DNA from: Oscillospiraceae bacterium | GTDB lineage: Bacteria > Bacillota > Clostridia > Oscillospirales > Acutalibacteraceae | Length of the DNA stretch: 64,000 bases | Direction: 5' to 3' | NCBI GenBank assembly: GCA_015065425.1 | Contig: SVQH01000004.1 | Coordinates: 52,767 to 116,766 of the forward strand | Shown here: positions 1 to 64,000 of the stretch, piece after piece | How positions within the stretch are numbered: position 1 is the stretch's first letter | How the letters are laid out: every line of letters begins with the position of its first letter | Position numbers and translations under genes: made by a program | The notes under the pieces: generated by a model | Database searches by the model: none | Told to the model about the DNA's origin: nothing | What the model saw: the letters and a program-made list of their open reading frames with translations, nothing else

Positions 1-481
1 CGGGATTATTGATAAGAGCACGGGCAATGGCAACTCGCTGCATCTGTCCGCCCGACATCTGACTGGGCTTTTTATTAATCTGTTCTTTAAGACCGACTTT
101 TGTAAGTGCTTCAATGGCTCTTTCTCTTCTTTCCTTCTTGGAAACACCTGATAGAGTGAGTGCGAGTTCAACGTTTGCAAGAACCGTCTGATGGGGAATA
201 AGGTTATAACTCTGGAAAACGAAGCCGACAGAGTGGTTACGGTAGGTATCCCAGTCACCGTCCGTAAAATCCTTGGTGGATTTACCGTTGATGATAAGGT
301 CGCCCGAAGTATATCTGTCAAGACCGCCTATAAGGTTGAGCATTGTAGTCTTACCGCAGCCCGAAGGGCCGAGAATGGCAACAAATTCGTTTTCTCTGAA
401 ATTTATATTTATACCCTTAAGGGCTCTTACGGTGGTATCGCCTGCTACATAATCTTTTACTATATTTTTCAATACAAGCAT
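1..481 (-). CDS. MacB/LolD-type ABC transporter ATP-binding protein, 3' end cut by window edge
   Basis: This is the first ~160 residues of an ABC ATPase; the C-terminus lies beyond the window. Reading the minus strand gives the Walker A motif GPSGCGKTT, the Q-loop (VFQSYNLIP) and the signature SGGQMQRVAIARAL near the cut end. The spacing and the phrase VRALKGIN are typical of the MacB/LolD/FtsE group, which powers FtsX/MacB-type permeases moving lipoproteins, peptides or drugs out of the membrane. The ATG overlaps the stop of the upstream giant membrane protein as TAATG, so the two are translationally coupled and belong to the TetR-headed operon. An FtsX-like permease would be expected just outside the window. 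The family assignment is firm; the substrate is unknown. Confidence 0.93.
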   Translation of the reverse strand, partial: MLVLKNIVKDYVAGDTTVRALKGININFRENEFVAILGPSGCGKTTMLNLIGGLDRYTSGDLIINGKSTKDFTDGDWDTYRNHSVGFVFQSYNLIPHQTVLANVELALTLSGVSKKERRERAIEALTKVGLKEQINKKPSQMSGGQMQRVAIARALINNP

Positions 482-3400
482 TAAGCTTTTCCTCCCTTGG
501 AATTATTCTCTTTCTCAGCCTGCTTCAGAATCTTTTCATACTGTTTTCTGGCTTTCAGTTCGTTTTTCTGTGCCGTTTTTTCAGCCTGAAGCCTGCGGCG
601 TTCAAGTTTTTCTTCCTGTTTCTTGTCAGGCAATTTTGCAGCTGCAATTCTGTCTGCCCTTGCATCATTTCTCTGCTGTTTTCTTTCTTCCTTTGCCTGC
701 TTTGAGGGGCTGAGAGGATCAAGATAGGGATTGGGGCGATCGGGCTTTCCGTTATATTCGGTGTATTTATAATGCTGAGAAGCATTCTCTGAAGCTGCGG
801 TTTTTTCAGGGGCTTTTACACTGATCACCTGTATCTCCGGCTCTGAAGAAGGTGTTTTTCCCTGTGAGAGGGGTGTAACATAAACTCCCTGAGAAGCATT
901 TACGGCAACGACTTTTTTATCAGCCTTTTGTGCCTTTTTCTCCTCTTTCATTTTCTTGGGAGTGTTTTCCATGGACTGAACTGCAACACCGCCTGCTTTT
1001 ACGAGCTTCTTGCTCTCCTCTTTACGGCGTTTCATCTCTTTTTTCTTGCTCTTCTTAAGCTTGTAATTATCAAGCTTACCTGTTACGGAAAGAATGTAGT
1101 ATATAAGTGCTCCGAGGGCAATGACGCCTGCAACGATAAGAAGCTTTGCAGTAGTGCTCAGTTCAAACTTTTCTTCATATATAATAGTGGGAATTTCGGC
1201 ATTTTCATCGGGAAGCTCTCTTGTGGGGCTGTCACTGAAGAAAAGGTCACACAGCCATTCGAGTACTTCGTCATCAGTCATGCCTTCAAACTTTTTGCTG
1301 ATGTCACCTGCATACATGGCGAACATATCATTTCCGCCCTCATCTCCCGAGCCTCCCATGAAGCCTGAGAGAAGGTCACCGTTTTCGGGAGAGGTCATGA
1401 CCTGTGCCACAACTCTTAAAAGTGTAACAAGAACAGCAGAGGTATCAGCCTCGATATAGGTGTACGAAGACGGTGCACCGCCCGATACTCTCTTACTTGA
1501 AAGTGTAACCGCACTGCCGTAAGTGCCGATAGCCGAGAGATTAATTTCGGGAAGTGTAATACCCATATCCATGGATGAAGTCATTTCCTTTATAAGAGAA
1601 TTCATATCCGTTTCGGGCATACCTTCTGAAATTCCGGAAAGCATATCACCAAGTCCTGCTTCGCTCAGCATATAATTTACGGGATAAAGAAGATTTGTGA
1701 GGGCTTCTTCCATGAGAGAATTCTCAAAGAAATATATTATATTGGGAAGTATGGTACATATAGTCTTTACGGGAGAAGCACAAATTTCATCAAGAAGCAC
1801 CGTTACGGGAGCTAAGATATCCGTAAGCACCTTGATTGTACCTGCACCCTTTTTATACTCTGAATATGGCACGATGTTTTCACTCTTACAGCCGAGAGCT
1901 TCAAGAATGGGAATGACAGCAGTGTTATATCCGTCAGAGCCGGGCACTGTCAAAGCATTCATAAAGGTGACATTTTCACCTGCAAGTACACATGACAGAA
2001 GAGGAATGAAGGGAGAAAGTGCCTTTGCAAGTGCCGCACTGAAGCGTTCGCTGTCGCCGTCGCTGAATCCCCATGAAATGTAAGCGGGATTTATATTTTT
2101 CCATGAACCGTATCTGCTGAGAGTATTTGCAGCATAAGGGTAAGAAGAAGATATGACGGATGCGACACCGTAGGGGGAAACACTTATTCCGAGCATTCCG
2201 AAAAGTCCTGACATTTCTTCACTGCCGAGCATGGAATAAATTCCCACAACAATCTGCGAGAGAGTCGAATTGGAATATATGGTCTTTCTTAAGGAATCCT
2301 CAACATTTCCTTCGGGGTCCTGTTCTCTGATAAAGTCCGTAATGAGAGGGTCAACCTTGTCGAGTATCTTCTGATAATCTTCATATCCCAGTGTAGGGGT
2401 ATAAGTCACACTGCCGGGAGTAAATGCAGGATAGTTCCACTGATAATTATTTTCTGGGGCACTTGTGATACTGAAAAGTGTAACGATGGATTTTATAAGC
2501 TCGTCATTGCTTTTTTCAAGAAGGGGCTTTAACATATCGCTGCCTTCTGCAGAGCCCATAAGAGAGCCGAGATTTCCCGAATTTGCTTTCAGCATATCTG
2601 CGGCAAAGTTCATAAGTGTTATAAACGCTGCACCCTTATCTACTGTAAGAGTACCCGAGTTTTCCGTAACACAGGCGGCAAAAGCGGCAAAGTCTATTTC
2701 GGGAAGGGTCATATCGCCGCCGAAAAGACCGCTCATATCAGCCTCACCTAAAAGCTCGTTTATATTAAAGCTGTCTTCAAGGTTTGCAACATTACTTATA
2801 AGCTCCGAAAGTCCCGGGATGGTAAAAATACCTGCGATTTTAAGTGAAAGGGGTTCAAGCAGTGCCGTAAGTGAAGAGGAAAGCTTTCCCGATTCAATAT
2901 AATATGCAATTTTAGGAAGGGTCTCACACATACCGATAACAGGGTCATCAAGAAGCTTGTCGAGAGCGGAGAACACCATATTGATAATATTTTTTATTAT
3001 GTTACCCTTGTTTTTTGCGGCAGAAGCGGCAAATTCCGATGAACTCATTATCTCAGGACAATCAAAAGCCTCAAGCAGAGGAACTATTGCAATACCGTAA
3101 CCGTCATCACCGTTTATCGAAATGAGGTCATTTATCTTAAGAGTACCCGAACAAAGTATTACATTGAGAAGGTCTTCAAAGGGAGAGAGCATATCGGACA
3201 GAGCATTTCTGAAACCGCCCTGAGTGGTAATATCCCATTCAAAATCCTTTGAAGCGGTAACTGCCTCACTTATATTACTGCACTTTTTAAGCTTTTTGGA
3301 GACAGAAGGATAGTCTTTCAGAGCCTCCGCAAGAGCTGCGGGGGAAACATCTGCCCCAATAACTGAAAGAGTGTCTGCATTTTCACCCAGTGCCGAATAA

Positions 3401-3684
3401 ATTCCCGCAAACAGAGAGTTTACGGTATCATCGGCATAAAGGGTTCTGTAAACGGTAGCTTTAATACCGCCCGTACCTGAAGAAACAGACATAAGTCCCT
3501 TTACCAGGGCGTTAAGCTTCGGTATAACTGAGAGCACCTGAGCTTCGGTAACTCCTGCGGGATAATTCACCGCCGAGGAGGTCACACCCAATACAGGTGT
3601 AAGTATCAGTATCAAAGAGAGAATAAGTGACAATGCTTTAACTGAGCGTTTCAGATTTATCTCCTGCCTTTCGGGAAAATTCAT
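481..3684 (-). CDS. Giant membrane-anchored extracytoplasmic repeat protein (1067 aa)
   Basis: I recognise no named domain. Visible architecture: N-terminal signal/anchor (about residues 12-35), two copies of a long helical unit (about 45-285 and 430-672) with conserved cores containing GY..A.(I/V)P.LEA, a (S/Y)xE(Y/F) step and LP(N/K)I.Y, then one transmembrane segment at about 843-868. A Lys/Arg/Glu-rich tail of ~200 residues follows and should be cytoplasmic by the positive-inside rule. The same unit occurs twice in the secreted protein at 21251-26008. The gene starts 3 bp after the TetR stop and overlaps the ABC ATPase, so it probably works with that ABC system at the envelope. The first ATG has no Shine-Dalgarno; an in-frame CTG at 3654 has GGAG six bases upstream and would give a classic signal peptide. 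Confidence 0.88.
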   Translation of the reverse strand: MNFPERQEINLKRSVKALSLILSLILILTPVLGVTSSAVNYPAGVTEAQVLSVIPKLNALVKGLMSVSSGTGGIKATVYRTLYADDTVNSLFAGIYSALGENADTLSVIGADVSPAALAEALKDYPSVSKKLKKCSNISEAVTASKDFEWDITTQGGFRNALSDMLSPFEDLLNVILCSGTLKINDLISINGDDGYGIAIVPLLEAFDCPEIMSSSEFAASAAKNKGNIIKNIINMVFSALDKLLDDPVIGMCETLPKIAYYIESGKLSSSLTALLEPLSLKIAGIFTIPGLSELISNVANLEDSFNINELLGEADMSGLFGGDMTLPEIDFAAFAACVTENSGTLTVDKGAAFITLMNFAADMLKANSGNLGSLMGSAEGSDMLKPLLEKSNDELIKSIVTLFSITSAPENNYQWNYPAFTPGSVTYTPTLGYEDYQKILDKVDPLITDFIREQDPEGNVEDSLRKTIYSNSTLSQIVVGIYSMLGSEEMSGLFGMLGISVSPYGVASVISSSYPYAANTLSRYGSWKNINPAYISWGFSDGDSERFSAALAKALSPFIPLLSCVLAGENVTFMNALTVPGSDGYNTAVIPILEALGCKSENIVPYSEYKKGAGTIKVLTDILAPVTVLLDEICASPVKTICTILPNIIYFFENSLMEEALTNLLYPVNYMLSEAGLGDMLSGISEGMPETDMNSLIKEMTSSMDMGITLPEINLSAIGTYGSAVTLSSKRVSGGAPSSYTYIEADTSAVLVTLLRVVAQVMTSPENGDLLSGFMGGSGDEGGNDMFAMYAGDISKKFEGMTDDEVLEWLCDLFFSDSPTRELPDENAEIPTIIYEEKFELSTTAKLLIVAGVIALGALIYYILSVTGKLDNYKLKKSKKKEMKRRKEESKKLVKAGGVAVQSMENTPKKMKEEKKAQKADKKVVAVNASQGVYVTPLSQGKTPSSEPEIQVISVKAPEKTAASENASQHYKYTEYNGKPDRPNPYLDPLSPSKQAKEERKQQRNDARADRIAAAKLPDKKQEEKLERRRLQAEKTAQKNELKARKQYEKILKQAEKENNSKGGKA

Positions 3685-3687
3685 AAA

Positions 3688-4335
3688 TTATGCGGTAAGG
3701 GCATGAAGCCCGCTGTTTTCATCTTCAAAATATTTCATGTCTGCATTGTTTTTGAAAATACATATAGCAGACTCTATTACAATATTTCTCAGCTGTTCAA
3801 TGGGGTAAGGCTTTGAGTGAAGAATGGCATCGGAGCACACACTTCCCACCATATCCACAACAATGTATACGGTCTTGTGTGCCGTATCGGGGGAATATCC
3901 GAAATTCCCCATGGATTCTATCACCAAAGAATATATACGCTTTATATCCTCGTCATATATCTCGGGAAGATTTTTAATACATGAGGAAAGATTTTTATTC
4001 ATCACAGGAAGTATTTCCCTGTTTTCAATAAGAAAATCAACAAAGCAGTTAAGAAACTGTCTTACTGCCTCATAAAAATCGGCTTCCTCCATGTCCGTCT
4101 GAAGATTCATCCTTTTCAGAACTGCCTTCATGGACTCTGTACTTTTATATAATATTATCTGCTCAAGCAGGTCACTTTTATCTTTGAAGTAAAGATAAAA
4201 AGTACCTCTTGCAATACCTGCCGCTTTTACAATGTCATCAATAGCCGTTGCACTTACGGAATAATCTCTGAAAAGCGAAAAAGCGGTATCGAGTATCTTC
4301 ATTTTTTTCTCAAGTCTTTTTGTAGTCGAAGCCAT
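3688..4335 (-). CDS. TetR/AcrR family transcriptional regulator
   Basis: A 215-residue TetR-type repressor. The N-terminal helix-turn-helix is clear (ILDTAFSLF, then AIDDIVKAAGIARGTFYLYFKDKSDLL at about residues 20-60); the rest is the all-helical ligand-binding/dimer domain. The start was set at MASTTKR because GGAGGA sits five bases upstream; a start six codons earlier would put the ribosome site inside the gene. It heads the operon containing the giant membrane protein and ABC ATPase, as in many efflux systems where the TetR protein represses itself and a transporter. Two identical-format palindromes in its promoter (4403-4415, 4447-4459) are the likely operators. The ligand is unknown. 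Confidence 0.93.
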   Translation of the reverse strand: MASTTKRLEKKMKILDTAFSLFRDYSVSATAIDDIVKAAGIARGTFYLYFKDKSDLLEQIILYKSTESMKAVLKRMNLQTDMEEADFYEAVRQFLNCFVDFLIENREILPVMNKNLSSCIKNLPEIYDEDIKRIYSLVIESMGNFGYSPDTAHKTVYIVVDMVGSVCSDAILHSKPYPIEQLRNIVIESAICIFKNNADMKYFEDENSGLHALTA

Positions 4336-4402
4336 ACTTTTCCTCCTTTTCAACGAATGACCATAAGTTACGACCGTAAAGTTTAAATAAACTTAAAAAA
4401 AC

Positions 4403-4460
4403 TGACACCTTGTCATTTTTTTGGCTTATATAGGATACCAAAAAAGTGACAAAGTGTCAA
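4403..4460 (-). promoter_or_regulatory. TetR operon promoter with two TGACA-N3-TGTCA operators
   Basis: On the minus strand, TTGACA (4460-4455), a 17-bp spacer and TATCCT (4437-4432) form a good housekeeping promoter for the TetR operon. Two perfect TGACA-N3-TGTCA palindromes flank the -10: 4447-4459, overlapping the -35 box, and 4403-4415, just downstream of the expected start. Their centres are 44 bp apart, about four helical turns. This is the geometry of an autoregulated TetR-family promoter; binding by the adjacent regulator is inference. Confidence 0.75.
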
Positions 4461-4554
4461 TCGGATTTATAATTAATTTATCATAGTTTACAAATAATTA
4501 ACAATTAAAAGATTTATATTATAATTATTAAAGAATAATTCCGACACATAAATA

Positions 4555-5457
4555 TCATTTGTCGGTATGTATCTGAAACTGCATATAAGGAATTGATATG
4601 CCTTCCTTGTCGAAAGCCTTTTTGACATTTTTTATAAGGTCGAAATAAACGGTATAATAATCCGCTGTTTTGCACCAGACCCTTACGGTATATTCAAGAG
4701 CACTGTCTTTATGCGAGGAAAGTCTTGCAAAGGGGGCAGGGTCACTGAACACCAGCTCATGCTCACAAGCAACTTTAAGAAGAGTTCTTTCCACCTTGTC
4801 TATATCATTGTCATAAGAAGCAGTAAAAGTCAGGTCTACCCTTCTCTTTTCAAGGGCAGTGACATTTGTAAGAGTTGCATTTGATATTACGGAATTGGGT
4901 ACGGTAACTCTTTTATTGTCAACGGTGATTATTCTTGTGTGGAACACACCGAGATTCTCAACCGTTCCTTCGACACCGGAAGCTATGATATAATCGCCTT
5001 CCGAAAAGGGCTTGAACACAAGAAGAATGAAGCCGCCTGCAATGTTTGAAAGAGACCCCTGAAGGGCAAGACCTATTGCAAGACCGCAGGAGCTTATAAC
5101 AGCCACCATTGAGGTCATGGGAACACCTATAACGGCAAGAACAGTAATTCCTACGAGTATTTTCAGAATAATTCCCACAAGGCTCTGAAGGAAGCTCTTT
5201 GTGGAATGCTCCAGTTTGTTCATTGCCTTTGCAGAAAAGAGCTTTTTGGTAAGAAAGCCCGCAAGTTTAAATCCTACAATGAGTATCACAATGGCAATAA
5301 TGATTTTTCCGCCGTAGGTCACGGCGAATTCAAGAACAAGGTCAATGAGTTTGCGTAAATATTCATTTGTTTCCGCCGCATTTGCGGGAAGGTCTGCAAG
5401 CTGAGAAAAGCTCTCTTCAAATTCCCCGAGAATGGCTGATACTGTAGTTTCTTCCAT
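4555..5457 (-). CDS. mscS: Small-conductance mechanosensitive channel (MscS family)
   Basis: A 300-residue MscS-type channel that opens under membrane tension to release solutes during osmotic downshock. Three transmembrane segments occupy roughly residues 45-150. The pore-lining helix is the Gly/Ala-rich stretch GLAIGLALQGSLSNIAGGF, characteristic of MscS TM3. The beta domain follows (PFSEGDYI, GTVENLGVFHTRI, VPNS) and then the C-terminal alpha/beta domain. Its length matches the minimal MscS form. A ribosome site (AGAGGA) precedes the ATG. It appears monocistronic, lying between the TetR promoter region and the symporter gene 58 bp upstream. Assignment is firm. Confidence 0.95.
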   Translation of the reverse strand: MEETTVSAILGEFEESFSQLADLPANAAETNEYLRKLIDLVLEFAVTYGGKIIIAIVILIVGFKLAGFLTKKLFSAKAMNKLEHSTKSFLQSLVGIILKILVGITVLAVIGVPMTSMVAVISSCGLAIGLALQGSLSNIAGGFILLVFKPFSEGDYIIASGVEGTVENLGVFHTRIITVDNKRVTVPNSVISNATLTNVTALEKRRVDLTFTASYDNDIDKVERTLLKVACEHELVFSDPAPFARLSSHKDSALEYTVRVWCKTADYYTVYFDLIKNVKKAFDKEGISIPYMQFQIHTDK

Positions 5458-5515
5458 GACAAAAATCCTCTGTTTTCGTAAATTCAGCGTATTGTAACAT
5501 AAATCTGCAGAAATT

Positions 5516-6847
5516 TCAAGTCCTGCTGTCCCTTTTCACAAGCATTATAAGAGCGGGAATATTTGTTATTACCATGAGAGTGTTCATGAAATCCGTAATC
5601 CCCCATGCAAGTGAAGGGGTCATGACAGCACCGAAAAAAACAAAAGCAAGGGAGGATATGATATATATTTTTTCACTGTTTTCACCGAAAAGATATGTAC
5701 AAGAGCTTTTGCCGTAAAGGTTCCAGCCGAGAACGGAAGCGAAGGCGAAAAAAAGTACGGACAGGGCAATAAATACGGCGGCACCCCGTTTTCCGAGAAG
5801 CACGGCAAAAGAAAGTGTTGCGGCATCCGAACCCGTAAGTGAAGAAAAATCTCCCGACACGGGCACAAAAAGAGCTATTATCACACAAAGTGCCGTAAGC
5901 GACAGCATGACAAAGGTATCCGTAAACACACCTGCAATGCCCAGTGTACCCTGATAATGGGGAGAAGGTGCCGCTGAAAGGGCATGAGCTGCTGGGGATG
6001 AACCCATACCTGCCTCGTTTGTAAAAAGTCCCCTTTTTACTCCCTGACTCAGGGTGGTTTTAAGAGTAAGCCCCAATATACAGCCCGTGAGAGCATCTGC
6101 AGAAAAGGCACTTCTGAAAATCAGAGAAAAGGCGGCAGGTATTTTTTCAATATTGAGTATCAGCACAAGAACACAGGCACCCACATACAAAAAAGCCATG
6201 AGAGGTACTGTTTTTTCCGAAATTTTTGTAACTGCCTTTGTGCCCGAGAAAATTATTATTCCCGAAATAATGGTAATTACCATCCCCGTGACAATTACAG
6301 GGATATTCAATGCTTCTCGCAGACTTACGGCAATGGAATTTGACTGCACCGCGACACCCGTAAAGCCCAGCCCCACGGTGGCAAAAAGTGAAAAAAGAGA
6401 GGCAATAATCCGACCCTTTCTGCCCGTAAAAGCCTCATTTATGTAATACGCCGCACCGCCTCTTATCTCACCGTCTTTTATTTCCCTTGATTTAATTGCA
6501 AAATATGCTTCGTAGTAAGCTGTAGCCATGCCGAAAAAAGCACTGACCCACATCCAGAAAACGGCACCGGGTCCGCCCGTGATTACAGCCGCACCCGCAC
6601 CTACAATATTACCTGTACCGAGCTGTGCGGCAAGTGAGGTGGCAAGAGCTGCAAAAGGGCTTACTCCTTCATTTTTTTCGTCCTCCCGAAGCCCCGAAAA
6701 AGTGTTTTTTATACCTTCCCCGAGACATCTTATCTGCACAAAACGGCTTTTGAAGGTGAAATATATACCTGCACCCAGCAGAAGAAAAATCAGCACATTG
6801 TCCGAAAACACAGTATTGATTCTGTTTATAAAGTCAACAAAAAGCAT
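5516..6847 (-). CDS. Sodium:alanine/glycine symporter (AGCS family)
   Basis: A 443-residue polytopic membrane protein of the alanine or glycine:cation symporter family, importing small neutral amino acids with Na+. Diagnostic stretches are AAQLGTGNIVGAGAAVITGGPGA with WVSAFFGMATAYYEA (about residues 70-110) and the TNEAGMGSSPAAHA box near residue 275. About ten hydrophobic segments cover the whole length. A sodium gradient for such import could be supplied by the decarboxylase pump encoded at 30421-33842, though that link is inference. A hairpin-forming sequence (CCCAATA-N5-TATTGGG, 6857-6875) sits right beside the GGGGGG ribosome site and may influence translation. The family is certain; the exact substrate is not. 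Confidence 0.94.
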   Translation of the reverse strand: MLFVDFINRINTVFSDNVLIFLLLGAGIYFTFKSRFVQIRCLGEGIKNTFSGLREDEKNEGVSPFAALATSLAAQLGTGNIVGAGAAVITGGPGAVFWMWVSAFFGMATAYYEAYFAIKSREIKDGEIRGGAAYYINEAFTGRKGRIIASLFSLFATVGLGFTGVAVQSNSIAVSLREALNIPVIVTGMVITIISGIIIFSGTKAVTKISEKTVPLMAFLYVGACVLVLILNIEKIPAAFSLIFRSAFSADALTGCILGLTLKTTLSQGVKRGLFTNEAGMGSSPAAHALSAAPSPHYQGTLGIAGVFTDTFVMLSLTALCVIIALFVPVSGDFSSLTGSDAATLSFAVLLGKRGAAVFIALSVLFFAFASVLGWNLYGKSSCTYLFGENSEKIYIISSLAFVFFGAVMTPSLAWGITDFMNTLMVITNIPALIMLVKRDSRT

Positions 6848-6894
6848 AAATATCCCCCCAATAAATTATATTGGGAGGAAAATATAAACATACG

Positions 6895-6915
6895 TATAAA
6901 TTATGATTTACTTAT
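6895..6915. repeat. Copy of a 21-bp dispersed motif containing TAAATTATGATTT
   Basis: This 21-bp stretch is identical to 17243-17263. The 13-bp core TAAATTATGATTT recurs at 10771, 38323 and 55953. Here it lies between the symporter start and the end of the zinc lipoprotein gene. Its function is unknown. Confidence 0.55.
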
Positions 6916-7721
6916 TTTTCTACAACAATGCTTGTGGGGTAGAGCATTGTGTCGGCTCCGCTTTCGTTGAAAATGCCTTCCATAAGAACGGTTTTTTCTG
7001 CTTCTAATGCCTTTTCGGCTGCTGCAAAATGTACTGACCAGCTTCCCTCTCCCTGAAGGTCTGAAAGGGTGTTTTCGCTTGTTGTCTTTCCGATAACTCT
7101 TATGGAATTATGCACGAAGGATTCTGCCTTCTGGAACATATTTATCATCTGAACTCTTATAAGTGTGGGGCTCATGGTTGTAAAATCTATATCGTAATCT
7201 GTCTTTTCAAAGGGAGTAACGCTTACGATTTCAACATTTTCAAGCCAGTACTTGTCCAGTGCGTTGTCGCTGTGCTTCATTGTACCCTTGATTTCAATGT
7301 AAGAGCCTCTTTCGGGCACGTCTGCACCCTCGGGCATAACGAATTCCCACTGATAGCAGCAATCCTTCTTTTCATCGCCGTAGCCCCATACATAGTAACG
7401 GTCATGACCTGCATAGGCATCGCGGAGAATGGCAAAAGTACCTTTTTTGGTAAACTCTTTGTTTTCGTACTTTTCCGTATTCTTATCATAGAAAAGCTCA
7501 TGATAAGCGGCATCTTCATCGGCACTGAATTCCTCTGTCATGCCTGTAGAGAGGCTATCTGCAGTTGTGACGGGAGCTACACCGTGTGAATGACCGTGAG
7601 AAGAGGCAACAGTAGTCTCCCCCGAATGGTCATGGTCATGGTTATGGTCTTCACCCTGAGAGCATGAAGCCAAAGAAAATACTAAAGAAAGAGAGAGAAT
7701 AAGTACAGATATTTTTTTCAT
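6912..7721 (-). CDS. Histidine-rich zinc-operon lipoprotein
   Basis: A 269-residue secreted lipoprotein. Residues 1-22 form a signal peptide ending in the lipobox LASC, so the mature protein is lipid-anchored at Cys. Just after it are two His-rich clusters (DHNHDHDH and SHGHSHG), typical of extracytoplasmic zinc chaperones or buffers. The middle (about residues 95-180) has a beta-rich pattern with a CCYQWEFV motif and GSYIEIKGT, suggesting an OB-fold-like domain, followed by a second such segment. The start was set at MKKIS because AAAGGA precedes it; this start lies 4 bp after the permease stop. As the last gene of the Zur-controlled operon, it probably binds zinc and hands it to ZnuA. The precise role is inferred. 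Confidence 0.85.
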   Translation of the reverse strand: MKKISVLILSLSLVFSLASCSQGEDHNHDHDHSGETTVASSHGHSHGVAPVTTADSLSTGMTEEFSADEDAAYHELFYDKNTEKYENKEFTKKGTFAILRDAYAGHDRYYVWGYGDEKKDCCYQWEFVMPEGADVPERGSYIEIKGTMKHSDNALDKYWLENVEIVSVTPFEKTDYDIDFTTMSPTLIRVQMINMFQKAESFVHNSIRVIGKTTSENTLSDLQGEGSWSVHFAAAEKALEAEKTVLMEGIFNESGADTMLYPTSIVVEK

Positions 7722-7725
7722 ATTT

Positions 7726-8562
7726 TTATCCTTTCCTGCCAATTACGGCAAATAAAATAAATACAAGGAGATCGAGCACCACAATGGTAGCACCTATGGG
7801 GGTGGAAGCAACAAGAGAAATTATGCTTCCCGTAAAAGAGCATACGACGGAGATTATCGCCGAGCAGATTACCACCTGTCTGAAGCTTCTGAAAACTCTC
7901 ATGGCTGAGAGTGCAGGGAAAACTATCAATGCAGATATAAGAAGTGAGCCTACAAGGTTCATGGCAAGTACAATTACCACGGCTGTCACCACGGCAATGA
8001 GAAGATTGTAGAATTTTGCCTTCGTGCCTGTAGCAAGTGCGAAGGTCTCATCAAAGGTAACTGCAAATATCCTGTTGTAAAAGAGTACAAATATCAGAAT
8101 TACCGCTAAAGAAACGCCGACGCATATAATCACATCTGTTTTTGAAAGTGTAAGATGGGACAATGAGCCGAAAAGTCCTGTGCACACATCTCCGCTGACA
8201 TTTCCCGAGACGGAAAACACATTCATTATGAGATAGCCTATACCCAGTGCCGCAACGGAAATGACCGCAAGGGATGCATCGCCTTTAAGCTTTGCATTTC
8301 TTCCCGTTGCAAGAAGAATTACGGCAGCAATTACCGTAACGGGCATGACAATGAACATTTCATTGCTTATTCCCGTGACGGCAGCTACAGCCATGGCACC
8401 AAAGGCAACATGAGAAAGTCCGTCACCTATGAAAGAAAAGCGTTTAAGCACAAGAGGAACACCGAGAAGTGCCGCACAAAGAGAAATGAGAACGCCTGCA
8501 ATGAGTGCGTACCGTACAAAGTCCTGCTGTAAATACAAGCTGAGATTATCTATGACCGTCAA
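7726..8562 (-). CDS. znuB: Zinc/manganese ABC transporter permease (ABC-3 family)
   Basis: A 278-residue inner-membrane permease with eight or more hydrophobic helices. Family marks include IGDGLSHVAFGAMAVA near residue 45 and LVGSLLISALIVFPALSAM near residue 200, characteristic of ZnuB/MntB/TroC permeases. It forms the channel for the metal delivered by the lipoprotein ZnuA and is powered by ZnuC. The start is TTG, overlapping the ZnuC stop as TTGA, with GGGAGGTGAG just upstream, indicating tight coupling. The Zur box and His-rich partners argue for zinc rather than manganese. Confidence 0.94.
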   Translation of the reverse strand: MTVIDNLSLYLQQDFVRYALIAGVLISLCAALLGVPLVLKRFSFIGDGLSHVAFGAMAVAAVTGISNEMFIVMPVTVIAAVILLATGRNAKLKGDASLAVISVAALGIGYLIMNVFSVSGNVSGDVCTGLFGSLSHLTLSKTDVIICVGVSLAVILIFVLFYNRIFAVTFDETFALATGTKAKFYNLLIAVVTAVVIVLAMNLVGSLLISALIVFPALSAMRVFRSFRQVVICSAIISVVCSFTGSIISLVASTPIGATIVVLDLLVFILFAVIGRKG

Positions 8563-9275
8563 AGGCTCTCACCTCCCGGAAATGAGGTAAAATACTTTCC
8601 CGTATCGGACTGCATATACTCTTGCTTGGTTCCGAAAAACAGGGGGGTATGTCCTAAATGAAGGATGTGAGAGGCATATTTCACGGCGGCTGAAATATCA
8701 TGGGACACCATTATGACCGTTATTTTATCTTCTTTATTGAGCTTTGCAATAAGCTCGTACATCTCTTCCTTTGCTTTCGGGTCAAGTCCCCCCACGGGTT
8801 CATCAAGAAGAAGCATTTTTCCCGTTGCACAAAGTGCCCTTGCAAGAAGAACTCTCTGCTGCTGACCGCCCGAAAGCTCTCTGTAACAGCGTTTTTCAAG
8901 ATGGCTTATACCCATTTTTTCCATCTGCTTTTTTGCGTGGACTTTGAGTTCCTTTGAATAAAAGGGACGAAAACCGTTTTTGCCCGAAAGTCCCGAAAAT
9001 ACTATCTCTCTGACACTTGCGGGAAAATCTCTTTGTATTACCGTCTGCTGGGGAAGATAGCCTATTTCATCTGAACGAAGCCCCTCACCGGTGGAAATTT
9101 TACCCTTCATAGGCTCTAAAAGACCTAAAAGTGCTTTTATGAGAGTGCTTTTTCCCGCACCGTTTTCTCCGACTATACACAAATAGTCCCCCGATGATAC
9201 ACTGAAGTTGAGGTTTTCCGTAACGGCTATACCCTCATAACCGAGTGTAACATCTTCACATATAAGCTGTGCCAT
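8559..9275 (-). CDS. znuC: Zinc ABC transporter ATP-binding protein
   Basis: A 238-residue cytoplasmic ATPase of the metal-type ABC importers. It has Walker A GENGAGKST (about residue 37), Q-loop at YLPQQ, signature LSGGQQQRVLLARAL, Walker B LLLDEP with the VGGLD loop and the switch His in VMVSHD. It energises the permease at 7726-8562, with which it overlaps by three bases. The binding-protein gene ends 15 bp upstream. Gene order Zur-ZnuA-ZnuC-ZnuB supports zinc uptake. Confidence 0.95.
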   Translation of the reverse strand: MAQLICEDVTLGYEGIAVTENLNFSVSSGDYLCIVGENGAGKSTLIKALLGLLEPMKGKISTGEGLRSDEIGYLPQQTVIQRDFPASVREIVFSGLSGKNGFRPFYSKELKVHAKKQMEKMGISHLEKRCYRELSGGQQQRVLLARALCATGKMLLLDEPVGGLDPKAKEEMYELIAKLNKEDKITVIMVSHDISAAVKYASHILHLGHTPLFFGTKQEYMQSDTGKYFTSFPGGESL

Positions 9276-9289
9276 TGATTTTTCCTTTC

Positions 9290-10240
9290 TTAACCGAGTG
9301 CTTCTCCGAGCACAATAAGATTGTCTTTCATAATCTTTACATAAGATGCGTTTTCAGGGTCCTTTACAGACTGAACTGAATTTATCACAAGTATTTCCTG
9401 ATTTTTTTCCGCCGAGTTCTCCTTTACGGTAATGGCGAGCTCATCCGTGCCCGTCTCTGTAATGAGAATTACGGGCAGAGACAGCGTGTCAACTGCCGAA
9501 ATGAGGTCAATCACCGTGGCTGCACTGACCTCGGACTCTGCACTGCAGCCTGTATAAGCGGCAGCATAAGAGAGAGAATAATCTTCGGTAAGATATAAAA
9601 AGGGGAAACGGTCTGCAAAAAGAAGGGTGTCCCTTTTTCTTTCCGAAATGACCTTTTCGTATTCCCTGTCAAGTTCTGTCAGTTCTTCTTTATATACACG
9701 TGCGTTTTCTTCATAAAGAGCCTTATTTTCAACGTCAAGAGAAATTATAAGTCGGGTTATGATGTCGCAGAGTTTTATTGCCTTTTTCGGAGACAGCCAA
9801 ATATGCTCGTCATGGGAATGTCCGTGATGCTCCTCTTCAGAGTGTGAATGTTCATGGGAAATGCAGTAAAGCTCCGTCTCTCCCAGTTCTTTCATAAGAG
9901 AGCACTTCACCGTAGCCGCGTTTTCCGAGGCATTGAGAATATCCTCCACCCACACATCACTGTCACCGCCGGTATAAATTACGGCATCGCAAAAACCGAG
10001 GGTTATGACATCTGAAGCTACGGGCTGATATGAATGGGGGTCGGTGGGCTTATCAAGAAGCAGAACGGGATTTATACTGTCGCTTCCCTTTATTATGTTT
10101 CTGAGCATGTCATACTGAGGAAAAACAGTACAGACTATATTTATTTTTCCGTCAGTGAAGCTATCTTCCCCGCCGCACGAACAAAGCATCAATACCGCCG
10201 CAACCATGCACAGAACAACTGCCGTTGTGCGTTTTATCAT
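9290..10240 (-). CDS. znuA: Zinc-binding lipoprotein of the ABC importer (ZnuA/AdcA type)
   Basis: A 316-residue cluster A-I metal-binding protein. A signal peptide ends in the lipobox LMLCSC (about residues 18-23). Ligand motifs of the family are visible: DPHSYQP (His near residue 66), the His-rich acidic loop HSHSEEEHHGHSHDEH at about 130-145, characteristic of zinc-specific members, and the central helix separating two lobes. It captures zinc outside the membrane and delivers it to ZnuB. The ATG overlaps the Zur stop as ATGA, so both are made together. Zinc specificity is inferred from the His loop and the adjacent Fur-family regulator. Confidence 0.94.
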   Translation of the reverse strand: MIKRTTAVVLCMVAAVLMLCSCGGEDSFTDGKINIVCTVFPQYDMLRNIIKGSDSINPVLLLDKPTDPHSYQPVASDVITLGFCDAVIYTGGDSDVWVEDILNASENAATVKCSLMKELGETELYCISHEHSHSEEEHHGHSHDEHIWLSPKKAIKLCDIITRLIISLDVENKALYEENARVYKEELTELDREYEKVISERKRDTLLFADRFPFLYLTEDYSLSYAAAYTGCSAESEVSAATVIDLISAVDTLSLPVILITETGTDELAITVKENSAEKNQEILVINSVQSVKDPENASYVKIMKDNLIVLGEALG

Positions 10241-10653
10241 AGATCTTCTCCTTTTAATTTGCAGTCCTTACAGCAGCCGAAAAGCGTAGTGCTGTCAGGT
10301 GCAACGGAAAAATCGTTTTCTCCTAAAATTTCATTTATAAGCTGCTCGGAGAGTGTGTGTCTCATGTGAAGAAGCTTTCCGCATTCGGTACACTTAAGAT
10401 GCAGGTGGTGATGACATTCCTCACTGCCTGCAAGCTGATATAAAAACTGCCTTGAATTTCCCTTTACAAATCTTTTGACAGTACCCTTGTCAACAAGCTG
10501 CCCCATAAGACGGTACACCGTGCTCTTTCCCGGTGCATCAATGCATTCTTTTTCAAGAAGCTCTGCCAAATTTTCAATACTGAAGGGGGTATCGGGATGT
10601 TTTTTAAGAAAATCAAGAAGCATTTCCTTCTGATGAGTATTATAAGTAGCCAA
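10237..10653 (-). CDS. zur: Fur-family regulator, probable Zur
   Basis: A Fur-type repressor of ~138 residues: an N-terminal winged helix (TYNTHQKEMLLDFL, STVYRLMGQLVDKGTVKRF), the metal-sensing HHHLHLKCTECGK segment and a C-terminal CCKDCK pair. The two CxxC pairs form the structural zinc site of Zur/PerR-type proteins. I chose the TTG at 10653 because GGAG lies eight bases upstream; a GTG at 10662 would be almost fused to that site. It is the first gene of the zinc uptake operon, and a 9-5-9 palindrome lies between its promoter and start. The zinc (Zur) role is strongly suggested by the context. Confidence 0.9.
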   Translation of the reverse strand: MATYNTHQKEMLLDFLKKHPDTPFSIENLAELLEKECIDAPGKSTVYRLMGQLVDKGTVKRFVKGNSRQFLYQLAGSEECHHHLHLKCTECGKLLHMRHTLSEQLINEILGENDFSVAPDSTTLFGCCKDCKLKGEDL

Positions 10654-10665
10654 ATTACACACTCC

Positions 10666-10716
10666 AAATTGAGAATTACTCTCAATTTATTATACATAAA
10701 TACTTCCCCTTGTCAA
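10666..10716 (-). promoter_or_regulatory. Consensus promoter with Fur/Zur-type operator for the zinc operon
   Basis: On the minus strand, TTGACA (10716-10711), a 16-bp spacer and TATAAT (10694-10689) give a perfect-consensus promoter. Directly downstream, AAATTGAGA-N5-TCTCAATTT (10688-10666) is a perfect 9-bp inverted repeat that can also be read as a 7-1-7 Fur-family box (TGAGAAT-T-ACTCTCA, one mismatch). It covers the predicted transcription start, so bound Zur would block initiation. The ribosome site follows at once. Confidence 0.85.
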
Positions 10717-10724
10717 TACAAACA

Positions 10725-10753
10725 TTGAAATATAATTAAATTTATGATAAAAT
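10725..10753 (+). promoter_or_regulatory. Promoter of the U32 protease gene
   Basis: TTGAAA (10725-10730), 17-bp spacer, TAAAAT (10748-10753), with a TG upstream of the -10. It is divergent from the zinc operon promoter, whose -35 box begins 9 bp away, so the regulator of one could affect the other. Confidence 0.6.
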
Positions 10754-10797
10754 GAGAAACCGATAAGCAATAAATTATGATTTTCACGGAGGCAGAT

Positions 10798-12837
10798 ATG
10801 GATAAAAAACAAATTGAAATACTTGCACCTGTCGGTGGTAATGAACAGCTTATATCTGCCGTCAGAAGCGGTGCTGATGCCGTATATTTCGGTGCGACCT
10901 CCTTCAATGCAAGAAGACATGCAAAAAACTTCACAGATGAAGAATTTTTTTCTGCGGTAAAATATTGCCATGAAAGAGGAGTAAATGCCTACATCACCCT
11001 TAACACCATTTTTAAGGACACTGAAAAGGAAGAGTTCGTAAACACACTGAGGCTTATTGCCCGAAGCGGTGCCGATGCGGTAATATTACAGGACATGGGA
11101 GCAGTAAAAACCGTAAAAGAATGTTGCCCCTCCCTTCCCATGCACGCATCCACCCAGATGGCAGTTCATAATGTATCGGGGGCACGGCTTCTTGAAAATC
11201 TCGGTTTTTCAAGAATAGTCCTTGCAAGAGAGCTGAGTTTTTCCGAAATAAGAGACATTACAAAAGCCGTCAACGCAGAAATTGAAGTATTCGTACACGG
11301 AGCACACTGCATGAGTGCATCGGGAATGTGCTACATGAGCAGTGTGCTGGGAGCGAGAAGCGGAAACAGGGGTCTTTGTGCACAGCCCTGCAGACTTAAT
11401 TTCAGGACGGGTAAAAGAGAATATGCACTCTCACTTAAGGATATGTGCCTTGCCGATGACATAAACAGACTCCTTGAAGCAGGTGTCACATCTCTTAAAA
11501 TTGAGGGGAGGATGAAACGCCCCGAATATGTATCCTCTGCAGTGAGTGCATACAAAAACGCAGCAAAGGGCGAAAAATATGACATAAGCACACTTCAGAG
11601 TGTTTTTTCACGAAGCGGCTTTACTAAGGGATATTTTGAAGGCAAAAGAGACCTTTCCATGTTCGGCTACAGAACAAAAGAGGATGTACTCTCTGCAAAC
11701 ACGGTGCTGTCGGGAATTGCAAACACATACAGGAATGAAAATCCCCTTGTGCCTGTTTCAATGGAATTTACCGTTAAAGAAAATGAAAATACCCTTCTGA
11801 CACTTTCTGACGGAGAAAACAGCGTGACAGTCGTCGGAAATATTCCCGAAAAGGCAGAGAAGGTGTCACTTAATGAAGAAGGGGCAGTAAAAAGTCTCGG
11901 GAAGCTGGGTTCTACCTTCTATTATGCCAAAAACATACACTGTAACATAGATGACGGTCTTATGCTTCGTGCATCGGACATAAATTTCATGAGAAGAGAG
12001 GCTTGTGAAAAGCTGACGGAAATAAGAGGAAATACCCCTGCACACCAATTTTTTGAGCCGAAAGCCTTTGTACGTCCGAGTGCTTTACATGAAAAAAGCG
12101 AAATATACGCCATGTTCAGGAAAAGAGAGCTTATTCCCGAAAATTTAAGCTGTGACAGGCTTATTTTACCTGTTGATGAAATTGACGATAATATAATAAA
12201 TAAATATAAAAACATCTTATGTGTCAGCCTTCCCGCCCTTATTTACCCTGCAAATGAGGAAAAAATAGGAAAAGCATTGAAAGAGCTTCACAAAAAAGGC
12301 GTGGCTTATGCTTACTGCGATAACATCGGGGCAGTGGCACTTGCAAAAGATGAAAATATGAAAATAATCGGAGGAACACTTCTCAACGTTCTCAATTCCG
12401 ATGCACTTCAGATGTACAGAAATCTCGGTGCAGAACAGATTACACTTTCCTCTGAAATTTCCTTCAAAGAAGCAAGAAACATAACCTCCACCGTAAAAAC
12501 GGGCATACTTGTCTACGGATATATGCCCCTCATGCATTTTCGCTGCTGTCCCCTTCAGAATGAAAACGGTTGCAAAGACTGTAACGGCAAAGGGGTACTT
12601 ACCGACAGAATGGGCGAAAAATTCAGAGTTTTATGCGAAAAACGGCAGTACAGCGTGCTTTATAATTCAGTCCCCTTATATATAGGAGACAAAAATATCC
12701 CCCCTGTGTCCTTCGTACTTCTGAAATTCACGGAAGAAACATCGGGGGAAGCAGAAAAAATAATTTCCCTTTTTAAAAATAAAAAACCCCTGCCCGGTAA
12801 AAAAACGGCAGGACTGTATGAAAGGGAAATAATATAA
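10798..12837 (+). CDS. U32 family peptidase / RlhA-like protein
   Basis: A 679-residue member of the U32 'peptidase' family. The N-terminal barrel shows ILAPVGGNEQL, GADAVYFG, HASTQM and EVFVHGAHCMSASGMCYMSS, followed by the Cys-containing GNRGLCAQPCR block and LKIEGRMKRPEYV, all family hallmarks. The C-terminal ~200 residues repeat a barrel-like pattern and carry a CCPLQ...CKDCNGK Cys cluster, as in long Firmicute members. Known relatives include E. coli RlhA, which hydroxylates 23S rRNA, and collagenase-like proteins, so peptidase activity should not be assumed. The start was set at the ATG seven bases after GGAGG (10788-10792). Confidence 0.9.
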   Translation: MDKKQIEILAPVGGNEQLISAVRSGADAVYFGATSFNARRHAKNFTDEEFFSAVKYCHERGVNAYITLNTIFKDTEKEEFVNTLRLIARSGADAVILQDMGAVKTVKECCPSLPMHASTQMAVHNVSGARLLENLGFSRIVLARELSFSEIRDITKAVNAEIEVFVHGAHCMSASGMCYMSSVLGARSGNRGLCAQPCRLNFRTGKREYALSLKDMCLADDINRLLEAGVTSLKIEGRMKRPEYVSSAVSAYKNAAKGEKYDISTLQSVFSRSGFTKGYFEGKRDLSMFGYRTKEDVLSANTVLSGIANTYRNENPLVPVSMEFTVKENENTLLTLSDGENSVTVVGNIPEKAEKVSLNEEGAVKSLGKLGSTFYYAKNIHCNIDDGLMLRASDINFMRREACEKLTEIRGNTPAHQFFEPKAFVRPSALHEKSEIYAMFRKRELIPENLSCDRLILPVDEIDDNIINKYKNILCVSLPALIYPANEEKIGKALKELHKKGVAYAYCDNIGAVALAKDENMKIIGGTLLNVLNSDALQMYRNLGAEQITLSSEISFKEARNITSTVKTGILVYGYMPLMHFRCCPLQNENGCKDCNGKGVLTDRMGEKFRVLCEKRQYSVLYNSVPLYIGDKNIPPVSFVLLKFTEETSGEAEKIISLFKNKKPLPGKKTAGLYEREII

Positions 12838-12919
12838 CAGACCGAGGAAGAAAGACGAGAACGAAGTCGAAGGTCGACGATAAAGCCGGTAAATAGGCGT
12901 TGTGTTCGTAAGGACACAA

Positions 12920-13018
12920 TGCCGGTTTTATTCGCCTTGTGGCGAGTTTTATTGCCACGCAGTGTTATAGTGCTTCGCACAGTGTTATTTGGCTATGCCA
13001 AGTTTTGCGGCGAATAAG
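12920..13018. repeat. Cluster of ~20-bp mini-hairpin units with TTTTATT linkers
   Basis: Successive short units each carry a TTTTATT- or TGTTAT-like linker followed by a different small hairpin: CGCC/GGCG, GTGC/GCAC and TTGGC/GCCAA. The whole set is enclosed by TTATTCGCC (from 12928) and GGCGAATAA (to 13017), which pair perfectly. The arms differ between units while remaining complementary, so the structure seems to be what is conserved. It sits in the convergent gap after the U32 gene. The gap 12838-13240 holds no gene. Confidence 0.6.
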
Positions 13019-13122
13019 AAAAAATCTTATGATTTATCAACCCCCTGCCCCGGGTCTTGGGGGAAGCGGTGTTTCTTGATATAAGCAAATTACTCACGAT
13101 GCGAGTAATTTCCTATATAATA
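13018..13122. repeat. Dispersed ~100-bp structured repeat, copy 1
   Basis: This stretch matches 45387-45493 at most positions (shared CTGCCCCGGGT, TTTCTTGATATAAGCAAATT and TTCCTATATA). A CCCC/GGGG hairpin and a second hairpin (ATTACTC/GAGTAAT) can form. In the second copy the latter is replaced by TTGC/GCAA, so the stem is kept although the bases differ. Both copies lie between convergent genes. Confidence 0.65.
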
Positions 13123-13240
13123 AAAAAACATTCCGATTACATTCCCCGTTTGACGGGAAATGCTCAGATTTTGCGAAAATGTGCCGCTTTTTCGTAAAAA
13201 AGCAGATGCAATTTCGTCAAATTGGACATTTACCGGCAAT

Positions 13241-13846
13241 TTACGGCCATCTTCCCCCCGTAAAGGTCATTTTTTTGCCGCTTACAGGGTCAGTAAAGGT
13301 GATTTCATGGGAATACAGAGCAATATACGGCACATTATCCGATGCCCCGTATTTTCCGTCACCGAAAACAGGGTGTTTCCTTGAGGCAAACTGCACTCTT
13401 ATCTGATGAGTTCTTCCCGTACGGAGATGTATTTTTACAAGGGACAGGTCTCCTCTTTTTTCAATGACTTCATAGCTGAGGGAGGCTTTTCTGACTCCCT
13501 TTCTCTCTTTTTTTACAACAAAGGACTTGTTCTTTTTCGAGTCCTTGAAAAGAAAATCTTCCATATCTCCCTTTTCGGGCTCGGGTGTACCGTGAACCAG
13601 AGCAAGGTATGTTTTTTTGAAGGTATTTTCCGTAATCTGCCTTGTGATATCCGCTGCGGTCTCTTTTGTTTTTGCATAGACCATCACTCCCGATGTCGCT
13701 GTATCGAGACGGTGTACGGGATAAATTTCTCCGCCCGTGTGTTCTTTAAGGTCTGTGACAAGGCTGTTTTTTCCTTCTCCCTGAGATGTCTTGCCTGCAG
13801 GCTTTATGCAGACGATAAATCTCTCATTTTCATGCAAAATGTCCAT
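13241..13846 (-). CDS. RluA-family 23S rRNA/tRNA pseudouridine synthase
   Basis: A 201-residue pseudouridine synthase of the RluA group. The catalytic motif VHRLDTATSGVMVYAKT holds the invariant Asp (about residue 46); LALVHG and the C-terminal GRTHQIRVQFASRKHPVFGDGKYG box are present. It lacks an S4 RNA-binding domain, so it is a short form, and isomerises uridine in structured RNA. The start was set at the ATG preceded by GAGGA with five bases spacing. It converges with the U32 gene. The target RNA is unknown. Confidence 0.93.
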   Translation of the reverse strand: MDILHENERFIVCIKPAGKTSQGEGKNSLVTDLKEHTGGEIYPVHRLDTATSGVMVYAKTKETAADITRQITENTFKKTYLALVHGTPEPEKGDMEDFLFKDSKKNKSFVVKKERKGVRKASLSYEVIEKRGDLSLVKIHLRTGRTHQIRVQFASRKHPVFGDGKYGASDNVPYIALYSHEITFTDPVSGKKMTFTGGRWP

Positions 13847-13965
13847 AATTTTCCTCAAAATAAATTAAAAATAAATTATTTATTGCATTGTATAACATAC
13901 TTTCCCGTGAAATATGATAGAATTGTGACATTTATGTTAATCTTCAATTTTTGATTGAAAATTAC

Positions 13966-13994
13966 TTGAAATGCTGTTTACATAATGTTATTAT
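13966..13994 (+). promoter_or_regulatory. Promoter of the small-peptide pair
   Basis: TTGAAA (13966-13971), 17-bp spacer, TATTAT (13989-13994). A partial palindrome around 14007-14030 (ATTATA...TATAAT arms) lies in the leader. The same TTGAAAT...N...TATTAT-like layout with a downstream ATGC is found upstream of the third peptide gene (14589-14617). Confidence 0.6.
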
Positions 13995-14059
13995 TAGTAT
14001 GCAAGATATTATAGCCATTATGGTTATAATGCCATTTTATGAAAGGAGCACATTGAATT

Positions 14060-14236
14060 ATGGATTTTGAAATCACCACAAACGAAGTTTCAACTGATGA
14101 TCTTACCCTTCAGCCCAACAAGGCAGAAAATGCAATAGCTTTCCTTGATTTTTGGTCTCAGTGGTTTGCTGCTATTATTGAAATCATTAAAAATTTCTTT
14201 AATACAATAATGGAAGCTTTCGGTTCAGCAGAATAA
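14060..14236 (+). CDS. Small amphipathic peptide 1 (58 aa)
   Basis: This 58-residue protein is too short for most gene finders. ATG follows GAAAGGAG (14041-14048). The N-terminal half is polar and acidic (MDFEITTNEVSTDD); the C-terminal half is an aromatic amphipathic helix containing FWSQWFAAIIEIIKNFF and ending GSAE. There is no signal peptide, double-glycine leader or recognised domain. It is transcribed together with peptide 2, 46 bp downstream, from the TTGAAA/TATTAT promoter. The helix resembles peptides 2 and 3 and the last ~20 residues of the secreted proteins at 19623-21152 and 21251-26008. Function is unknown; membrane association or protein-protein docking are possibilities. Confidence 0.75.
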   Translation: MDFEITTNEVSTDDLTLQPNKAENAIAFLDFWSQWFAAIIEIIKNFFNTIMEAFGSAE

Positions 14237-14282
14237 TTATTTTATAATTATACCAAAATAAAAAAGAAAAGAGGTGCACAAA

Positions 14283-14399
14283 ATGAACGATACAGTAGCA
14301 GCTATTCAGGAGTTTACAGAATTCATCGTTAATTTCATCAAGATGATCATGGATTTCTTCAAGAGCCTCGGCGGCGGTGCTGAAGAAGATGCAGAATAA
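14283..14399 (+). CDS. Small amphipathic peptide 2 (38 aa)
   Basis: A 38-residue peptide with a GAGGTG ribosome site before the ATG. Nearly all of it is one amphipathic helix (FTEFIVNFIKMIMDFFKSL), followed by a GGG turn and an acidic tail AEEDAE. Lys and Asp/Glu fall on one face, Ile/Phe/Met on the other. It is the second gene of the peptide 1 operon, ended by hairpins at 14418-14482. The helix-glycine-acidic tail plan is shared with peptide 3. No known family is recognised. It is presumably a membrane-surface peptide or a docking partner; this is inference. Confidence 0.75.
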   Translation: MNDTVAAIQEFTEFIVNFIKMIMDFFKSLGGGAEEDAE

Positions 14400-14417
14400 T
14401 TTCTGATTTATTAAAGG

Positions 14418-14482
14418 GCCCCTTAAGGGGCAGAAGAATTAGCTTATGCTAAAAAACCGACGGAGTTCCCGTCGGTTTTTTC
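14418..14482 (+). terminator. Terminator of the peptide 1-2 operon
   Basis: A 14-bp perfect palindrome GCCCCTTAAGGGGC (14418-14431) is followed by a classic intrinsic terminator: ACCGACGG (14456-14463), loop, CCGTCGGT (14469-14476), then a run of T to 14481. Confidence 0.9.
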
Positions 14483-14588
14483 TTTATGTAAAATTTTAAC
14501 ATTTTGTAAACATGGCTTTAATTAATCAATAAAATGTTGTGTTACCGTACAAAAAATATTAAAAAAACAAAAAATTTTAATCAAAGTG

Positions 14589-14617
14589 TTGAAATATATA
14601 TCGGCTTATGATAATAT
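14589..14617 (+). promoter_or_regulatory. Promoter of small peptide 3
   Basis: TTGAAA (14589-14594), 17-bp spacer, TAATAT (14612-14617). Its layout matches the peptide 1 promoter, suggesting parallel expression of the two units. Confidence 0.6.
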
Positions 14618-14665
14618 AAAGATGCGTTTATATAACGAAATCTTGTATAAAGAGGTGAAAACATA

Positions 14666-14809
14666 ATGACATGGGATAACGATTACGCTTACATCCAGGT
14701 ATTCATCGATTTCCTTAAGCAGATTATTGAAATAATCAAGAGTCTCTTCGGCGGACTTGGTGGTTCAAGCGATGACGGTGCTGCTGATGACGAAGCTGCT
14801 GCTGAATAA
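14666..14809 (+). CDS. Small amphipathic peptide 3 (47 aa)
   Basis: A 47-residue peptide with AGAGGTG nine bases before the ATG, its own promoter (14589-14617) and terminator (14837-14877). Residues ~8-28 form an amphipathic helix (YIQVFIDFLKQIIEIIKSLF), then GGLGGSS and a 17-residue Asp/Glu/Ala tail (SDDGAADDEAAAE). The same plan as peptide 2, with a longer tail, shows that they are paralogues. It lies 127 bp upstream of the ECF sigma gene on the same strand, making it a possible member or target of that regulon, although its promoter looks housekeeping-like. Function is unknown. Confidence 0.78.
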   Translation: MTWDNDYAYIQVFIDFLKQIIEIIKSLFGGLGGSSDDGAADDEAAAE

Positions 14810-14836
14810 GTTTTTTAATTAACACAGATCTGTATT

Positions 14837-14877
14837 AAAGAAAAGCGTTCGGGAAGTCGGATGCTTTTCTTTTTTTA
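14837..14877 (+). terminator. Terminator after small peptide 3
   Basis: AAAGAAAAGC (14837-14846) pairs with GCTTTTCTTT (14863-14872), followed by a T run. It separates the peptide unit from the sigma factor gene. Confidence 0.85.
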
Positions 14878-14936
14878 ACATAATAAATCATAATATTTTC
14901 TCTTTTTTTGCGTCTTTATAAGTGAGGAGGGATCGT

Positions 14937-15494
14937 ATGGATGATAATATTATAATTGAAATGTTTTTTAACCGCGACGAAAAGGCAATAGCTGAAACTC
15001 AAAAAAAATTCGGGGAGTATATACATAGTATTGCTTTTAACATAGCGGGAACTGCAGAGGATGCTTGCGAATGTGAAAATGACACATATCTGAAGCTCTG
15101 GAATTCCATACCTCCCGAAAAGCCCGTAAATTTCAAGGCGTATCTCGGAAGGATAGTCAGAAACAGTGCCCTGAGCCTTTACAGAAAAAACAACGCGGTA
15201 AAAAGAGACAGCGGTGTTTATGTACTTCTTTCCGAACTGGAGGAATGTCTTCCGTCAAAGACCACAACCGAGGATGAAGCAGATGCAAACTATGTTTCGC
15301 CTCTCATTTCATCATGGCTTCGCACTTTAAGTCAGGACGACCGTGTGCTTTTTGTACGCAGATACTGGTACGGCGACAAGGTAAAGGACATTTCCGACAT
15401 AACGGGCATACCTTCAAAAAAGATATCCTCAAAGCTTTTTGCACTGAGAAAACAGCTTAAAGATGAATTATCTCAGAAAGGAGTAAATGTATGA
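14937..15494 (+). CDS. ECF-type sigma-70 family RNA polymerase sigma factor
   Basis: A 185-residue extracytoplasmic-function sigma factor. Region 2 spans about residues 10-75 (DTYLKLWNSIPP, FKAYLGRIVRNSALSLYRK binds the -10). Region 4 covers about 125-175 (LSQDDRVLFVRRYWYGDKVKDISDITGIPSKKISSKL, the helix-turn-helix for the -35). Regions 1.1 and 3 are missing, as usual for ECF factors. The start is the ATG six bases after GAGGAGG (14924-14930). The stop overlaps the next gene as ATGA, so sigma factor and its membrane partner are made in stoichiometry, the normal arrangement for a sigma/anti-sigma pair. Confidence 0.94.
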   Translation: MDDNIIIEMFFNRDEKAIAETQKKFGEYIHSIAFNIAGTAEDACECENDTYLKLWNSIPPEKPVNFKAYLGRIVRNSALSLYRKNNAVKRDSGVYVLLSELEECLPSKTTTEDEADANYVSPLISSWLRTLSQDDRVLFVRRYWYGDKVKDISDITGIPSKKISSKLFALRKQLKDELSQKGVNV

Positions 15495-17182
15495 AAAGTG
15501 AAGATATTTTCAACTCTGTAACAAAAATTGACGACGACATAATTGAAGAAGCAGCAAATTTTTCTTTTACAAAAAGAAAAAATAAGCTTATACCCGTTAT
15601 AATATCTGCGGCGGCAGTGTTTGCGGTGATAATTGCACTGGGAGCTCTTGCTGTAAATACGGACTTTATAAAGCTTTTCTCTCCCGCACCGCAGACGGAA
15701 ACCACCGCAGGAGAAGAAGGAACCACAGCGGGAGAAAATGAATTTACGACAAGCGAAGCCTCGGTTTCTTCTGTTGACCCTTCAACAGAAGAAGCCACGG
15801 GAGAAAACAGCGAAAATACGGAATCTTCCTCTCCTTCCGAGGAAATTACCACGGAAAGACCTGACGAAAACACCGAGCCTCCTTATATCAATCCCCATAT
15901 TCCCGAGCATAAAACAGAAATAAAGCCCATGTCTCTTGTAAAAGCGGATTATCCCGAAATGGCAAAATATCCCTCATCGGGATTCTTTCTCGGCGGAATG
16001 TGGAACGATAAGGCTTATGAGGCATGGCAGGACGACATAAGAAAAATGAATTCAAAAGAAGTCAACACCTCTGCACTGAATACTTTTACAAAGGCACTTC
16101 TTCCCGAGCTTCTCACCGGGCAGAATGACAGAAATAAGGCAGTTTCTCCCCTTAATCTGTATATGGCACTGGCTATTGTTGCCGAGACATGCGACGGAAA
16201 TTCGAGAAAACAGATTTTATCCCTTCTCGGTGAAAACTCCATAGAAAGCCTCAGAGAAAATGCCTCGGCACTGTGGCAGAAAAACTACCGTGATGACGGC
16301 AGCATGAAAAGTATTCTTGCATCTTCCTTATGGCTTAATAACACGGTTGAATTCAAAAAGAACACCATAAACAGTATTGCAGAAAATTATTTTGCATCCG
16401 TATATTACGGCACTACGGGCAGTGAAAGCTTCAACAGAATGATGAATTCATGGATAAAGGAACAGACCGACGGACTTTTTGAGCCTGACCTTGAGCTCGA
16501 TGCCGAAACAGTTGCTGCCATTGTTTCCACCCTTCTTTTCAATACCAAATGGAATGACGAATTTTCAGAGGAATACACAACGAAGGACACATTCCATTCC
16601 CCTTCGGGTGATAAAACCGTGTCCTTTATGAATGCCTCCCGTTATATGACATATTACTGGGGTGAAAACTTCTGTGCAATAAAATTAGGACTTGACATCG
16701 GCGGCAAAATGTGGTTCATTCTCCCCGATGAGGGCGTTGATGCAGACAGGATTTTCTCAGACAAAGAGGTACTGGAGCTTATAACCCTTGACAACATAAC
16801 GGTTGATGTAAACTATAAAAACTCAAAATATCTGAAAGTTAATATGTCAATTCCGAAATTTGACATAGCAAGTGAAAATGATGTGACAGATAACCTGAAA
16901 AAGCTCGGCATAACGGATGTAATGAATTCAAAGACAGCAGACTTCTCTCCCCTTGCAAAAAATCCCGAAGGAATATGTTTAGACAAAATAATCCACGGAG
17001 TCAGAGTAAAAATTGACGAAGAAGGCGTAGCCGCAGCGGCATACACGGCTATGATGTTAAACGGCTCAAGTGCACCTCCGGACGATGAAGTTGATTTCGT
17101 TCTCTCAAGACCCTTCGCCTTCGTAATAACCATGACAGAGTCCGCACCGCTGTTTGCAGGAGTTGTAAACACAATACAATAA
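15491..17182 (+). CDS. Membrane-anchored anti-sigma-like protein with extracellular serpin domain
   Basis: A 563-residue single-pass protein. Residues 1-30 form a short acidic cytoplasmic segment (SEDIFNSVTKIDDDIIEEA) of the kind that precedes the membrane helix in clostridial ECF-coupled anti-sigma proteins. Residues ~33-56 are transmembrane. A Thr/Ser/Glu-rich linker reaches ~130. From ~175 to the end is a serpin: VSPLNLYMALAIVAET, NSWIKEQTDGLF, STLLFNTKWNDEF, then the reactive-centre hinge EEGVAAAAYTA (E510 onward) and SRPFAFVI...PLFAGVVN. The Ala-rich hinge is of the inhibitory type. Aligned with alpha-1-antitrypsin the P1-P1' pair would be Ser-Ser, near APP. Bacterial serpins are known from gut Clostridia (e.g. 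siropins of [Eubacterium] siraeum). Fusion to an anti-sigma-like segment suggests protease sensing; that role is inferred. Confidence 0.88.
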   Translation: MKSEDIFNSVTKIDDDIIEEAANFSFTKRKNKLIPVIISAAAVFAVIIALGALAVNTDFIKLFSPAPQTETTAGEEGTTAGENEFTTSEASVSSVDPSTEEATGENSENTESSSPSEEITTERPDENTEPPYINPHIPEHKTEIKPMSLVKADYPEMAKYPSSGFFLGGMWNDKAYEAWQDDIRKMNSKEVNTSALNTFTKALLPELLTGQNDRNKAVSPLNLYMALAIVAETCDGNSRKQILSLLGENSIESLRENASALWQKNYRDDGSMKSILASSLWLNNTVEFKKNTINSIAENYFASVYYGTTGSESFNRMMNSWIKEQTDGLFEPDLELDAETVAAIVSTLLFNTKWNDEFSEEYTTKDTFHSPSGDKTVSFMNASRYMTYYWGENFCAIKLGLDIGGKMWFILPDEGVDADRIFSDKEVLELITLDNITVDVNYKNSKYLKVNMSIPKFDIASENDVTDNLKKLGITDVMNSKTADFSPLAKNPEGICLDKIIHGVRVKIDEEGVAAAAYTAMMLNGSSAPPDDEVDFVLSRPFAFVITMTESAPLFAGVVNTIQ

Positions 17183-17195
17183 ATCAAAGTACAAT

Positions 17196-17221
17196 GGGGT
17201 GTTCGCCACAGCGGACACCCC
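17196..17221. terminator. Hairpin after the serpin gene
   Basis: GGGGTGTTCGC (17196-17206) pairs with GCGGACACCCC (17211-17221). No clear T run follows. An almost identical hairpin lies after the SulP gene at 62173-62199. Confidence 0.6.
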
Positions 17222-17242
17222 GAATCTGTAGGCAAATTCACT

Positions 17243-17263
17243 TATAAATTATGATTTACTTAT
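17243..17263. repeat. Second copy of the 21-bp TAAATTATGATTT motif
   Basis: Identical over 21 bp to 6895-6915. Here its TTTACT end (17255-17260) plus a 17-bp spacer and TATTAT (17278-17283) could serve as the promoter of the acetyltransferase gene. Confidence 0.5.
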
Positions 17264-17302
17264 GCTGTACTTTATGGTATTATAAGCTTTGGAGGTGTTT
17301 TT

Positions 17303-17893
17303 ATGGTTCGCAACAAAGTAAGACGCAGTACACTTAAATACTATGCAAAAATGGCATCGGAGGCTTATATCAACGACCCTGTTTACTGTTTTGCCTGTAA
17401 AAACGAAAAAATCAGGAAAAGATTTATTTATCATTTTCTCCTTTTAAGGCTTAATTCTTCCAAAAAGAAGGATATCATTTATTTTGACAAGGAAGACAGG
17501 GGCTTATGCATTTTCAGGGAGGCTCATTACGATTATACTATGTTTCAGTTTCTCAAATGTCCCAACTGGGTCTTTCTTGTGCTGTATTTCCCCCTTACGA
17601 TAAAGACACTTATGGCATATTCGCACCTTGACAACAAGGATGTTTTTGATGACAAGACTTACATTGTCTCTCCGGTTTTCGTATCTCCTGACCATCAGGG
17701 CAAGGGAATTGCCACTTCCCTTCTGAAAAAAGGCATGGATGAGCTTCTTTCACAGGGGTATAAAATAGGACTTGAAACTCAGAATCCCGACAATGTGGGC
17801 TTTTATGAAAAGCTCGGCTTCAAGACGGTTAAAAGTGAGTACTACAAGCTTGAGAAAATACATAATTACTATATGCTGTGCGAGGGGAAGTAA
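17303..17893 (+). CDS. GNAT family N-acetyltransferase
   Basis: A 196-residue acetyltransferase. Acetyl-CoA-binding motif A is clear: VSPVFVSPDHQGKGIATSLLKKG (about residues 128-150, with Q/G-x-G-K-G), followed by GLETQNPDNVGFYEKLGF typical of motif B. The N-terminal part is Lys/Arg-rich with a hydrophobic stretch (WVFLVLYFPLTIKTL) that is more likely core than membrane. ATG is preceded by GGAGGTG. It ends 3 bp before the M20 peptidase gene, so the two form an operon. The substrate is unknown; pairing with a deacylase/peptidase suggests a common amino acid or peptide pathway. Confidence 0.9.
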   Translation: MVRNKVRRSTLKYYAKMASEAYINDPVYCFACKNEKIRKRFIYHFLLLRLNSSKKKDIIYFDKEDRGLCIFREAHYDYTMFQFLKCPNWVFLVLYFPLTIKTLMAYSHLDNKDVFDDKTYIVSPVFVSPDHQGKGIATSLLKKGMDELLSQGYKIGLETQNPDNVGFYEKLGFKTVKSEYYKLEKIHNYYMLCEGK

Positions 17894-17896
17894 GTC

Positions 17897-19219
17897 ATGC
17901 CGAAATTTGAAACAAGCTATTATATTCCGAGACTGCGTAAAATGATAAACTGTAAAACAGTCTCTGTCAGGAATTCCTTTGACCCTGCCGAGTTTATGAA
18001 GCTGCGTGAGGTCATGAGAGAGCTTTTTCCCGTAATTCACGAAAAAGCTGAGATAAAATATTTCTCCGAGGACTGCTGGGTTTATAAAATTGAGGGAAAG
18101 GACAAAAATAGAAACTTTATGCTTATGTCTCATCACGATGTGGTGGGCGAAAACGGCGAGTGGAAATATCCTGCCTTCGGATGTGAGGAACATGAGGGTA
18201 AAATATGGGGCAGAGGCACCGTGGACACGAAAACTCCCCTGTTCTGTGAATTTACGGCTGTGGAAGAACTGCTGACAGAAGGGTTTATCCCCTCATGCAA
18301 TCTCTATATAGTATCATCTCACAACGAAGAATTTTTCGGTGACGGTATACATGAGGCACACAAGTATTTCAAAGAGCAGGGCATAAAATTTGACCTTATT
18401 CTTGATGAAGGCGGTGCCATAATCGAGCCTCCCGTAGACGGAGTGAAAGCCTCAAAATGTGCAATGGTGGCTGTTCACGAAAAGGGAAGATATTATTTCA
18501 CCTGCGAAGCAAATACTGACAGCATATATCAGGACATCACAAAGGCGAGAAAGAAAAATCCCGTAGAAAAAATGACTGCTTTCATAAATGAGGTCAACAC
18601 TTCTGATATTTTTATTGTAAGGCTTAACAAACAGGTACGTGATATGTTCACTTACATTGCACCCCACATAAATTTCCCCCTCAATAAAATTTTCTCAAAC
18701 CTTTCTCTTACAGGGGGACTTATCAAGAAAATAATGCCCTCTCTCAATCCACAGGCAAGGGGACTTATCGGGACTACCTGCACATTTACAAAAATTGAAG
18801 GCAGCAGTATGGATAAAAAATGTACCGCGACGGCATATTTTCAGCCCGTATCCTCAGAGGACTTCAAAAAGGACCTTGAAGCATTCACATCCCTTGCAAA
18901 AAAATACGGTATCAGCGTAACTCAGAGAGAAAACTGCGAATTTTACGAACCTGCAGACATTTCTTCCGACGGATTTTTGTACACAAAAAAATGTATAGAA
19001 GAAATCTTCCCCGAAAATCCCGTCGTTCCCTTCATCCTTCCTGCAGGTACGGATGCGAGAGTTTTCAGGGATATATGCCCCGCAAATCTCCGCTTTGCCC
19101 CCATAAAGATGTCCGACAAGCAACTGGGACTCGTCCACTGCCCCAACGAAAACCTCGACATTCCCAATATCCTTTGGGCAATAAGATTCTATAAGCATTT
19201 TGTAAAAAACTATAGCTGA
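17897..19219 (+). CDS. M20 family metallopeptidase / deacylase
   Basis: A 440-residue M20 enzyme (carboxypeptidase, dipeptidase or acetylornithine deacetylase-like). The metal-site order is visible: LMSHHDVVGE (His and Asp, about residues 76-82), GRGTVDTKTP with the bridging Asp (about 105-113), SHNEEFFGDG with the catalytic and ligand Glu (about 140-148), then DEGGA, and a C-terminal His in LGLVHCPNENL. It removes an acyl group or amino acid using two zinc ions in the cytoplasm; there is no signal peptide. It is co-transcribed with the preceding acetyltransferase and is followed by a strong terminator. The substrate cannot be decided from the sequence. Confidence 0.92.
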   Translation: MPKFETSYYIPRLRKMINCKTVSVRNSFDPAEFMKLREVMRELFPVIHEKAEIKYFSEDCWVYKIEGKDKNRNFMLMSHHDVVGENGEWKYPAFGCEEHEGKIWGRGTVDTKTPLFCEFTAVEELLTEGFIPSCNLYIVSSHNEEFFGDGIHEAHKYFKEQGIKFDLILDEGGAIIEPPVDGVKASKCAMVAVHEKGRYYFTCEANTDSIYQDITKARKKNPVEKMTAFINEVNTSDIFIVRLNKQVRDMFTYIAPHINFPLNKIFSNLSLTGGLIKKIMPSLNPQARGLIGTTCTFTKIEGSSMDKKCTATAYFQPVSSEDFKKDLEAFTSLAKKYGISVTQRENCEFYEPADISSDGFLYTKKCIEEIFPENPVVPFILPAGTDARVFRDICPANLRFAPIKMSDKQLGLVHCPNENLDIPNILWAIRFYKHFVKNYS

Positions 19220-19229
19220 CGAATAATTC

Positions 19230-19290
19230 AAGTGCTCCGAAAAAGTTTTCCTGTAAATCAGGAGAAGATTTCGGAGCACTTGCATTTTTT
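19230..19290 (+). terminator. Terminator after the M20 gene
   Basis: AAGTGCTCCGAAA (19230-19242) pairs perfectly with TTTCGGAGCACTT (19269-19281); the interior TTTTCCTG/CAGGAGAA also pairs, and T6 follows. A long, very stable hairpin. Confidence 0.9.
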
Positions 19291-19359
19291 CTGAGATGCT
19301 GTATAATATCCATTGAGAAGTAGCATCATAAACCTATAAAGTTTTCAACGGATGCTTTT

Positions 19360-19535
19360 ATGGAAATCAGACGTGACAGATATCTTAAAGAATTAATATC
19401 ATATATGTGGGACGGACAGGAGATTCCTTCCCGAAAATTATTGTCCGCCACGACATCCGAAAACGCCGGTACGATGACAGAGGTATTCTTAATATCGGTA
19501 TCATTGATTTTCTTCCGGACGAAAGCATTGTATAA
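19360..19535 (+). pseudogene. Internally deleted remnant of a DUF4143-type AAA ATPase
   Basis: The first ~17 codons read MEIRRDRYLKELISYMWDGQ, the normal N-terminus of this ATPase family, just before where the Walker A motif should be. A frame shift then leads directly into TGDSFPKIIVRHD...GILNIGIIDFLPDESIV and a stop at 19535, the normal C-terminus. The ~380 central residues (P-loop, sensor, DUF4143) are missing. An intact relative lies at 56004-57326. An upstream start in a plain context has no good ribosome site. It is a dead gene left by internal deletion. The surrounding gap 19220-19622 otherwise holds terminators only. Confidence 0.75.
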
Positions 19536-19565
19536 ACAACCGATAAACCATATTTTTTATTTGAT

Positions 19566-19604
19566 AAAAGGCTTAAGTTTGCGATGCAAGCTTAAGCCTT
19601 TTTT
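19566..19604. terminator. Bidirectional hairpin terminator
   Basis: AAAAGGCTTAAG (19566-19577) pairs perfectly with CTTAAGCCTTTT (19591-19602). It lies between the ATPase remnant and the convergent secreted hydrolase gene and can serve both strands. Confidence 0.8.
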
Positions 19605-19622
19605 GTTAACTATATGTATTTA

Positions 19623-21152
19623 TTATGCTTTGACAAAAAGGTTTCTGAAGAAATTCTTTATTGTATCGATAAATGAACGGAGCATTTTTACAAAGTTTGT
19701 GAAATTGGGCTGATTTTTGAAAATTTCCGTTGCTGTGAGATTTTCCACCTTGTCAAATCGCATATCGGGGATATTGTTCTGCATGAACTGGGGATATTCT
19801 TCGTAGGTGTCCACATAAAACTGTTCTTCGCTTGTGAGAATCAGCTCATAGAACCGGTCGTGTCCCTCGTGTGTTGTGCAGTGGAGCATATCCTTGATAA
19901 ACCATGTCTGCTCGGGAAGTGCCGTAGCGGATGCATCAATGCAGAAATCGGGAGAAATGTGATTATGGCCGTCATTTACAGCCTGTGTATATCCCTCGGG
20001 AAGAGTGCTTCTTATGTCTGCTGTCACAGCACCTACGGATGCATATTTTGTATCAACAGTACCGTCAGATGTGTTCTTATGGGCAGTTACAAGAGGAGTT
20101 CTCTGAATGTCATAGCCTGCAACTATGTAAATCTTTACATCCTTGTTGGCTTCGTTCAGAATTTCTTCTGCATTAACCTGTACATTATAATGATACGCAT
20201 CAAGCTTTTCTATAAGACCTGCCTGAGTTTCCTCATTTACCATGACGGTCTTTGCTTCTTCATAATATTCATGGGGGACAAAGCTCCATATACCGGGAAG
20301 AGTACCGAAAATGGGAATGAGTGCTTCATCGTAAACTCTGTCAAGAAGATTTTCAACAATTACATCAGCCATGGATAAAAGGAGTGACCACACACCTACA
20401 TCGTCAAGTGCTGTTGCAAGACCGTATAAAAAGCCCTGTAAGAAGTCCTGTTCAAGTGAGGGAATGGCATCGAGAGCATAGTTGAGAAGAGCATCCTTGT
20501 TTATCTCAAATCTACGGCAGAAAAGCTCACCTGCAACGGCTGTACCCTGAATGGGGCAGTTCTGGAAAATTACGGTTTCAATGTCTTCCGTACCGTAGCG
20601 TTCAAGATATGCCATTGTTACAACTCCGCCCATGCTGGAGGCTTTGAGCTGTACCTTGTCGTGACCCGTAAGCTCTTTTATAGTCTGAATATCCTTATAA
20701 AGTCTGTCGGCATGAGTGTAGGGGTCAAGTCTGAAATCATAGCCGAAATAATATGAATATTCAATACCGTGATTGGCATCGGTGGGATATTCCTCGGGAG
20801 CATATACATTTTCCTTTGAATTTCCGTCACCGTCAAGTGCAAGTGCACCGAAAGCGGAATTTACAAAACCAATGAGAGCATCACCGAATTTGTCAAAATT
20901 TCCTGCCACAAGTGCGGGTATTACGGGAAGGATAACGGACACCGCCTCAGTTACAAGGGGCATTGTCTCGGGGCGGAAAAGAGCCTTCTCATTTTCTGCA
21001 CCGGGATTTTCATAAACAGTAGCACTGCCGAGAGCCGCAACATAAATTACAGGATTAAATCCGCAGTCACATTTTTCTTCGGCAGCAAAAGCAGGCACAA
21101 AAAGTGTTGCCGTTAATATAATTGATAATATAATTGATAATGTTTTTTTCAT
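19623..21152 (-). CDS. Secreted alpha/beta hydrolase with C-terminal amphipathic helix
   Basis: A 509-residue secreted protein. The signal peptide is residues 1-23 (cleavage after VPAFA). The alpha/beta-hydrolase reading: PVIYVAALGS strand, YYFGYDFRLDP, ADRLYKDIQTIKELTGHDKV, then the nucleophile elbow ASSMGG (Ser173 in place of the usual GxSxG), as in lipase/PGAP1-like enzymes. A block NDGHNHISPDFCIDA near residue 395 probably holds the catalytic His and is shared with the paralogue at 62225-63997 (DPSHNHISPD). The last ~20 residues (MLRSFIDTIKNFFRNLFVKA) are an aromatic amphipathic helix like those of the small peptides at 14060-14809. It lies downstream of the giant repeat protein, separated by a hairpin. 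Substrate unknown; lipid or ester is likely. Confidence 0.85.
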   Translation of the reverse strand: MKKTLSIILSIILTATLFVPAFAAEEKCDCGFNPVIYVAALGSATVYENPGAENEKALFRPETMPLVTEAVSVILPVIPALVAGNFDKFGDALIGFVNSAFGALALDGDGNSKENVYAPEEYPTDANHGIEYSYYFGYDFRLDPYTHADRLYKDIQTIKELTGHDKVQLKASSMGGVVTMAYLERYGTEDIETVIFQNCPIQGTAVAGELFCRRFEINKDALLNYALDAIPSLEQDFLQGFLYGLATALDDVGVWSLLLSMADVIVENLLDRVYDEALIPIFGTLPGIWSFVPHEYYEEAKTVMVNEETQAGLIEKLDAYHYNVQVNAEEILNEANKDVKIYIVAGYDIQRTPLVTAHKNTSDGTVDTKYASVGAVTADIRSTLPEGYTQAVNDGHNHISPDFCIDASATALPEQTWFIKDMLHCTTHEGHDRFYELILTSEEQFYVDTYEEYPQFMQNNIPDMRFDKVENLTATEIFKNQPNFTNFVKMLRSFIDTIKNFFRNLFVKA

Positions 21153-21206
21153 GAATTTTTCTCCCTTGATATTTTCCGGGGCATCCCCTACAAATTAATA
21201 TTTATT

Positions 21207-21245
21207 GTTTTGCCGCTGTTTATTTGGGTAAACAGCGGCAATTTT
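21207..21245. terminator. Hairpin between the giant secreted protein and the hydrolase
   Basis: GCCGCTGTTTA (21212-21222) pairs perfectly with TAAACAGCGGC (21229-21239), with T/A runs on both sides. It probably ends most transcription from the gene at 21251-26008. Confidence 0.8.
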
Positions 21246-21250
21246 AATTA

Positions 21251-24200
21251 TTATGCGAAATTGAAGAGGTCACGGAAGAACTGCATAATCTTGTCAAACA
21301 ATGCTTTGATTCTTGCAAACAGACCTGCTAAGGCACCGACAGTAGTGGTTGTATCGGGAATTTCTACCTCGTTGGGGTCTTTGAGAAGCTTTCCGAGATT
21401 TGCAACAAACAGATCCATATCCGATGCGGAATCGATAAGGTCGGTTATTGTCATATTGTTTGCCTGTAATCTGATTGCAAGGGTGTCTGCTATGGGTACA
21501 AGCGTTGTTATAAGCATGTATACAGCATAAAGCACTATGTCAAGAACTTCATAATCTTCAATCAGTCCTATAAGACCGTTTATAACCATATACAGTGTTT
21601 CTTCATCGTAGGCATCAAGCTTTCCTTCACCTGCAAGGTTGGCGACTATTTCACTGAGTGCTTTGTGGTTTTCTTCCATGAAGAGAACATCAAATACGAT
21701 TCTCAGAAGTGCTGTGAGAAGTTCACCGCCACCTGCGGGGCTGAGATGAACTATCTGTCTTTGTTCCTTGGAAAGGAAGGGCTCGAGAGTACCGACGCAG
21801 ATTGTGTAAAGGTCAATATAGGGAAGATGAAGTGATACGCCTTCAATGGTAAGAACATCGCCCACAAGTGTACCGAGAAGGTCACTTATAAGAGAGTTTA
21901 CATCAATGTCAAGAGGAAGTGAAAGGTTAAGTGAAAGTCCTCCGATGTCAAGGTTTGCAAGAAGTCCTCCTAAAAGGTCATAGCCGTTGAGAATGGGCTT
22001 TAAGATGTCAAGAAGAACATAAGCAAAGTGAATAAGGTTGTTTACAAAGTCACTGAGACCGCCGACTGAAATAAAGAACAGAAGGTTGGGAAGAAGGTTG
22101 AGAAGTGTATCAACGGGATTTGCATAAACCTTATCAAGAAGTCCCAGTAAAGGAGAGAACAGATGATAGATAACATTTGCATCTCCGCATTCGGGATCAA
22201 GTGAAGCTCTGTAATATTCATCATAAGTAAGAATATCGGGACAAGCAAGTGCTTCAAGAAGTCCTATGAATGCATACTGATATCCTGCATAGGAGGGAAG
22301 ATTTATAAGACCGAGAATGCTCAGGTCATAATCCATAAACAGGAATTTGAGAATGAATGCTGCAGGAGAAAGAAGAGCAGAAACTGTTCTGAGGAAAGCA
22401 TCCGCACGGGATATTCCGTTTGCTTCTGCCAGTGTGAGCCCTGTTTCTTCATCAACCGTAAGTCCCCAGTCAAGCTCCACATCTCTGATTATGGGAATGT
22501 ATTCACCTGTAATAGGATCATACGAAGCACCGCCGTCAAAGAGACCCTGCCAGGAGCCTACAAGCTTGATGGCTCTTGTTGCTTCTGTTTCAAAGCCCAT
22601 CATTTTGTCAACTGCACGTGCCACTGTTATGGGAGTGAAGTTTACATCAAGAACTGCTGCAAGAATTCCTTCAATGTCAATACCGACACTTTCGTTAAGT
22701 CCGCTGAGAAGCTGATAAATGGTGTTGAAAAGTGTATTTATAAGGTCATTATTGAATACATTTTCATTGAGAAGGTTCTCAAGGAAGGGTCCGAGACCGT
22801 CTTCCATACCTTCAAGACCGAGCATTATAAGAACATCTTCTGCAAGGGGTGAAAGGGAGGAAACGAAATCACGGGCAATTTCCTTTGTCCAGTATTTTGA
22901 ATACTTGACCTCGGCACCGTAGGAAAGAGTGGGATTTATTGCCTGATTGAGAAGAACTGCTTCATGGTAATCAATGGGGGTTACAGGATATGTATAAGCC
23001 TTATCTTCATACAGATTTCCCTCTTCATTGGAATAGAAAAGTTCAAGAAGAGCACATATTGCTTCGTCGGGATGAAGCATTACGTTGTCAAGGATATCAC
23101 TGAGGGTAAGACCCATAAAGAGCTCACCTGATGTATCAAGACCGAAGCACTCGATAAGTGTGGGAAGGTCTTCCTTGTTGAGGTCATATCTGTAACCGAG
23201 AGCAGAAATAACATAACGCAGCAGGAACTTAAACACAAGACCGGGATGCTCAACATCAACGGTGTTTGTAGTCGGATTAATAGTACCGCAGGAAATAAGC
23301 TTTGCTTCGGGAACAGAGGGGATATAATAAGGCTTCTTAATATAAGTTATGTTATTGTGAAGGAAGGGATGATCCTTATCCTCTGTAAGTGAGAACTGAG
23401 TGTTTGAAGCATCAGCCCAGTACTGCATGTGAGCGTTGGGATAAAGTCCCGGATTCAGAGCGTATTCCGTTGAATCGGGAAGAACTATGTTTCCGAATGC
23501 ATCTGAATAACAGGCAATGTTTTCGGAATATATTTCATCCGTATCGTATGAAAACTCAATAACTTCATTAAGAAGGGCATTAAGTGAGGTAAGCATTCCA
23601 AGTGTACCGTCACCGATAAGCTCACCGATAGAGCCGTTTATGTTGATAGCCTGACCAAAATATACTATTTTAAGATGTACGTGATGAAGAATACTGTAAA
23701 GGCTGTGAGTCTGAAGCTGTGAATAGCCGGAGTGCGCATCCTTCTGGTCACCTGTCGTAAGATGTCCCGTATTTGCCCAGTCGTCGGAGTAATCAAGGCT
23801 TCCGCCCTGACGGGAGAGGAAGTGAACCAGATTGGGCACCAGCTTCATTATCGTTTCAATGGGCTTCTTTGCCACGTGGTTGAATACCCATTCGATGATG
23901 GGATTAACAGCAAGCTTGAGACAGTCTTTGAAGTTATTTTCCATAGCAGCGTGGTACTCTGCCGAGGAAAGGAATTCGTGCTCCTCAAGTCCCAAGACTC
24001 TGTAAAGGGGTATAAAGAGCTTTGTATAAAGTCCCTGTGAAGCAAGCCATACGTTATCAAGAATCCAGATAACCTTAAGGTCGTAGTTTTTACCGAAGCG
24101 CTCGTCGGGGTCATCCCACTCATATTCCGCATCACCGCAAAGCATGGTAACAAGAAGTCTCGTAAATCCGCCGAGAGCGGCACACAGTGCATCAATAAAC

Positions 24201-26008
24201 ACTTCTGCTTTCTGTTCTGCGGGAGCATCGTCAACACCCCATACAAGAGCAGCACAGTTGACATTTTCCCAGTTATCGCCACCGTTTCTGAGAATCGTAG
24301 CGGCAGTTCTGTATTTATCACCGTGGTCGTTTATAAGAAGGTCGCCGAGGGTATTGGGATAGATAGCAAGGTTGTTGTTTTTGAGAATGCTTCCTACAAG
24401 GTCAACCGCAACGCCGCCGATAACATCAATGGTACCGAGGTTATCAACGATAAGACCAACGATAAGAGGATAAAGAAGTTCAACCAGCATATTTATAATA
24501 GAATCTGAGAAAACAAGCTGCTGAAGCACCTTTCCTATAAGGTCTTCAAGAGTTGAATAGTCAATTTCACCCTCAATACCGAGAAGGTTACCCACATCAA
24601 GGAACATAGAAACGACTGTTGCAACACGATTTGAAATCTTGACATCGTCTGTGTCTCCTTCACGGGGAGAAACAAGAGCATCGAGGTCGTGGATAATATC
24701 GTCAAGCTTCTTTTCATCAGCCACATACTGAGCCGTACCTCTTACGGTTCTTGTGGGATTACTTCTTGAAGTTTTGAAAAGATATGCAAGTGTAACCATG
24801 TTACCGAGACGCTTGCCGAAAACAGCCTTGAGCGTATCGTTGCTGTAATTATTTGCAAGGTCAGCCGCATATCCGAGAATTACGGGAGTGTCGGGATGAT
24901 TGTTAACGGTATTATCGTCCCATGTAACAAACTGAGAGTCCCATTTTGTGTTTGTGCTTTCATCATAAGCCTTTGAAACATAGGAGTCAAACTTTGAAGC
25001 TGCCTGTAAAAGATAAGGAACGGTTGTGTTGTCATAGCTTACCTTTATCATGAAAGCAGAAGCCTGACCTTCTCTGAGAAGTCCGGGGAAACCGTTTTCG
25101 GGCTTTGTAAGGTCAGCACTTGCTGAGTCAGTCCAGCCGAATTCGTGTGCATAGTTCTGAAATACCGTATCAAGAGAGGGAGGAGCAAAAGAGAAATATG
25201 CCTTGGACTTACTTTCATTGTACTCCTTCTGATAAGATATCTCATAAACAGCGGTTCTGATAGTAAGGGTAGGATTACCGATAGATTCGATTCCGTCACA
25301 ATCTTCAAGAATGTTGTCAACGGAAGTCTCAACGATGAAGGAGAATCTGTGGTACCAGTTACCTGTATTTATCTTAAGAACGTTACCTACGAAATACTTA
25401 AGAACGGCATCGATATTGTAATATTCCCAGTCGTTCATTTCCATAAAGTAAATGCCGAACTCGGTAAGAGTTGCCTGGCTTACTTCGGCACCGACAGCCT
25501 GAATATCACGTACAGCATTTTTATAAGCCTTAACTTCTTCAGCCGTAGGATAATAACGGTTACCGTAGAAATCCTCATAAATTATTTCGCCTGAGCCTGA
25601 TGTGGAAGCAAAGTAAGGCTTTATTTTGTCTGAAATGTAGCTTATAAGAGAGGAAGCATCATAACAGCCTGTGCCGTACTTATAGCTCATGAGAGACTCG
25701 GCAAGGAAATAGAAACGGTTGGAAGCCTTAAGGATGTCACCTGCGGCATTGTCCTTTGCAACAACTCTGTGGTCGTAAGCAAAGCCTCTTGCCTCCTGAT
25801 CAAAGCCACCTGTTTCATTGTCAAGTGTAGTATTTGTAACTGTGTAGTTGGTAAGCTCACGGACATGCTCATTCTGAAGAGCCTCTGCAAGCGAACGGTA
25901 TTGAGCGGTGTAGTCAATTTCAGCGGCAGCACCGGTAAAGCCCAGTGACATGACGGTGAAAAGCATGACTGCAGCAAGAAATACACTGAGTACTTTCTTA
26001 AATCGCAT
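21251..26008 (-). CDS. Giant secreted repeat protein (1585 aa)
   Basis: I recognise no named family. The start is the ATG nine bases after AAGGAG (26025-26018); codons before it are TTG repeats. Residues 1-30 form a signal peptide (LSVFLAAVMLFTVMSLGF...GAAA). The body is alpha-helical and acidic. Two long units (cores at about 588-735 and 1176-1325) share the WG...F...L...GY...LLEAL/LYRVL...EY...PV/PIxTI...(L/V)PNL pattern with two copies in the membrane protein at 481-3684. There is no transmembrane anchor, LPxTG or SLH. The C-terminus has a short linker (PDTTTT) and then an amphipathic helix, IKALFDKIMQFFRDLFNFA, resembling the small peptides. Probably a surface or extracellular structural/adhesive protein; that is inference. 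Confidence 0.87.
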   Translation of the reverse strand: MRFKKVLSVFLAAVMLFTVMSLGFTGAAAEIDYTAQYRSLAEALQNEHVRELTNYTVTNTTLDNETGGFDQEARGFAYDHRVVAKDNAAGDILKASNRFYFLAESLMSYKYGTGCYDASSLISYISDKIKPYFASTSGSGEIIYEDFYGNRYYPTAEEVKAYKNAVRDIQAVGAEVSQATLTEFGIYFMEMNDWEYYNIDAVLKYFVGNVLKINTGNWYHRFSFIVETSVDNILEDCDGIESIGNPTLTIRTAVYEISYQKEYNESKSKAYFSFAPPSLDTVFQNYAHEFGWTDSASADLTKPENGFPGLLREGQASAFMIKVSYDNTTVPYLLQAASKFDSYVSKAYDESTNTKWDSQFVTWDDNTVNNHPDTPVILGYAADLANNYSNDTLKAVFGKRLGNMVTLAYLFKTSRSNPTRTVRGTAQYVADEKKLDDIIHDLDALVSPREGDTDDVKISNRVATVVSMFLDVGNLLGIEGEIDYSTLEDLIGKVLQQLVFSDSIINMLVELLYPLIVGLIVDNLGTIDVIGGVAVDLVGSILKNNNLAIYPNTLGDLLINDHGDKYRTAATILRNGGDNWENVNCAALVWGVDDAPAEQKAEVFIDALCAALGGFTRLLVTMLCGDAEYEWDDPDERFGKNYDLKVIWILDNVWLASQGLYTKLFIPLYRVLGLEEHEFLSSAEYHAAMENNFKDCLKLAVNPIIEWVFNHVAKKPIETIMKLVPNLVHFLSRQGGSLDYSDDWANTGHLTTGDQKDAHSGYSQLQTHSLYSILHHVHLKIVYFGQAININGSIGELIGDGTLGMLTSLNALLNEVIEFSYDTDEIYSENIACYSDAFGNIVLPDSTEYALNPGLYPNAHMQYWADASNTQFSLTEDKDHPFLHNNITYIKKPYYIPSVPEAKLISCGTINPTTNTVDVEHPGLVFKFLLRYVISALGYRYDLNKEDLPTLIECFGLDTSGELFMGLTLSDILDNVMLHPDEAICALLELFYSNEEGNLYEDKAYTYPVTPIDYHEAVLLNQAINPTLSYGAEVKYSKYWTKEIARDFVSSLSPLAEDVLIMLGLEGMEDGLGPFLENLLNENVFNNDLINTLFNTIYQLLSGLNESVGIDIEGILAAVLDVNFTPITVARAVDKMMGFETEATRAIKLVGSWQGLFDGGASYDPITGEYIPIIRDVELDWGLTVDEETGLTLAEANGISRADAFLRTVSALLSPAAFILKFLFMDYDLSILGLINLPSYAGYQYAFIGLLEALACPDILTYDEYYRASLDPECGDANVIYHLFSPLLGLLDKVYANPVDTLLNLLPNLLFFISVGGLSDFVNNLIHFAYVLLDILKPILNGYDLLGGLLANLDIGGLSLNLSLPLDIDVNSLISDLLGTLVGDVLTIEGVSLHLPYIDLYTICVGTLEPFLSKEQRQIVHLSPAGGGELLTALLRIVFDVLFMEENHKALSEIVANLAGEGKLDAYDEETLYMVINGLIGLIEDYEVLDIVLYAVYMLITTLVPIADTLAIRLQANNMTITDLIDSASDMDLFVANLGKLLKDPNEVEIPDTTTTVGALAGLFARIKALFDKIMQFFRDLFNFA

Positions 26009-26067
26009 CAACAACAACTCCTTATAAAAAATTTATGCAGTGTTTCACAGCATATCTATACGGAGTT

Positions 26068-26096
26068 ATTATAATACTTTTTAGTTTTATTTTCAA
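26068..26096 (-). promoter_or_regulatory. Promoter of the giant secreted protein
   Basis: On the minus strand, TTGAAA (26096-26091), 17-bp spacer, TATAAT (26073-26068). It lies 60 bp upstream of the ATG in an AT-rich gap (26009-26231) that otherwise holds nothing I can identify. Confidence 0.75.
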
Positions 26097-26231
26097 TAAG
26101 AAATTACTGTTTTATTAAAATAAACCTGTAGAAATATTATTTTTATTATTAGTTGTTTTTTACAAAAAAAGTTAACCCAATGTTAATATATTACAATCTG
26201 TCCTACTGCCTCCAATCTACGCCCTATCACG

Positions 26232-28646
26232 CTACTCTACTTTTATTTCGCTCTCTTCTACTCTACACACTATCTTTTTCTTTTCCGGTTCTCTCAGCAT
26301 CATTTCTGCCACGGGAGTTTCTATTTCACAGGTGAGAAGCCGTCTGAGGTTTCTTGCACCGTAGGTTTTGTCATAGCCTTTTTTTGCAAGAAAAGCACAG
26401 ACTTCATCACGTATTTCAAGCTCGATTCCTTTCTCCGAGAGCCGTTTTACAATCTCCTGAAGCTTGTTTCCGGTAATTTTTTCCATGTCCTCATCTGTGA
26501 GTCTTGAAAAAATGACAGTTTCATCAATTCTTCCCTGAAATTCGGGCGGAAAAATGCGTTTCAGCTCTTTTTCCACCGTGGTTTTTATTACTTCATCCTC
26601 CTTTTTCTCACTGTCGTCATAAAAGCCTACGGACAGCATTCCTTCACTTATGGAGGAGCCTCCTGCGTTTGCCGTCATTATTATAACGGCATTTCTGCAG
26701 TCTGCTTTTTTGCCGTCAGAGCCTGTGAGAATACCGTCCTCGAGCATGGGAAGAAGAAAGCTGAATACATCGGGATGAGCCTTTTCTATTTCATCGAAAA
26801 GTATTACGCAATAAGGCATTCTCCGCAGGGCATTTATAAGCTGCCCTCCCTCATCGAAGCCCTGATATCCGGGCGGTGAGCCTATGAGACGGGAGACGGA
26901 ATGCTTTTCCGAAAACTCAGACATATCAAGCCTTATGAGGGCTTCACGGCTTGAAAAAAGCTCCTTTGCAAGCTCCTTTGCAAGAGCTGTTTTACCCACT
27001 CCCGTAGGACCCGAAAACAGAAAGGTGCACACGGGTCTTCCCCTGTCGGAAACACCTGTTCTGCCCCTTCTTACAGCCTGAGAAACACTTTTTACGGCAT
27101 GGGTCTGACCGATTATGACACGGTTCAGTCTCTCTTCAAGAAGGAGAAGTCTTTCACGGTCATTTTCGCAGAGCCGTCCCACGGGAATACCCGTCCACAG
27201 AGAGACACATTCCGCAATGTGAGAGGGCTTTACCTCGGGCAGCTCCCTGTTATTTTCCATGTCATCACATCGAAGCTCTGCAATTTCGGCGGCTGTTTTT
27301 TTCTCCTCTTCACGAAGGCGTGCCGCCTCTTCCAGCTGACCTGAATTTACAGCCTGAGTTTTTCTCAGAGATATCTCGCCGAGCTTTTTTTCAAGTGCCG
27401 AATTCTCCGTAAAGAGAGTATTTTCACTTATATTCACCCCTGCGGCGGCTTCGTCAAGCAAATCTATTGCCTTATCGGGCAGAAATCTGTCATGAATATA
27501 TCTTAAAGACATATCAACGGCAGAAAACAAAGTCTCATCAGGTATTCTGACCTGATGGAAATTTTCATAAGCTTCCCTGATGCTTTTAAGGATGGAAACA
27601 GTCTCATCCCTTGTTGGCTCATCCACGGGAACTGTCTGAAAACGGCGTTCAAGGGCTGCATCCTTTTCGATATTTTTCCTGTATTCTTCGGCGGTAGTGG
27701 CACCTATAAGCTTTATTTCTCCTCTTGAAAGGACGGGTTTAAGTATATTTGCGGCATCAACGGCACCCTCGGCAGAGCCTGCCCCCATGAGATTGTGGAT
27801 TTCATCAATAAACAGTATCACATTACCGTCCGACACAGCTTCATTTACGGCATTTTTTATACGCTCTTCAAAGTCTCCCCTGTATTTCGCACCGGCAACC
27901 ATAGAGGTGAGGTCAAGGGAAAAAATTTCGGCATTTTTAAGCCTTTCGGGGACTTTTCCCTGAGCCGTTCTTATGGCAAGTCCCTCTGCAACGGCTGTTT
28001 TTCCCACACCGGGCTCCCCGATAAGACAGGGGTTATTTTTGGTTTTGCGGCAGAGTATTTTTATTACTCTGTCAATTTCCTTGTCTCTACCCGTGACGGG
28101 GTCAAGTTTACCGCAGGCAGCGGCAGCACTCAGGTTTCTGCCGTATTTTTCAAGGGTCGGAAATCTTGAAGAAGAACGGGAAAAGCGTTTTGATGCATCG
28201 CTCTTTTCCTGAAAATTGCCGGCAGAATCAGATTTATAAAGCCGGGAAACGGATACCCCCATTTTCACAAGAGCACGGTTTGCAAAGCACTGCTTTTCAC
28301 GCAGTATTGCCATGAGAAGATGCTCGGTGCCCGTAAGGACATTCCCCGAATTTCCCGCAAGAAAGACGGCATCGGATATGATTTTTTTTGCCCTCGGAGT
28401 AAAATCCTTTTCGGACAGCACCGTGGGAACTCCTATTCCGATATTGAGCCTTATTACATCATAAAAAGCAGCATAGTTTATCTTCTGAGCACTGAGAAGC
28501 ACCGAAGCCACGCAGGTGGGGTCTTTGAGAAGCCCTGCAAGAATATGCTCACTCCCCACATAAGTATGTCCCATATCCTCAGCACAGTTGACAGCATTGT
28601 TAAGTGCCCCGTTAGCTTTTTCGGAAAAGCCTGAAAATAAATACAT
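26232..28646 (-). CDS. clpC: ClpC-type AAA+ protease ATPase
   Basis: An 804-residue Clp/Hsp100 unfoldase. The N-domain (residues 1-145) contains two Clp_N repeats (SEHILAGLLKD, TEHLLMAILRE). AAA-1 has Walker A GEPGVGKT (about 205) and FIDEIHNLMGAG. The middle domain includes a UVR-like helix (GQLEEAARLREEEKK). AAA-2 has GPTGVGKT and ILFDEIEKAH, and the C-terminal D2-small domain follows. It feeds proteins, including arginine-phosphorylated ones tagged by McsB, into ClpP. It lies downstream of mcsA-mcsB, but a perfect 12-bp-arm hairpin separates it from mcsB, so clpC expression may be partly independent. The usual ctsR repressor gene is not beside the cluster. Confidence 0.95.
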   Translation of the reverse strand: MYLFSGFSEKANGALNNAVNCAEDMGHTYVGSEHILAGLLKDPTCVASVLLSAQKINYAAFYDVIRLNIGIGVPTVLSEKDFTPRAKKIISDAVFLAGNSGNVLTGTEHLLMAILREKQCFANRALVKMGVSVSRLYKSDSAGNFQEKSDASKRFSRSSSRFPTLEKYGRNLSAAAACGKLDPVTGRDKEIDRVIKILCRKTKNNPCLIGEPGVGKTAVAEGLAIRTAQGKVPERLKNAEIFSLDLTSMVAGAKYRGDFEERIKNAVNEAVSDGNVILFIDEIHNLMGAGSAEGAVDAANILKPVLSRGEIKLIGATTAEEYRKNIEKDAALERRFQTVPVDEPTRDETVSILKSIREAYENFHQVRIPDETLFSAVDMSLRYIHDRFLPDKAIDLLDEAAAGVNISENTLFTENSALEKKLGEISLRKTQAVNSGQLEEAARLREEEKKTAAEIAELRCDDMENNRELPEVKPSHIAECVSLWTGIPVGRLCENDRERLLLLEERLNRVIIGQTHAVKSVSQAVRRGRTGVSDRGRPVCTFLFSGPTGVGKTALAKELAKELFSSREALIRLDMSEFSEKHSVSRLIGSPPGYQGFDEGGQLINALRRMPYCVILFDEIEKAHPDVFSFLLPMLEDGILTGSDGKKADCRNAVIIMTANAGGSSISEGMLSVGFYDDSEKKEDEVIKTTVEKELKRIFPPEFQGRIDETVIFSRLTDEDMEKITGNKLQEIVKRLSEKGIELEIRDEVCAFLAKKGYDKTYGARNLRRLLTCEIETPVAEMMLREPEKKKIVCRVEESEIKVE

Positions 28647-28679
28647 AAAACATCACCGGTGAATTATAGATTGGAAATC

Positions 28680-28713
28680 AGAAAAGCAGGCACATTATTC
28701 GTGCCTGCTTTTA
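28680..28713 (-). terminator. Hairpin between mcsB and clpC
   Basis: AAAAGCAGGCAC (28682-28693) pairs perfectly with GTGCCTGCTTTT (28701-28712). In the minus direction it ends in TTTT, giving a partial intrinsic terminator inside an otherwise standard operon. Confidence 0.7.
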
Positions 28714-28736
28714 AGTTTATGCTTTTATTATGTTTT

Positions 28737-29747
28737 TTATTCGCCGAATATCTGTTTTACTGTCACGGCTCTTATTTCGTCTCTGCCTGAAGAGGTGAGT
28801 TTTCCGCCTGCGAGGACATTTATTGTGGCAGGCTGCATACTTACGAAAAGACGGCTGATAAGGTCGGGGTCACAGTCGAGAACTCCGTAGAGAGAACCGA
28901 GACGTACCCAGGAGAGCAGCTCCATCATTTCATCACAGGACAGAAGCACTGCATTTTTCAGAAGTCCCGCACTGCGGTTTATTCTGTCTTTCACAGTGAT
29001 ATCCTTTACAAATTCCTCCGCTGCAGCTCTTTCCTTGGTTGCCAGCTGAAGGCTCAGTGATTTGAGGTTTTCAATGGCAGTCTCCTCCGTAAGTCCCATA
29101 GTGATGTAATTGCTGATTCTGAAAATATCGCCCTTTGACGAAGCACCGTCACCGTAGGAACCTCTTATTCTGAACCCGAGCTTTCCTGCAGTGAGGGAAA
29201 ATTTTGCCATTTCGCCCGTTCTTGAAAGAGCGGGAAGATGCATCATCACGGAGGGAACCATACCCGTCCCCAGATCTTTCGGGTTCTGATTGAGAAAACC
29301 GAGCTTTTCATCAAAAGCATATTTCAGCTGAGAAGCAATAATTTCATCGGTTTCTGCAGCAAGGCGGTAAGCCTCCATGGGGGAAGCACCGTCAGCAAAG
29401 CCCTGTATTCTTATATGGTCTCTGTCACCGAGCATTATGCTTATTCTTTCATCCTCTGAGAGAACGAGCACCTTTCCTGCGGTGTTTGACGCAAAGCCCG
29501 GGGAAATGAGATGTCTCTCAGCAAGGGACACGGCTTCATAAGGGTAAATACTGCTCATATCAACAGCTCTGAAGCCGAAGGAAGACGAGGAAAGTGCATT
29601 TACTATACTGAGATTTATCTTTTGCTTCTGCAAAGTATTAAGCCTTACGGGAAAGGGCACACCTGAAATGTTTCTTGCAAGACGGACTCTTGAGGACAGA
29701 ATGACATCGGTATATACAGAATTATTTCCTTTTTGTGTATCTGACAT
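28737..29747 (-). CDS. mcsB: Protein arginine kinase McsB
   Basis: A 336-residue member of the phosphagen kinase fold that phosphorylates arginine on proteins, marking them for ClpC-ClpP. Family signatures: VILSSRVRLARNISGVPFP near the N-terminus, VLSEDERISIMLGDRDHIRIQ (about residues 95-115), FLNQNPKDLGTGMVPSVMMHLPAL with the nucleotide-binding region, and FRIRGSYGDGA. It starts 4 bp after mcsA with its ribosome site inside that gene, so activation by McsA is coupled. Length and order match other Firmicutes. Confidence 0.95.
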   Translation of the reverse strand: MSDTQKGNNSVYTDVILSSRVRLARNISGVPFPVRLNTLQKQKINLSIVNALSSSSFGFRAVDMSSIYPYEAVSLAERHLISPGFASNTAGKVLVLSEDERISIMLGDRDHIRIQGFADGASPMEAYRLAAETDEIIASQLKYAFDEKLGFLNQNPKDLGTGMVPSVMMHLPALSRTGEMAKFSLTAGKLGFRIRGSYGDGASSKGDIFRISNYITMGLTEETAIENLKSLSLQLATKERAAAEEFVKDITVKDRINRSAGLLKNAVLLSCDEMMELLSWVRLGSLYGVLDCDPDLISRLFVSMQPATINVLAGGKLTSSGRDEIRAVTVKQIFGE

Positions 29748-29751
29748 AATT

Positions 29752-30240
29752 TCAATCCTCCATAAGAGAAAGTGCCTTTATCTCATCACGGATAACAGCA
29801 GCCAATTCAAAATTCTCCTGCATTATGGCTTCATCAAGTTTTTCACGAAGGGCATTTATTACCTGTTCTTTTCTCATTTCTTCTCTGTGAGTCAACGGAG
29901 CTTTGCCTTCAAATACTGCCCTGCCGTGTATTTTTCCTATAAGAGGACGGAGCTTTTTTGAGAACACACCGTAACATTCGGGACAGCCGGGCATTCCCGT
30001 TCTTGCAATATCTTCAAAAGAAAAACCGCAGGTCTCACAGCGGAGAGTCTTTTCGCTGATTTTAATGACATCGGCAGAAAAGGACGGAAAATCACCGAAA
30101 GGAAAAAATCCCGCAACAACATCCCCGACGCCGAGAGCCGAGGCACACTGACGGCAAAGATGAATCTCAACCGCCTCACCGCCCATTATTCTTTTAAGAT
30201 GTGCAGAAGCATCATTTCTCTTACAATTCTGACAAAGCAT
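29752..30240 (-). CDS. mcsA: McsA, zinc-binding activator of McsB
   Basis: A 162-residue protein. Two to three Cys pairs (CQNCKRND, CRQCAS, CETCGF...CPECYG) bind zinc, and the C-terminal UVR motif (LREKLDEAIMQENFELAAVIRDEIKAL) is a helical hairpin for protein contact. McsA activates McsB and forms an adaptor for ClpC. The start was chosen at MLCQNC because all homologues begin directly with the Cys motif and GGTGAT precedes it. It is the first gene of the mcsA-mcsB-clpC cluster; no ctsR lies upstream. Confidence 0.93.
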   Translation of the reverse strand: MLCQNCKRNDASAHLKRIMGGEAVEIHLCRQCASALGVGDVVAGFFPFGDFPSFSADVIKISEKTLRCETCGFSFEDIARTGMPGCPECYGVFSKKLRPLIGKIHGRAVFEGKAPLTHREEMRKEQVINALREKLDEAIMQENFELAAVIRDEIKALSLMED

Positions 30241-30255
30241 AATATCACCGATAAC

Positions 30256-30284
30256 ATTATAAATAAAGTAAAGCAAATAGTCAA
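30256..30284 (-). promoter_or_regulatory. Promoter of the mcsA-mcsB-clpC cluster
   Basis: On the minus strand TTGACT (30284-30279), 17-bp spacer, TATAAT (30261-30256), only 16 bp before the mcsA ATG, giving a very short leader. Confidence 0.7.
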
Positions 30285-30340
30285 GCAAATCATAGCTTAA
30301 CGGGGAAAACGTTTTTCACGGTTAATTGTGATTTTTACTC

Positions 30341-30369
30341 TTGCCTTTTTTATTTTCTTGTGATATAGT
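30341..30369 (+). promoter_or_regulatory. Promoter of the sodium-pumping decarboxylase operon
   Basis: TTGCCT (30341-30346), 17-bp spacer, TATAGT (30364-30369) with a TG two bases upstream (extended -10). The start codon follows about 50 bp downstream. Confidence 0.6.
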
Positions 30370-30420
30370 GTACTGTGGTAAAGATTTGAGTTTTGATTTT
30401 TCAAAATAAGGAGTATGAAA

Positions 30421-31806
30421 ATGAAAATTAAGTTTACGGAAACCATTCTCAGAGATGCTAACCAGTCCCTTATCGCTACAAGAATGCCTTTCAGCGAGTT
30501 TGAACCCATTCTTGAAACCCTTGATAAAGCAGGATATTATTCACTTGAATGCTGGGGCGGTGCAACATTTGACTCGTGTCTTCGTTATCTCAATGAAGAC
30601 CCCTGGGAGAGACTCAGAAAAATAAGAAAAGCCTGTCCCAACACAAAGCTTCAGATGCTCCTCAGAGGACAGAATCTTTTAGGTTACAAGCATTATCCCG
30701 ATGATGTTGTAAGAATGTTCGTTAAGAAAAGCGTTGAAAACGGCATTAATGTTATAAGAATATTTGATGCACTCAACGACCTTCGCAACATTGAAGTTGC
30801 AGTTGACGAGGCACTTAAGAACGGTGCTGAGGTTCAGGGCACAATCTGCTACACATTAAGCCCCATTCACGACCTTGAAAGCTATGTTAAGACTGCAAAG
30901 GACCTCAAGGCAATGGGCGTACAGTCCATCTGCATCAAGGATATGGCAGGTATCATGAGCCCCAAGGAGGCTTACGACACCGTAAAAGCCATTAAGGAAG
31001 CAGTAGCTCTTCCCGTTGTTCTTCACACACATTCAACAACAGGTCTCGGCTTTATGACACTTCTCAAGGCTGTAGAAGCCGGCTGTGATGTCATTGATAC
31101 GGCAATTTCCAGCTTCTCGGGCGGTACTGCTCAGCCTGCTACGGAAACGATGGAATATGTTCTTCGTCAGTACGGATATGAGACGGGACTTGACACAGCC
31201 GCTCTCAAGAAGATTAACGACTTCTTCAAGCCCTACAGAGCAGCATGTCTTAAAGAAGGACTTCTCAATCCCGTTGTTATGGCAACAGATACGGATGCAC
31301 TCGGTTATCAGATACCCGGCGGTATGCTTTCAAACCTTGTGGCACAGCTTACAGCTCAGGGCAAGCTGGACAAGCTTCAGGAGGTTCTCGAAGAGACTCC
31401 CAGAGTAAGAAAGGATATGGGTTATCCTCCCCTTGTTACTCCCATGAGCCAGATGGTAGGCGTTCAGGCTACGTCAAACGTACTGAACGGAAGATATAAG
31501 AATATTTCAAAAGAAGTAAAGAACTATGTAAAGGGTGAATACGGCAGAGCCCCCGGAGAAATAAGCGACGAGTTGAAGAAGCTTGTTCTCGGTGATGAAA
31601 AGCCCATGGAATGCCGTTTTGCAGACACACTTGAACCTGCATTTGAACAGACAAAGAAGGAACTGGGAGAAACAGCTACCTGTGACGAGGATGTACTTTC
31701 CTACATCGCTTTCCCCCAGATTGCAGAAAAGTTCTTCGCTGCAAGAGACGAACTCAAAAAGCGTACATTCTCTTATAACATCACTTTATGTGAGGAGGAT
31801 AAATAA
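30421..31806 (+). CDS. oadA: Oxaloacetate decarboxylase-type carboxyltransferase (alpha subunit)
   Basis: A 461-residue carboxyltransferase that moves CO2 from a carboxylic acid (most likely oxaloacetate) to biotin. The TIM barrel starts FTETILRDANQSLIATRM (metal-binding Asp), with ECWGGATFD, IRIFDALND, CIKDMAGIMSP (Lys that becomes carbamylated) and LHTHSTTGLG (metal His pair). The usual C-terminal biotin domain is absent; biotin is carried by the separate protein at 32253-32636. The second of two ATGs (30421) is preferred because AAGGAG lies seven bases before it, while the first is one base away. The stop overlaps the gamma gene as TAATG. Confidence 0.94.
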   Translation: MKIKFTETILRDANQSLIATRMPFSEFEPILETLDKAGYYSLECWGGATFDSCLRYLNEDPWERLRKIRKACPNTKLQMLLRGQNLLGYKHYPDDVVRMFVKKSVENGINVIRIFDALNDLRNIEVAVDEALKNGAEVQGTICYTLSPIHDLESYVKTAKDLKAMGVQSICIKDMAGIMSPKEAYDTVKAIKEAVALPVVLHTHSTTGLGFMTLLKAVEAGCDVIDTAISSFSGGTAQPATETMEYVLRQYGYETGLDTAALKKINDFFKPYRAACLKEGLLNPVVMATDTDALGYQIPGGMLSNLVAQLTAQGKLDKLQEVLEETPRVRKDMGYPPLVTPMSQMVGVQATSNVLNGRYKNISKEVKNYVKGEYGRAPGEISDELKKLVLGDEKPMECRFADTLEPAFEQTKKELGETATCDEDVLSYIAFPQIAEKFFAARDELKKRTFSYNITLCEEDK

Positions 31807-32249
31807 TGACACCCGAAATCACCACAGCACTTGAAGAAATTACAACTGCCGTTGCTGAAGAAGCAACCGCCATGGCAGGTGTATGGGGTTCAATGGGAGG
31901 AACAACCGAAATGTCCTTCCTTGACACTCTTTCAATTTCAGTTATCGGTTTTGCCATAGTTTTTGCTGTTCTCGGCTTCCTTGCAATTTTCGTTTTCCTT
32001 ATGGGCAGAGTTTTTGATATGCTCGCAAAGAAAAAAGAAGCAAAGGCGGAGATTGCAGAGACTTCTGTACCTGCAGCAGCAAAAATACAGACAGGCTTTC
32101 CCCTTCCCGACAATCAGGGAACAGGCTCAGTTACGCTTATAAACGTAACAGAAGAAGAAGCCGCAGTTATCATGGCTGTTACCAGCAAAAAAAGCGGAAT
32201 TCCCCTCAACCGTCTCAAATTCAATTCCATTAAACTTCTGGAGGATTAA
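31806..32249 (+). CDS. oadG: Sodium pump decarboxylase, gamma subunit (OadG-like)
   Basis: A 147-residue single-pass membrane protein. After a ~35-residue N-terminal lead, FLDTLSISVIGFAIVFAVLGFLAIFVFLMG forms the transmembrane helix characteristic of OadG, followed by a Lys-rich stretch and a soluble C-terminal part (SVTLINVTEEEAAVIMAVTSKK). OadG bridges the carboxyltransferase and the membrane beta subunit. It is coupled to oadA by a one-base stop/start overlap and is followed 3 bp later by the biotin carrier. The extended C-terminus is common in Clostridia. Confidence 0.85.
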   Translation: MTPEITTALEEITTAVAEEATAMAGVWGSMGGTTEMSFLDTLSISVIGFAIVFAVLGFLAIFVFLMGRVFDMLAKKKEAKAEIAETSVPAAAKIQTGFPLPDNQGTGSVTLINVTEEEAAVIMAVTSKKSGIPLNRLKFNSIKLLED

Positions 32250-32252
32250 GAT

Positions 32253-32636
32253 ATGAAATATATAGTTACTCTCAACGGTAAAAATTACGAAGTAGATGTT
32301 ACAAAGACTGATGCAGTCATTACTTCCGTCTCTCCCGTGGCTTCTGCTGCTCCCGTAGCTCCTGCAGCACCTGCTGCTCCTGCCGCACCCGTCGCTCCCG
32401 CGGCACCCGCAGCACCCACGGCTGACGGTACAAAGGTCACTTCTCCCATGCCCGGAAACATCCTTGCAGTAAATGTAAGTGCAGGACAGGCTGTCAAGGA
32501 AGGCGACGTTATGTTTATCCTCGAAGCAATGAAGATGGAAAATGAAATAGTAGCTCCCGCTTCAGGCACAGTAAAGCAGGTCCTTGTATCCAAGGGTGCA
32601 GTTGTTGAAACAGACGCTGTTCTCGCTGTATTATAA
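32253..32636 (+). CDS. Biotin carrier subunit of the sodium-pumping decarboxylase
   Basis: A 127-residue biotinyl carrier. A short N-terminal beta segment (YIVTLNGKNYEVDVTK) is followed by an Ala/Pro-rich flexible linker (about residues 30-60) and a biotinyl domain (TSPMPGNILAVNVSAG...) with the canonical AMKMENEI motif; the Lys is the biotinylation site. It shuttles carboxylate from the OadA active site to the membrane beta subunit. It replaces the biotin domain missing from OadA, the split form seen in Clostridia and in methylmalonyl-CoA decarboxylases. Confidence 0.94.
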   Translation: MKYIVTLNGKNYEVDVTKTDAVITSVSPVASAAPVAPAAPAAPAAPVAPAAPAAPTADGTKVTSPMPGNILAVNVSAGQAVKEGDVMFILEAMKMENEIVAPASGTVKQVLVSKGAVVETDAVLAVL

Positions 32637-32648
32637 GGAGGAAGCCCA

Positions 32649-33842
32649 ATGGAACTTATAACAGGAGTTCTCGGGGGCTTATGGGAAATGTCGGGCTTTG
32701 CCGCACTTGAATGGCAGAACCTCGTAATGCTCTGTGTTGCAGGAATTTTCCTTGTGCTTGCAATATGGAAGAAGTTCGAGCCTCTGCTTCTCGTTCCCAT
32801 AGCCTTCGGTATGATACTTGCAAATCTTCCCGGTGCCAACATGATGCTTGACACCACAGGCGGACTTCTCGGCGATATGTCGGGAGCTGCCGCAGTTGAA
32901 GGTGCACACTGGTTTGACTCAGGTGTTCTGAGAATTCTCTATGTCGGTGTCAAGTCCAGCGTATTCCCCTGTCTCATCTTTATGGGAGTAGGAGCTATGA
33001 CAGACTTCGGTCCTCTGCTTTCAAATCCCGTGTCACTTATACTCGGTGCGGCAGCACAGCTCGGTATTTACTTCGCTTTCGTTGTTGCAATCCTTTTAGG
33101 CTTCGAGCCTACGGAAGCCGCATCCATTGCCATCATCGGCGGTGCAGACGGCCCCACAGCCATTTTTACGGCTTCAAAACTCGCCGCACATTTATTGGCT
33201 CCCATAGCCCTTGCGGCATATTCGTACATGGCACTTATCCCCATTATTCAGCCTCCCATCATGAAGCTTCTCACCACAAAAAAGGAAAGAGAAGTCAAGA
33301 TGACACAGCTGAGAAAAGTGTCAAAGCTTGAAAAGATAATCTTCCCCGTAGTCGTTCTTATTGTAGTAGCATTCATCCTTCCTTCAGCAGCACCTCTTTT
33401 AGGTATGCTTATGCTGGGTAATCTCTTCAAGGAGTGCGGTGTTACTGACAGACTTTCAGACACGGCACAGAACGCACTTATGAACTCTGTTACAATTCTT
33501 CTCGGTGTATGCGTAGGTGCAACAGCAAACGGTGTTGATTTCCTTAAAACACAGACACTTTTCATCGTCCTTCTCGGACTTGTGGCATTTACCTTCTCAA
33601 CGGTCGGCGGTCTTCTTATCGGTAAAATCCTTTACATAGTAACAAAGGGTAAGATAAATCCCCTCATTGGTGCCGCAGGCGTATCCGCAGTTCCCATGGC
33701 AGCAAGAGTTGCCCAGAACGAAGGAAGAAAGTATAATCCCACAAACTTCCTTCTCATGCACGCAATGGGCCCCAATGTTGCAGGTGTTATAGGCTCAGCA
33801 GTTGCCGCAGGCTTCATGCTCATAATGTTCGGCAACGGCTGA
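32649..33842 (+). CDS. oadB: Sodium-translocating decarboxylase, beta subunit
   Basis: A 397-residue membrane protein of ~10 helices. The key motif GGADGPTAIFTASKLA (about residues 158-175) contains the Asp implicated in Na+ transport in OadB/MmdB/GcdB, and NSVTILLGVCVGATANG and HAMGPNVAGVIGSA are conserved. It decarboxylates carboxybiotin and uses the energy to export sodium. Alpha, gamma, carrier and beta are all present, so the pump is complete. Oxaloacetate is the likely substrate from the alpha subunit; malonyl- or methylmalonyl-CoA is less likely. A terminator follows. Confidence 0.95.
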   Translation: MELITGVLGGLWEMSGFAALEWQNLVMLCVAGIFLVLAIWKKFEPLLLVPIAFGMILANLPGANMMLDTTGGLLGDMSGAAAVEGAHWFDSGVLRILYVGVKSSVFPCLIFMGVGAMTDFGPLLSNPVSLILGAAAQLGIYFAFVVAILLGFEPTEAASIAIIGGADGPTAIFTASKLAAHLLAPIALAAYSYMALIPIIQPPIMKLLTTKKEREVKMTQLRKVSKLEKIIFPVVVLIVVAFILPSAAPLLGMLMLGNLFKECGVTDRLSDTAQNALMNSVTILLGVCVGATANGVDFLKTQTLFIVLLGLVAFTFSTVGGLLIGKILYIVTKGKINPLIGAAGVSAVPMAARVAQNEGRKYNPTNFLLMHAMGPNVAGVIGSAVAAGFMLIMFGNG

Positions 33843-33864
33843 TAAAACAAGAATAAAACAAAAA

Positions 33865-33912
33865 AATCACCCGTCAGAGAGAGACAAAAATTCTCTTTGA
33901 CGGGATTTTTTT
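33865..33912 (+). terminator. Terminator of the decarboxylase operon
   Basis: CCCGTCA(G)AGAGA pairs with TCTCTTTGACGGG, ending in T7 at 33912. The rest of the gap to 34137 includes a perfect CGCCGTA/TACGGCG hairpin (33983-34000) and a TTTTATT unit like those at 12920-13018, but no gene. Confidence 0.88.
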
Positions 33913-34137
33913 ATAGAAAAGATTTTATATCCCGCCGAACGGGAAGTAAACTTCTCTCGGCGATGGACTATCCGAAAACGTTCCGCCGTAGGCATACGGC
34001 GAAGCCGTTTTATTGTCAATGACATAAATCATATTTTGTGTAAAAAGTTACCTTGTGCATTTGCAGGGGATAATACCCTTGGAAGGACATCATCCCCTAA
34101 AGATTACTATTTTGCCACGGCAGAACAGAAATGTAAA

Positions 34138-35553
34138 TTATGAGCAGCTTTCCCACTGTGAGGATAAGATTCTGCCCATTAGTACGCCCATGACGGATGC
34201 CATCATAAGCCCTCTTGTCCACCCCGATGAATCTCCCAGACAATGAAGCCCTTTTACGTTTGTTTCAAGATTTTCATCCATTTTTATCCTGTTGGAGTAG
34301 AACTTCAGTTCGGGGGAATAAAGAAGAGTTTCATAAGAAGCAAATCCGGGCACCACATGATCCATTGCCTGAATGAAATTAATTATATTTGTCATCGCTC
34401 TGTAGGGCATGGCAGCAGTTATGTCCCCTGCCACGGCATCGGGAAGGGAAGGCTTTAAGTTCGCCTGCATAAGCTCCTTTGGCCATGTGCGTTTGCCGTC
34501 AAGAATATCGCCGAAACGCTGGACGAGTATGTGTCCGTTTGCAAGCATATTCGTAAGCTCGCCCACCTTCTGAGCATATTCTATGGGCTGATTGAAGGGA
34601 GTGCTGAAGTTATGGGAACACAGAATTGCAAGATTGGTGTTGTCGGATTTCAGCTCCTTATATGAATGACCGTTTACAACCGCAAGGTCATTGTCATAAT
34701 TTTCCTGACTTACAAAACCTCCCGGGTTCTGACAGAAGGTACGCACCTTATTTTTGAAAGGACGGGGATAGCCTATAAGCTTAGATTCATATAAAGCCTT
34801 ATTTACAGTCTCCATGACCTCATTTCTTACTTCTACCCTGACACCGATATCAACGGTGCCCGGCTGATGGGCAATATTGAACTCGGCACAGAGCTTTTCA
34901 AGCCAGTCTGCACCTCTTCTGCCCGTTGCAATTATGGTCTTTTCTGCGTGTATCTCCTGAGCGTTTCCCTTTGCAGAGGTAATGACACCGCCGCAAACAC
35001 CGTTTTCCTTGTCAAGAATAAGGCTTTCGCACTCGGTATCAAAAAGAATTTCGACACCGTTTTCAAGAAGGTGCTGTTCAATGGCATAATAAAGCTCCTG
35101 TGCCTTTTCGGTGCCGAGATGTCTTATGGGACAATCCACAAGCTTAAGTCCCGCCTGAATGGCTCTTTTTCTTATCTCTTTTACTTCGTCTGATGCATTT
35201 ATACCCTCAACATGGGAATCTGCACCGAATTCGAGATATATGCCGTCTGTATAATTTATGAGCTCCTGAGCCTTCATTTCACCTATAAGCGAGGGAAGGT
35301 CTCCGCCGACCTCATAGCTCAGAGAAAGCTTTCCGTCGGAAAAAGCACCTGCACCCGAAAAGCCCGTTGTAATGTGACAGTTGGGTTTACATCCCAAGCA
35401 CTGCTTTGTCTTTGTCTTGGGACAGTGCCGTTTTTCAATGGCCTTTCCTTTTTCTACTATAACAATTTTTTTCTTACTGCTGCATCTTAAAAGCTCCAGT
35501 GCAGTAAAAATGCCTGAAGGGCCTGCACCTACTATAACTACATCACAGTTCAT
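34138..35553 (-). CDS. NAD(P)/FAD-dependent oxidoreductase (COG2509-like dehydrogenase)
   Basis: A 471-residue flavoprotein. It opens with the Rossmann FAD motif VVIVGAGPSGIFTALELL and contains KGKAIEKRHCPKTKTKQCLGCKPNCHITTGFSGAGAFSDGKLSL, a Cys-rich insert typical of the uncharacterised FAD-dependent dehydrogenases of COG2509. ATGRRGADW and a C-terminal LHCLGDSSGWTRGLMMA motif complete the FAD site. It is cytoplasmic with no membrane segments. The small Cys-rich gene lies 9 bp upstream, so they form an operon. The substrate is unknown in the family as far as I know. Confidence 0.9.
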   Translation of the reverse strand: MNCDVVIVGAGPSGIFTALELLRCSSKKKIVIVEKGKAIEKRHCPKTKTKQCLGCKPNCHITTGFSGAGAFSDGKLSLSYEVGGDLPSLIGEMKAQELINYTDGIYLEFGADSHVEGINASDEVKEIRKRAIQAGLKLVDCPIRHLGTEKAQELYYAIEQHLLENGVEILFDTECESLILDKENGVCGGVITSAKGNAQEIHAEKTIIATGRRGADWLEKLCAEFNIAHQPGTVDIGVRVEVRNEVMETVNKALYESKLIGYPRPFKNKVRTFCQNPGGFVSQENYDNDLAVVNGHSYKELKSDNTNLAILCSHNFSTPFNQPIEYAQKVGELTNMLANGHILVQRFGDILDGKRTWPKELMQANLKPSLPDAVAGDITAAMPYRAMTNIINFIQAMDHVVPGFASYETLLYSPELKFYSNRIKMDENLETNVKGLHCLGDSSGWTRGLMMASVMGVLMGRILSSQWESCS

Positions 35554-35562
35554 CCGTACACC

Positions 35563-35745
35563 TCAGTTTTGTTTTCTGACTATCGTATATTCGTCTCCGG
35601 GACGGTAATAAGGACAGCTTCTGAAGGAATATGTCATAAACTGCTCAGCCTCATCCATATCAAGGTCAACCGAGCATCTGTAACAGTCATATTCCTCATC
35701 GTATTCATAATTCATGCACATATCACAGTTTGACTTTACTGACAT
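35563..35745 (-). CDS. Small Cys-rich protein (DUF6472-like, 60 aa)
   Basis: A 60-residue acidic protein with CDMCMNYEYDEEYDCYRC near the N-terminus and SCPYYRPGDEYTIVRKQ at the end. The spaced Cys (CxxC...CxxC...C) suggest one zinc or Fe-S site. I recognise this as the small DUF6472-like family common in Clostridia. It is placed immediately upstream of the FAD dehydrogenase (9 bp), suggesting a functional link such as an electron-transfer or metal-binding partner. GGTGAT precedes the ATG. Confidence 0.85.
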   Translation of the reverse strand: MSVKSNCDMCMNYEYDEEYDCYRCSVDLDMDEAEQFMTYSFRSCPYYRPGDEYTIVRKQN

Positions 35746-35934
35746 AACATCACCGCCCCTTGCTTACAGTTACAAAATAATTATATCATATTCGTTTTTT
35801 TCTTTCAAGGTCTGAAAATTCCTCGCGGTGTTCTCGCTGCAAAACACCTTTTACACACAAAAGTTACGTAACATAAAAGCGATGTCACGGCGGTGTAAAT
35901 GCAAGTAAAAAGCCATATATATCAACACCTCACG

Positions 35935-35993
35935 ATTACATTTACAAAACATCCCGTCGCACAGCAACCGACAATCGGCGGTGTAAATGTAAT
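35935..35993. repeat. Large inverted repeat in a gene-free region
   Basis: ATTACATTTACA (35935-35946) and TGTAAATGTAAT (35982-35993) are perfect 12-bp arms around 35 bases that include a small CCGA/TCGG hairpin (35969-35979). The sequence CGGCGGTGTAAATG occurs twice (about 35888 and 35976). The region 35746-36223 has no gene and precedes a replication-initiator-like protein. A cruciform, small RNA or replication-related site is possible. Confidence 0.55.
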
Positions 35994-36223
35994 ATAAGCA
36001 TATTTTCTCGCTCTGTCCTCGCTTTATCACATACAATTATATATAGAATGAATAGAATGAAAGAACATACAGAACGGAGAGAATGAGAAAAAAGCTTTCG
36101 CACACACGCAAAATAAATTGTTGGGAAGAAAAACTAAATTTTTTCAAAAGCCGTGGTTTTATGGGCGAAAAATATACACATTTCTGATACTATACCAACA
36201 GAAAGCTACGGAGGTGCGTACTT

Positions 36224-37132
36224 ATGAAAGGATTCGTTAAAATTTCAAGAAATATCATAAATTCGGTTTATTACACAAATCCGAAGCTCCTGAAGGCATG
36301 GCTTACAATTATCGTGCATACAAGATTTTCCGAAACCGAGGAAAACGGCATTGAGATAAAGGCAGGACAAGCTCTTTTTACAAAATACGAGTTGATATCG
36401 CTTTTGGATACGGATGCACGGGGAGTCAGAACCATTCTTGACAGATTCAGACGTGACGGGAACATAGAAATAGATTATGTGGACAAGCAGCACACTCTCA
36501 TCACCGTTATCAATCAGGAGCCTAAAAAACCTGCAAGAAAAAAGAAAGATGTTGCAAAAACGGAGATAAATGAGAATGAATATACCGATGCAGCTTTCAC
36601 TTATGACAAAAATGAGGAAAAAGCTGCAACAGATACGGAAAATACGGAAAAAGAAAAACACACTCCCCCGAAAACGGAAGAGTGCGAAAAAAGCACTGTT
36701 ATTCAAGAGCCCGATATCCTACAGCCGGGTAAAAATATTTTATATCTCGGAGAGTTTCACAATGTCAGAATGACAGCCGATGAATATGAAAAGCTGAAAA
36801 AGAATGTCTGCGATTACAGAAGTTATATCAGTAAACTGTCTTCATATCTTATAAACTTCCCCGAAAAAAAATACCGCAGTCACTACGGAGCTATAATCTC
36901 GTGGGCAAGTGAGGATAACATAAAGCACAACAAAAATAAGAGGGATCGGGAAGAAAACGGAAATAATTCCACCGATAAGGACTTGCCGGAGAAAACTGAC
37001 AAACGCATTTCAAATGCTTCTTATGATATTGAAGCCGCTGAAAGTGCCGCAAAAAGAAGGGTACCGCCCGTCATAAAAAAGGACAAGCTTACCGGAAGGT
37101 GGATACCTGCAACAGTCCGCAACTCAGAATAA
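36224..37132 (+). CDS. Replication-initiator / DnaD-like winged-helix protein
   Basis: A 302-residue protein. The first ~100 residues (FVKISRNIINSVYY, LLKAWLTIIVHTRFSE, GQALFTKYELISLL, VRTILDRFRRDGNIEID) match the N-terminal winged-helix domain of phage replisome organisers and helix-turn-helix proteins of plasmids and phages. An acidic, Lys-rich linker follows (about 105-165), then a helical part ending RSHYGAIISWASEDNIKHNKNK. ATG is preceded by GGAGGTG. No other phage or plasmid genes are adjacent, so this is a lone relic or domesticated gene. Its 3' end overlaps the convergent aldo/keto reductase gene by 9 bp. Confidence 0.75.
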   Translation: MKGFVKISRNIINSVYYTNPKLLKAWLTIIVHTRFSETEENGIEIKAGQALFTKYELISLLDTDARGVRTILDRFRRDGNIEIDYVDKQHTLITVINQEPKKPARKKKDVAKTEINENEYTDAAFTYDKNEEKAATDTENTEKEKHTPPKTEECEKSTVIQEPDILQPGKNILYLGEFHNVRMTADEYEKLKKNVCDYRSYISKLSSYLINFPEKKYRSHYGAIISWASEDNIKHNKNKRDREENGNNSTDKDLPEKTDKRISNASYDIEAAESAAKRRVPPVIKKDKLTGRWIPATVRNSE

Positions 37133-38236
37133 ATCTCTTATGCGTCTGAACATCTTTCTTATTTCTATGTTCTGAGGACATTTTTCCTCACATTTACCGC
37201 AATCGATGCATTCTCTTACTCTGTCATCAATGTCAGGCATGGCTTCCTTTACGGTTCTTCTGTCGCCCGTTGCAAGGAGATTGAAGGCGGCAAAAATTTC
37301 GGGGATGGCGATACCCTTGGGACAGTCTTTACAGTAAAGACATTTTGTGCAGTTGATATAGTCCTTTCTGTCATAAGCCTTCTTAGCCTCAGACAAGGAA
37401 TCAAGCTCTTTTTCACTGAGACAGTTTACTCCGTACTTATCGCAGAGTGAGGCATTACATTCAAGCTGTTGAATGTTATTCATGCCGCTTAAAAGAAGGG
37501 ATACCTCGGGAATGCTCCATACATAGGAAAGTGCAGCTTCCACAGGTGTTTTGTTTTCGGGAAGGTTTTCAGCTATGCACTCATCGGGAGATGCAAGAAA
37601 ACCTCCTCTTAAAGGCTCCATTATGACTATGCCGAGTCCTTTTTCTGCGGCATATAAAAGACCCTGCATACCTGCCTGATAGTCCGTATCAAGATAATTG
37701 AACTGTATCTGTGCAAATTCACAGCAAGGGAAGGAATCTATTATCTCCTTAAATATGTGAAGGTCATCATGGAAGGAAAAGCCTATGTGGTGTATCTTAC
37801 CTTCTGCTTTTGCCTTCTCCATTTTTTCAATAAGTCCGAAATCCCGTACCTTTTTCCAGTGGTCACGGTTGAGAGCGTGGAAAAGATAAAAATCTATGTA
37901 ATCTGTATCCAGTCTCTGAAGCTGAATATCAAGAATTCTGTCAAAGTCCTCGGGACATTTTACATCACCCATGGGAAGCTTTGTAGCCACATAGGTCTTT
38001 TCTCTGTAGCCGTCCTTCAGAGCCTTACCCACAAGTCCTTCGCTCTCTCCGTCATGATAAAAGAAAGCGGTATCCACATAGTTTATGCCCATGTCAATGG
38101 CTTTACGGATAAGTGCTATTGCCTTATCTTCGTCAATATGCTTTTTACCGTCCGCTTCAAAAGTGGGCATACGCATGGCACCAAAACCCAGTGCCGATAC
38201 CTTGCATCCTGTTTTACCGAAATCTCTGTACTGCAT
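37124..38236 (-). CDS. Aldo/keto reductase with C-terminal 4Fe-4S domain
   Basis: A 370-residue enzyme. The AKR barrel occupies residues 1-290: CKVSALGFGAMRMP, GINYVDTAFFYHDGESE (catalytic Asp and Tyr), ATKLP (Lys) and FYLFHALN (His position). The C-terminal ~80 residues carry CTKCLYCKDCPKGIAIP and CIDCGKCEEKCPQNIEI, binding one or two 4Fe-4S clusters as in clostridial ferredoxin-linked AKRs. The cytoplasmic enzyme reduces carbonyl compounds. ATG is 45 bp from the hairpin-bearing intergenic region. The substrate is unknown. Confidence 0.93.
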   Translation of the reverse strand: MQYRDFGKTGCKVSALGFGAMRMPTFEADGKKHIDEDKAIALIRKAIDMGINYVDTAFFYHDGESEGLVGKALKDGYREKTYVATKLPMGDVKCPEDFDRILDIQLQRLDTDYIDFYLFHALNRDHWKKVRDFGLIEKMEKAKAEGKIHHIGFSFHDDLHIFKEIIDSFPCCEFAQIQFNYLDTDYQAGMQGLLYAAEKGLGIVIMEPLRGGFLASPDECIAENLPENKTPVEAALSYVWSIPEVSLLLSGMNNIQQLECNASLCDKYGVNCLSEKELDSLSEAKKAYDRKDYINCTKCLYCKDCPKGIAIPEIFAAFNLLATGDRRTVKEAMPDIDDRVRECIDCGKCEEKCPQNIEIRKMFRRIRDLF

Positions 38237-38276
38237 CTTATTCTCTCCCGTAATTTTATATTAAATCAAAATTAAT

Positions 38277-38336
38277 ATGCGAATTTGCCTCGACAGGTAT
38301 GTTTGTATTCGCATTTAATCGGTAAATTATGATTTT
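38277..38336. repeat. Inverted repeat plus TAAATTATGATTT motif
   Basis: ATGCGAAT (38277-38284) pairs with ATTCGCAT (38307-38314), with an inner GCCT/AGGT pairing; TAAATTATGATTT follows at 38323. Near 17232 the sequence GGCAAATTC, the reverse complement of GAATTTGCC here, also precedes the same motif, suggesting one dispersed palindromic element. Confidence 0.5.
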
Positions 38337-38387
38337 GCCTCATTGATTTTCATAAAGATTCTCGAATATTATACACTGACAAAAAGA

Positions 38388-38420
38388 AAAAAGCAACCTG
38401 CTATTTGCAGATTGCTATAA
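38388..38420 (-). terminator. Terminator of the 5S rRNA gene
   Basis: On the minus strand AGCAATCTGC pairs with GCAGGTTGCT, then T6, directly after the 3' end of the 5S rRNA. Confidence 0.85.
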
Positions 38421-38538
38421 GTGTCGGCGACGACCTATTTTCCCGGGCGGCTGCCCGCCAAGTATTTTCGGCACGATTGAGCTTAACTACCGTGTTCGGG
38501 ATGGGAACGGGTGGAACCTCAATGTTATAGACACCGAC
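38421..38538 (-). rRNA. rrf: 5S ribosomal RNA (solitary)
   Basis: About 118 nucleotides with the conserved 5S core on the minus strand: CCACCCGTTCCCATCCCGAAC, CGGTAGTTAAGCTC and GGCGGGCAGCCGCCCGGGA. The ends GTCGGTG and CGCCGAC pair as helix I. No 16S, 23S or tRNA is adjacent. It has its own consensus promoter (38571-38599) and terminator, so it looks functional and independently transcribed. Boundaries are good to within a few bases. Confidence 0.95.
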
Positions 38539-38570
38539 TGAATGAAAGTTTTACCTCTCAAGCAAGGGGT

Positions 38571-38599
38571 ATTATAACACCTGAAAAACACTTTGTCAA
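38571..38599 (-). promoter_or_regulatory. Consensus promoter of the 5S rRNA gene
   Basis: On the minus strand TTGACA (38599-38594), 17-bp spacer, TATAAT (38576-38571). Perfect consensus, about 33 bp upstream of the mature 5S end. Confidence 0.9.
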
Positions 38600-38670
38600 T
38601 AGGGAAAATAAAAATATTTAAATTATTTTTCGTTATTTTTCGGATTTACAGGGGTAATAATTTTTTAACG

Positions 38671-39691
38671 TTAAAAAATATTATTACTGTCTTCGATTTC
38701 TCCCAATGCCAGCTCAGCCAATTCTTGCAGCTTATCTTTCAATATCCTTTTATCGGGCAGACACAAAGTATAATCTGAAACCAATGTTGGAGATATACTG
38801 CGGCTCAAAGCATATTCAACAACAGCATCATCCTTACTTGCACATAGAATCAACCCGACACTTGGGTTTTCATTTTGCTTTTTCACATCTCTGTCTAATG
38901 CTTCAAGATAGAAATTAATTTGTCCGATATGCTCCGGTTTAAACTTGCCGATTTTTAATTCAACGGGAACAAGGCAAGACAATGCACGATTATAAAACAG
39001 CAGATCAATAAAGAAATCCTGTCCGCCAACTTGCACACGGTATTCTTCGCCGATAAAAGTAAAGTCTTTTCCGAATTCCAGAATAAATTTCTTTAAGTTT
39101 TCAATTATTGCTTTTCTGAAATTTCGTTCCGGAGTACTGTTCGGGCAAATCAAGGAATTCCAATACATAAGTATCAAGAATACTGTTACGAACATTCTGT
39201 GGTACTAATTCGGGTGGTTGTTTTCCGGATGATAACATATACCGCTCGTAATAAGCACTGTCGAGTTGTCTTTCAAGTTCACGAGATGAATAATGCTCTT
39301 TGGCTGCCAATGCCACATAAAAATCCCGTTCTTCCCTGGACCCGGATTTCGACATAATCAAAAGATGGTTTGTCCAACTGATTTGTGTCAGCAGTGCTGA
39401 CACAAATTCGTCATCCCGGTATGTTTCATAGAATTGTTTCATCCTGTATAATCCGCGACGATTGAAACCTTTTATTGTCGGAGCAGTATTGGCAATATAT
39501 TTTGCAACCTCATCAATTATCTTATCTCCAAAAGAAGATTCCATGCAAAGCTCTGAAAGATACTCACCTACTTCCCAATACATCCGGATAAGTTCTGCAT
39601 TGACCGCCTTCAATGCTCGTCCTCTGGCATTTTCTATTATTGAAATAACTGCAGCAAAATCCTTGATATTTGAAATCAGTTCTTTTGACAT
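38671..39691 (-). pseudogene. Frameshifted PDDEXK nuclease (DUF1016, YhcG-like)
   Basis: Two overlapping frames together make one YhcG-type protein of ~340 residues. The N-terminal frame (39691 to about 39132) reads the DUF1016 N-domain: AVNAELIRMYWEVGEYL, GFNRRGLYRMKQFYETY, LTQISWTNHLLIM and YVLEFLDLPEQYS. The downstream frame reads FRKAIIENLKKFILEFGKDFTFIGEEYRVQVGGQDFFIDLLFYNRALSCLVPVELKIGKFKPEHIGQ, the nuclease core with D..ExK. Removing one base at the CC/GG of 39129-39132 restores QYSERNFRKAI, matching the family. The gene is broken by a one-base insertion, or the sequence has an error there. YhcG proteins are nucleases linked to DNA repair and restriction-like systems. Confidence 0.88.
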
Positions 39692-39825
39692 AAATTCACA
39701 CTCTTCAAGTTTATATGTACCCCATTTATTAACGATGAACAGATACTTAAAAGTAATTTCTACCTGTTTCCGGCTGTTATTTACACGGATATTATTGCGA
39801 TGAAGCTAACTTTGGAAATTTACTG

Positions 39826-42800
39826 TTATTTTTCAAAAATTATTCTGAAGGTCTTTACCTCGAAGGGTTTTATCGTGAAATTAAATGCACTGTCTTCGTG
39901 TGACATGGGGGAATTTTCCTCTTCCATCATGTTACATTCGTAAAGTGCGGATATTTTTACGGGCAGGGTCATTTTTACATCTCCCGAATGGGCTGAGGTT
40001 TCGTACACTCTTATAATTATGCCGTTTTCGTCCTGAGCTTCCTTGACGGCATCAATCATAACCTTTTCGTCTGAAAGAGTGATGAAGGAGAACTCTCCTA
40101 CGGCAGAACTTCCCTTTTCGCAGAAAACGGCTTTAAGAGGTATGTTTTCTCTGAAGGCTTCCTTTACCGTGTCGGCACTGTCCCAGCGGTTTTCATGGGC
40201 ATATATGCCGTAACGGAAGGTGGATATGCCCTTATCAGCCGTGGCATCGGGCAGTATGGGAGCTCTCATGAGAGTAATTCTCATAATATCCCTGTCAATG
40301 TCATAGCCGTACTTGCAGTCGTTTATTATGCTTACACCCATGTCGCTCTGGGAGAGGTCAGCCCATTTGTGTGCACAGACCTCGAACATGGCTTTTTCGT
40401 AGGAATTATTAGCATAAGTGGGTCTTTCAAGTGCTCCGTGAGCAATTTCACAGGTGGCAAAACGTGAACGGATATCAAGGGGGAATTCGGCTTTCAGCAC
40501 CTTTTCTCTCTCATGCCAGTCTACGGTTGTGTCAAAAATGAGAGTTTCGGACTCTGCTTCAAGTGTAATGTCCTGAGTTATGACGGACTTGTTGAAGGTG
40601 TGTACCGTTCTTATGACAGCCTTTACGGGGGTATGTTCAACAAGTCGGACACTGTCAGCCTTGTTGAGATACCACATTTTCATTTTGTAATCATTTTCAA
40701 GATTCCATGCACTTTCATGTATAGGCTTGTCGTGGGACACGGAGAGAAGATTTGCAGTGCCCTTAAGAATATTCTTCCCGAGCTTTTTGTTTACAAGGGA
40801 TATGAGATTGCCGTTTTCGTCAAAATCGGCTCTGATATATTTGTTTTCAAGATATGCTTTGTCGGCAATGAGAGAATTTTCTCCCCTGTCCTCTTTTTCA
40901 CTGAGAAGGAAAACCTTATATCCCATGGGCGGTACATCTTCTGCGATAAATTCCGGTGTATCTCCCGAAATATAAGAGGGGAGAACCTTGCCGTTTATAT
41001 CTGTTACACTTCCAAATTTTACAGAACTCTGTAATTTTACCGCTGAAGTCAGTGTGTAAGGCAGGAAATTCCATACCACGGCACAGTTTTCGCCCACTGC
41101 GGCTTTTTCACTGAGAAGGATAAGAGCTTCGTTTATTATCTCATCCGTACCCTCGTTCATAATTTTATATTCTTCTCTTGTATTTACGAAAACCTCTTCA
41201 ATGGAAGTGCCGGGGAGAATATCGTGGAACTGATTGGTAAGAAGAAGTTTCCAGAGCCTTTCAAGCTTTTCTTTATTGCAGATACCTGAGAGAAGTGAGA
41301 GCATTTCCGCATTTCTGAGCTTAAACTCTCCTTTTCGGTTGTTCTTTTTGACAAATGCCTGACTTGTAAAAGTACCTCTGTGGTTTTCATAGTACATCTC
41401 ACCGTCCCATACGGGAAGGGAGTCTGCATCCTTTTCAACAACATCAAAAAAGTCCTTTGCCTGACCCATTTTCACCTCGGGAAGTCCGGGGATTTTCTGA
41501 AAACGGCGGACCTTCTCCACCATGTCGAAGGTACAGCCGCCTCCGCCGTCACCGTAACCGAACATACCCATGGATGCATCCACAAGGTCGTTCTGACGGT
41601 TGGTCTTTCTTGTATTTTTTATATAACCGGCATCTGCATCGCCCTCATAGTGCACCTTCTGCATATAGGAAATGACTTCATCTCCCGAATGAGAACGCCA
41701 TCTGAACACACTTAAGGGAAACTCGTTGGTATCGTTATACTGCAGCTTTGAAGTGAGAAAATACTTCATACCCGATTTTTTTATAACCTGAGGAAGGGCA
41801 GCAGTAAAGCCGAAGCAGTCGGGAAGCCAGTAAATATCAGAGGATATGCCGAATTCCTTCATAAAGAATTCCCTGCCGTACAAAAGCTGTCTTATAAGGC
41901 TTTCGCCCGATGCTATATTCGTATCGGCTTCTACCCAGGTGTTGCCCGTTATCTCCCACTGACCGTTTTTTACGAAGGTCTTTACATCTTCATAGACCTC
42001 GGGATAGCAGTCCTTAAGATAAGAATAAACGGCAGCCTGACTTTGAGTGAACTTAAAGTCGGGATATTCTTTCATAAGAGAGACGTTGTTTGAAAATGTT
42101 CTTCCGCATTTACGGTGTATTTCCTTTACAGTCCAAAGCCACGCAACATCAAGATGAGAGTGACCGCAGATAATAACTTCCCCGGGAGTGGCATATTTTA
42201 TTCTACCGAGTTCCTCCCAAAGACATCTTTTTGCCTCGGGTATACTCTTATAGAAAGTTTCTTTTCCGAAATCGAAATCGAGCTTATGCATGGCATTGTC
42301 AACAGCGTTGTAAATTCTTTTCTTTACATACTCGTCCTCTGTCACCTCATATACATTCCATGCACAGTTAATGTCATAGTATATATCCTCTGCTGCTTCA
42401 TTTATAACACGGAAGGAAGCTTCATTGAGAGTGTATGTGATGGGCTTTTTCTCGGGGAAAGCGTGGTTAAAATAGCCGCCCGAATCCACTGCATTTTCAA
42501 TCTGAATGAAAAGCTTCTCCCCTTCCTTCAGTTTGTCATGAAAGAGGATATCCGTTCTGTGTACCCAGCCTGATGCCTCACGGGAGCTTACCGCACCCAT
42601 TATTTTTCCGTTTATACGGACTATCGCTTCACCGCCGAAGTCTATAGTGAGATACACCTTCCTTCCTGCAAGAACAGAAGGTACGGTGAACTCGTTTTCA
42701 AAATATCTTGTGGTATCAAGAGTGGCACTCCATCTGTCGGAAAGACACATTTTACATTCAGGTGCATCGTCCCTTTCAATTACACCGGGAGACACATGCA

Positions 42801-42912
42801 CACCCGTGTAAGAATTCCATTCGGGAATACTTACACTGTCTTCGGTAACATAACCGTCAAGCTGTTTTATAAGATTTTTAAGGACACGGGGATTAAAAGT
42901 ATGATGTTTCAT
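39826..42912 (-). CDS. Alpha-mannosidase, glycoside hydrolase family 38
   Basis: A 1028-residue cytoplasmic (no signal peptide) GH38 enzyme removing alpha-linked mannose. The catalytic domain begins near residue 255 with HSHLDVAWLWTVKEI (zinc His and Asp); WLPDCFGFTAALPQ holds the nucleophile Asp, and HRGTFTSQ and the GYGDGGGG loop are present. An N-terminal beta-sandwich (1-240) and large C-terminal beta domains (650-1028) are as expected. It lies 17 bp downstream of an MFS transporter gene, so manno-oligosaccharides or glycosides are probably imported first and then cut inside. Confidence 0.96.
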   Translation of the reverse strand: MKHHTFNPRVLKNLIKQLDGYVTEDSVSIPEWNSYTGVHVSPGVIERDDAPECKMCLSDRWSATLDTTRYFENEFTVPSVLAGRKVYLTIDFGGEAIVRINGKIMGAVSSREASGWVHRTDILFHDKLKEGEKLFIQIENAVDSGGYFNHAFPEKKPITYTLNEASFRVINEAAEDIYYDINCAWNVYEVTEDEYVKKRIYNAVDNAMHKLDFDFGKETFYKSIPEAKRCLWEELGRIKYATPGEVIICGHSHLDVAWLWTVKEIHRKCGRTFSNNVSLMKEYPDFKFTQSQAAVYSYLKDCYPEVYEDVKTFVKNGQWEITGNTWVEADTNIASGESLIRQLLYGREFFMKEFGISSDIYWLPDCFGFTAALPQVIKKSGMKYFLTSKLQYNDTNEFPLSVFRWRSHSGDEVISYMQKVHYEGDADAGYIKNTRKTNRQNDLVDASMGMFGYGDGGGGCTFDMVEKVRRFQKIPGLPEVKMGQAKDFFDVVEKDADSLPVWDGEMYYENHRGTFTSQAFVKKNNRKGEFKLRNAEMLSLLSGICNKEKLERLWKLLLTNQFHDILPGTSIEEVFVNTREEYKIMNEGTDEIINEALILLSEKAAVGENCAVVWNFLPYTLTSAVKLQSSVKFGSVTDINGKVLPSYISGDTPEFIAEDVPPMGYKVFLLSEKEDRGENSLIADKAYLENKYIRADFDENGNLISLVNKKLGKNILKGTANLLSVSHDKPIHESAWNLENDYKMKMWYLNKADSVRLVEHTPVKAVIRTVHTFNKSVITQDITLEAESETLIFDTTVDWHEREKVLKAEFPLDIRSRFATCEIAHGALERPTYANNSYEKAMFEVCAHKWADLSQSDMGVSIINDCKYGYDIDRDIMRITLMRAPILPDATADKGISTFRYGIYAHENRWDSADTVKEAFRENIPLKAVFCEKGSSAVGEFSFITLSDEKVMIDAVKEAQDENGIIIRVYETSAHSGDVKMTLPVKISALYECNMMEEENSPMSHEDSAFNFTIKPFEVKTFRIIFEK

Positions 42913-42929
42913 TATATCACCTCAATAAT

Positions 42930-44384
42930 TCAGTCCCATTCAGTACCTGTTACGGTATCGAGGTCTATGCCTGTGGTGTCGTGGGTCTTTTTTATAAGAA
43001 GGAACAGTGCCGCAATAAAGCCCGGCACAAGAAGACAGAAGCATACGGGAGCCTGAAGAAGATTTCCGTTTTCGGGTGAGCTTGTAAGTACCATATTGAG
43101 AAGCATGGAAAGACCGTAGCCCACTGCAGTTACAATATACTGAGCAGAGGAAGCCGAGGAACGCAGATTCGTGGGAGCAGACTCGCCTACCATCATGATT
43201 ATTATGTCATTGGTGGAATAATAGCTGCCTATAGCTGCACCGCAGAAAAATCCCGTAAGATAAGGCAGCCAGCCGAAGAAGGAGCCCATAGAAAACAGCA
43301 CGAAGAATATGAGACAGTTGGCAGCCGTGGTCACTGCGGCGGCTTTTCTGCCCTTTTTGTCGGCAATAAAGCCCATGACAAGCTGAGCCAGAGCAAGACC
43401 TACGGGGAACATGAATATTGCTTCTGTGACAGCACCCGTACTGACATAATTTACGGCATCGTCGAAATTCAGGAATATACCTGTTGCCCATTCCTTCTGT
43501 GCATAGCCGAAGGTCATTATAGCCTGATAGTTTATACTGGCGGCAAAGCCTATGTTTGCGAAGGCGGATACAATATAAAGCCATCTGAGCTGTTTGTGCC
43601 TCATGGCAAATTTAAGTGCAGTGATAAGACCGCCCTGCTTGTTGCTTTCCTTTTCTTCCTTTTCCATAAGGGCAAGTTCTTCGGGAGTCTTTCTGAGATA
43701 GCTGAGTCTTGATTCAATGAAGGCATCCGTTTCTCTTGCAAGAAGCAGTGCAACAAAGCAGACTATAAGACCTGCAATGGCAGGAACGAGGAATATTTTT
43801 CTCCACTCGGATGCATCATTCATAAGAAGTCTTCTGAGAAGGGGAATGAGCATTACAGAGAGGTTTGCAAAAAACTTTATGGATGAATACATTATGGCAC
43901 GGCTTTTTGACGGTGCTGATTCCATAATGTAAACAACGTGCATATCGTGGGGAATGAAAAACATTATAAAGCACACACCTATAACATAGAGCACAACATT
44001 TCCCGACAGGAAAATTATGAACATACCGATACTCATGCCAATGGTGTTTACAATGAGGAAGAGCTTTCTGCCCCATTTGTCTGCGAAGGGACGGTAAAAA
44101 AGTCCAAGAGCCGTAAAAGGCATGGCTATGCCTTCAACAAGATTTTTTATAAATGTACTGTTGCCCGATGAGAAAAAGTCATTTGCAATTTCCGTCTGCA
44201 TAAGAAGTCTTATCTGAGATGCAATTTCATCCACGGAATAAATAAGTGCAATGATAAAGACAAGATATACTATATAAAAATTCTTTTTGGGTCTTGCCTT
44301 TTCCTTTTCCCATTTTGCAATTTCCTTAAGTCTTTTCTCCTGCTGTTTTTTCAGCTTTTCGGGAGAAACTGTTTTTTCTTTCAT
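42930..44384 (-). CDS. MFS transporter, probable mannoside uptake
   Basis: A 484-residue major facilitator protein with about 12 hydrophobic helices. FYRPFADKWGRKLFLIVNTIGM (loop 2-3 signature) and ADKKGRKAAAVTTA (loop 8-9) are the MFS A-like motifs. A Lys-rich cytoplasmic N-terminus (residues 1-33) precedes helix 1. It is the first gene of a two-gene operon with the GH38 mannosidase, so the substrate is probably a mannose-containing sugar or glycoside. Specificity is inference. Confidence 0.9.
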   Translation of the reverse strand: MKEKTVSPEKLKKQQEKRLKEIAKWEKEKARPKKNFYIVYLVFIIALIYSVDEIASQIRLLMQTEIANDFFSSGNSTFIKNLVEGIAMPFTALGLFYRPFADKWGRKLFLIVNTIGMSIGMFIIFLSGNVVLYVIGVCFIMFFIPHDMHVVYIMESAPSKSRAIMYSSIKFFANLSVMLIPLLRRLLMNDASEWRKIFLVPAIAGLIVCFVALLLARETDAFIESRLSYLRKTPEELALMEKEEKESNKQGGLITALKFAMRHKQLRWLYIVSAFANIGFAASINYQAIMTFGYAQKEWATGIFLNFDDAVNYVSTGAVTEAIFMFPVGLALAQLVMGFIADKKGRKAAAVTTAANCLIFFVLFSMGSFFGWLPYLTGFFCGAAIGSYYSTNDIIIMMVGESAPTNLRSSASSAQYIVTAVGYGLSMLLNMVLTSSPENGNLLQAPVCFCLLVPGFIAALFLLIKKTHDTTGIDLDTVTGTEWD

Positions 44385-44546
44385 ATAAACGCCCCCAATA
44401 TATTATTTATTACAGTTTAGCATAGAAAAATATATGTGTAAAGAAAAAATAAATACAGATACAACAAGCTTGTTGCATTTTCAGATAATGTTTAATATAG
44501 TATAAGTGAATTTATTCTTTCAGCAGTGAAAAAAGGAAAACAATAA

Positions 44547-44906
44547 AACCGCTTTTATGTTATTTCAATATCCAAAAAAACAGTCAATATTTATGAGTTT
44601 GATGAAAAAGCTTTTGTGGATTGTTCAGTTTTAACTTTTGAAAAGCCTGATGAGGCATGGCTTGATTTCGTTTCTGATAATCGTGCGGGAATTTATAACG
44701 GAAAAAAGTATGACATTATTTACGGTCCGGTTGCTGATGACGACGTTTATGCTACCTTTGCACTTTACTCTGCAGGAGTTCTTACAAAGACTCAGACACT
44801 GGAAGTACTGAGAATAAAAAAACTTTATAACCAGCTTGTGTTTTCCACAGAAAAAGCTTTAAGATACATTAAATTTACGGGAACGCTTGATAAGGAGCAA
44901 TTTTAA
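44547..44906 (+). pseudogene. 5'-truncated DUF3990 protein
   Basis: The reading frame is open from 44547 and reads KTVNIYEFDEKAFVDCSVLTFEKPDEAWLDFVSDNR, followed by YDIIYGPVADDDVYATFALY and ALRYIKFTG, which is the C-terminal two thirds of DUF3990. The family's N-terminus (YHGS..., FGRGFY...) is missing, there is no good ATG or ribosome site, and a GTG at 44616 is the only plausible start. DUF3990 is considered related to ADP-ribosyltransferase folds and usually sits beside DUF3791. The stop overlaps the next ATG as TAATG, so the operon layout survives. Probably an inactivated gene. Confidence 0.7.
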
Positions 44907-45145
44907 TGGAACAGAAAAAATTTGAAGCCCTACTCAGAATAATAATCCCGAATATAATTCATTTAATTGCCGAAAACCATAAAACAGACGAAATCTCTGC
45001 AACTGCGGATTTTTATAATTCAAGGGTTTATTCTCTTTTGGAAGATGAAAGCACAAAAATTTGGCATTTAAGTCCCCTGACCATTTTCAATATGTACAAT
45101 GATGAAATAACAACAGACAGAATAAATTTCCCCGAGGAGGCATAA
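44906..45145 (+). CDS. Small protein of the DUF3990-DUF3791 module (79 aa)
   Basis: A 79-residue protein, LLRIIIPNIIHLIAENHKTDEISATADFYNSRVYSLLEDE then WHLSPLTIFNMYNDE. I recognise it only as the small middle gene typical of DUF3990/DUF3791 cassettes in Firmicutes. It has no membrane segment. It is coupled to the upstream fragment by a one-base overlap and lies 3 bp before the DUF3791 gene. It may be an antitoxin or helper; that is a guess from position. Confidence 0.75.
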   Translation: MEQKKFEALLRIIIPNIIHLIAENHKTDEISATADFYNSRVYSLLEDESTKIWHLSPLTIFNMYNDEITTDRINFPEEA

Positions 45146-45148
45146 AAA

Positions 45149-45352
45149 ATGAGTGAAGCAGGCAGATTTCTTGTATACTGCATTGAAACCTATAAAACAG
45201 CAAAAAATTTATCAGGCAGGCAAGTAATGGAATTATTTACGGAATATAAGATATCCGAATACATTTTTGCTTGCTTTGAATCATTACACACAACGGGAGA
45301 CAGATATATTGTAAATGACATTGATATGTTTATTGAAGCAAGAAAAGCATAA
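45149..45352 (+). CDS. DUF3791 family protein (67 aa)
   Basis: A 67-residue protein with the pattern FLVYCIETYKTAKNLSGRQVMELF, then YIFACFESLHTTGDRYIVNDIDMFIEARK, which matches DUF3791. It accompanies DUF3990 in many gut Firmicutes and has been suggested to be a partner of it, possibly antitoxin-like. Ribosome site GAGGAGGC overlaps the preceding gene end. Here it is left with a truncated DUF3990 and so may be an orphan. Confidence 0.8.
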   Translation: MSEAGRFLVYCIETYKTAKNLSGRQVMELFTEYKISEYIFACFESLHTTGDRYIVNDIDMFIEARKA

Positions 45353-45386
45353 TTTATCGATCTTTGATCTGTCAGGGTTCAGTTGT

Positions 45387-45493
45387 AAAAAATTTTACGG
45401 TTTATCTCCCTTCTGCCCCGGGTATTGGGGAAATCGGCGTTTCTTGATATAAGCAAATTGCCACACTGCAAGCAACTTCCTATATATTAAAAC
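45387..45493. repeat. Dispersed ~100-bp structured repeat, copy 2
   Basis: The second copy of the element at 13018-13122, between the DUF3791 and CNNM/CorC genes (convergent). The internal hairpin is TTGC/GCAA instead of ATTACTC/GAGTAAT. The gap 45353-45561 contains no gene. Confidence 0.65.
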
Positions 45494-45513
45494 TGCAGTA
45501 AATTATATTAAAC

Positions 45514-45552
45514 CAAAAACCGTGCTGACTTTTCGGGTCGGCACGGTTTTGC
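45514..45552. terminator. Bidirectional terminator before the CNNM/CorC gene end
   Basis: AAAACCGTGC (45516-45525) pairs with GCACGGTTTT (45541-45550), with an inner GAC/GTC extension and T run. It serves both convergent genes. Confidence 0.85.
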
Positions 45553-45561
45553 TTTAACGCT

Positions 45562-46911
45562 TTACTGTTTATCTTTTTCTTCCTTGTCATCTTCTTTTGC
45601 TTTTTCTTTTCTGATTACAAGGGTTTTTTCAATTCTGTGTTCTTTTACTTCGGTTATTTTTATTTCGAGAGTGTCCGTTTCAGTGGTAAGTGTCTCGCCG
45701 TCTTCGGGAACTATTCCGAGGATGGTGAACACGTAACCTCCGAAGGTGTCCACTTCTTCACAGTCGAGAGAAATTTCCATTTCTTCCTCAACCTCATTTA
45801 TTGCGGCAGTACCGCTTATCTTCCATGTATTTTCGTCGATCTTCATTATTTCGGGTTCTTCTCCCGGGGACTGTATGGTGTCCTCGTCAAAGTCTCCTAC
45901 GATACTTTCAAGTATGTCCGTTATGGTAACTATACCCGTCATTCCGCCGTATTCGTCAAGCACCACCGCAAAATAATTTCTCTTCTGCTTCATATTTTTG
46001 AAAAGCACGTCGGCTTTTACGGTTTCGGGAACGAAAAAGGCAGGTCTTACGCAGTTTTTCATTATGTTATCAAGGCTCTTGTTCCTGAGTCTGAAATAAT
46101 CCTTGGCATTGAGAACACCCACAATGTTGTCAACGGTATCCTTACATACGGGGAAGAAGGTATGACGGCTTTCATGTATGGTATCCTCCCACTTATCAAC
46201 GGTATCGTCCATCCACAAAAGGTCAATATCCGTTCTGTGCGTAGCAATTTCATCAGCAGACAAATCATCAAATTCAAATACATTCTGAATAAGCTCTTTT
46301 TCGTCTTCGTCTATGGTGCCCTTTTCACTGCCCGCATCCACCATCATTCTTATTTCTTCCTCGGACACGGACTCCTCATGCTCGTTGGGGTCAATTCCGA
46401 AAAGTCTGAGCATGGCATTGGTGGAAAGAGTGAGAAACCATACTATAGGGGCAAAAAGCTTTGAAATTAAGCTTATGAGCCCCGAAATGCCGAGAGCAAG
46501 ACTCTCTGCCTTTTTCATGGCAACCCTCTTGGGAACAAGCTCACCGAAAACAAGGGTAAAATATGAAAGAATGAGAGTAATTACAACAACCGTTACGGAG
46601 TCGAGCACTCCCCTTGCGGTTTCGGGGACACCCATTTTTATGAAAAGCTCTACCAGCGGCTCTGAGAAGTTATCGGCAGCAAAAGCCGAACCCAGAAAGC
46701 CCGAAAGTGTAATTGCAACCTGAATGGTAGCAAGAAACTTTGCAGGTGTGCTTGTAAGTCTTGCAAGACGCACCGCTTTTTTGTTACCCTTAGCTGCCAT
46801 GGCTGCAAGCTTTGCATCATTTACAGAAATTATGGCAATTTCAGCCGCCGCAAATACGGCATTAAGAGCGATAAGAATGACCTGTAAAATAATTGAGGTC
46901 CAGATATTCAT
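45562..46911 (-). CDS. CNNM/CorC family membrane transporter (hemolysin C-like)
   Basis: A 449-residue protein with an N-terminal DUF21/CNNM domain of four membrane helices (residues ~5-190; IALNAVFAAAEIAIISVN, GELVPKRVAMKKAESLA), two CBS domains (~205-330; VFEFDDLSADEIATHR, FAVVLDEYGGMTGIVTITDILE) and a C-terminal CorC_HlyC domain (~350-430; TFGGYVFTILG). Members export or sense Mg2+ and other divalent metals. The gene is preceded by a long leader with a strong promoter, a possible leader peptide and a terminator hairpin, so expression is probably controlled by attenuation. Confidence 0.93.
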   Translation of the reverse strand: MNIWTSIILQVILIALNAVFAAAEIAIISVNDAKLAAMAAKGNKKAVRLARLTSTPAKFLATIQVAITLSGFLGSAFAADNFSEPLVELFIKMGVPETARGVLDSVTVVVITLILSYFTLVFGELVPKRVAMKKAESLALGISGLISLISKLFAPIVWFLTLSTNAMLRLFGIDPNEHEESVSEEEIRMMVDAGSEKGTIDEDEKELIQNVFEFDDLSADEIATHRTDIDLLWMDDTVDKWEDTIHESRHTFFPVCKDTVDNIVGVLNAKDYFRLRNKSLDNIMKNCVRPAFFVPETVKADVLFKNMKQKRNYFAVVLDEYGGMTGIVTITDILESIVGDFDEDTIQSPGEEPEIMKIDENTWKISGTAAINEVEEEMEISLDCEEVDTFGGYVFTILGIVPEDGETLTTETDTLEIKITEVKEHRIEKTLVIRKEKAKEDDKEEKDKQ

Positions 46912-46934
46912 TTGTTATTAGCCTCCATAAACAC

Positions 46935-46974
46935 AAAAAAGCACAACCCTCGTAAAAATACGGGAGTTATGCCT
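46935..46974 (-). promoter_or_regulatory. Transcription attenuator hairpin in the CNNM/CorC leader
   Basis: On the minus strand GCATAACTCCCGTA (46972-46959) pairs with TACGAGGGTTGTGC (46954-46941), then a T6 run. It lies between the promoter (47076-47104) and the ribosome site GGAGGC before the CNNM/CorC ATG, so transcription must pass it. This is the layout of a riboswitch or leader-peptide attenuator. I could not match it to a known riboswitch class. Confidence 0.7.
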
Positions 46975-47041
46975 TAATATTTTCAATAAAATCAATTACG
47001 GTATTAGCAGGGTTCCCTGTGCCGTCGTCAGAACTATCCAC
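46967..47041 (-). CDS. Possible 24-residue leader peptide
   Basis: A GTG-initiated frame reads MDSSDDGTGNPANTVIDFIENIKA. Its stop codon lies inside the 5' arm of the terminator hairpin, the classic position for attenuation by translation. The ribosome site is only moderate (GAGAGG twelve bases upstream, AAAGG directly before GTG). It could equally be chance in a structured leader, so this is a weak call. Confidence 0.3.
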   Translation of the reverse strand: MDSSDDGTGNPANTVIDFIENIKA

Positions 47042-47075
47042 CTTTGCAGATATCCTCTCTGAAAAATTTTTAATT

Positions 47076-47104
47076 ATTTTATCATACGTCTGTATTTTTG
47101 TCAA
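47076..47104 (-). promoter_or_regulatory. Promoter of the CNNM/CorC transcript
   Basis: On the minus strand TTGACA (47104-47099), 17-bp spacer, TAAAAT (47081-47076) with TG two bases upstream of the -10 (extended). It is ~165 bp before the start codon, leaving a long untranslated leader. Confidence 0.85.
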
Positions 47105-47269
47105 TATGTTTGAATGAAACCTGCCATTCAAAAAATCGTATATGTTCCATTATTATATGTAATTTATAAATATATTGCAATTTATCTTGACTTAATTAAT
47201 CAATTAAAATATAATGTGCGTGAAAAACAGGGTGTTTTTCAAGAAAACAGAATTGAGGTGACCGAAAAA

Positions 47270-49519
47270 ATGAAAATTCTGACAAACAAGCCTTTTCCCG
47301 AAAAGTTTCAGGATAAGTATGATGAAATTTTCAGAGACGAAAAACCCGTATTTATGATTGCGGGTGACATGACCTTTGAAAAAACTTACGGGGACAGTGC
47401 CTTGTGCTTCACAAAAACCGCTATTTATGCCTTTGACGAGTGTTTTGATGGGGGTTATATAAAAATAGCTTATGACACTCTCGAAAAAGCAAAAGTAAAA
47501 AGAATGTACGGCAATGCCACCTTTGACCTTTATCCGAAAAACGGAAAGAGAATTGTTGCCATGCGTCTTTCCTTCGCAGCGGCGAACATAGCCGATGCAG
47601 GTGCCGATTTTATCAACGGCATCATCAAGGACGGATATTCCGACGAGCTTTATTATGCCGTGGAAAACACTTTTCTCAAACAGCGTTCCTTCTGTCCCAA
47701 GTGCGGAAGACGGCTTTCATCTCCCGATGCTGACTGCATCAACTGCAAAGGCAAGGGAAAAATGTTCGGAAAATTCCTGCAGTATGCCATGCCTTACAAA
47801 AAAGGACTTGTGGTATGTATGCTGCTGTCGGTTTTTACAACTGCCATGTCACTTGTACCGCCTTACATAACAGGTTATATGGTGGATGATGTTCTCCCGT
47901 CGGGCGAGCTTTCCATGCTCTATAAAATGATTCTGACCCTTTTGGGTGTATATATTCTTCAATACACCGTATCTGCTTTCAGAACATATCTTCTGAGAGT
48001 TACGGGAGACCGGATAGTTATCGGCATCAAAAAGGATATTTATGCCAAGGCTCAGTATCTTCCCATGAGCTTTTACGACAAGACCTCCACAGGCTCCGTT
48101 ATAAACCGTGTCACCTCGGACGCCGCCGCAATACAGAACTTTGTGCTGAAGATTTCTCAGGAAGCAGTGGTACAGTTCTTCACCCTCGTGGGAATTCTTG
48201 TCATTATGATAGCACTCAACTGGAAGCTTACTCTTTTCTCCCTTGTGCCCATTCCCTTTGTGGCACTTATAGGAAGACGCTTCGGTAAGAAGATAGGTCC
48301 CCGATATATGAGACTGTGGAGAAGAGGCTCCGCAATTTCAACTCTTCTTGCTGATACCATACCCGGTATCAGGATAGTAAAGGCATTTACCAACGAAAAA
48401 AGTGCCGTGGATAAGTTTGATTCCTATTGTGACGAATGGATGAGAGAATCAAAACAGGTTGCAAAAATTGCAAGTATATTCCCCTCTTTCATGACCTTCC
48501 TTGTCACCTGCGGTTCACTTATAATATGGTTTTCGGGCGGTACTTTCGTAATTCAGGGGGATGAGACCTTCTCAATAGGTCTTCTTGTTTCCTTCATATC
48601 TTATGCAAGCATGTTCTACAATCCCATAAACTTCTTTGCTAATTTCAATGATACATATCAGAACACCCTTGCTTCTGCAGAAAAGATACTCGACATTCTT
48701 GATGCAGAGCCTGAGCACAATTTCGGCAAGGGCAAGGTTCCCGCAAAAATTGACGGTAAAATCGAATTCAGAAACGTCAACTTCTCCTTTGACCGTTCAA
48801 AGAAGGTTTTAAGCAACATTAATCTCGTAATTGAGCCGGGCGACGTTGTAGGTATCGTCGGCACTACAGGCTCGGGTAAATCCACACTTATAAACCTTAT
48901 AATGCGTTATTATGACGAATATGAAGGCGAAATACTCATTGACGGACAGAACCTCAAGGACATTGACATGGAATACTACAGAAATCAGATAGGCTTCGTT
49001 CAGCAGGAGCCTCTGATGTTCAAGGATACGGTATTCAACAACATAGCTTACGGTGCAGGTAACGTTCATGTAGAGCAGGTACTCCGTGCCGCAGACATTG
49101 CAAATGCACACGGCTTCATTTCCCGTATGCCCGATGCTTACGACACGCTTTTAGGTGAAAGAGGTATAGGTCTTTCAGGCGGTGAAAAGCAGAGAATATC
49201 CATTGCCCGTGCAGTCATGAAAAATCCCTCAATACTCATTTTTGACGAAGCTACCGCTGCCGTTGACTCAGAAACAGAGCATCTCATTCAGGAAGCCATT
49301 GAAAGGCTTATAAGAGGCAGAACCACACTTATGATAGCACACCGTCTGTCGACTCTCAGAAACGCAAACAAGATCGTCGTTGTTGACAAGGGTGAAATTA
49401 TAGAATTCGGCACTCCGGATGAACTTATGGCATTGAAGGGTAAATATTACAAGCTCATTCAGATTCAGTCCATGGGCGAACAGCTTAAGGCTCAGAAAGA
49501 AGCCGAAAATTTTGAATAA
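47270..49519 (+). CDS. ABC exporter with N-terminal zinc-ribbon extension (DUF1854-associated)
   Basis: A 749-residue half-transporter. Residues 1-135 form an unusual soluble domain (beta-rich, GDMTFEKTYGDSALCFTKTAIYAFD), followed by a zinc ribbon CPKC-x10-CINC (Cys142, 145, 156, 159). The six-helix exporter domain spans ~165-480 and the ATPase ~510-745: Walker A GTTGSGKST, signature LSGGEKQRISIARA, Walker B LIFDEATAAVD, and switch His in AHRLS. The start is the ATG nine bases after GAGGTG. It is co-transcribed with DUF1854 and a cyclic-di-AMP receptor. This ABC/DUF1854 pair is best known from cyanophycin loci, but no cyanophycin gene is here. The substrate is unknown. Confidence 0.92.
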   Translation: MKILTNKPFPEKFQDKYDEIFRDEKPVFMIAGDMTFEKTYGDSALCFTKTAIYAFDECFDGGYIKIAYDTLEKAKVKRMYGNATFDLYPKNGKRIVAMRLSFAAANIADAGADFINGIIKDGYSDELYYAVENTFLKQRSFCPKCGRRLSSPDADCINCKGKGKMFGKFLQYAMPYKKGLVVCMLLSVFTTAMSLVPPYITGYMVDDVLPSGELSMLYKMILTLLGVYILQYTVSAFRTYLLRVTGDRIVIGIKKDIYAKAQYLPMSFYDKTSTGSVINRVTSDAAAIQNFVLKISQEAVVQFFTLVGILVIMIALNWKLTLFSLVPIPFVALIGRRFGKKIGPRYMRLWRRGSAISTLLADTIPGIRIVKAFTNEKSAVDKFDSYCDEWMRESKQVAKIASIFPSFMTFLVTCGSLIIWFSGGTFVIQGDETFSIGLLVSFISYASMFYNPINFFANFNDTYQNTLASAEKILDILDAEPEHNFGKGKVPAKIDGKIEFRNVNFSFDRSKKVLSNINLVIEPGDVVGIVGTTGSGKSTLINLIMRYYDEYEGEILIDGQNLKDIDMEYYRNQIGFVQQEPLMFKDTVFNNIAYGAGNVHVEQVLRAADIANAHGFISRMPDAYDTLLGERGIGLSGGEKQRISIARAVMKNPSILIFDEATAAVDSETEHLIQEAIERLIRGRTTLMIAHRLSTLRNANKIVVVDKGEIIEFGTPDELMALKGKYYKLIQIQSMGEQLKAQKEAENFE

Positions 49520-49531
49520 GGAGGGGAAAAC

Positions 49532-50020
49532 ATGATAAATTATATAGACGGGCCTGAAGTCAGAATAACGGAAAATGACGGAATATTCGTTGATGTGGAG
49601 TTTTTCCACACAAAAGAAAAGATAGAAGGGCTTGAGCTTCACAGGCTTTTCCCCCGCTCGGGTTCAAACAAATATATTGTTCTTCTCAACGAAGAGGGCG
49701 AACAGACAGCCATTATAAGAAATATTGAAAATCTTGACCCCGATTCAAAAGCCGTTGTAGAGAAGGTACTCGAAGAATATTACATGATTCCGAGGATCAC
49801 TAAATTCATTTCCATGACGGAAAAATTCAAGATATGGATGTGGACAGCCGAGACCGACAAGGGTGTTATCACCTTTGAAATAAGAAATCACATTGCATCC
49901 ATAAAGCCCCTTTATGACGGCAGAGTTCTCATAAAGGATGCCAACGACAACCGTTACGAAATACCCGATTACAGACTTCTTGACAAGGAAAGTCAGAAGA
50001 TGCTCATACCGAAACTTTGA
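49532..50020 (+). CDS. DUF1854 family protein
   Basis: A 162-residue soluble protein. LHRLFPRSGSNKYIVLLNEEGEQTAIIRNIENLDPDSKAVVEKVLEEYYMIPRI and TEKFKIWMWTAETDKGVITFEIRN match the DUF1854 pattern. Members are encoded beside the ABC exporter with the extended N-terminus and have been called cyanophycin-metabolism-associated. It lies 12 bp after the ABC gene and 16 bp before the cyclic-di-AMP receptor, so all three are one operon. Biochemical role is unknown; it may be a regulatory subunit of the transporter. Confidence 0.88.
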   Translation: MINYIDGPEVRITENDGIFVDVEFFHTKEKIEGLELHRLFPRSGSNKYIVLLNEEGEQTAIIRNIENLDPDSKAVVEKVLEEYYMIPRITKFISMTEKFKIWMWTAETDKGVITFEIRNHIASIKPLYDGRVLIKDANDNRYEIPDYRLLDKESQKMLIPKL

Positions 50021-50036
50021 TAAAGGAGACAAAAAC

Positions 50037-50363
50037 ATGAAACTTGTTATTGCCATTGTAAATAATGATGACAGTGCAGTGGTTGCATCTGCACTCACCA
50101 AAGAGAATTTCATAGTCACAAAGCTTTCCACCACAGGCGGTTTTCTCATGGTGGGAAACACCACCTTCCTTATAGGTACCGAGGACAAGGACGTACCGAG
50201 ACTTAAGGAGATAATCAATAAGTATTCAAGCACAAGAACTCACCGTTCAAACACCACGGAATCCTTCGGCAGAGGTCTTTCCGAGGGAGCACTCGCTCAG
50301 GATGTAACAGTCGGCGGTGCAACGGTTTTCGTACTGAGTGTAGATTCAATGGATAAATACTAA
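50037..50363 (+). CDS. darA: Cyclic-di-AMP receptor (DarA/PstA-like)
   Basis: A 108-residue PII-like protein. KLVIAIVNNDDSAVVASALTKENFIVTKLSTTGGFLMVGNTTFLIG matches the DarA/PstA family, with the TTGGFL segment and N-terminal VxxxD that bind cyclic-di-AMP. The start is the ATG preceded by AAGGAG (50023-50028). Standalone darA genes usually lie near DNA polymerase III delta prime genes (tmk-darA-holB); here it is at the end of the ABC-DUF1854 operon, an uncommon setting that may tie that transporter to cyclic-di-AMP signalling. Confidence 0.92.
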   Translation: MKLVIAIVNNDDSAVVASALTKENFIVTKLSTTGGFLMVGNTTFLIGTEDKDVPRLKEIINKYSSTRTHRSNTTESFGRGLSEGALAQDVTVGGATVFVLSVDSMDKY

Positions 50364-50413
50364 GAAAAAGTATAACGCTGACATTAGTCAGCATATCACT
50401 TGCAGGTAAGAGA

Positions 50414-50458
50414 AAGGGGCTGTTGCAAATCCGAAAAACGGAGTTGCAACAGCCCCTT
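50414..50458. terminator. Bidirectional terminator
   Basis: AAGGGGCTGTTGCAA (50414-50428) pairs perfectly with TTGCAACAGCCCCTT (50444-50458), between the darA gene and the convergent small gene. Confidence 0.85.
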
Positions 50459-50474
50459 CGGCTGCTTTTTCTTA

Positions 50475-50714
50475 TCAGTCGAGTTCAGCAAGCTTCTGCT
50501 TGAACTCTTCAACTCTTTCTGCTGTGTTGGTGATTCCCATGGAATCTGCTATTGTTTCAATGAAGGGCATAGCCTGTTCAAGTGTGAAGGGTCTGCCGAT
50601 TTCGAGCATGGGATGATCCTTTGCTTCGGGAACCATTTCAAAGAGGAATTCCGCAGTCTTGGGATTGTCAAGAAGCTCGCCTATTGTTGTTTCTTCAAAT
50701 GAATATTTTGCCAT
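50475..50714 (-). CDS. Small helical protein of the acyl-ligase cluster (79 aa)
   Basis: A 79-residue acidic, soluble protein, YSFEETTIGELLDNPKTAEFLFEMVPEAKDHPMLEIGRPFTLEQAM, ending EEFKQKLAELD. The TIGELL...HPML....(F/M)TLEQ pattern recurs as an all-helical module at the C-terminus of clostridial glycosidases, and the C-terminus of the GH2 protein at 57972-60239 looks similar (IGDIW..., GFSIKR, LSLNAKLNKI). The start is the ATG eight bases after GGAG. It is the last gene of the operon with two acyl-activating enzymes. Function unknown. Confidence 0.8.
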   Translation of the reverse strand: MAKYSFEETTIGELLDNPKTAEFLFEMVPEAKDHPMLEIGRPFTLEQAMPFIETIADSMGITNTAERVEEFKQKLAELD

Positions 50715-50739
50715 GATAATTACTCCTTTATTAATTAAT

Positions 50740-52398
50740 TTACATTTTTTCAAGTTTCATAAAGTCAACTTTTTCAAGGGGAGTATGGGGAAGCTCGTCC
50801 ATGAAGATAATTTCTCTGGGTACTGAGAACTGATTGAGGTTCTTTGCACACGCATCGGTGATTATCTTTTTATATTCTTCCTCATCGCCCTTTGTTTTAA
50901 GTGAAACATAAAGTCTTACAAGGGGTCTGCCGTCTTCTGTTGTTCCTCTTACGGCACAGGATTCCTTGATAAAGGGAAGCGTATCCATAAGATTTTCAAT
51001 ATCAACGGGATATACATTATAGCCTGAAATGATGATAACTCTCTTCTTTCTTCCGTAGAAATAGAAGAAGCCGTCTTCATCCATATAACCGAGGTCGCCT
51101 GAAAGCACCCACGCAGTGCCTTCTTCATCATAATAAAGACCTGCATCCTTGGGACCGTCTTCGGTGAGATAACCTTCCATAAGTGTTGAGCCTGAAATAC
51201 AGATTTCACCCACTTCGCCTACGGGAACTTCCTTGTGATCGTCGTCCCATATCTCCATACGAAGTCCCTCAAGGGGCTTACCTATTGAACCGTCTTTATA
51301 TACCCAGTTTGTGTTAACGCAGCATACGGAACCGACTTCCGTAAGACCGTAACCCTGACGAAGACGGGCAGAAGTGCCGTTTTTCTCAAGCATTCCGTTG
51401 AAAGCTTCAAGGAAGGCAGGAGAAAGGTCGTCGCCGCCTACGAACATCATACGTGTGTCCTTAAGATGGGGTCCGTCAAAGCCGGGAGTGTTATAAAGCT
51501 TTTTGAACATATTGGGAATACCGCCGATACCGACGACTTTATTCTTTTTATAAAGCTTCAGTACAAGCTTTGCGTCGAACTGCATAAGAGGGATGATTCT
51601 TCCGGCATTGCAAAGTGCCATGTGACCTGCAACGACAAGACCGAAGGCATGGAAGAAGGGAAGAATGATAATCTCTGCTTCTTCACCGGGGTCTTCTATG
51701 TGGTCGATATATCCCAGCTTATGTACATTTTCATTGATAGCTTTGTTAGTAAGTTTTATGGTCTTGCTCTTACCTGTGGTACCGCCGCCGTTTAAGTATA
51801 CAGCGATATCATCACAGTTATTTACACAGCCTTCAACAGTTCTTCCTTCATATTTTCTGACAACCTCTTCATAAAGAGTGGCATTTTTATATCCGAGAAT
51901 CTTTTCAAGAAGTGCCTCACCCATGGCGGCTGCTTTTTTCTTTGCGGGAGCAGCATAGTCCGAACAACGGCACAGAAGAACGGGAAGACCGAGACTGTTG
52001 ACAGCATCAACATTGTGCTGCTTGAGTCCTAAAAGACCAAGCACCATGATACCCTTTGAGCCTGATTCCTTAACTGTTTCAATAAGTGCTTCATCGGGAA
52101 GCAGAGGATGAATGAAATTTACAATTACACCGAGCTTGTTAAGTGCGTAAAACGCAGTAAAGCTTTCAATATCCGAGGGAACAAAAATTGAGTAAACATC
52201 CCCTCTTTTAAGACCGAGGTCTTTTTTGAAATAACAGGCAAGTGCTTCGGTATCGCATATAAATTTTGAACGCATTACCATCTGATCCATGTGTTGTGCC
52301 TGTTTGTAATCACCGTACTTTTCCGTTGCAGCAAGATAGAATTCATAACAATTATAGTTTTTGGATTCTATCATATTTGAAAAAGGCTCTGTATTCAT
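50740..52398 (-). CDS. AMP-dependent synthetase/ligase, copy A
   Basis: A 552-residue member of the ANL adenylating superfamily, which activates a carboxylic acid as acyl-AMP and usually transfers it to CoA. Motifs: YLNGGGTTGKSKTIKLT (P-loop-like A3), RQGYGLTEVGSV (A5), VLSGDLGYMDEDGFFYFYGRKKRVIIISGYNVYP (A7-A10) and the C-terminal catalytic Lys in TPLEKVDFMKLEK. It closely resembles the gene at 52892-54583 along its whole length, so the two are tandem duplicates separated by a small gene. It may act on a fatty or aromatic acid; the substrate is unknown. Confidence 0.93.
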   Translation of the reverse strand: MNTEPFSNMIESKNYNCYEFYLAATEKYGDYKQAQHMDQMVMRSKFICDTEALACYFKKDLGLKRGDVYSIFVPSDIESFTAFYALNKLGVIVNFIHPLLPDEALIETVKESGSKGIMVLGLLGLKQHNVDAVNSLGLPVLLCRCSDYAAPAKKKAAAMGEALLEKILGYKNATLYEEVVRKYEGRTVEGCVNNCDDIAVYLNGGGTTGKSKTIKLTNKAINENVHKLGYIDHIEDPGEEAEIIILPFFHAFGLVVAGHMALCNAGRIIPLMQFDAKLVLKLYKKNKVVGIGGIPNMFKKLYNTPGFDGPHLKDTRMMFVGGDDLSPAFLEAFNGMLEKNGTSARLRQGYGLTEVGSVCCVNTNWVYKDGSIGKPLEGLRMEIWDDDHKEVPVGEVGEICISGSTLMEGYLTEDGPKDAGLYYDEEGTAWVLSGDLGYMDEDGFFYFYGRKKRVIIISGYNVYPVDIENLMDTLPFIKESCAVRGTTEDGRPLVRLYVSLKTKGDEEEYKKIITDACAKNLNQFSVPREIIFMDELPHTPLEKVDFMKLEKM

Positions 52399-52419
52399 AA
52401 CTAAAATCCCCTTTATTTA

Positions 52420-52740
52420 TCAGTCTGATATTTTGTGACCGTTCTTAAGCTCAATAGTTCTCTTCATAAACGGAATTCTGAGAACACCTGTAAATTTATC
52501 ACCGTCAAAAGTAACCTCTGCCTCAAGCTCTTTGCCGGGAAGCATGGTTATCTCGCCCTTACCTTTGAGAGTGTTACCGTTTTCAACGATATCATAAGTT
52601 CTGATTTTTACATCCTTCAGCTTATCGGGAAGCTGAAAATCAATGTCATATTCTCCGTCCTTGTCGGAAATAACAACAGTGATATCTCCTTTGAATATCA
52701 TCATATTGACTGATGTTACCCATGTGCCTAAACCTATCAT
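52420..52740 (-). CDS. Hypothetical protein between the two ligases (106 aa)
   Basis: A 106-residue soluble protein, I think all-beta (GDITVVISDKDGEYDIDFQLPDKLKDVKIRTYDIVENGNTLKG, EAEVTFDGDKFTGVLRIPFMKRTIEL). No family is recognised. It has no signal peptide, no Cys and no membrane segment. It lies 22 bp upstream of ligase copy A and ~150 bp after ligase copy B, all on the minus strand. A lipid- or acyl-binding barrel would fit the neighbours, but nothing in the sequence proves it. Confidence 0.75.
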   Translation of the reverse strand: MIGLGTWVTSVNMMIFKGDITVVISDKDGEYDIDFQLPDKLKDVKIRTYDIVENGNTLKGKGEITMLPGKELEAEVTFDGDKFTGVLRIPFMKRTIELKNGHKISD

Positions 52741-52859
52741 AAGAAAACCTCCGAAAAATTAATTAACAAATAAATTATATCACGGTCAGTATTAATATTT
52801 ATGAATAAATTATTAACTTTATAGGGAAATTTAGTTATTTTATTTAAATTTTTATGTGC

Positions 52860-52892
52860 TAAAACAACATATTTGATGAACTTCGTTGTTTT
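52860..52892 (-). terminator. Hairpin at the end of ligase copy B
   Basis: AAAACAAC (from 52860) pairs with GTTGTTTT (to 52892) around an AT-rich loop. It lies downstream of ligase B and would limit transcription into the small beta protein. Confidence 0.5.
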
Positions 52893-54583
52893 CAGTTTTT
52901 CTTACAAGCAATTTTTTCAAGAGCCATGAAGTCAACCTTCTCAAGGGGAGTATGGGGAAGCTCATCCATAAACTCGATTTCTCTGGGAACGGAGAACTTG
53001 GAAAGGTTCTTTTCACAGGCTTCCGTAATCTGTCTTCTGTAGTCCTCTTCGTCGCCCTTTGCCTTAAGTGAAACAAAGAGTTTTACAATAGGCTTGCCCT
53101 CTGCCGAAATACCTCTTACGGCACAGGATTCCTTGATAAAGGAAAGAGTGTCCATAAGATTTTCAATGTCAACGGGATATACGTTATAGCCTGAAATGAT
53201 GATAACTCTCTTCTTTCTTCCTGAGAAGAAGAAGAAACCGTCCTCATCTCTGTAGCCGAGGTCACCCGAGCATACCCAGGGTGTACCCTCTTCGTCATAA
53301 TAAAGACCTGCATCCTTGGGGCCGTCAGCCGTAAGATAACCTTCCATGATGGTGGGACCTGCAATTACAATTTCGCCCACGGTTCCGTCGGGAACTTCCT
53401 TGTGGTCATCGTCCCATATCTGCATTCTTACACCTGCAAGGGGAAGACCTATGGAGTTGTCTTTATTTGTCCAGTTTGTATTTGCACAGCAGACGGAGCC
53501 TACCTCAGTAAGTCCGTAGCCCTGACGAAGACGTGCGGATGTACCGTTCTTTTCAAGCATATCGTTGAATTCCTGCAAAAATGCGGGGGACAAATCGTCA
53601 CCGCCTGCAAACATCATACGGGTATTTGAAAGGTGGGGACCGTCAAAACCGGGAGTATGATAGAGCTTTTTGAACATGGCGGGAATTCCGACGATGCCCG
53701 AAATACGGTTTTTCTTGTAAAGCTTTACAACAAGCTTTCCGTCAAACTGCATCATGGGGATAATTCTTGCGGCATTGCACATAGTCATGTGCATTGCAAC
53801 AACAAGACCGAAGGCATGGAAGAAAGGAAGAATTATGATTTCACCCTCTTCACCGGGGTCAATAATGTGGTCTATGTAACCGAGAGCGTGAACATTTTCG
53901 TTTATAGCCTTACTTGTAAGCTTAATAGTCTTACTTTTGCCTGTGGTTCCGCCGCCGTTCAGGAATACGGCAATGTCATCACCGTTATTCTTTTCGCCTT
54001 CAACGGTTCTGCCCATATATTTTTTGATTACATCCTCATAAAGAGTTGCATCTCTGTATTTGAGTATCTTTTCAAGAAGTGCCTCACCGAGACCTGCGGC
54101 TGCTTTCTTAACGGGGGAAGCATAATCCGAGCAGCGGCACAGCAGAATGGGAAGTCCCGTTTTGTTTACAGCTTCAACATTGTGCTGCTTAAGTCCTATA
54201 AGACCCAATACCATAATACCCTTTGAGCCTGATTCTTTTATGGTTTCAAAAAGTACTTCATCGGGAAGAAGGGGATGAACGAAGTTTACGATTACACCGA
54301 TTTTATTGAGTGCATAGAAAGCAACGATGCTTTCAACATTTGTGGGGGTAAAAATGGTGTATGCATCTCCCCTTTTGAGTTTGAGTTCCTTCTTGAAATA
54401 AACGGCAAGAGCCTCTATTTCTGCAATAAGTTCAGAACGCTTACCTCTTTTGTCCATGTGCTGATAGGCATCATAATCGCCGTAAATCTCGGTTGCCTTA
54501 AGGAAAAACTCATAGCAGTTAAGATTGTCAGCCTTAATCATCATGTTTTTTGCCTGATCATCACGGAATCTGTTTTCAGTCAT
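52892..54583 (-). CDS. AMP-dependent synthetase/ligase, copy B
   Basis: A 563-residue paralogue of copy A, sharing most residues, including FLNGGGTTGKSKTIKLTSKAI, RQGYGLTEVGSV, CSGDLGYRDEDGFFFFSGRKKR and TPLEKVDFM. The start was set at MTENRFRDDQ because AAAGGAT is placed before it and the following YEFFLKATE aligns with copy A; a start 58 codons earlier would add an unrelated hydrophobic lead. Presumably both enzymes activate related acids. Confidence 0.93.
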   Translation of the reverse strand: MTENRFRDDQAKNMMIKADNLNCYEFFLKATEIYGDYDAYQHMDKRGKRSELIAEIEALAVYFKKELKLKRGDAYTIFTPTNVESIVAFYALNKIGVIVNFVHPLLPDEVLFETIKESGSKGIMVLGLIGLKQHNVEAVNKTGLPILLCRCSDYASPVKKAAAGLGEALLEKILKYRDATLYEDVIKKYMGRTVEGEKNNGDDIAVFLNGGGTTGKSKTIKLTSKAINENVHALGYIDHIIDPGEEGEIIILPFFHAFGLVVAMHMTMCNAARIIPMMQFDGKLVVKLYKKNRISGIVGIPAMFKKLYHTPGFDGPHLSNTRMMFAGGDDLSPAFLQEFNDMLEKNGTSARLRQGYGLTEVGSVCCANTNWTNKDNSIGLPLAGVRMQIWDDDHKEVPDGTVGEIVIAGPTIMEGYLTADGPKDAGLYYDEEGTPWVCSGDLGYRDEDGFFFFSGRKKRVIIISGYNVYPVDIENLMDTLSFIKESCAVRGISAEGKPIVKLFVSLKAKGDEEDYRRQITEACEKNLSKFSVPREIEFMDELPHTPLEKVDFMALEKIACKKN

Positions 54584-54770
54584 AATTTCAAATCCTTTGT
54601 TTTTATTTAGCCGTTTTATGAGCATTGTAAACATTTTACTAAATAAATGTTTGAAAATCAATAGAAAATGTATATGTTTTACTAAAATTTCTCTTATGAC
54701 GAATATGCAACACAGGACACTGCAGGTGTCAATTCGCCGACACGGTGTCTGATTCAACTTTTCAAAAGCA

Positions 54771-54798
54771 TTGACTTTTCGGTAAGATAAGTTATAAT
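54771..54798 (+). promoter_or_regulatory. Promoter of the lipoprotein gene
   Basis: TTGACT (54771-54776), 16-bp spacer, TATAAT (54793-54798), about 48 bp before the ATG. Confidence 0.75.
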
Positions 54799-54846
54799 AG
54801 TAAATAAATATAAACTATTTCTCTTTATATATACGGAGTGTTACAG

Positions 54847-55794
54847 ATGAAAAAAATCAGAGTATTTACCGCTTTTATATGTGTTGCTGCAGTTTTAACG
54901 CTCAGCTCATGTTTTTCCCTGAATATCCCCGACCCCGGAAAAATTCAGAACCCGGATGAGGCGACAACCACAATAGTAATGAACGGCGAGACCGATTATT
55001 CATACACATATCAGGAAACCACGGCACCTTACGAAGACATACCAACTGTTATACCTGAAATAACAACGGCACCCGCAGTCCAGGAAATCCCCTCTGCAGT
55101 AATTCCGGAAGAGCCTGTAACCGAACCCGAAATGCCCTCGGAAAATACTGCACCTGACTATTCTTCTTATACCAAAAAGCAGATATTAGACATGTATGAG
55201 GAAGCACTTAATAAGACGAGAAACTATACGGGTTCACTCTCTGCCGTTGTGACGGAAGCCTTCAATGCGGACATTAAGGATGCTCACCCCGGCGGTCAGC
55301 TCACGGAATTACTTGCAAGTAACATTGTAAAATTAGTGGGAAGCGAAGGTTCACAGACACTTAATTTTTCAAACGGAAAAGCCACGAATAAAGACGGTGA
55401 GTCCGTTCCCGTACTTCTTCCGCAGAGAACATCCTTCTCTCTGCCCGAAGAGGGGGTAAAAAATGCTGTAATAACAAACGAAAACGGCAAGACAAGAATC
55501 AGAATAACCCTTGTCCCCGAAACCGTAGCCATGGGCGAAATACCGAAATACAATTCAGGTGCGGTAGGCTATCTTGACACCTCTGACATGAATTTCGTCA
55601 TAATAACAATAAGCCGTGTAGACATAAGCTACACAGGCTCGGTAATTGATGCCGTAATAAACAGTGACGGATATATTGAAAGCGTAAATTATACCATTAA
55701 CATGAGCACCTACGCAGAGCTGTCAGGCATGGGCATAACCGGCTACGGCACCCTCGAAGGAGCACAGACAGAAAACTGGAAGCTAAATTATTAA
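54847..55794 (+). CDS. Secreted lipoprotein of unknown function (315 aa)
   Basis: Residues 1-22 form a lipoprotein signal (lipobox TLSSC), so Cys is lipidated and the protein sits on the outer face of the membrane. A Thr/Glu/Pro-rich linker (about 25-105) precedes a folded part (about 110-315) rich in short beta strands (NYTGSLSAVVTEAF, ISYTGSVIDAVINSDGYIESVNYTINM). The last part resembles lipoprotein beta-sheet domains in which the substrate is unknown. The ATG is eight bases after CGGAG. It is a single gene with its own promoter and terminator. Confidence 0.82.
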   Translation: MKKIRVFTAFICVAAVLTLSSCFSLNIPDPGKIQNPDEATTTIVMNGETDYSYTYQETTAPYEDIPTVIPEITTAPAVQEIPSAVIPEEPVTEPEMPSENTAPDYSSYTKKQILDMYEEALNKTRNYTGSLSAVVTEAFNADIKDAHPGGQLTELLASNIVKLVGSEGSQTLNFSNGKATNKDGESVPVLLPQRTSFSLPEEGVKNAVITNENGKTRIRITLVPETVAMGEIPKYNSGAVGYLDTSDMNFVIITISRVDISYTGSVIDAVINSDGYIESVNYTINMSTYAELSGMGITGYGTLEGAQTENWKLNY

Positions 55795-55810
55795 ATTAAG
55801 AGAACAATAT

Positions 55811-55860
55811 CACAACCGCTTTCTTTTAGTTAAAACTACAGGATGCGGTTGTATTTTTTT
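55811..55860 (+). terminator. Terminator of the lipoprotein gene
   Basis: ACAACCGC (55812-55819) pairs with GCGGTTGT (55845-55852), followed by T7. Confidence 0.85.
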
Positions 55861-55924
55861 ACCGTTATACTGAAAACTAAGAATTTTTAACATTTTTGCT
55901 GCAAAAACTTTTGCAATTTACTTT

Positions 55925-55977
55925 TTTTTGCATTTGAATGCAAAAACTTGACTAAATTATGATTTTTGTGCTATGCT
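55925..55977 (+). promoter_or_regulatory. Palindrome and promoter upstream of the DUF4143 ATPase
   Basis: TTTTTGCATT-TG-AATGCAAAAA (55925-55946) is a perfect 10-bp-arm inverted repeat immediately before TTGACT (55948-55953), an 18-bp spacer and TATGCT (55972-55977). The palindrome may be an operator; the regulator is unknown. Confidence 0.5.
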
Positions 55978-56003
55978 GTTAACAAATAAGGAGGTGCAGA
56001 GCT

Positions 56004-57326
56004 TTGATAGATACTCACAAACTGAAAAAAAGAGATGTTTATCTCAACAAACTTATTGCATTCAGAGATACCGAGCCTGTGAAGGTAATTACGGGTATAC
56101 GCCGATGCGGAAAATCCAGTCTTATGAAGCTGATGGCAGAGCATCTCAAAGAAACAGGTATTGAAGATAATCAGATTATAGAAATGAATTTTGAATCTTA
56201 CGAATTCAAGAAAATGTCAGCAGATGATTTTTATAATTATGTAAAAGATAAAATAATCCCGGGGAAAAGAATGTATTTCTTTTTTGATGAGCTGCAGCGG
56301 ATAAAAAACTGGGAAGATACGGTAAATTCCTTCCGTGTTGACTTTAACTGTGATATTTATATTACGGGCTCAAATGCTTATCTTTTGTCTTCCGAATATG
56401 CAACTTACCTTTCAGGCAGATGCATTGAAATCAAAATGCTTCCCCTGTCATTCAGCGAGTTTATTTATTTTCACGGCTTTCTTATCCGTGAATCCAATAA
56501 TCTTCTCGGCGGTAAAAAACTTCAGGTATATGATAAAAACGGAGACAGCTATGAGCTTTACGAGGTTTTTGAAGCATATATGCGTTTCGGCGGTATGCCG
56601 GGCATTGCAGATGTGGGTCTAAACCAGGAAAAAGCATTGGTACTTCTTGACGGCATATATTCAACCGTTGTTGTCCGTGACATACTTGAGAGAGAGCAAC
56701 GAAGAGGACAAAAGCATATAAGCGACCCTGTACTGCTTCAAAAAATCATTCTCTTTCTTGCAGATAATATCGGAAGTAATATTTCCGTTTCATCCATAGG
56801 AAATACCCTTGTCAATGAAGACTTATTGGATAAGGGCAACAGAAAAGGCAGACCAAGTGCACATACGGTACAGTCTTATGTGAATGCCTTACTTGAATCA
56901 TATTTCTTCTATGATATCAAACGATTTGATATAAAAGGCAAGGAATATCTGAGGACATTGGGAAAGTTTTATATTACGGATATCGGTCTTCGCAATTATC
57001 TTTTAGGCTTCCGTGACCGAGACAGCGGTCATGCACTTGAAAATGTTGTTTATTTTGAACTGCTGCACCGCGGCTATGATGTTGCAATAGGAAAAGCAGA
57101 TAATTTTGAGATAGATTTTATTGCACAGAAAGCTGATAAAAGGATATATATTCAGGTTACTCAGTCCATGATGAGCGAGGATGTAAGAAAAAGAGAGCTT
57201 ACCCCCTTAATGAAGATAAACGACAATTATGAAAAAATAGTTCTTTCACTCCAACCGGGACTTGATTCATCCTATGACGGTATCAAATCATACGACTTGA
57301 TAAACTGGCTCATAGAAGCAGAATAA
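56004..57326 (+). CDS. ATP-binding protein with AAA and DUF4143 domains
   Basis: A 440-residue protein of the widespread AAA_14-DUF4143 family. VKVITGIRRCGKSSLM is Walker A (about residue 26), MYFFFDELQRIKNW is Walker B with the family sensor (about 92-105), and YITGSNAYLLSSEYATYLSGR is the sensor region. DUF4143 covers ~220-400 (FYITDIGLRNYLLG, NVVYFELLHRGYDVAIGK with a restriction-like pattern, EIDFIAQK). The start is TTG 56004, nine bases after AAGGAGG. A deleted relative is at 19360-19535. The role is not well established; such genes are mobile-like and multi-copy in Clostridia. Confidence 0.92.
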   Translation: MIDTHKLKKRDVYLNKLIAFRDTEPVKVITGIRRCGKSSLMKLMAEHLKETGIEDNQIIEMNFESYEFKKMSADDFYNYVKDKIIPGKRMYFFFDELQRIKNWEDTVNSFRVDFNCDIYITGSNAYLLSSEYATYLSGRCIEIKMLPLSFSEFIYFHGFLIRESNNLLGGKKLQVYDKNGDSYELYEVFEAYMRFGGMPGIADVGLNQEKALVLLDGIYSTVVVRDILEREQRRGQKHISDPVLLQKIILFLADNIGSNISVSSIGNTLVNEDLLDKGNRKGRPSAHTVQSYVNALLESYFFYDIKRFDIKGKEYLRTLGKFYITDIGLRNYLLGFRDRDSGHALENVVYFELLHRGYDVAIGKADNFEIDFIAQKADKRIYIQVTQSMMSEDVRKRELTPLMKINDNYEKIVLSLQPGLDSSYDGIKSYDLINWLIEAE

Positions 57327-57334
57327 GAAAAAAA

Positions 57335-57382
57335 CACAACCGTCTTCCCAGTTTTTTATTTCGGGAAATCGGTTGTGATTTT
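57335..57382. terminator. Bidirectional terminator
   Basis: CACAACCG (57335-57342) pairs with CGGTTGTG, with an inner TTCCC/GGGAA, between the ATPase and the Nudix gene, and T/A runs on both sides. Confidence 0.8.
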
Positions 57383-57412
57383 TATTATTTCTGTCTTTTT
57401 GCTTACTGAATA

Positions 57413-57970
57413 TCAATAATTTATTAGTTTCCGTCTTATTTTCGAGTACACATTCTCACACATCCATTTTTCCGTGGAATATTCTTCTATATCTTTTATA
57501 TCAATCCACATAAGCCCCGTGTTTTCATCGGGGTTTATTTTTAACGGCTCGTTTTCGGAGGCTTCGAGAAGGTATGTTGCATTGTAATGAAGGTGTGAGG
57601 GGACATATTTTCCCTTTTTTATGTGCCCCTTCACGGGGAGAAGCTCCACTGAGAGAATGTCGCGGGAGACGGTGAAGTTTTCAATTCCCGTCTCCTCTTT
57701 TGCTTCCTTAAGGGCTACTGCCCGAAGGTCTTTTTCTCCGTCTGCATGACCGCCCACCCAGCTCCATGAGTCGTATAGCTTATGATAACAGAACAAAACC
57801 CGTGTTTTTTCGGGATTTACTATCCATGCAGATGCGGTAACATGCCCCTCTTCCCTCTCCCGTGAAAAACAGGAGGGGTCCTTTTTTATTAGGGACATTA
57901 AAAGCTCGGTATCCTTCGCCTCTTTTTCATCTGAAGGACAAAACCTTTTAAGCTGTGAGAGTATTTCCAT
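57413..57970 (-). CDS. Nudix family hydrolase
   Basis: A 185-residue enzyme cleaving nucleoside diphosphate-linked compounds. The Nudix box is GGHADGEKDLRAVALKEAKEETGI (about residues 91-114), with the EExG metal-binding core intact. The sequence around it (VLFCYHKLYDSWSWVGGH) is typical of MutT-like enzymes with IDI-like substrates. The start is one base after the GH2 stop, so it is the downstream partner of that glycosidase in the operon. The substrate is unknown. Confidence 0.93.
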   Translation of the reverse strand: MEILSQLKRFCPSDEKEAKDTELLMSLIKKDPSCFSREREEGHVTASAWIVNPEKTRVLFCYHKLYDSWSWVGGHADGEKDLRAVALKEAKEETGIENFTVSRDILSVELLPVKGHIKKGKYVPSHLHYNATYLLEASENEPLKINPDENTGLMWIDIKDIEEYSTEKWMCENVYSKIRRKLINY

Positions 57971-57971
57971 A

Positions 57972-60239
57972 TTACTTTTTCTTTATCTTATTAAGCTTTG
58001 CATTGAGTGACAGCAGCTCTTCCTTTGTAAACAGGCTCTTTGCCATCATGCACACACGCTTTATGGAAAAGCCCTTTACCATACCGATAGTATTTTTGTT
58101 TATCATCTTCGGGCTTATCTTCATGCCCGATGCATCGAAGCCTGCCACCTCCTTATTGCCGCCGTCCTTGGACTTCATCTTCTTAAGAAGTCCCTTTGCA
58201 ACGCCTAAAAGAACTATTTTACCCTTCATAGTCTTCCAGATATCGCCTATGGGGTCGTTTATGGAGAGATATCCTGCAGGGGTGTCTATTTCAAACCAGT
58301 TTATTACTGCACCCTCTTCTTTGAGGATGTAATCCTCATTGGGCGTGTCAACCTTGACTATTTTTGCTTCGTCGGTGATATCTCCGGCTTTTGCCTGAAG
58401 GACTGTTTCCCCCTTGTTTTCAACTTCAAAATAAAAGAAGGGATATTTACCTTTTTTCTGTTTGCCCACAGATTTTCCGTTGACAAAAAGCTCCACCTCG
58501 TCACAGTTTGAATATACCGTTACCTTAGTCTTGTCTTCCACACGGTCAACATATCTCTTTGAGCAGATATGCACCATCTTTTCGGGATTAAGCCATGCTT
58601 TATATGCGTAGAAGGAGTCCTTCTTATATTTTCTGTCGAAGGTCACAAGACCCTTGTGGTTCATGCCGTCCTCACCGCCCTCGCTTCTGGCGTCTGCGGC
58701 AAAGTCGAACATATTCCACACATGGGTAGCCCAGAGATACGGTCTGTCGGCGATCTGCTTTATGAGTTCTTCATGGTAATATGACTGATATTCCTCGGTA
58801 TAGTCCCCCTGTGTGGGATTCGACGTGTGCCAATTAAGGGCTTCACAGCCGTATTCGCTTATACCTATTGCCTTTTTGGGGTATTTCTTATGGAAGTCGT
58901 CAAACCAGGGACCGTTCATATCCGTGGTTCCGCCGTACCAGCCGAAATAATGATTATATGAAAGTACGTCTGAAATATGAACATACTCACTGTCAATTTC
59001 CGCCATGGTAACAGCGGCAATTACCGTGGGTCTCGTCTTATCCATCTTATGACACAAATCATTGAGAGCATGGTGGTTTTTAAGAAGGCTTTCATCGGCT
59101 GAGCCGCCCATGGAAATTTCATTTGAAAGTCCCCAGACGAAAATTGCAGGATGATTGTAATTCTGTGTGACAAGCTCCGTCATCTGAGATACGGTGTTGT
59201 CAAAGCCGTTAGCCTGATGCTTCGATATGTAGGGAATTTCTGCCCAGAGCACAAGTCCCTTTTCGTCACACAAATCATAAAACACCTGAGAGTGCTGATA
59301 ATGTGCAAGTCTTACGGTGTTTGCTCCCACTTCAAGAATAAGGTCAATATCCTCTCTGTGGTGCTCGGGGAGAAGTGCGTTACCTATACCGGGTCTGTCC
59401 TGATGACGGGATACACCTCTTAAGGGATAGCTTCTGCCGTTGAGGAAAAAGCCCTTTTCGGGGTCTATATTGAATGTACGGCAACCGAAACGGGTGCTTA
59501 CCCTGTCCTTTTCTTCACCGTCAACCACAAGCACTGCTTCAGCCGTATAAAGATAGGGGTCTTTTATACCGTCCCAGAGATGAACAGTGTCGAATTCAAA
59601 TTCCGCTTCGGGATTTTTGCCCTTTTCCGTTTTTTCTGCAATTTTTTTACCCTCTGCATCAAAAATTGAAAATCTTACTTCACCCTCGCAGAAGGCTTCA
59701 ACTTCGATTTCCCACTTGTCCCCGTCCTTTTCGGGAGTTACTTTTATACCGGGAGTACCGTAATAATCAAGATCAAAATGCTCACGGCTTACGGAAATTA
59801 TATTTACATCCCTGTAAATACCGCCGTAAAACGTAAAGTCAGCCATCTGAGGATAAACAAAATCGTTGGGAGAGTTGTCTGCCGTTACAACAAGAAGATT
59901 TTCTTCTTTTATGTCGGAAGAGTCAATTTTTACTCTGAAGCAGGAATATCCGCCGTGATGAGTAGTAAGCTTCTTACCGTTGAAGAAAACCTCTGCAGTG
60001 GAGTTTACAGCCTGAAACTCGATGTAGGCTATGTCATTTACGGCAAGCTCTTCCTTCCTAAGTGTCTTTGCAAAATATCCTTTTGTGCGAAGATAGTTAT
60101 TACCGCCGTCCTGACCGTCCTCACCGTTCCATGTAAAGGGAAGGTCAAGCACCTTCCAGTCCTTCGGAAAAGAATCGGGGATATTCTTTGCATCAAGTGA
60201 AAAAGCCCAGTTTTTGTTGATATTGGTAACAGTTCTCAT
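57972..60239 (-). CDS. Glycoside hydrolase family 2 enzyme (beta-galactosidase/glucuronidase type)
   Basis: A 755-residue GH2 enzyme with no signal peptide. A sugar-binding domain (1-170; NINKNWAFSLD, FTFYGGIYRDVNI), an immunoglobulin-like domain (~185-265) and a TIM barrel (~265-570) with GVSRHQD, the acid/base in WGLSNEI and the nucleophile in GISEYGCEA. A further beta domain (~580-660) is followed by an extra ~100-residue helical C-terminal domain (IGDIW..., GFSIKR, LSLNAKLNKI). The extra domain resembles the 79-residue protein at 50475-50714. The exact sugar specificity is not clear. A Nudix gene follows 1 bp downstream. Confidence 0.93.
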   Translation of the reverse strand: MRTVTNINKNWAFSLDAKNIPDSFPKDWKVLDLPFTWNGEDGQDGGNNYLRTKGYFAKTLRKEELAVNDIAYIEFQAVNSTAEVFFNGKKLTTHHGGYSCFRVKIDSSDIKEENLLVVTADNSPNDFVYPQMADFTFYGGIYRDVNIISVSREHFDLDYYGTPGIKVTPEKDGDKWEIEVEAFCEGEVRFSIFDAEGKKIAEKTEKGKNPEAEFEFDTVHLWDGIKDPYLYTAEAVLVVDGEEKDRVSTRFGCRTFNIDPEKGFFLNGRSYPLRGVSRHQDRPGIGNALLPEHHREDIDLILEVGANTVRLAHYQHSQVFYDLCDEKGLVLWAEIPYISKHQANGFDNTVSQMTELVTQNYNHPAIFVWGLSNEISMGGSADESLLKNHHALNDLCHKMDKTRPTVIAAVTMAEIDSEYVHISDVLSYNHYFGWYGGTTDMNGPWFDDFHKKYPKKAIGISEYGCEALNWHTSNPTQGDYTEEYQSYYHEELIKQIADRPYLWATHVWNMFDFAADARSEGGEDGMNHKGLVTFDRKYKKDSFYAYKAWLNPEKMVHICSKRYVDRVEDKTKVTVYSNCDEVELFVNGKSVGKQKKGKYPFFYFEVENKGETVLQAKAGDITDEAKIVKVDTPNEDYILKEEGAVINWFEIDTPAGYLSINDPIGDIWKTMKGKIVLLGVAKGLLKKMKSKDGGNKEVAGFDASGMKISPKMINKNTIGMVKGFSIKRVCMMAKSLFTKEELLSLNAKLNKIKKK

Positions 60240-60454
60240 TTATTTTTCCTCCGTAATTGGTACTTTTCAGAATTTTCCTGATTATATAATACATTAAAAA
60301 CAGAGATAATGCAAGTAATTCATGATTTATCAGACTTTTCCGTGATATACATATTGTTACCCTCGGGCAGCATAGTTTTATTGCATAAAAATATTGATAT
60401 TTATTTGTATAATTTCAATAAAACATAGAATTAAATAAAAATGGATTTTTTTTC

Positions 60455-60483
60455 TTGAAACGGGATTTCAGGGGGGATATAAT
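60455..60483 (+). promoter_or_regulatory. Promoter of the SulP gene
   Basis: TTGAAA (60455-60460), 17-bp spacer, TATAAT (60478-60483), giving a leader of about 30 bases before the ATG. Confidence 0.75.
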
Positions 60484-60517
60484 CTTTTCGGATAAAATTA
60501 AGAAAAGAGGGTTTTAT

Positions 60518-62167
60518 ATGAAGACTTTTCAGCCGAAGCTTTTTTCTTGTCTCAGCTCTTACAGCAAGGCACAGCTTGTAAAGGACATCACAGCGGGACT
60601 TATCGTTGCAATAATTGCACTGCCCTTGTCCATAGCTCTTGCACTCGCATCTGGAGTCACACCCGAGCAGGGACTTTACACAGCCATAGTTGCAGGCTTC
60701 GTTATTTCTTTTCTCGGCGGCTCAAATGTACAGATAGCAGGGCCTACGGCGGCTTTTGCCACTATTGTTGCCGGTATAGTTGCAGAAAACGGTTTTTCCG
60801 GGCTTGTTCTTGCCACACTTATTGCAGGTATTTTCCTCATACTCATGGGTGTGTTCAAATTGGGAAGTCTCATAAAATTCATTCCCTATACCATAACAAC
60901 AGGCTTTACAACGGGTATTGCAATTACTCTCGTTGTCGGTCAGATAAAGGATTTTCTCGGACTTACTTTTGTAAATTCTCCCATTGAAACAGTGGAAAAG
61001 GTAAAGGAAGTGATAAGCTGTATCGGTTCTTTCAATTCCCGGGCACTGATAATAGGGCTCATTTCTCTTGCCGTGCTTATCATATTCCCTAAATTTATTA
61101 AAAAAATACCTCCGTCAATATTTGCCATAGTCATTTCTGCGGCACTTGTAAAGATATTTGACATGAATGTAAACACCATAGGTTCTCTTTACACCATTTC
61201 ATCTGCACTGCCCGTTCCTTCACTTCCCTCTTTTTCGATTGAAACGGTAAAAGCCATAATTCCCGATGCATTCACCATAGCCGTTCTTGCTGCAGTTGAA
61301 TCCCTTCTCTCCTGTGTGGTTGCAGACGGCATGACAGGAAGCCGTCACAACTCCAACACGGAGCTTATCGCTCAGGGAGCAGGTAACATTGCTTCGGCAC
61401 TTTTCGGAGGAATCCCCGCAACAGGTGCCATTGCAAGAACCGCCGCCAACATTAAAAACGGAGGCAGAACCCCCGTCGCAGGTATGGTACACGCAGTAGT
61501 GCTTCTTCTTGTGCTTCTGGTTCTCATGCCCTACGCTTCACTCATTCCCATGCCCACCATTGCGGCAATACTTTTCGTTGTGGCATATAACATGAGTGAA
61601 TGGAGAGAATTCGTCTCCATAGTAAAACACGCACCCAAGAGCGACACTCTTGTGCTTATTGTGACATTTGTACTTACGGTGGTATTTGACCTGGTCGTTG
61701 CAATAATCGTCGGAATAATCCTCGCAACGGTACTTTTCATGAAGAGGATGAGCGACGTTACCGATGCCTACGGCTGGAAGGAATTCCCCGAAAACGATGA
61801 CAAAGAACATATCAAGCACAGAAAAGTTCCCGAGGGAGCAATGGTATTTGAGATAACAGGCCCCATATTCTTCGGAGTTTCCGCAAAAATTGCCGATGTT
61901 ATAAAAAGTGCAAAGAAAGATGTGCTTATCTTAAGAATGAGAAGCGTCCCCGCCATTGATGCCACAGGTATACACAGCTTTGAAAGCATAATAAAACTCT
62001 GCAAAAAACAGAACAAAACCCTCATTCTTTCCCATGTAAACGAGCAACCAATGAAAACACTCAAAAAATCAGGAATGTATAAGGAAATCGGTGAAGAAAA
62101 CATCTGCAGAAACATAGACAGTGCACTTAAAAGAGCAGAAAAGATATTAGAAGAAAACAAATCATAA
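60518..62167 (+). CDS. SulP family anion transporter with STAS domain
   Basis: A 549-residue SLC26/SulP transporter. Conserved transmembrane motifs: ITAGLIVAIIALPLSIALALASGVTPEQGLYTAIVAG, GGSNVQIAGPTAAF, GFTTGIA and a cytoplasmic STAS domain (about 440-545; ILRMRSVPAIDATGIHSFESII). These carry sulfate, bicarbonate or dicarboxylates. The ATG at 60518 was chosen because the promoter lies over any longer N-terminus and AAGAGGG precedes it. Substrate specificity cannot be read from the sequence. Confidence 0.94.
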   Translation: MKTFQPKLFSCLSSYSKAQLVKDITAGLIVAIIALPLSIALALASGVTPEQGLYTAIVAGFVISFLGGSNVQIAGPTAAFATIVAGIVAENGFSGLVLATLIAGIFLILMGVFKLGSLIKFIPYTITTGFTTGIAITLVVGQIKDFLGLTFVNSPIETVEKVKEVISCIGSFNSRALIIGLISLAVLIIFPKFIKKIPPSIFAIVISAALVKIFDMNVNTIGSLYTISSALPVPSLPSFSIETVKAIIPDAFTIAVLAAVESLLSCVVADGMTGSRHNSNTELIAQGAGNIASALFGGIPATGAIARTAANIKNGGRTPVAGMVHAVVLLLVLLVLMPYASLIPMPTIAAILFVVAYNMSEWREFVSIVKHAPKSDTLVLIVTFVLTVVFDLVVAIIVGIILATVLFMKRMSDVTDAYGWKEFPENDDKEHIKHRKVPEGAMVFEITGPIFFGVSAKIADVIKSAKKDVLILRMRSVPAIDATGIHSFESIIKLCKKQNKTLILSHVNEQPMKTLKKSGMYKEIGEENICRNIDSALKRAEKILEENKS

Positions 62168-62172
62168 TTAAA

Positions 62173-62199
62173 TGGGGTGTTCGCCACACAGCGAACACC
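62173..62199. terminator. Hairpin after the SulP gene
   Basis: GGGTGTTCGC (62174-62183) pairs perfectly with GCGAACACCC (62190-62199). It is nearly the same as the hairpin at 17196-17221 and lies between convergent genes. Confidence 0.7.
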
Positions 62200-62224
62200 C
62201 TATAATTTTTATTGATATTTTGTT

Positions 62225-63997
62225 TTATTTACATGAAAACTTTTTGTACATGGAATTTATACCGCGGTTTATGGTACGCATCATGTCGGTGAAGATGTTT
62301 TCTATAACACCGGGGGCGGTGTCTTCTATTACACGGGCATTTACGAGAGCGACTCTGAGAGTTTCCACATCACGGTTCCATTCGTCTGTTACGACTATTG
62401 TTTCGTCAAGCTTTGTTTCAATTACGGCTATTGCATTTTCCACTGCAAGGATGTGCTTACGGTTCATATTTGTCTTGTCAGCCTTTTCCCATGCAATAAG
62501 ATATTCATTTACCGTATTTGTAAGTCTGCCTTCGTTGAACTGGGGATATTTTTCGGGATTTGAATATACATTTTCCATATTGTTGTCGGTCATGATATCA
62601 AATGCCATTTCAAGCACAACATCATTGAAGGGAAGCTTTTCATGTGCCTGATTTTTTACATACCACGTTGTGCAGGGAAGAAGTCCTGCTGTGGCATCAA
62701 CGGTGTTGTCGGGGGAAATGTGATTGTGTGAGGGGTCGTTACAATATGTTCCGTCAGGGGTATAGCCTTCGGAAAATTCCGTTCCTATATCTGCAAATAC
62801 GGCACCCATGGAAGCGGATGTTGCATGAACGATACCGTCGCCGTTGGTCTTGTTCCAGTCACGGCACAGAGGGAACATACCTGTACCGTAGCAGCATATA
62901 TCATATACCTTACAGCCCGTAGCTTTAAGTGCGGCGATGTTTTCGGGGAATTCTTCCCTTGCCTTCATAAAGGCGTCAACCTGCTCTCTTACGGCTGTAT
63001 ATTCATCCGTTTCAAGCCATTTTGCCCTTGCTTCTTCATAATAATCAGTGGGACAAAGTGCCCAGAGAAGTGTTGTGGAACGTACACCTGCCTCGACTAC
63101 ACCTTCCGCAAGAGAAGCCAGGGCATCCTTAAGAAGCCATGAGGGAAGTATACGAAGAACTATGTTGAGAAGATATGAAAGGTAAGAATCACCGAGAAGT
63201 GTTACAAGGAGCTGTTCATACAGCACATCATCGTCATAAATAACACTTAAATTACCTGTGAGAATGTCGCCTATAATATCAGAGCCGTCAATGGCGGGAA
63301 CGACAAATTCCACCTTTTTCATAAGGGAATAATCTTCGGGATATGTGTCGAGATAGTTTACGCCGATAGTACCGCCGAGACTTATAAAGCAGAGGCTTAC
63401 CTGTGTTGCACCGGTCCCGGGAAGTACCACGTCATGAATGTAATGATGAAGCTTTTCAGTTTCATACTTTACATCACCGAAGGAGTCATAGCCGAAATAA
63501 TATACGCTTTCTCCGCCGACAATATCAAGAAGTCCTTCAAGGGGAAGAAGCTTATAGTGATACTGAAGAAGTTCATCACTCATTTCACCCATGGGATATT
63601 CATAGCAGGGGACTTCCACATCAGCTTCGTAATTGCCCTCACTGTCCTTATGGATGTAAGGAAGACCTTCATAAGCACCTCTTTTCATGGCATCGGTAAG
63701 ACCCATGTCTTTTTTGAGAAAAGCCGAGAGAAGAAGAGGACCTAAGGCTTCTTTTACAAGTCCCATGACATTGAGCTCAAGCGGCCAGCCTGTGATGTAT
63801 GTTCCGTCATCCTGAAGCTGCCTGTCTCCGTTTTCATCGAGCACATAAGTGTCATTCTGGCTCATGCCGTGTACGATTATAACGGGGGTATCCCTGTCAT
63901 AGTCAGGTGTGTAAGTGTTCTCTGTGGCAAAAACGGACAGTGAAAAAACACTGAGAAGAATTGCCGCAGCCAAAACGATGCTGATGAATTTTTTCAT
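62225..63997 (-). CDS. Secreted alpha/beta hydrolase, paralogue of the 19.6 kb gene
   Basis: A 590-residue secreted protein. The signal peptide is residues 1-24 (FSLSVFA). The fold reads: PVIIVHGMSQ (oxyanion loop), YYFGYDSFGD, EKLHHYIHDVVLPG, then CFISLGG with the probable nucleophile Ser206, and VVPAIDGSDIIGD. A second half (about 325-475) has DPSHNHISPDNTVDATAGLLPCTTWYVKNQAH, matching the same block of the 509-residue protein at 19623-21152; the His is a candidate catalytic residue. The C-terminus (~500-590) is helical and ends with a weaker amphipathic segment. The ATG lies three bases from the window edge; any promoter is outside. Substrate unknown. Confidence 0.85.
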   Translation of the reverse strand: MKKFISIVLAAAILLSVFSLSVFATENTYTPDYDRDTPVIIVHGMSQNDTYVLDENGDRQLQDDGTYITGWPLELNVMGLVKEALGPLLLSAFLKKDMGLTDAMKRGAYEGLPYIHKDSEGNYEADVEVPCYEYPMGEMSDELLQYHYKLLPLEGLLDIVGGESVYYFGYDSFGDVKYETEKLHHYIHDVVLPGTGATQVSLCFISLGGTIGVNYLDTYPEDYSLMKKVEFVVPAIDGSDIIGDILTGNLSVIYDDDVLYEQLLVTLLGDSYLSYLLNIVLRILPSWLLKDALASLAEGVVEAGVRSTTLLWALCPTDYYEEARAKWLETDEYTAVREQVDAFMKAREEFPENIAALKATGCKVYDICCYGTGMFPLCRDWNKTNGDGIVHATSASMGAVFADIGTEFSEGYTPDGTYCNDPSHNHISPDNTVDATAGLLPCTTWYVKNQAHEKLPFNDVVLEMAFDIMTDNNMENVYSNPEKYPQFNEGRLTNTVNEYLIAWEKADKTNMNRKHILAVENAIAVIETKLDETIVVTDEWNRDVETLRVALVNARVIEDTAPGVIENIFTDMMRTINRGINSMYKKFSCK

Positions 63998-64000
63998 AAT

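Follow-up and report, generated by a model that had tools for sequence, protein, structure and literature searches.

The window analysed here, a stretch of 64,000 nucleotides from an Oscillospiraceae bacterium, carries two overlapping genes on the forward strand. The first (14937..15494, +; 185 aa) encodes an ECF sigma factor having Sigma-70 regions 2 and 4 only; an alternative GTG start lies at 14922 (+), the ATG being at 14937. The protein matched Sigma70_r2 with an E-value of 5.1e-10, above the cut-off of that Pfam model, and TIGR02937 (NCBIfam) with 67.3 bits against a cut-off of 42.9; its match to Sigma70_r4_2 (E 1e-5, 25.5 bits) was slightly below the Pfam cut-off of 25.7. The start of the second gene overlaps the sigma gene stop as ATGA at 15491-15494 (+).

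The second gene (15491..17182, +; 563 codons) is proposed, from Pfam and hydropathy, to encode a membrane anti-sigma/serpin fusion. Residues 1-35 (15491..15595, +) form an inner segment which, on a profile of related segments, is the proposed sigma-binding part, and residues 36-54 (15596..15652, +; mean hydropathy 2.76) form a membrane helix. They are followed by a Ser/Thr/Glu-rich linker and pre-serpin stretch (residues 55-194; 15653..16072, +), delimited by alignment of relatives, and by the serpin domain (residues 195-560; 16073..17170, +). The latter is a complete member of the serpin superfamily, matching PF00079 with an E-value of 9.4e-60 and 203 bits (cut-off 27) over profile positions 2-368 of 370; its solved-structure relatives by sequence include conserpin and tengpin. 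Pfam and hydropathy thus bore out both the gene overlap and the order of parts (inner segment, one helix, Ser/Thr/Glu-rich linker, full serpin) that an earlier sequence-only reading of the window had described. The layout is that of a membrane anti-sigma factor, adjoining the sigma gene and joining an inner segment through a helix to an outside domain. No anti-sigma model in Pfam or NCBIfam matched the N-terminus, and these searches gave no family name for the segment. The outside Pfam domain is a serpin and not the lysozyme-binding domain, which places the protein outside the RsiV family.

Directly upstream of the sigma gene are three tandem small ORFs (14060-14236, 14283-14399 and 14666-14809, +) encoding peptides of 58, 38 and 47 aa which, read by eye, are amphipathic and lack a signal sequence. 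Of the relatives, L032 has three similar small ORFs at the same position and L067 has two. The gene at 19623-21152 (-), and genes in L047 and L045, encode large, apparently secreted proteins with a short amphipathic C-terminal tail of the type FFxNLF, resembling these small peptides. In L032 a gene for a secreted protein with dockerin-like repeats, assigned by eye (L032:7699-8511, +), stands between the serpin and acetyltransferase genes and is absent from the corresponding place in the window.

The window's own genome holds 18 ECF matches above cut-off in 2.79 Mb, and a genome search found one serpin, the window fusion. A whole-protein search of named genomes gave two relatives, L032 (52% identity; a Clostridia MAG from water deer caecum) and L033 (34%; uncultured Clostridia), and in both the ECF gene ends in the identical overlap and the N-terminus is of like kind. 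Serpins were found in 131 of 398 genomes of the window's taxonomic family and in 75 of 398 drawn from the phylum. Loci were taken around the family matches and part of the phylum matches listed, and 218 serpin frames were sorted with an ECF profile. The family serpins are the best-scoring part of the matches listed, so that the shares below are not population rates; the phylum set comprised 30 loci taken automatically and 40 chosen regions in which long frames were preferred. The 218 frames include one cut copy (L003 and L071, both without ECF). A serpin was called fused when its protein started between -23 and +7 nt relative to the ECF stop. L104 was counted as having no ECF despite an N-terminus of type A (see below); it lies at a contig edge and has stop codons inside its serpin.

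Among the matches listed, 44 of the 218 frames in family and phylum were fused to a membrane N-terminus at the ECF stop. A further 25 belonged to a three-gene form (ECF gene, membrane protein, serpin), two had an ECF gene nearby and no such middle gene, and 147 showed no ECF gene over the stretch available, which in 40 cases extended fewer than 1500 bases upstream. In the family set alone, again for the matches listed, the fused and three-gene counts were 40 and 22 of 150. From the ECF density of the window's own genome, approximately 0.05 of 150 serpins would be expected to start in a 100-nt stretch at an ECF stop on the same strand. Because 40 of the 150 listed were fused, the pairing of ECF and serpin genes exceeds chance, although these serpins come in part from related species and are not independent, and the 150 also take in L033, which has no family assignment. 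The earlier reading had suggested that genomes be searched for membrane-helix serpins adjoining ECF genes; the single example it noticed is part of a wide group in which fusions of more than one kind, and also the three-gene form, occur. All eight partner ECFs checked against the TIGR02937 cut-off passed it (five of the fused types B-F, three of three-gene loci).

The 25 three-gene rows among the matches listed stand behind 23 ECF genes; the serpin lies no more than 65 nt from the middle gene in 16 of the rows and at 120-1330 nt in eight, and the remaining row is the second serpin of L071, downstream of a fused protein. The order of ECF gene, membrane protein and secreted serpin was seen behind 22 ECF genes outside the fused loci listed (L181, L137, L220, L234 and others), and most ECFs of the three-gene loci group in an 18-member clade, separate from those of the fused types. 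In L111 (3381-7302, +) two complete type-A ECF-serpin fusion pairs stand in tandem.

The reactive loop of the window serpin (P17-P4', residues 510-530; 17018..17080, + by alignment) contains the hinge EEGVAAAAYT at residues 510-519. A hinge was scored as inhibitory when P17 was Glu, P15 Gly, P14 small (Val, Ala or Cys allowed) and P12-P10 small. The window hinge has all four features, as have 41/44 fused, 24/25 three-gene and 113/147 unlinked serpins among the matches listed. P17 Glu, P15 Gly and small P12-P10 were each kept in 44 of the 44 fused serpins listed, and the inhibitory-type hinge of the earlier reading is supported by this comparison. P14 in the same set was Val or Cys and not Thr in 35/44 and Leu in 3/44. 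Across 30 relatives the hinge was the best conserved of eight segments (3.46 bits per column), the serpin body having 2.50 and residues 1-26 having 2.09. Within the inner segment V10, D14 and I18 are among the conserved positions. By alignment P1 was Ser, Gly or Ala in 36/44 of the fused serpins listed and in the window is probably Ser526. Such residues would suit elastase- or subtilisin-like proteases, an assignment tied to the alignment and to the reference stretch used in it.

The linker varied in length among the 30 relatives (43-140 residues, median 68), and residues 149-194, just before the serpin, were better conserved than the linker at 1.75 bits per column. In tengpin, an N-terminal stretch holds the serpin in its active state. 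By analogy, residues 149-194 are a candidate relay and may carry the fold change to the membrane.

Each of the three closest ECF siblings in the window's own genome (39-44% identity; C24:43884-44420, C20:22685-23242 and C22:30585-31136) precedes a gene for a membrane protein with a like N-terminus and a different outside part. The outside parts of these three proteins gave no significant Pfam match; the proteins may serve to sense signals of another kind. A profile of 26 columns was built from the inner segments of 29 fused-type serpins, non-serpin genes being left out, and run on 2456 ORFs. At E <10 it gave 42 domain matches, of which 32 lines were fused-type serpins and 10 were non-serpin. 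The 32 lines represent 31 genes, all directly preceded by an ECF gene except L104 at its contig edge. The 10 lines represent four genes, all directly following ECF genes: the three sibling partners, which appear in several loci, and one in L234, where ECF gene, membrane protein and secreted serpin stand in succession. Their E-values were 2e-8, 0.001, 0.057 and 0.083, and the remaining 17 profile lines, with E-values between 10 and 480, were short inner stretches. When the first 55 residues of the window protein were searched against its own genome, three ECF-linked paralogues were returned (E 5e-4, 0.15 and 0.20). A match in C39 (E 0.25) was taken as chance, being weak and having no ECF gene in its 3.1-kb locus.

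A conserved inner segment among the homologues, on which the sequence-only reading had made its proposal depend, was therefore present, and it is common to the non-serpin partners of sibling ECFs. The companion expectation, that the serpin gene would not occur in relatives without the sigma gene, failed in the letter: sigma-less serpins do occur, even in the window's genus (L069). Those examined in the window's serpin clade, however, had in place of the full segment an N-terminus resembling that of a secreted protein or a lipoprotein, or else a short tail or a worn-down segment, and its lipoprotein-like and secreted members, L069 among them, had neither ECF gene nor segment. The worn-down case is L232, which has an opposite-strand gene upstream, no ECF gene and most of the segment gone; its relatives L230, L101 and L159 have both ECF gene and segment. 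That these sigma-less serpins lack the full segment supports the reading of it as a module, and the reading that it goes with the ECF type and not with the serpin type is supported by comparison.

The fused serpins have six kinds of N-terminus, designated A to F, which fall with the ECF clades. Trees were quick ones (LG+G4, no bootstrap), so that gain and loss are indistinguishable in them; L093, L175, L163 and L176 were left out of the serpin tree, and L103, whose ECF is cut short, was left out of the ECF tree and of the distance comparison. In the ECF tree types B, C and F each form one clade, and a 33-member clade takes in the 29 type-A ECFs, the three siblings from the window's own genome and the ECF of L234. 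In the serpin tree fusions occupy four parts: one is a wide type-A clade, and the other three are types B, C and D. Types E (L109) and F have their serpins within this type-A clade and were not counted as separate lineages; type C formed one group with weak support (71) in one serpin tree and two groups in another. The L109 serpin has a mean identity of 44% to type-A serpins and an N-terminus of another kind, and its ECF has 23% identity to type-A ECFs, against 42% among the latter. By these sequence identities L109 is a natural swap, in which a serpin of like kind is paired with another ECF and carries another segment. Over the 29 type-A pairs the ECF and serpin distances were correlated (r 0.56; 0 of 2000 permutations as high), a correlation to which shared ancestry alone contributes.

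Upstream sequences were searched for two-block motifs with the ribosome-binding site trimmed away. L103 and types B, C, D and F were left out of the fused set, and L071, L031, L005 and L087 out of the three-gene set. For the 29 sigma genes of the fused set (L109 and 28 of type A) the motif was GCAACC or similar and CGGTA/CGTCT, with a spacing of mostly 15-16 nt (score 355 versus 256, sd 5.5, in shuffles). Nineteen three-gene loci gave another, ATAAGG and CGTAT at mostly 16-17 nt (223 versus 180, sd 6.1). The shuffles preserved two-letter blocks and not relatedness, and the score gaps therefore overstate significance. In the window, GCGTC at 14910..14914 (+), placed as in relatives, is a possible -10 of an ECF-type operon promoter; the -35 match is poor and the motif score the lowest of the 29. 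Self-activation is common for ECF factors, and the ECF-like motifs upstream of these operons would fit it.

Taken together, the coupling of sigma factor and serpin and the anti-sigma role of the fused protein are well supported by sequence comparison. From them we infer that the segment would bind the sigma factor, that a protease would be the trigger, that trapping would lead to release, and that a regulon would respond. It is probable, in our judgement, that the two genes encode a cognate ECF sigma factor and membrane anti-sigma factor with an inhibitory-type serpin as the sensor, and the comparison of relatives supports the earlier proposal of such a pair with the serpin as its outside domain.

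The alternative that survives best, unlikely as we hold it to be, is that the serpin is an output: sigma and anti-sigma factor would answer another envelope signal, and the serpin would be a tethered, self-regulated surface shield. In 24 of the 25 three-gene rows listed a separate membrane protein stands between the ECF gene and the secreted serpin, an arrangement that fits an output as well as a sensor; the ECF-like motifs before the operons agree with it, and the partners of the sibling ECFs show that such an anti-sigma protein works without a serpin. Against it, the inhibitor is the sensor in RsiV, in the parts of the published account that are cited below. Moreover, serpins from four parts of the tree are joined to six kinds of N-terminus, which would be surprising if sensing did not involve the outside domain.

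It is distinctly improbable that the signal read by the serpin fold is not a protease at all but, say, a ligand or heat. Some animal serpins do not inhibit and serve as hormone carriers, and the P14 residues of the fused serpins listed (Val or Cys in most, Leu in three) are in keeping with such a role; the constancy of P17, P15 and P12-P10 in all 44 listed, and the standing of the hinge as the best conserved segment, argue against it. Rather less probable still is a sacrificial substrate, in which a protease clips the loop or linker without being trapped and the cut itself starts release. The variable, Ser/Thr/Glu-rich linker would be easy to cut, but such a device needs no full serpin with an intact hinge. 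Chance neighbourhood or an assembly artefact is scarcely credible: two thirds of the frames listed do lack an ECF gene in the stretch seen, some for want of upstream sequence, but the excess of fused family serpins listed over expectation and the origin of L032 and L033 in other assemblies speak against it, and the 28-54% identity of relatives to the window protein argues against copies of one recent event.

With the serpin taken as the sensor, the following mechanism is proposed. At rest the short inner segment would hold the sigma factor at the membrane. An outside serine protease would attack the loop and be trapped, leaving the serpin irreversibly loop-inserted, and this change would open the linker, or the boundary with the membrane, to cleavage by a site-1 protease. 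The remainder would next be removed by a site-2 protease within the membrane and by proteases of the cytoplasm, freeing the sigma factor, which would drive its own operon and so replace the spent serpin. The fused protein would combine the roles of alarm and shield, just as RsiV does against lysozyme. An M50 site-2 protease is present in the window's own genome, which says little since it was also present in 14/14 control genomes; the site-1 protease PrsW was sought in the same genome and not found. A possible signal-peptidase site behind the helix was weighed and set aside, since the Ala-Leu-Ala of the window is absent from L032 and L067 in the alignment read by eye. For the group as a whole we put at about even chances the wider claim of a class of one-shot protease alarms, in which the serpin trap is spent and its fold change frees the ECF factor, and which arose repeatedly in these bacteria, on differing ECF/anti-sigma scaffolds, beside the looser three-gene form.

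The irreversible fold change of serpins is known from animals as a way of destroying proteases. Were the proposal true, bacteria would use it as a signal transducer, giving a direct readout of protease pressure, whether elastase-like, pancreatic or microbial. It would help to explain how common serpins are in this family (the 131 of 398 genomes above) and would offer a ready-made sensor from protease to transcription. The earlier reading knew of no described sigma/anti-sigma pair with a serpin sensor, and in the open-access literature searched, mostly at the level of title and abstract, no paper on such a pair was found.

Inhibitory serpins secreted by gut bacteria are themselves familiar. In the set sorted here, the window's family has many ordinary serpins of the secreted type. 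In the cited sections of PMC5127057, the siropins of Eubacterium siraeum trap elastase-like proteases. The same sections mention neither operon nor transmembrane segment and, differing in this from the window protein, the siropins are not reported there as membrane- or sigma-linked. A survey of the superfamily (PMC8233489) records that some prokaryotic serpins are membrane anchored, and the word sigma does not occur in its text. For the inner segment the likeness is to CnrY, a class II anti-sigma factor of Cupriavidus metallidurans, in which, in the portion cited, a short inner segment suffices, its two helices binding region 4 and region 2 of the sigma factor (PMC7406223). The two are likened by description, and the division of window residues 3-22 into two such helices is a guess by eye. 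To place the outside domain, two further systems are compared.

To our knowledge, SigI is not an ECF factor of the kind met here. The SigI/RsgI pairs of cellulosome-forming Clostridia resemble the present group in that a single type of anti-sigma protein carries interchangeable sensors outside the cell (PMC3413522), and differ in that the sensors listed in the cited part of that paper bind or act on carbohydrates. Closest is SigV/RsiV. According to the cited sections of PMC5014341, SigV is held by RsiV, which binds lysozyme as its inhibitor and is afterwards cleaved by signal peptidase and RasP; a similar SigV/RsiV path is described for Clostridioides difficile in those of PMC9044953. With the pairs of Bacillus subtilis and C. 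difficile, as given in these sections (PMC5014341, PMC9044953), the window shares, as proposed here, a single-helix membrane anti-sigma factor adjoining the ECF gene and an outside domain that inhibits the attacking enzyme and is its receptor. The difference is that a serpin stands in place of the lysozyme-binding domain and that trapping by a serpin would be irreversible. Of the ECFs here, those of type B reached 80 bits against the SigV model, whose cut-off is 190. Membrane anti-sigma factors that sense through an enzyme inhibitor are known, and what would be new is a sensor that traps irreversibly and its recurrent coupling to ECF factors. If true, the present case together with RsiV would suggest a rule, that inhibitors of attacking enzymes are good raw material for anti-sigma sensors.
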